A program made the position numbers and the translations under genes. From the NCBI GenBank assembly GCA_001321835.1, contig JPUR01000232.1, positions 1 through 12,293 on the forward strand: DNA of 12,293 nt, given 5' to 3'. The stretch's first letter is position 1, and each line of letters begins with the position of its first letter. This DNA comes from Marinosulfonomonas sp. PRT-SC04 (GTDB lineage Bacteria; Pseudomonadota; Alphaproteobacteria; Rhodobacterales; Rhodobacteraceae). The notes beneath the pieces are model-generated. The model had not been told where the DNA came from. It saw only the letters and a program-made list of their open reading frames with translations, and searched no databases. Shown piece by piece: positions 1 to 12,293 of the stretch.

Positions 1-1
1 A

Positions 2-154
2 CGCGAATTTCCAGAGTTGCGCAAACGCTATTGGGGTCAGCGGTTTTGGGCGCGGGGATATTTCTCGACCACCAGCGGAAATGTCACGGACGATGTGATA
101 CTTCAGTATCTGGAATTACATTCCAAACGGGAACCTACCGGCATCTGCCGGTAG
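2..154 (+). CDS. tnpA: IS200/IS605-family transposase TnpA, C-terminal 50 residues (cut by window start)
   Basis: This is the reading frame that starts at base 2 and stops at TAG 152-154. It encodes 50 residues with the family's C-terminal signature: a P-E-L-R-K-x-Y-W-G stretch, then F-W-A-R-G-Y-F, then a G-N-V-T turn and a helix holding Y-L-E-L-H. In Y1 transposases the nucleophilic tyrosine sits in this last helix, so Tyr36 of the fragment is the likely catalytic residue. The position four residues later is His here, where well-studied members have Gln. The HUH motif lies outside the window. The enzyme cuts and rejoins single-stranded DNA at the element ends. A REP-associated RAYT enzyme is a less likely alternative. 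The family call is from recognition of motifs, not a search. Confidence 0.8.
   Translation, partial: REFPELRKRYWGQRFWARGYFSTTSGNVTDDVILQYLELHSKREPTGICR
135..154 (+). repeat. IS right-end hairpin overlapping the tnpA stop codon
   Basis: CTACCGGCA (135-143), loop TC, TGCCGGTAG (146-154): a perfect 9-bp inverted repeat. It includes the last codons and the TAG stop of tnpA. The flanks GAAC (131-134) and GTTC (157-160) could extend the pairing after a 2-nt bulge. In the IS200/IS605 family such subterminal hairpins are the structures that TnpA binds on single-stranded DNA. There is no T-run, so it is not an intrinsic terminator. Confidence 0.75.
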
Positions 155-160
155 TCGTTC

Positions 161-595
161 AGTCGCTCGCAAGCCGTCGATATTTTCATCAATCATTATT
201 ACAAGCGCCCACGGGTGGCCGATTTGCCCAAAGCGTTACAGGCCTCGGTGTTTGATATGTATGTCAACGCTGGCGCCAATGCGGTAAAAATTTTGCAGCG
301 TTTGTTGGTGAAAATGGGCCATGCCATCGGGGTAGATGGTGGCATCGGACCGCAAACCATCACGGCGGCGCAATCGGCAATGGCGGCAGCGCCAAACCAT
401 CTGGCCGACGCTTACGGCATTGCACGGCGCAATTATTACTACGCCTTGGCGGATGCGCGCCCCGCCAGCCGAAAATACGCGTGCCGCCGTGATGGTGGCA
501 AGGGCGGCTGGATCAAGCGGGCCGAAGATTTCATCGCGCCAAGGTTTCACCTCACCGATTCTGAACACCGTGAAAGGACAGAAAAATGGGCTTGA
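161..595 (+). pseudogene. Holin-associated N-acetylmuramidase (GH108 endolysin, GTA lysis type), N-terminus removed by IS insertion
   Basis: In frame from the IS junction to TGA 593-595, the DNA encodes the rear part of a GH108/zliS-type muramidase. It begins S-R-S-Q-A-V-D-I-F, continues with an F-D-M-Y-V-N-A-G segment and a D-G-G-I-G-P-Q-T peptidoglycan-binding-like motif, and ends with the conserved R-R-N-Y-Y-Y and G-G-W-I-K-R-A-E segments (PG_binding_3 region). Missing is roughly the first 60 residues, which in this family carry the catalytic E-G-G glutamate. No convincing ribosome-binding site or start precedes the remnant, and tnpA stops just upstream, so it is very unlikely to make an active enzyme. 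With the holin behind it, the intact gene would be the endolysin that releases GTA particles by cell lysis. Whether the 5' half survives on the other side of the IS cannot be seen. Confidence 0.82.
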
Positions 596-1146
596 TTGAA
601 AAAATATTCACGCTGGTTTTTGGTGGCGGGCGCAATGTGGTGGTGCAAACGGCCGAAGTGTTCCGTGAGAACGCCGAAGCTGGGGCTGTGCGCAGTACCG
701 CTTTGCAAACCCAAGCGCTGACCCAACATGGGCAGGAGTTTATCCATGCGCAAGATGGCGGGTTTGATCGCTTTATGGACGGGATCAACCGGCTGCCGCG
801 CCCATTGTTGGCGTTTGGCACCTTGGGGTTGTTTGTCTCGGCTATGGTCGATCCGATCTGGTTTGCCTCCCGCATGCAGGGCCTTGCCTTGGTGCCAGAA
901 CCCCTGTGGTGGTTGCTGGGGGCGATCGTGTCGTTCTATTTCGGCGCACGCCATCAATTCAAAGGCCAAGCCTTTCAGAGATCAATCGCAGATACCATGC
1001 TGCGGGTACCTCAAGTGGTTGAAAACATTCGCAGTCTGAATGCGCTGAGCCCGAATGTGGCTGATCACAATATCGACAAACAGGCAACAAAATCGGACAG
1101 CAACGCCGCCCTGACCGAATGGTGGGCGGGGGCATCGCCCAACTGA
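586..1146 (+). CDS. GTA-type 3TM holin (PF11351-like)
   Basis: 186 aa. An amphipathic N-terminal half is followed by hydrophobic segments at about residues 72-88, 89-104 (weaker) and 106-120. The pattern P-R-P-L-L-A-F-G-T then D-P-I-W-F, and later W-W-L-L-G-A-I-V-S-F-Y-F-G, is typical of the 'GTA holin 3TM' family. The C-terminal 60 residues are polar and probably cytoplasmic. Holins make inner-membrane lesions that let the endolysin reach the wall; in Rhodobacter capsulatus a holin/endolysin pair of this kind releases GTA particles. The ATG overlaps the last 10 bp of the endolysin remnant. AAAGGA at 573-578 serves as ribosome-binding site, so the two were translationally coupled. The reading frame looks intact, but its natural promoter is probably upstream of the IS and its endolysin partner is broken. 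Confidence 0.85.
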   Translation: MGLIEKIFTLVFGGGRNVVVQTAEVFRENAEAGAVRSTALQTQALTQHGQEFIHAQDGGFDRFMDGINRLPRPLLAFGTLGLFVSAMVDPIWFASRMQGLALVPEPLWWLLGAIVSFYFGARHQFKGQAFQRSIADTMLRVPQVVENIRSLNALSPNVADHNIDKQATKSDSNAALTEWWAGASPN

Positions 1147-1224
1147 TCTGATTGTGACAATGCGTCCATCTAGATATTACGTTTTGTTATTGGCCTGACC
1201 TAAACCGCCGCTTATAATGATTCT
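1147..1224 (+). promoter_or_regulatory. Promoter of ccmF with -10 TATAAT; +1 falls about at the start codon
   Basis: The gap between holin and ccmF holds a consensus -10 (TATAAT, 1213-1218). Exactly 17 bp upstream is TTGGCC (1190-1195), a half-match to the sigma70 -35. A start site 6-8 bp after the -10 would be about 1225, the A of the ccmF ATG. No purine-rich Shine-Dalgarno sequence precedes that ATG. Both facts together suggest a leaderless mRNA. Prediction only. Confidence 0.5.
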
Positions 1225-3201
1225 ATGATTATTGAACTTGGCCATTTCGCCCTGATCCTCGCGTTCGCCGTTGCCATTGTGCAGGCGATTATTCCTCTTA
1301 TCGGGGCCCATAAGCGCTGGCCGGGGTGGATGGCGGTGGCCGTGCCTGCTGCCAACGCACAGTTTTTTCTGACCGCCTTTGCATTCGCGGCACTAACTTA
1401 CGCTTTTGTCACCTCGGATTTTTCCTTGCGGGTGGTGGTGCAGAACTCGCACACCGCCAAACCGATGCTCTACAAAGTCGCGGGGGTTTGGGGCAATCAT
1501 GAGGGCTCGATGCTGCTGTGGGTGCTGATTTTAACTCTGTTTGGTGCATGCGCTGCGTGGTTTGGCGCCAATCTGCCGCCCAGCTTGCGGGCGCGGGTGT
1601 TGGCGGTACAATCCAGCATTGGCGTGGCTTTTATCGGCTTTGTTCTGTTCACTTCAAACCCGTTTGTGCGCCTGCTAAATCCGCCATTTAATGGTCAAGA
1701 TTTGAACCCGTTGTTGCAAGATCCGGGCCTCGCGTTTCATCCACCATTCCTCTATTTGGGCTATGTCGGCCTGTCGATGTCGTTCAGTTTTGCGGTTGCC
1801 GCTTTGATCGAGGGACGGGTCGATGCCGCATGGGCGCGCTGGGTGCGGCCATGGACCTTGGCGGCGTGGATTTTCCTAACCATCGGCATCGCGCTTGGCT
1901 CTTGGTGGGCTTATTACGAGCTGGGTTGGGGCGGTTTTTGGTTCTGGGACCCGGTTGAAAATGCGTCCTTCATGCCGTGGCTAATCGCTGCCGCCCTGCT
2001 GCATTCGGCGATCGTGGTGGAAAAACGCGAATCGTTGAAAAGCTGGACCATTCTTCTGTCGATCCTGGCGTTCGGCTTCTCTTTGATCGGCACATTTATC
2101 GTGCGTTCTGGGGTTCTAACCTCGGTGCATGCTTTCGCCACCGATCCTTCGCGCGGCATGTTCATCCTGTTCATTCTGGCGTTTTTCACCGGCGGTGCGC
2201 TAATTCTGTTTGCAATTCGTGCCCATGCGATGGAGGCCAAGGGCGTGTTCTCGATGGCCAGCCGCGAAACCGCTTTGGTGTTGAACAACATCCTGCTGGC
2301 GGTTGCGGCATTCGTGGTGTTCATTGGCACGATATGGCCGCTGATCGCCGAGGTGACGTTCGATCGAAAACTGTCGGTCGGGGCGCCATTTTTCAACATG
2401 GCTTTCACCCCGTTCATGGTGGCGCTGGCGGTGATCATGCCAATCGGCGCGATCCTGCCTTGGAAACGGGCCCGTTTGGGGCGCGCGATCAAAACGATGA
2501 CGGGCATCATGGCGTTGGCCGTGGCCGCAGGGCTGCTGATCTGGAGCATGCAAACCGGTCGCAGCGCGCTTGGTCCGGTTGGGGTTGGGCTTGGCGTTTG
2601 GTTGGTGCTGGGATCGTCCAAAGATCTGTGGATGCGTACTGGACGCGGTGATCTTTCGGGGCGATTTTTTCGCCTGTTCCGGTTGCCGCGCGCCGATTGG
2701 GGCAAGGGGCTGGCGCATGCCGGTTTTGGCATTACCATTCTTGGCGTTGCCTGCCTGACCGCGTGGAGCGAAGAGGACATCCGGGTGACCCAATTGAACG
2801 AGCCGTTCACCGTCGGCAATTTGGAAATCACCTTGCTTAAAGTGAACCGTGAGCAGGGACCGAACTATATCAGCACCAAAGGCGTGATGTCGGTCACCCA
2901 GAATGGCAAGTTGATCACCACGTTGATACCCGAAAACCGCTTCTATCCGGTGCAGGGGATGCCGACCACTGAAGCGGCAATCCACAACGGGTTTCTGCGT
3001 GATATTTATCTGGTGATTGGCGATCCACAAGTTGGTGGTGGCTGGGCGGTCCGCACGTATATCAAGCCGTTCGCCAGCTGGATTTGGGCGGGTTGTATGC
3101 TGATGGCACTTGGCGGATTGGTCAGCTTGACTGACCGGCGCTACCGTGTTGCGGCCGGAGCGCGTAAGCAACAAAAAATGGCAATGGCCGCAGCGGAGTA
3201 A
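1225..3201 (+). CDS. ccmF: Haem lyase CcmF, cytochrome c maturation
   Basis: 658 aa, the usual CcmF length, very hydrophobic with many membrane segments. CcmF, with CcmH, attaches haem b from holo-CcmE to the CXXCH motif of apocytochromes c on the periplasmic side of the inner membrane. Visible landmarks are W-G-N-H-E-G-S (89-95), the periplasmic tryptophan-rich WWD domain (about 227-252, including W-G-G-F-W-F-W-D-P), His172 (F-H-P-P), His260, His302 (S-V-H-A-F) and His498 (L-A-H-A-G). These match the four haem-ligating histidines described for E. coli CcmF. The start gives the standard M-I-x-E-L-G-H-F N-terminus. ccmH follows after only 6 bp. ccmE and ccmI are not in the window. Confidence 0.97.
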   Translation: MIIELGHFALILAFAVAIVQAIIPLIGAHKRWPGWMAVAVPAANAQFFLTAFAFAALTYAFVTSDFSLRVVVQNSHTAKPMLYKVAGVWGNHEGSMLLWVLILTLFGACAAWFGANLPPSLRARVLAVQSSIGVAFIGFVLFTSNPFVRLLNPPFNGQDLNPLLQDPGLAFHPPFLYLGYVGLSMSFSFAVAALIEGRVDAAWARWVRPWTLAAWIFLTIGIALGSWWAYYELGWGGFWFWDPVENASFMPWLIAAALLHSAIVVEKRESLKSWTILLSILAFGFSLIGTFIVRSGVLTSVHAFATDPSRGMFILFILAFFTGGALILFAIRAHAMEAKGVFSMASRETALVLNNILLAVAAFVVFIGTIWPLIAEVTFDRKLSVGAPFFNMAFTPFMVALAVIMPIGAILPWKRARLGRAIKTMTGIMALAVAAGLLIWSMQTGRSALGPVGVGLGVWLVLGSSKDLWMRTGRGDLSGRFFRLFRLPRADWGKGLAHAGFGITILGVACLTAWSEEDIRVTQLNEPFTVGNLEITLLKVNREQGPNYISTKGVMSVTQNGKLITTLIPENRFYPVQGMPTTEAAIHNGFLRDIYLVIGDPQVGGGWAVRTYIKPFASWIWAGCMLMALGGLVSLTDRRYRVAAGARKQQKMAMAAAE

Positions 3202-3207
3202 ACCGGA

Positions 3208-3660
3208 ATGAAACATCTGATCCTGATATTTACTTTGCTGGCCAGTCCTGCGTTTGCGGTTTTGCCTGATGAGGTGCTATCTGATTCTGTGCTTGAAGGG
3301 CGGGCGCGTGCTTTGAGCCAAGAGCTGCGGTGCGTGGTGTGTCAGGGGGAAAACATAGATGAATCCAATGCCGGTATTGCGCGCGATCTGCGCCTGTTGG
3401 TGCGGGAATTGCTGGTTGATGATAAAACCGATCAGCAAATTCTGGATTTTATGGTCTCGCGCTATGGGGAATATGTGCTGATGCGACCAACTTGGGGGGG
3501 GGCGAACATCATCCTTTATGTGGCCGGTCCGGTGCTGCTGTTGTTCGGTTTGCTGGTTGGATTTTTATATGCGCGTGGGCGCGCCACTGCGCAAAATGTG
3601 GCTGGGGCCGATTTGTCCAAAGAAGAAGAGCAGCGTCTGGCCGAACTTCTGAAAGACTAA
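3208..3660 (+). CDS. ccmH: Cytochrome c-type biogenesis protein CcmH (CcmL/CycL type)
   Basis: 150 aa thiol oxidoreductase that reduces the apocytochrome c haem-binding cysteines for CcmF. A signal peptide is visible at residues 1-17 (hydrophobic core, ending A-F-A). The active-site motif L-R-C-V-V-C-Q carries Cys42 and Cys45. A periplasmic helical domain follows, then one membrane anchor at about 101-121 and a short charged cytoplasmic tail ending in K-E-E-E-Q-R-L-A-E-L-L-K-D. GGAG at 3195-3198, inside the end of ccmF, is the ribosome-binding site, so the gene is an operon partner of ccmF. An uninterrupted run of nine G (3494-3502) lies in the codons for W-G-G just before the anchor; the frame is intact here. 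Confidence 0.95.
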   Translation: MKHLILIFTLLASPAFAVLPDEVLSDSVLEGRARALSQELRCVVCQGENIDESNAGIARDLRLLVRELLVDDKTDQQILDFMVSRYGEYVLMRPTWGGANIILYVAGPVLLLFGLLVGFLYARGRATAQNVAGADLSKEEEQRLAELLKD

Positions 3661-3753
3661 GCAGCAGAACATGTGGTGAAATTACGTTATGTTGCTCTTT
3701 CAATTGGGGCCCAAAACGGTATTCCTATGGGCAACGTTATTAGGAGGCGCGAC

Positions 3754-4530
3754 ATGAATTATTCCACAATCCTGCTCGATCTAAGCGATGATATCGCGGT
3801 TTTGACCCTTAACCGTCCGGATGTGATGAACGCTTTGAACACCCAGATGCGGGCTGAAATCACCCATGCGGTGATTGCGGCGGGCACATCGGCGCGGGTG
3901 TTGGTGATCACCGGCAATGGTCGTGCATTTTGCGCAGGTCAAGATCTGGGCGACCGTGCCAATGCAGCGGATATTGACCTGGAGCGCACGCTGCGGGATG
4001 AATATGTGCCGATGTTAACGGCGATTTTTGAATGCCCGATCCCGACGATTGCTGCGGTGAATGGGGCTGCTGCCGGGGCTGGGGCCAATCTTGCACTGGC
4101 CGCCGATGTGGTGATCGCCACCGAATCGGCCATCTTTCTGCAAGCCTTTACCCGCATAGGGCTGATCCCTGATGCCGGCGGCACCTACTGGTTGCCGCGC
4201 CAAATGGGGGCCGCCAAAGCGATGGGGGCTGCCCTGTTTGCCGAGCCGATCAAAGCCAAGCAAGCCGCCGATTGGGGTATGATCTGGGAAGCGGTGGCGG
4301 ATGACAGTTTTTCCACGCATTGGCAGGGACGTGCTGCCACATTGGCCAAAGGCCCAACCGTGGCCTACGCGCATGTGAAGCAGGCCATTCGCGGATCATT
4401 TGAGAACACACTGGATGAACAGCTTGCCGTTGAGGCCAAGCTGCAAGGTGAATGCGGCAAAACCCGGGATTTTAAAGAAGGTGTGTTGGCCTTTTTAGAA
4501 AAACGTCCGGCAAACTTTGAAGGTCGTTAG
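3754..4530 (+). CDS. Enoyl-CoA hydratase/isomerase family protein, PaaG-like
   Basis: 258 aa crotonase-fold enzyme. Landmarks are N-R-P-D-V-M-N-A-L (20-28), G-R-A-F-C-A-G-Q-D-L (56-65), the oxyanion-hole loop A-V-N-G-A-A-A-G-A-G (101-110) and G-L-I-P-D-A-G-G-T (136-144). The last motif, with Asp140, and the F-C-A-G-Q-D-L form are characteristic of PaaG, the phenylacetyl-CoA ring-1,2-epoxide isomerase, which also acts as a 2,3/3,4-enoyl-CoA isomerase. The usual hydratase glutamate pair is not obvious, so isomerase activity is favoured over hydration. No other paa genes are nearby, so the real substrate is open. The start was chosen at the ATG behind AGGAGG (3742-3747, 6 bp spacing). The frame is open back to 3673, but that stretch lacks family similarity. 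It follows ccmH by 93 bp. Confidence 0.88.
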   Translation: MNYSTILLDLSDDIAVLTLNRPDVMNALNTQMRAEITHAVIAAGTSARVLVITGNGRAFCAGQDLGDRANAADIDLERTLRDEYVPMLTAIFECPIPTIAAVNGAAAGAGANLALAADVVIATESAIFLQAFTRIGLIPDAGGTYWLPRQMGAAKAMGAALFAEPIKAKQAADWGMIWEAVADDSFSTHWQGRAATLAKGPTVAYAHVKQAIRGSFENTLDEQLAVEAKLQGECGKTRDFKEGVLAFLEKRPANFEGR

Positions 4531-4624
4531 CTCTATTAGTGTTTTGGTCGGCCCGACATGTTTTGTAATTGTACGCGTTATACCTTCGTCCTAGTTTAGC
4601 TAAAATGCGGCTTGGGGTGTGATG
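4531..4624. other. Intergenic stretch between the converging PaaG-like gene and gltA
   Basis: About 95 bp of fairly AT-rich sequence with no ORF of note. The only structure I see is a perfect 10-bp palindrome TTTAGCTAAA (4595-4604), too small to assign a role. The shared terminator follows. Confidence 0.4.
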
Positions 4625-4654
4625 AAAAAGGCCGCCCATTGGGGCGGCCTTTTT
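4625..4654. terminator. Bidirectional Rho-independent terminator between the PaaG-like gene and gltA
   Basis: AAAAAGGCCGCCC (4625-4637), loop ATTG, GGGCGGCCTTTTT (4642-4654): a perfect 13-bp stem whose GC core is flanked by A5 and T5. The run of T follows the stem on either strand, so it can end transcripts arriving from the ccmF-ccmH-PaaG side (+) and from gltA (-). gltA ends 22 bp beyond it. Confidence 0.92.
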
Positions 4655-4676
4655 GGTTTTGCAAATTGCCTGCGAT

Positions 4677-5972
4677 CTAGCGATCTTCAACATTCACATA
4701 TTCGCGGAAGCTCTCGCCTTGGTACAGTTGGCGTGGACGACCAATTTTCAGCTGTGGATCGTCCAGCATTTCTTTCCACTGCGAAATCCAGCCAACCGTG
4801 CGTGACAGTGCGAAAATCGGTGTGAACATCGAGGTTGGGAAGCCCATCGCCTCGAGGATAATGCCCGAATAAAAATCCACATTCGGGAACAGTTTTTTCT
4901 CGATGAAATAGGGATCTTCCAGCGCGGCTTTTTCCAGCGCTTTGGCAACCTGAAGTTTCGGGTTGTTCTCGATACCCATCAAGGCCAGCACTTCGTCAGC
5001 GCTTTCTTTCAGCACCGTGGCGCGCGGGTCAAAGTTTTTGTAAACGCGGTGGCCAAAGCCCATCAGGCGGAACGGATCATTTTTATCCTTGGCGCGGGCA
5101 ATGAATTCAGGGATCCGGTCAACCGTGCCGATTTCTTCAAGCATTTCCAAACATGCCTGATTGGCGCCGCCATGCGAAGGCCCCCACAAACAAGCAATGC
5201 CAGCGGCAATACAAGCGAACGGGTTGGCACCAGAGGAGCCTGCCAGACGCACTGTCGAGGTCGAGGCGTTTTGCTCGTGATCGGCGTGCAGGGTGAAAAT
5301 ACGGTCCATAGCACGGGCCAAAATCGGATCGACTTCGTAGTCTTCGGTCGGAACAGAAAAACACATGCGCAAGAAGTTCGAGGCATAATCCAGATCATTG
5401 CGCGGCGAGACAAACGGCTGTCCTTGCGAATATTTGAATGCCATCGCCGCAATTGTTGGCATTTTGGCGATCATTCGGATCGAGGCCACTTCGCGCTGGT
5501 GTGGGTCGCTAATATCAGTCGAATCGTGGTAAAACGCCGACATCGCTCCGACCACACCCACCATGATCGCCATTGGTGGCGCATCACGTCGAAACCCTCT
5601 GAAGAAGTTCAACATCTGTTCATGCAGCATGGTGTGATGGGTGACGCGGTATTCAAAGTCTTCCAGTTGTTCGGCGGTGGGCAGGTCGCCATAAAGCAGC
5701 AGATAACAGACCTCAAGATAGTGAGAGTTTTCAGTCAGCTGTTCAATTGAATAACCGCGGTGCAGTAAGATGCCTTTGTTCCCATCAATATAAGTGATCG
5801 ATGAATCACAGGCCGCTGTCGATGTGAAGCCTGGATCATAGGTGAAAACCCCGCCCTCGCTATAAAGTTTACGAATGTCGATAACATCCGGCCCTTCAGT
5901 GGGAGAATAGATCGGAAGCTCAAGCGTTTTTCCATTAAACGTCAGGGTGGCTGTCTTATTGCTGTCGGTCAT
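4677..5972 (-). CDS. gltA: Citrate synthase (type II)
   Basis: 431 aa, the length of the hexameric, NADH-sensitive type II enzymes of Proteobacteria. It condenses oxaloacetate and acetyl-CoA to citrate, the entry step of the TCA cycle, in the cytoplasm. The catalytic triad is visible: His267 in W-G-P-S-H-G-G-A-N, His308 in G-F-G-H-R-V-Y and Asp366 in [18 protein letters not shown] (228-237) and a C-terminal R-P-R-Q-L-Y segment are also present. On the minus strand AGGA lies about 6 bp before the ATG. It reads in the same direction as gltX, 78 bp downstream of it. That gap contains a short GC-rich inverted repeat (5991-6011) without a T-run, so co-transcription is possible. Confidence 0.98.
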
Positions 5973-6050
5973 CTTTGTTCCTATCGTTGTCCCGTCCGCG
6001 CGGATCGCGGGCAGAATTGCGGTGATCGTTTTGACAAAAGCCTATGTGCT

Positions 6051-7466
6051 TTAGCCCGTGGCATCGGTCAGCCGAGCAATGGTTTCTTCACGCCCGATAA
6101 CCAGCATCATATCAAAAACACTGGGGGTTGCTGTTTGACCCGCCAATGCTGCCCGAAGCGGGCCTGCGAGTTTGCCAAATTTGACATCATTGGCCTCAGC
6201 AACCTCGGTTGCGACCTGTTCCAATACCTCGCGTGTCCAGCTAACATTTTGCAAGCGGGGCGTCAATTGATGCAGTATACCACGGGATACATCATCCAAA
6301 AGTTTCGCGGCTTTCTCATCCGGCACAATGGGTCTACTGCACAGGATAAATTCAGCCTTTTCAAGAAGTAACGGAATTGTTTTGGCACGTTCTTTCAGGC
6401 AATATAGCCCGTTTAGCATCAGTGTTTTTTGTGCGTCATTTAGCGCGGGTTGGTTGGTGGCTGCCAAAAAGCCTTCGATTTGCGCGAGCAGTTCTGTATC
6501 TTCCGTAGCGGCAATGTGTTGGCCAGAAATATTATCCAGCTTCTTAAAGTCAAACCGCGAGGGTGATTTGCCAATACCGGCCAAATTAAACCATTCAACC
6601 GCCTGATCGGTGGTGAAAAACTCGTCATCCCCGTGGCTCCAGCCAAGTCGAGCCAGATAGTTGCGCATCGCCGACGCTGGATACCCCATCGCCTGATATT
6701 CTTCGACCCCAAGCGCGCCATGGCGTTTGGATAGCTTTTTACCATCCGGCCCATGGATCAGCGAAATATGCGCCCACACCGGCACATCCCAGCCCATCGC
6801 GGCATACACCAACGTTTGGCGGGCGGCATTGTTCAGGTGGTCGTCACCCCGAATAACATGCGTCACGCCCATATCATGATCATCAACAACAACAGCCAGC
6901 ATATAGGTAGGTGTGCCATCAGAACGTAAACAAATCATGTCATCTAGCAATTTATTTTCAAATTTCACGTCGCCTTGAACCTGATCTTCAATCACAGTCT
7001 GCCCCTCTCGGGGTGCTTTCATGCGGATCACATAGGGGGCATCGGGGTGGCTGGCCGCATCGGCGTCACGCCATGGGCTTAGAAATAAGGTGGATTTACC
7101 CTCGGCACGGGCGGCCTCGCGAAAGGCGGCGATCTCGTCTTGGCTCGAGAAACACTTATAGGCGTGGCCGGCCTCCAGCATTTGATGCGCAACCTCGGCG
7201 TGGCGCTCGGCGCGCTCAAATTGGCTGATCACCTCGCCATCATGGTCCAACCCCAGCCATGCCATCCCGCGTAAAATTGCGGCAGTGGCCTCGGGGTTTG
7301 ATCGGGCACGGTCGGTGTCTTCGATACGCAGTAGGAATTTGCCTCCGTGGTGGCGGGCAAACAACCAGTTGAAAAGGGCTGTGCGGGCGCCTCCGATATG
7401 CAGATATCCGGTCGGCGAGGGGGCAAAACGGGTGACGACAGGGCGGGAGGATGCAGATGCAAGCAT
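6051..7466 (-). CDS. gltX: Glutamyl-tRNA synthetase
   Basis: 471 aa class I aminoacyl-tRNA synthetase that charges tRNA-Glu. The HIGH-type motif appears in [11 protein letters not shown] (17-27) and the KMSKS-type motif as K-L-S-K-R-H-G (244-250). The I-E-D-T-D (48-52) and G-D-D-H (207-210) segments of the active site are present. The C-terminal anticodon-binding region looks complete. Many alphaproteobacteria carry two gltX paralogues, one non-discriminating for Gln; which one this is cannot be decided from the motifs I can see. The ATG has only a weak upstream AAGG, but no better start precedes the HIGH motif. It is divergent from comEC across a 79-bp AT-rich gap. Confidence 0.96.
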
Positions 7467-7506
7467 AATGTATTGTTAACCTTTTGGAAACCATGAGGGG
7501 GTAGTG

Positions 7507-7521
7507 TTAAGGCTATATTAA
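7507..7521. promoter_or_regulatory. CtrA-type full binding motif TTAA-N7-TTAA upstream of comEC
   Basis: TTAA at 7507-7510 and TTAA at 7518-7521, separated by exactly seven bases, match the consensus for the cell-cycle response regulator CtrA. It lies in the 79-bp divergent gltX/comEC gap, 25 bp upstream of the comEC start. It also covers a TATATT (7514-7519) that could be a -10. In R. capsulatus CtrA controls recipient-competence genes including comEC, so the placement makes sense. Whether it activates or represses here cannot be told from geometry alone. Confidence 0.6.
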
Positions 7522-7545
7522 TAGGGTGCGAAGGCGAGGACAAGA

Positions 7546-9606
7546 GTGCGGCAATTCCCCAACCTGATTGATCTGGTTCTGGGCCAGCGCGGGCATCTGA
7601 GCGCTTGGGTGCCGGTGTTTTTGGCCATCGGGGTCGGCACGTATTTTAGCCTGCCAACCGAACCTGATTCCGGTGCCTATGCAACATTGGCAGCGTTGAT
7701 GGTTGGGCTGGCAGCGGCTGCAATGTGGCTGGGTGATCGTCTGCGGTTGGTGTTTTTGGCTCTGCTGTTGATCTGCACGGGCCTGATGCTGGCGGGGACG
7801 CGGGCCAAAATGGTGGCGGAGCCGGTGCTGGGATTTCGCTATTATGGCCCGATCGAGGGGCGGGTGGTCAAGGTTGATCGCTCAAGGTCTGACAAGATGC
7901 GCCTGACGCTGGATCGGGTTGTTTTGGAACGCACGCCAACGTCGCGCACCCCTGCCAAAGTCCGTGTCACCCTGCACAGCAAGCAAACCTTTATTGCGCC
8001 CGAACCCGGCATGGTGGTGATTCTGACGGGGCATTTGTCAGCTCCGCAAGGGCCGGTGGAACCTGACGGGTTTGATTTTCAGCGGATGGCGTGGTTCATG
8101 AGCCTCGGCGCGGTTGGTTATTCGCGCACGCCGGTATTGATGCTGGAGCCGGTTGCGGCGGGGCAGGCGGGGTTGTTTATAAACCGGTTGCGGATGCAAA
8201 TTTCTGCGGGGGTTCAGGCGATCATCCCTGGGGATGCTGGGGCGTTTGCGGCGGCGATTATGACCGGTGATCGCTCGGGGATGCGGCGCGAGATGTTGGG
8301 GCAATTACGGGCCTCAAATCTGGCGCATTTACTGGCGATTTCGGGGCTGCATATGGGGCTTTTGACAGCGTTTGTGTTTGGGGCGTTGCGCTACGGATTG
8401 GCCTTGGTGCCGCTGGTCAATTTGCGTTTTGCGACCAAGAAGATCGCGGCCAGTGGGGCCTTGTTGGCGGGGGCGGGATATCTGGCGCTGTCTGGCGGCA
8501 ATGTCGCGACGGAACGCGCCTTTATTATGGTCGCCGTCATGTTGGTGGCGGTGTTGTTTGATCGGCGCGCTTTGACGTTGCGCGCGGTGGCTTTGGCGGC
8601 GATCATTGTGCTGATCCGTCGCCCGGAAGCCTTGACCGGGCCTGGTTTTCAGATGTCGTTTGCCGCCACCACCGCGCTGGTCGCGGTGTTCGGTGCCTTG
8701 CAGCACCTTGACAACAGCGCGGTGCCACGGCTGTTGCGCCCCGTTTTGGCGGTGCTGATTTCGTCGTTCGTCGCGGGGGCGGCGACAGCGCCGATTGGGG
8801 CGGCGCATTTCAACCAGATCGCCCATTATGGGCTGTTGGCCAATATGTTGACGGTGCCGTTGATGGGCATTTTGGTGGTGCCGGCGGCGGTGGTGGCTGC
8901 GGTGTTGTATCCGCTGGGATTGGCGTGGATTGGTCTGGGGATTATGCGGTTTGGGGTGGTGTGGATCCTCGGGGTTGCGCAGTGGATTGCGGAGCTGGAT
9001 GGTGCCATCAGCCATGTGGTGACGCCGATGCCGGTGGTGTTGCCGCTGATCGGGCTTGGAATGTTGTGGTTGATCTTGTGGCAGGGGCGGCTGCGGTATG
9101 TAGGGATTTTGGTGGCGCTGGTCGGGCTGGGGTTGTGGGGAATGACAACGCGCCCCGCCGTGCTGATCTCGCAAAGTGGTGGGCTGGTTGGTCTGATGGG
9201 GCCGCAGGGGCGTGCGTTGAGCAAGCCGCGTGGCGATAGTTTTTCGGCCCGAAACTGGCTGGTAAATGATGGCGATGCGGGGATTAAACAGGCAGATGCT
9301 GCGCAGCGGATCGGGTTTAGCGGTGAAAAAGGCGTGCGACGGTTTGAGGTGGGCGGGCAGCGGTTTGTGCATCTGACCGGCAGGGGCGCGCAGGCGCGTT
9401 TGATGGACGAATGTGTGGCTGGGCGCTGGGTGGTGACATCTGCTAAATTTGTGGGGGCAGAGTTAGATGGTCAGCGGGCTTGCACAATGATTGACGCTAT
9501 GTCGCTGAAGAAAACCGGCGCGCTGGCAATTTATTTGGATGAGGCCGGGCTGCGGGTGGTCACGACAAAGGCGCGGGTTGGGCACAGGTTTTGGAATTCC
9601 CGCTGA
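7546..9606 (+). CDS. comEC: ComEC/Rec2-family DNA uptake channel
   Basis: 686 aa inner-membrane protein that moves single-stranded DNA into the cytoplasm in natural transformation. In R. capsulatus it is also needed for uptake of GTA-delivered DNA. Order: N-terminal membrane segments (about 20-85), the soluble OB-like DUF4131 domain (about 95-205, with P-D-G-F-D-F 173-178), and the Competence domain (about 235-510) with the signature L-A-I-S-G-L-H-M (263-270). A C-terminal soluble part (about 535-686) follows. That part keeps only a weak resemblance to the metallo-beta-lactamase domain of Bacillus-type ComEC and shows no HxHxDH motif, as I expect for this alphaproteobacterial branch. Start: GTG with GAGGA at 7536-7540. 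An in-frame TAG at 7522-7524 closes the frame upstream, and the next ATG would cut into the protein. Confidence 0.93.
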   Translation: MRQFPNLIDLVLGQRGHLSAWVPVFLAIGVGTYFSLPTEPDSGAYATLAALMVGLAAAAMWLGDRLRLVFLALLLICTGLMLAGTRAKMVAEPVLGFRYYGPIEGRVVKVDRSRSDKMRLTLDRVVLERTPTSRTPAKVRVTLHSKQTFIAPEPGMVVILTGHLSAPQGPVEPDGFDFQRMAWFMSLGAVGYSRTPVLMLEPVAAGQAGLFINRLRMQISAGVQAIIPGDAGAFAAAIMTGDRSGMRREMLGQLRASNLAHLLAISGLHMGLLTAFVFGALRYGLALVPLVNLRFATKKIAASGALLAGAGYLALSGGNVATERAFIMVAVMLVAVLFDRRALTLRAVALAAIIVLIRRPEALTGPGFQMSFAATTALVAVFGALQHLDNSAVPRLLRPVLAVLISSFVAGAATAPIGAAHFNQIAHYGLLANMLTVPLMGILVVPAAVVAAVLYPLGLAWIGLGIMRFGVVWILGVAQWIAELDGAISHVVTPMPVVLPLIGLGMLWLILWQGRLRYVGILVALVGLGLWGMTTRPAVLISQSGGLVGLMGPQGRALSKPRGDSFSARNWLVNDGDAGIKQADAAQRIGFSGEKGVRRFEVGGQRFVHLTGRGAQARLMDECVAGRWVVTSAKFVGAELDGQRACTMIDAMSLKKTGALAIYLDEAGLRVVTTKARVGHRFWNSR

Positions 9607-9663
9607 GCATACCCTGAGGCGCGCTTTTGTCTGAAGTTGTATGGATTATTATGTTTCAACGCT
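9607..9663. other. Short gap between convergent comEC and lexA
   Basis: 57 bp with no hairpin followed by a T-run on either strand, so I see no intrinsic terminator for either gene. Read-through of each gene into the antisense of the other, or Rho-dependent ending, is possible. Confidence 0.4.
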
Positions 9664-10371
9664 TTAATAGGTGCGAATTAATCCAACCAAACGACCCTGA
9701 ACTTTGACTTGGCCCTCGGGCAGCAAGCGGGTTTCATAGGCGGGGTTGGCGGCCTCAAGCGCAATCATATTGCCCTTGCGCCGAAAGCGTTTCAAGGTCG
9801 CTTCATGACCTTCGATCAGCGCCACCACGATATCACCGTTTTCGGCCACCGAAGTCTCGCGGATCACCACCACATCGCCATCGTTAATGCCAGCATCAAT
9901 CATCGAATCGCCCTTGACCTCGAGCGCATAGTGATGCCCTTGGCCGGCCACCATCTGACCCGGAACCGCCACATTATGCGACACTTCGCTGATGGCCTCG
10001 ATCGGGGTGCCCGCCGCAATCCGGCCCATCACCGGCAGCTCGACGGCATACGCGGTGATCACCGCAAGTGCACCGCGCGGCGGATCAACCTTGTCACCGG
10101 TGATGACCAGCGGAGCAAAGCCAGGTGCTGCACCCGTTTGCGCCGCGCCCCCCAAGGCCTCCGGCAGTTTGATGATTTCGATCGCACGGGCCCGATGCGC
10201 CAGCCGCCGGATGAACCCACGTTCCTCCAGTGCCGTGATCAGCCGGTGAATACCTGATTTGGAGCGCAGGCCCAACGCTTCTTTCATTTCATCGAAAGAG
10301 GGCGGAACCCCGTCATTTTTCACTCGTTTATTAACAAAATCTAGTAATTCCAATTGCTTGCGCGTTAGCAT
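9664..10371 (-). CDS. lexA: LexA, SOS-response repressor
   Basis: 235 aa, the longer alphaproteobacterial form. The N-terminal winged helix (about 1-65) reads [10 protein letters not shown], then P-P-S-F-D-E-M, then [11 protein letters not shown] linker of about 40 residues follows, then the S24-type self-cleavage domain. The scissile bond is Ala120-Gly121 in R-I-A-A-G-T-P. The catalytic pair is Ser156 (K-G-D-S-M) and Lys194 (A-T-L-K-R-F). LexA represses DNA-damage genes and cleaves itself when bound to RecA filaments. GGAGAG at 10379-10384 (minus strand) is a good ribosome-binding site 7 bp before the ATG. The promoter carries its own operators, so autoregulation is expected. In R. capsulatus LexA also influences GTA production; that link is known from the literature, not shown here. 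Confidence 0.97.
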
Positions 10372-10415
10372 AATGTCGCTCTCCGAAGTCAGTCAAATCC
10401 GCCCCTATGTGTGGC

Positions 10416-10441
10416 GTTCGACGCCTGTTCTACACATGTTC
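10416..10441 (-). promoter_or_regulatory. Tandem LexA operators (SOS boxes) of lexA
   Basis: Three GTTC half-sites at 10416-10419, 10427-10430 and 10438-10441, each separated by exactly seven bases, make two overlapping alphaproteobacterial SOS boxes (GTTC-N7-GTTC; GAAC-N7-GAAC in the lexA direction). A weaker GTGT follows in the same register at 10449-10452. The boxes cover the -10, part of the spacer and the expected start site of the lexA promoter, so bound LexA would block RNA polymerase. Confidence 0.85.
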
Positions 10442-10455
10442 CCGTTTTGTGTCAA
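10427..10455 (-). promoter_or_regulatory. Sigma70-type promoter of lexA
   Basis: On the minus strand there is a perfect -35 TTGACA (plus coordinates 10450-10455), a 17-bp spacer and TAGAAC (10427-10432) as -10 (4 of 6 matches). The start site would be near 10420, giving a leader of about 50 nt. The -10 contains the middle LexA half-site. Confidence 0.75.
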
Positions 10456-10552
10456 CAGTCGCCACGCGCGTGTCCGCCCAATATGCCGCATGCCGCTGTG
10501 GGGCGGGCTTTGCTATCATAGCCTGAAACCCCTATTGGAAACGAGCCTTGTC

Positions 10553-10837
10553 ATGCAAACCCAAAAGCTGCGTTGGTTGCGCACTGCCGCCCTGTTTGAG
10601 GGCACGTCTTTGATCGCGCTGGTCTTTGTCGGGCTGCCGTTGAAATACTGGTTTGATTTGCCGATTGTGGTCAAGCTGATCGGCCCAGTGCACGGCGCGC
10701 TGTTCCTTGGTTTTATCACCATCCTGCTGCTGCATTTTGTCAAAGGCCGGATTGATGCCCGCCTAACCGGCATCGGCGTTCTTGCCTCGATGATCCCGTT
10801 CGGCAGTTTTGTCTATAAAGCCAAATTGCTGCGCTGA
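10553..10837 (+). CDS. DUF3817 family small integral membrane protein
   Basis: 94 aa with three likely membrane helices (about 13-30, 39-62 and 70-88). The family signature is visible: R-x-x-A-x-x-E-G-x-S-L (10-20), P-L-K-Y-W (29-33) and G-P-V-H-G (44-48), followed by a positively charged K-A-K-L-L-R tail. The function of the family is unknown to me. The start is the ATG matching the family N-terminus; the upstream open frame overlaps lexA antisense and is not coding. The ribosome-binding site is weak (GAG at 10543-10545). It diverges from lexA with 181 bp between the genes. A TATCAT (10514-10519) could be its -10, but I find no good -35. It converges with moeA. Confidence 0.88.
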   Translation: MQTQKLRWLRTAALFEGTSLIALVFVGLPLKYWFDLPIVVKLIGPVHGALFLGFITILLLHFVKGRIDARLTGIGVLASMIPFGSFVYKAKLLR

Positions 10838-10862
10838 CGCCAGGCCTAGGCAACGCGCCTTT

Positions 10863-10884
10863 GCACTCTCCCGGCACTCTCCCG
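10863..10884. repeat. Perfect tandem duplication of an 11-bp unit
   Basis: GCACTCTCCCG occurs twice head to tail (10863-10873 and 10874-10884) in the gap between the DUF3817 gene and moeA. It is noncoding. A small slippage duplication is the plainest explanation. Confidence 0.8.
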
Positions 10885-10903
10885 AAAAGGTCGTTATCAC
10901 GAC
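10885..10903 (-). terminator. Weak possible intrinsic terminator downstream of moeA
   Basis: GTCGT (10890-10894), loop TATC, ACGAC (10899-10903) form a 5-bp stem. Read on the minus strand it is followed by C and then four T (the A-run at 10885-10888). It sits 22-37 bp beyond the moeA stop. The stem is short and the T-run brief, so efficiency is doubtful. Confidence 0.35.
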
Positions 10904-10924
10904 GAGACCTGCCCTTTAAGAACC

Positions 10925-12100
10925 CTAGCTCAGCGCGATATAATCGACCCGCGTGCCTTTGCTGATTTCGGGCGCATCGACGGGCTGGATCAGCAATGCA
11001 TTGGCGTCTGATAACACTGTTAATAACGCGCTGTCTTGGCGGGGAAACGGGGTGATCTGGTCGCCCACTACCCGCGCCCGCATGTAATGCTCACGAGGGC
11101 CGTTGGCGGGCATGTCTTGCGTTAGGGTGGCGGTTTGGCGCGGGCGGGGTTCAGCCTCGAACCCCAGCATCACCCGCAGTGCTGGCAGCAGAAATATGTG
11201 GCCGCAAACCATTGAAGACACAGGGTTTCCCGGCAGACCAATCATTGGCACCCCATTAATTTTACCAGCCATCAGCGGCTTTCCGGGGCGCATGGCAATC
11301 TTATAAAACGCCCGATCCAGCCCCAAATCACTTGCCACTTGCGCCACCAAATCATGGTCGCCAACCGACGCACCACCAATCGTGACGATCAAATCCGCCC
11401 CATCACACAGCGCAAACGCCGCCTCAAGCGAGGCCTGATTGTCGCGCGCAATCGGCAGCACGCGAGCCTCGCCACCATGCTGGTTGATCAAGGCCGCTAA
11501 ACCGAAGTTATTGGAGGCAATAATCTGGTCAGGTCCCGGATTTTCACCGGGCATCACCAGCTCATCGCCCGTCGCCATCAACGCCACGATCGGGCGGCGG
11601 GATACAGTGACATTGGCGATGTTCATCGAGGCCAAAAGCGCGATATCGGACGCGCTCAGCACCCGTGGTGCCTCCAGCCTGTCACCCACTTTAAAGTCGC
11701 CACCAGCCGGGCGGATATAGATGTTTTGATCCAACCCCTGACCCAAAGTGATCAGATCACCTCTGCGGGTTACGTCCTCTTGGATCACCACGCGGGTCGC
11801 CCCTTTTGGCACCGGCGCGCCGGTGAAAATTCGCACGGCTTGGCCGGCTTTGACGACGCCATCAAAGCGGTGGCCAGCGGCGGATTCACCGATGACTTTG
11901 AACATCACATCATCCTCAACCTCGACGCCGATCACCGCGTAGCCATCCATCGCGGACGATGCAAACGGCGGCTGATCGCGCATGGCGATGGCAGGCTCGG
12001 CCAAGGTGCGACCAGCGGCATTGCGTAGCGGGACGACCTCGGTTTTGAGTGGTTCGATCAGGTTGAAAATTTCGGTGAGTGCTTGGGCTACGGTGATCAT
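10925..12100 (-). CDS. moeA: Molybdopterin molybdotransferase MoeA
   Basis: 391 aa, normal length. MoeA inserts molybdate into adenylated molybdopterin to finish the molybdenum cofactor used by oxidoreductases such as formate dehydrogenase and xanthine dehydrogenase. Motifs are P-P-F-A-S-S-A-M-D-G-Y-A (44-55), A-T-G-D-E-L (176-181), G-G-A-S-V-G-D-H-D (242-250), M-R-P-G-K-P-L (270-276) and G-L-P-G-N-P-V-S (288-295). The order is domain II/I, the MoCF-binding domain (about 170-315) and the C-terminal beta-barrel domain. A TAA lies directly before the ATG, but the frame it closes is short and not a gene. There is only a poor ribosome-binding site (GGA about 10 bp upstream). In related genomes moaC often precedes moeA; it is absent from the 193 bp visible here. 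Confidence 0.96.
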   Translation of the reverse strand: MITVAQALTEIFNLIEPLKTEVVPLRNAAGRTLAEPAIAMRDQPPFASSAMDGYAVIGVEVEDDVMFKVIGESAAGHRFDGVVKAGQAVRIFTGAPVPKGATRVVIQEDVTRRGDLITLGQGLDQNIYIRPAGGDFKVGDRLEAPRVLSASDIALLASMNIANVTVSRRPIVALMATGDELVMPGENPGPDQIIASNNFGLAALINQHGGEARVLPIARDNQASLEAAFALCDGADLIVTIGGASVGDHDLVAQVASDLGLDRAFYKIAMRPGKPLMAGKINGVPMIGLPGNPVSSMVCGHIFLLPALRVMLGFEAEPRPRQTATLTQDMPANGPREHYMRARVVGDQITPFPRQDSALLTVLSDANALLIQPVDAPEISKGTRVDYIALS

Positions 12101-12293
12101 TTATTCGGTGTCCAGTTGGGAGATGTTTTGTTTTCGCCGAGAACACTAACATTAGGATAGGGAGCGGTTGGCAAATTGGGGTGGAACTGTAGGCAAAGTG
12201 CTTTGTTGATAGGTGTACATAAAAATCTGGAGTCCACAGAGGGTGTTCAGAATTCCGTGTCACAGGGTTAGCCTAGATGTCGAGCACGTCGTC
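12101..12293. other. Non-coding right edge upstream of moeA; possible insertion-element tip near 12239
   Basis: I find no gene supported by composition or similarity in these 193 bp. The frame ending at the TAA next to moeA is closed by a TAG about 45 bp upstream. From about 12239 the sequence GAGGGTGTTCAGAATTCCGT resembles the kind of terminal repeat seen in IS256-type elements, from memory and unverified. An ATG at 12277 opens a frame running off the window. The moeA promoter presumably lies here, but no clear -35/-10 pair stands out. Confidence 0.35.

Follow-up and report, generated by a model that had tools for sequence, protein, structure and literature searches.

Release of gene transfer agents (GTAs) costs the producing cell its life, and the start of contig JPUR01000232.1 from Marinosulfonomonas sp. 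PRT-SC04 raises the question whether a mobile element has naturally switched off this fatal step. In the window, i.e. the whole stretch of 12,293 nucleotides analysed here, we favour with good confidence the reading that an IS200-type element abuts codon 61 of a GTA-type lysis endolysin gene, the enzyme being most likely knocked out and the following holin probably silenced as well. The sequence event is secure, and we regard this IS-mediated loss of a GTA-type lysis endolysin as natural, real and probably recent. The features on which this reading is built are listed in Table 1.

Table 1. Features at the left end of the window.
Feature	Coordinates	Strand	Basis
IS200-type insertion sequence, right-end part	1..163	+	Conservation among 20 IS copies; remainder beyond contig
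TnpA (Y1 transposase), C-terminal 50 codons and TAG stop	2..154	+	PF01797, NF033573
IS right-end hairpin	135..154	+	9-nt arms, 100% complementary, 2 nt apart
Endolysin remnant, codons 61-203 of holin-associated N-acetylmuramidase (GH108), catalytic front missing	164..595	+	PF09374, PF05838, NF040573, alignment
GTA-type three-TM holin, open, 186 aa	586..1146	+	PF11351

The leftmost part of the window belongs to the IS200/IS605 family. The TnpA piece matches the last third of the Y1 transposase profile (PF01797 Y1_Tnp, profile positions 82-119 of 121, E 1.8e-9), the HUH part of the protein lying beyond the contig, and it also matches NF033573 (E 6.9e-9), with a score under the cut-off of that model because the piece is short. 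A subterminal hairpin (arms at 135-143 and 146-154) near the right terminus at base 163 is kept in other copies of the IS family, and the predicted fold of bases 125-200 is more stable than that of 195 of 200 shuffled sequences (z −2.67). The left ends of eight other IS copies carry a hairpin and T-rich sequence. The nearest copy found resides on a plasmid of Octadecabacter arcticus (87% identity to window positions 2-163). Window positions 1-163 were matched in 18 of 293 relatives of the closest genome, G008, and in 16 plasmid records; G008 itself gave no match to the IS. The Y1_Tnp family was present in one of eight close genomes (G002), and a DNA search with the IS gave partial matches in G007 and G011 as well. 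The idea that the IS is foreign to the lineage is weakened by these matches, as at least a piece of such an element occurs in three of the eight close genomes. In the Marinosulfonomonas metagenome-assembled genome (MAG) G002, two contigs start within copies of the IS family, like the window (G002:C20:1-118 and G002:C1:11-95), which shows that such copies break assemblies. At G157:C24, L129 and L144, the right end of one IS copy is followed by left-end-like sequence of another, as if both were arranged head to tail.

The position of the junction at base 163/164 is informative about its origin. For the alignment of IS right ends, 29 copies were fetched and 20 kept, after eight whose alignment ended before base 159 and one duplicate had been dropped; with 67-87% identity, the aligned copies are relatives of the window's IS and not the same element. 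Column 163 is a T in 18 of the 20 copies and holds 1.43 bits, column 164 holds 0.12 bits, and none of columns 164-180 exceeds 0.35 bits. Homology to the endolysin starts at R61, encoded by bases 164-166, and the right terminus of the IS coincides to the base with the resumption of the endolysin gene. This exact fit argues for a real transposition junction, since a chimera would give it only by accident. A window that starts within a mobile element, as the two G002 contigs do, might raise the suspicion that the junction is an assembly chimera or is present in a minority of the sampled population only. However, a chimera requires a shared repeat, and none links the IS to the endolysin sequence in the aligned material; together with the coincidence of the break with the terminus of the IS family in the 20 aligned copies, this makes the alternative very unlikely. 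Misassembly had been named as one possible refutation of the finding in a first-pass annotation, which had also described a TnpA tail and its right-end hairpin abutting the rear of the endolysin in the same frame. The latter description proved accurate. A TnpA-endolysin fusion was ruled out, because the TAG stop of TnpA (152-154) separates the two despite their shared frame, the remnant lying downstream of it.

The sequence that resumes behind the IS encodes the rear of an endolysin, most listed relatives of which are 203 aa long. It contains a complete PG_binding_3 domain (PF09374, positions 1-76 of 76) and only the rear of Glyco_hydro_108 (PF05838, positions 48-85 of 85), and 135 of its 143 residues are identical to the complete homologue P0003. 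The residues E15, G16 and G17 are invariant in 28 aligned full-length homologues; this front-end E-G-G(Y) catalytic motif falls within the missing codons and is absent from a remnant that begins at codon 61. A conserved EGGY catalytic domain is described for hydrolases of this class (PMC13284979). Six distinct solved sequences match P0003, and their best stretches start at residues 5-11, indicating that the lost stretch belongs to a known fold. Since the E-G-G motif is gone, this endolysin copy is very likely dead and devoid of muramidase activity. Nevertheless, the remnant scores 251.1 bits against NF040573 (cut-off 240, E 7.3e-75) over positions 56-200 of 200 (145 of 200), the front not being on the contig. 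It is best regarded as a probable leftover of this family, not as a working member, and, as it exceeds the NCBIfam cut-off, an automatic annotation would give it the name of a complete enzyme. Thus, the missing catalytic N-terminus of the GH108 enzyme, already noticed in the first-pass annotation, is confirmed by the profile matches, and the proposed GTA-type endolysin/holin pair is borne out by family models (NF040573 and PF11351). The statement in that annotation that the IS has split the gene needs to be narrowed: the gene is cut off at the IS, but its front is off the contig and may be deleted.

The front 60 codons would be located beyond the IS or would have been deleted with the insertion. 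When residues 1-61 of the closest homologue were searched against predicted proteins, 198 matches were returned. Among the best 120 of these, no companion front half was found and no IS-like tail was seen by eye; the closest of these 120 was identical at 50 of 60 positions, where approximately nine in ten would be expected from the comparison of the remnant with P0003. A 59-aa endolysin front piece (P0175) occurs on 30 contigs of up to 248,869 bases and may be a true truncation and not the effect of a contig end.

The holin is open, and its match to the Pfam family 'Holin of 3TMs, for gene-transfer release' (PF11351, E 2.1e-29) identifies it as a GTA-type holin. Over residues 1-179, it shares 84% identity with its homologue in G008. 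The holin starts, with an ATG, in the last 10 bases of the endolysin gene, and given this overlap both genes are probably co-transcribed. Of 80 fetched loci, 79 have a homologous holin 3′ of the endolysin. The motif TTAACC occurs at most 60 bases upstream of the endolysin in seven of eight close relatives and in 17 of 34 loci overall; in 2000 shuffles that preserved composition, the corresponding means were 0.11 and 0.37 and the maxima 2 and 4, figures that do not amount to a probability because the loci are related. In R. capsulatus, putative CtrA half-sites are reported in the promoter of the lysis genes (PMC9638019), and GafA is reported to bind the promoter of the lysis cassette (PMC6363796). 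Relatives retain a promoter region ahead of the endolysin; the IS would stand between such a region and the holin and, judged from this arrangement, probably cuts the holin off from its usual promoter. A search for terminator-like sites gave none at the hairpin, so that transcription from the tnpA side might continue into the holin and allow low expression. Combinations of a holin with a peptidoglycan hydrolase have been described as a minimal type 10 system (PMC13284979), so that the pair might serve protein secretion instead of GTA release. We consider such a function highly improbable, as the holin falls into the Pfam family for GTA release and R. capsulatus rcc00555/6 are placed within the GTA regulon (PMC9638019, PMC6363796), the link to the window being drawn via family models.

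What loss of the endolysin would mean for the strain can be gauged from R. capsulatus. When rcc00555 is disrupted, gene transfer reportedly drops and particles stay trapped; the same paper notes that other conditions trap particles too and that the first report did not demonstrate lytic activity directly (PMC3423380). According to a later review, E. coli is lysed when the endolysin is over-expressed, and a knock-out releases less of the cell contents (PMC6209664). By analogy with the rcc00555 mutants, GTA-producing cells of the Marinosulfonomonas strain would not burst and their particles would stay inside, and failed GTA release is a likely consequence of the insertion.

Endolysin genes of relatives were compared in 195 genomes (G008 and relatives), many of which are drafts. 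The genomes closest by CcmF identity are G008 (88%), G007 (85%), and G003 and G009 (84% each). In a search with P0003, 116 of the 195 genomes gave any match and 101 a strong one, defined by an E-value below 1e-70. All 101 strong-match genomes contain an essentially full-length, stop-free copy that extends from residue 1-4 to residue 193 or beyond. The G153 copy is the one that ends at 193; another contig of this genome starts with a further piece (residues 164-202). No other broken endolysin copy was found among the strong matches in the 195 genomes, and interrupted copies are rare in this sample of genomes, many of them drafts. Two strong copies are present in eight of the 101 genomes (G003, G057, G063, G136, G140, G144, G154 and G163). 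The presence of the close relative G003 among them is in line with the alternative that the insertion is real while a second endolysin or another lysis route frees the particles and the loss is silent; XseA-mediated lysis of GTA producers, for instance, has been put forward as speculation (PMC9765227). Yet, only one strong copy was found in the remaining 93 genomes, several of which are MAGs and may be incomplete, and in R. capsulatus the loss of rcc00555 alone reportedly leaves particles trapped (PMC3423380). We therefore judge a silent loss rather unlikely and retain the knock-out of the lysis function as the preferred reading.

Further peculiarities of endolysin genes emerged from these searches. 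G003 is a Marinosulfonomonas MAG with two full-length endolysins (G003:C53 and G003:C74), the second being a true copy or contamination, and the holin beside the second one (L111) shares only 40% identity with that of the window. In a wider search of the family, 317 of 394 genomes matched the endolysin. Among the matches listed, an in-frame TAA in G514:C125:7832-8143 might represent a second natural knock-out. Endolysin-like proteins of 103-104 aa from ENA and other contigs share a common end about half-way (P0155-P0157, P0179-P0181, P0196, P0198, P0199, P0203, P0209-P0211, P0215 and others) and give the impression of a single lineage whose endolysin has decayed or been shortened; this form was not found as such among the matches listed for the 394 family genomes.

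The state of the remnant bears on the age of the insertion. Both the remnant and the holin have open reading frames, in agreement with the earlier remark that they show no further frame damage. Compared with relatives, the remnant has a dN/dS of 0.048-0.140 (seven valid pairs; a further pair yielded no valid dS), and the mean for the same region among relatives is 0.104 (28 pairs); for the holin, the values are 0.057-0.209 in comparison with relatives and 0.165 among them. Relaxed selection on the remnant was not seen by dN/dS, a weak indicator here as dS is near saturation. Because the remnant shows no further damage and its dN/dS is within the range of intact relatives, the insertion is probably recent.

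Named from their Pfam matches, the genes 3′ of the holin are ccmF, ccmH, enoyl-CoA hydratase, gltA, gltX, comEC, lexA and moeA. Among 76 loci with room, ccmF lies no more than 3 kb downstream of the endolysin in 60, and among the 60 loci with at least 9.9 kb of downstream sequence, comEC is present in 35 and lexA in 11. Lysis pair, comEC and lexA thus occur within one stretch of the window (1-1146 with 7546-10371). The comEC gene is open and encodes a Competence domain; ComEC is reported to be needed for the entry of GTA-delivered DNA (PMC10883770).

GTA genes of the close genomes are relevant to the alternative that the lineage has lost or is losing its GTA and that the IS is merely a sign of a lysis cassette decaying after it became useless. 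Pseudogenization and loss of GTA systems are reported for several alphaproteobacterial lineages (PMC10883770). GTA_TIM is missing from three of 12 close genomes (G002, G009 and G046) and Phage_TAC_11 from three of eight, genomes which may be incomplete. Moreover, G007 has two GTA_TIM copies, one intact and one with an internal TAA (G007:C1:1275219-1276109). On the other hand, GTA_TIM is present in nine of the 12 genomes and Phage_TAC_11 in five of the eight, the closest genome, G008, carries both on a single contig, and dN/dS revealed no relaxed evolution of remnant and holin. Decay of the whole GTA system is thus improbable in our view.

Given a knock-out that leaves the rest of the system in place, it is possible, if doubtful, that the strain is a wild receive-only GTA cheater, in which DNA uptake (comEC is intact) and GTA production are kept and self-destruction is switched off by the IS. 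As IS200/IS605 elements are able to excise without leaving a scar, this switch could even reverse within a population. In modelling, the cost of lysis outweighed the benefits that were tried (PMC6209664), and non-lysing cells have been argued to profit at the producers' expense (PMC10883770). A wild genotype with damage to the lysis enzyme only would make the idea of lysis cost and cheating testable. Listings of open-licence PMC papers showed no earlier case of a GTA endolysin interrupted by an IS.

Three known systems help to place the locus. The IS200 group of the IS200/IS605 family shares with the window's element the Y1 transposase, the subterminal hairpin and the conserved right terminus. 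Only its right 163 bases are in the window; its left end and left junction as well as the HUH motif lie beyond the contig. The RcGTA lysis cassette rcc00555/rcc00556 of R. capsulatus has the same order of a muramidase followed by a GTA-type holin, and in both cases the muramidase alone is lost. The R. capsulatus disruption was made in the laboratory, whereas that in the window is natural and caused by an IS; orthology is derived from family models and the phenotype is predicted from the analogy. Like pseudogenized GTA clusters, which have been proposed to be recent cheaters (PMC10883770), the strain would have lost a function required for GTA donation in the presence of the uptake gene comEC. 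Unlike in these clusters, the damage lies in a separately encoded lysis gene and would spare the producing cell. With the natural, IS-made knock-out of GTA lysis described here, we add a fresh example to a known kind of event and a candidate 'cheater' genotype.
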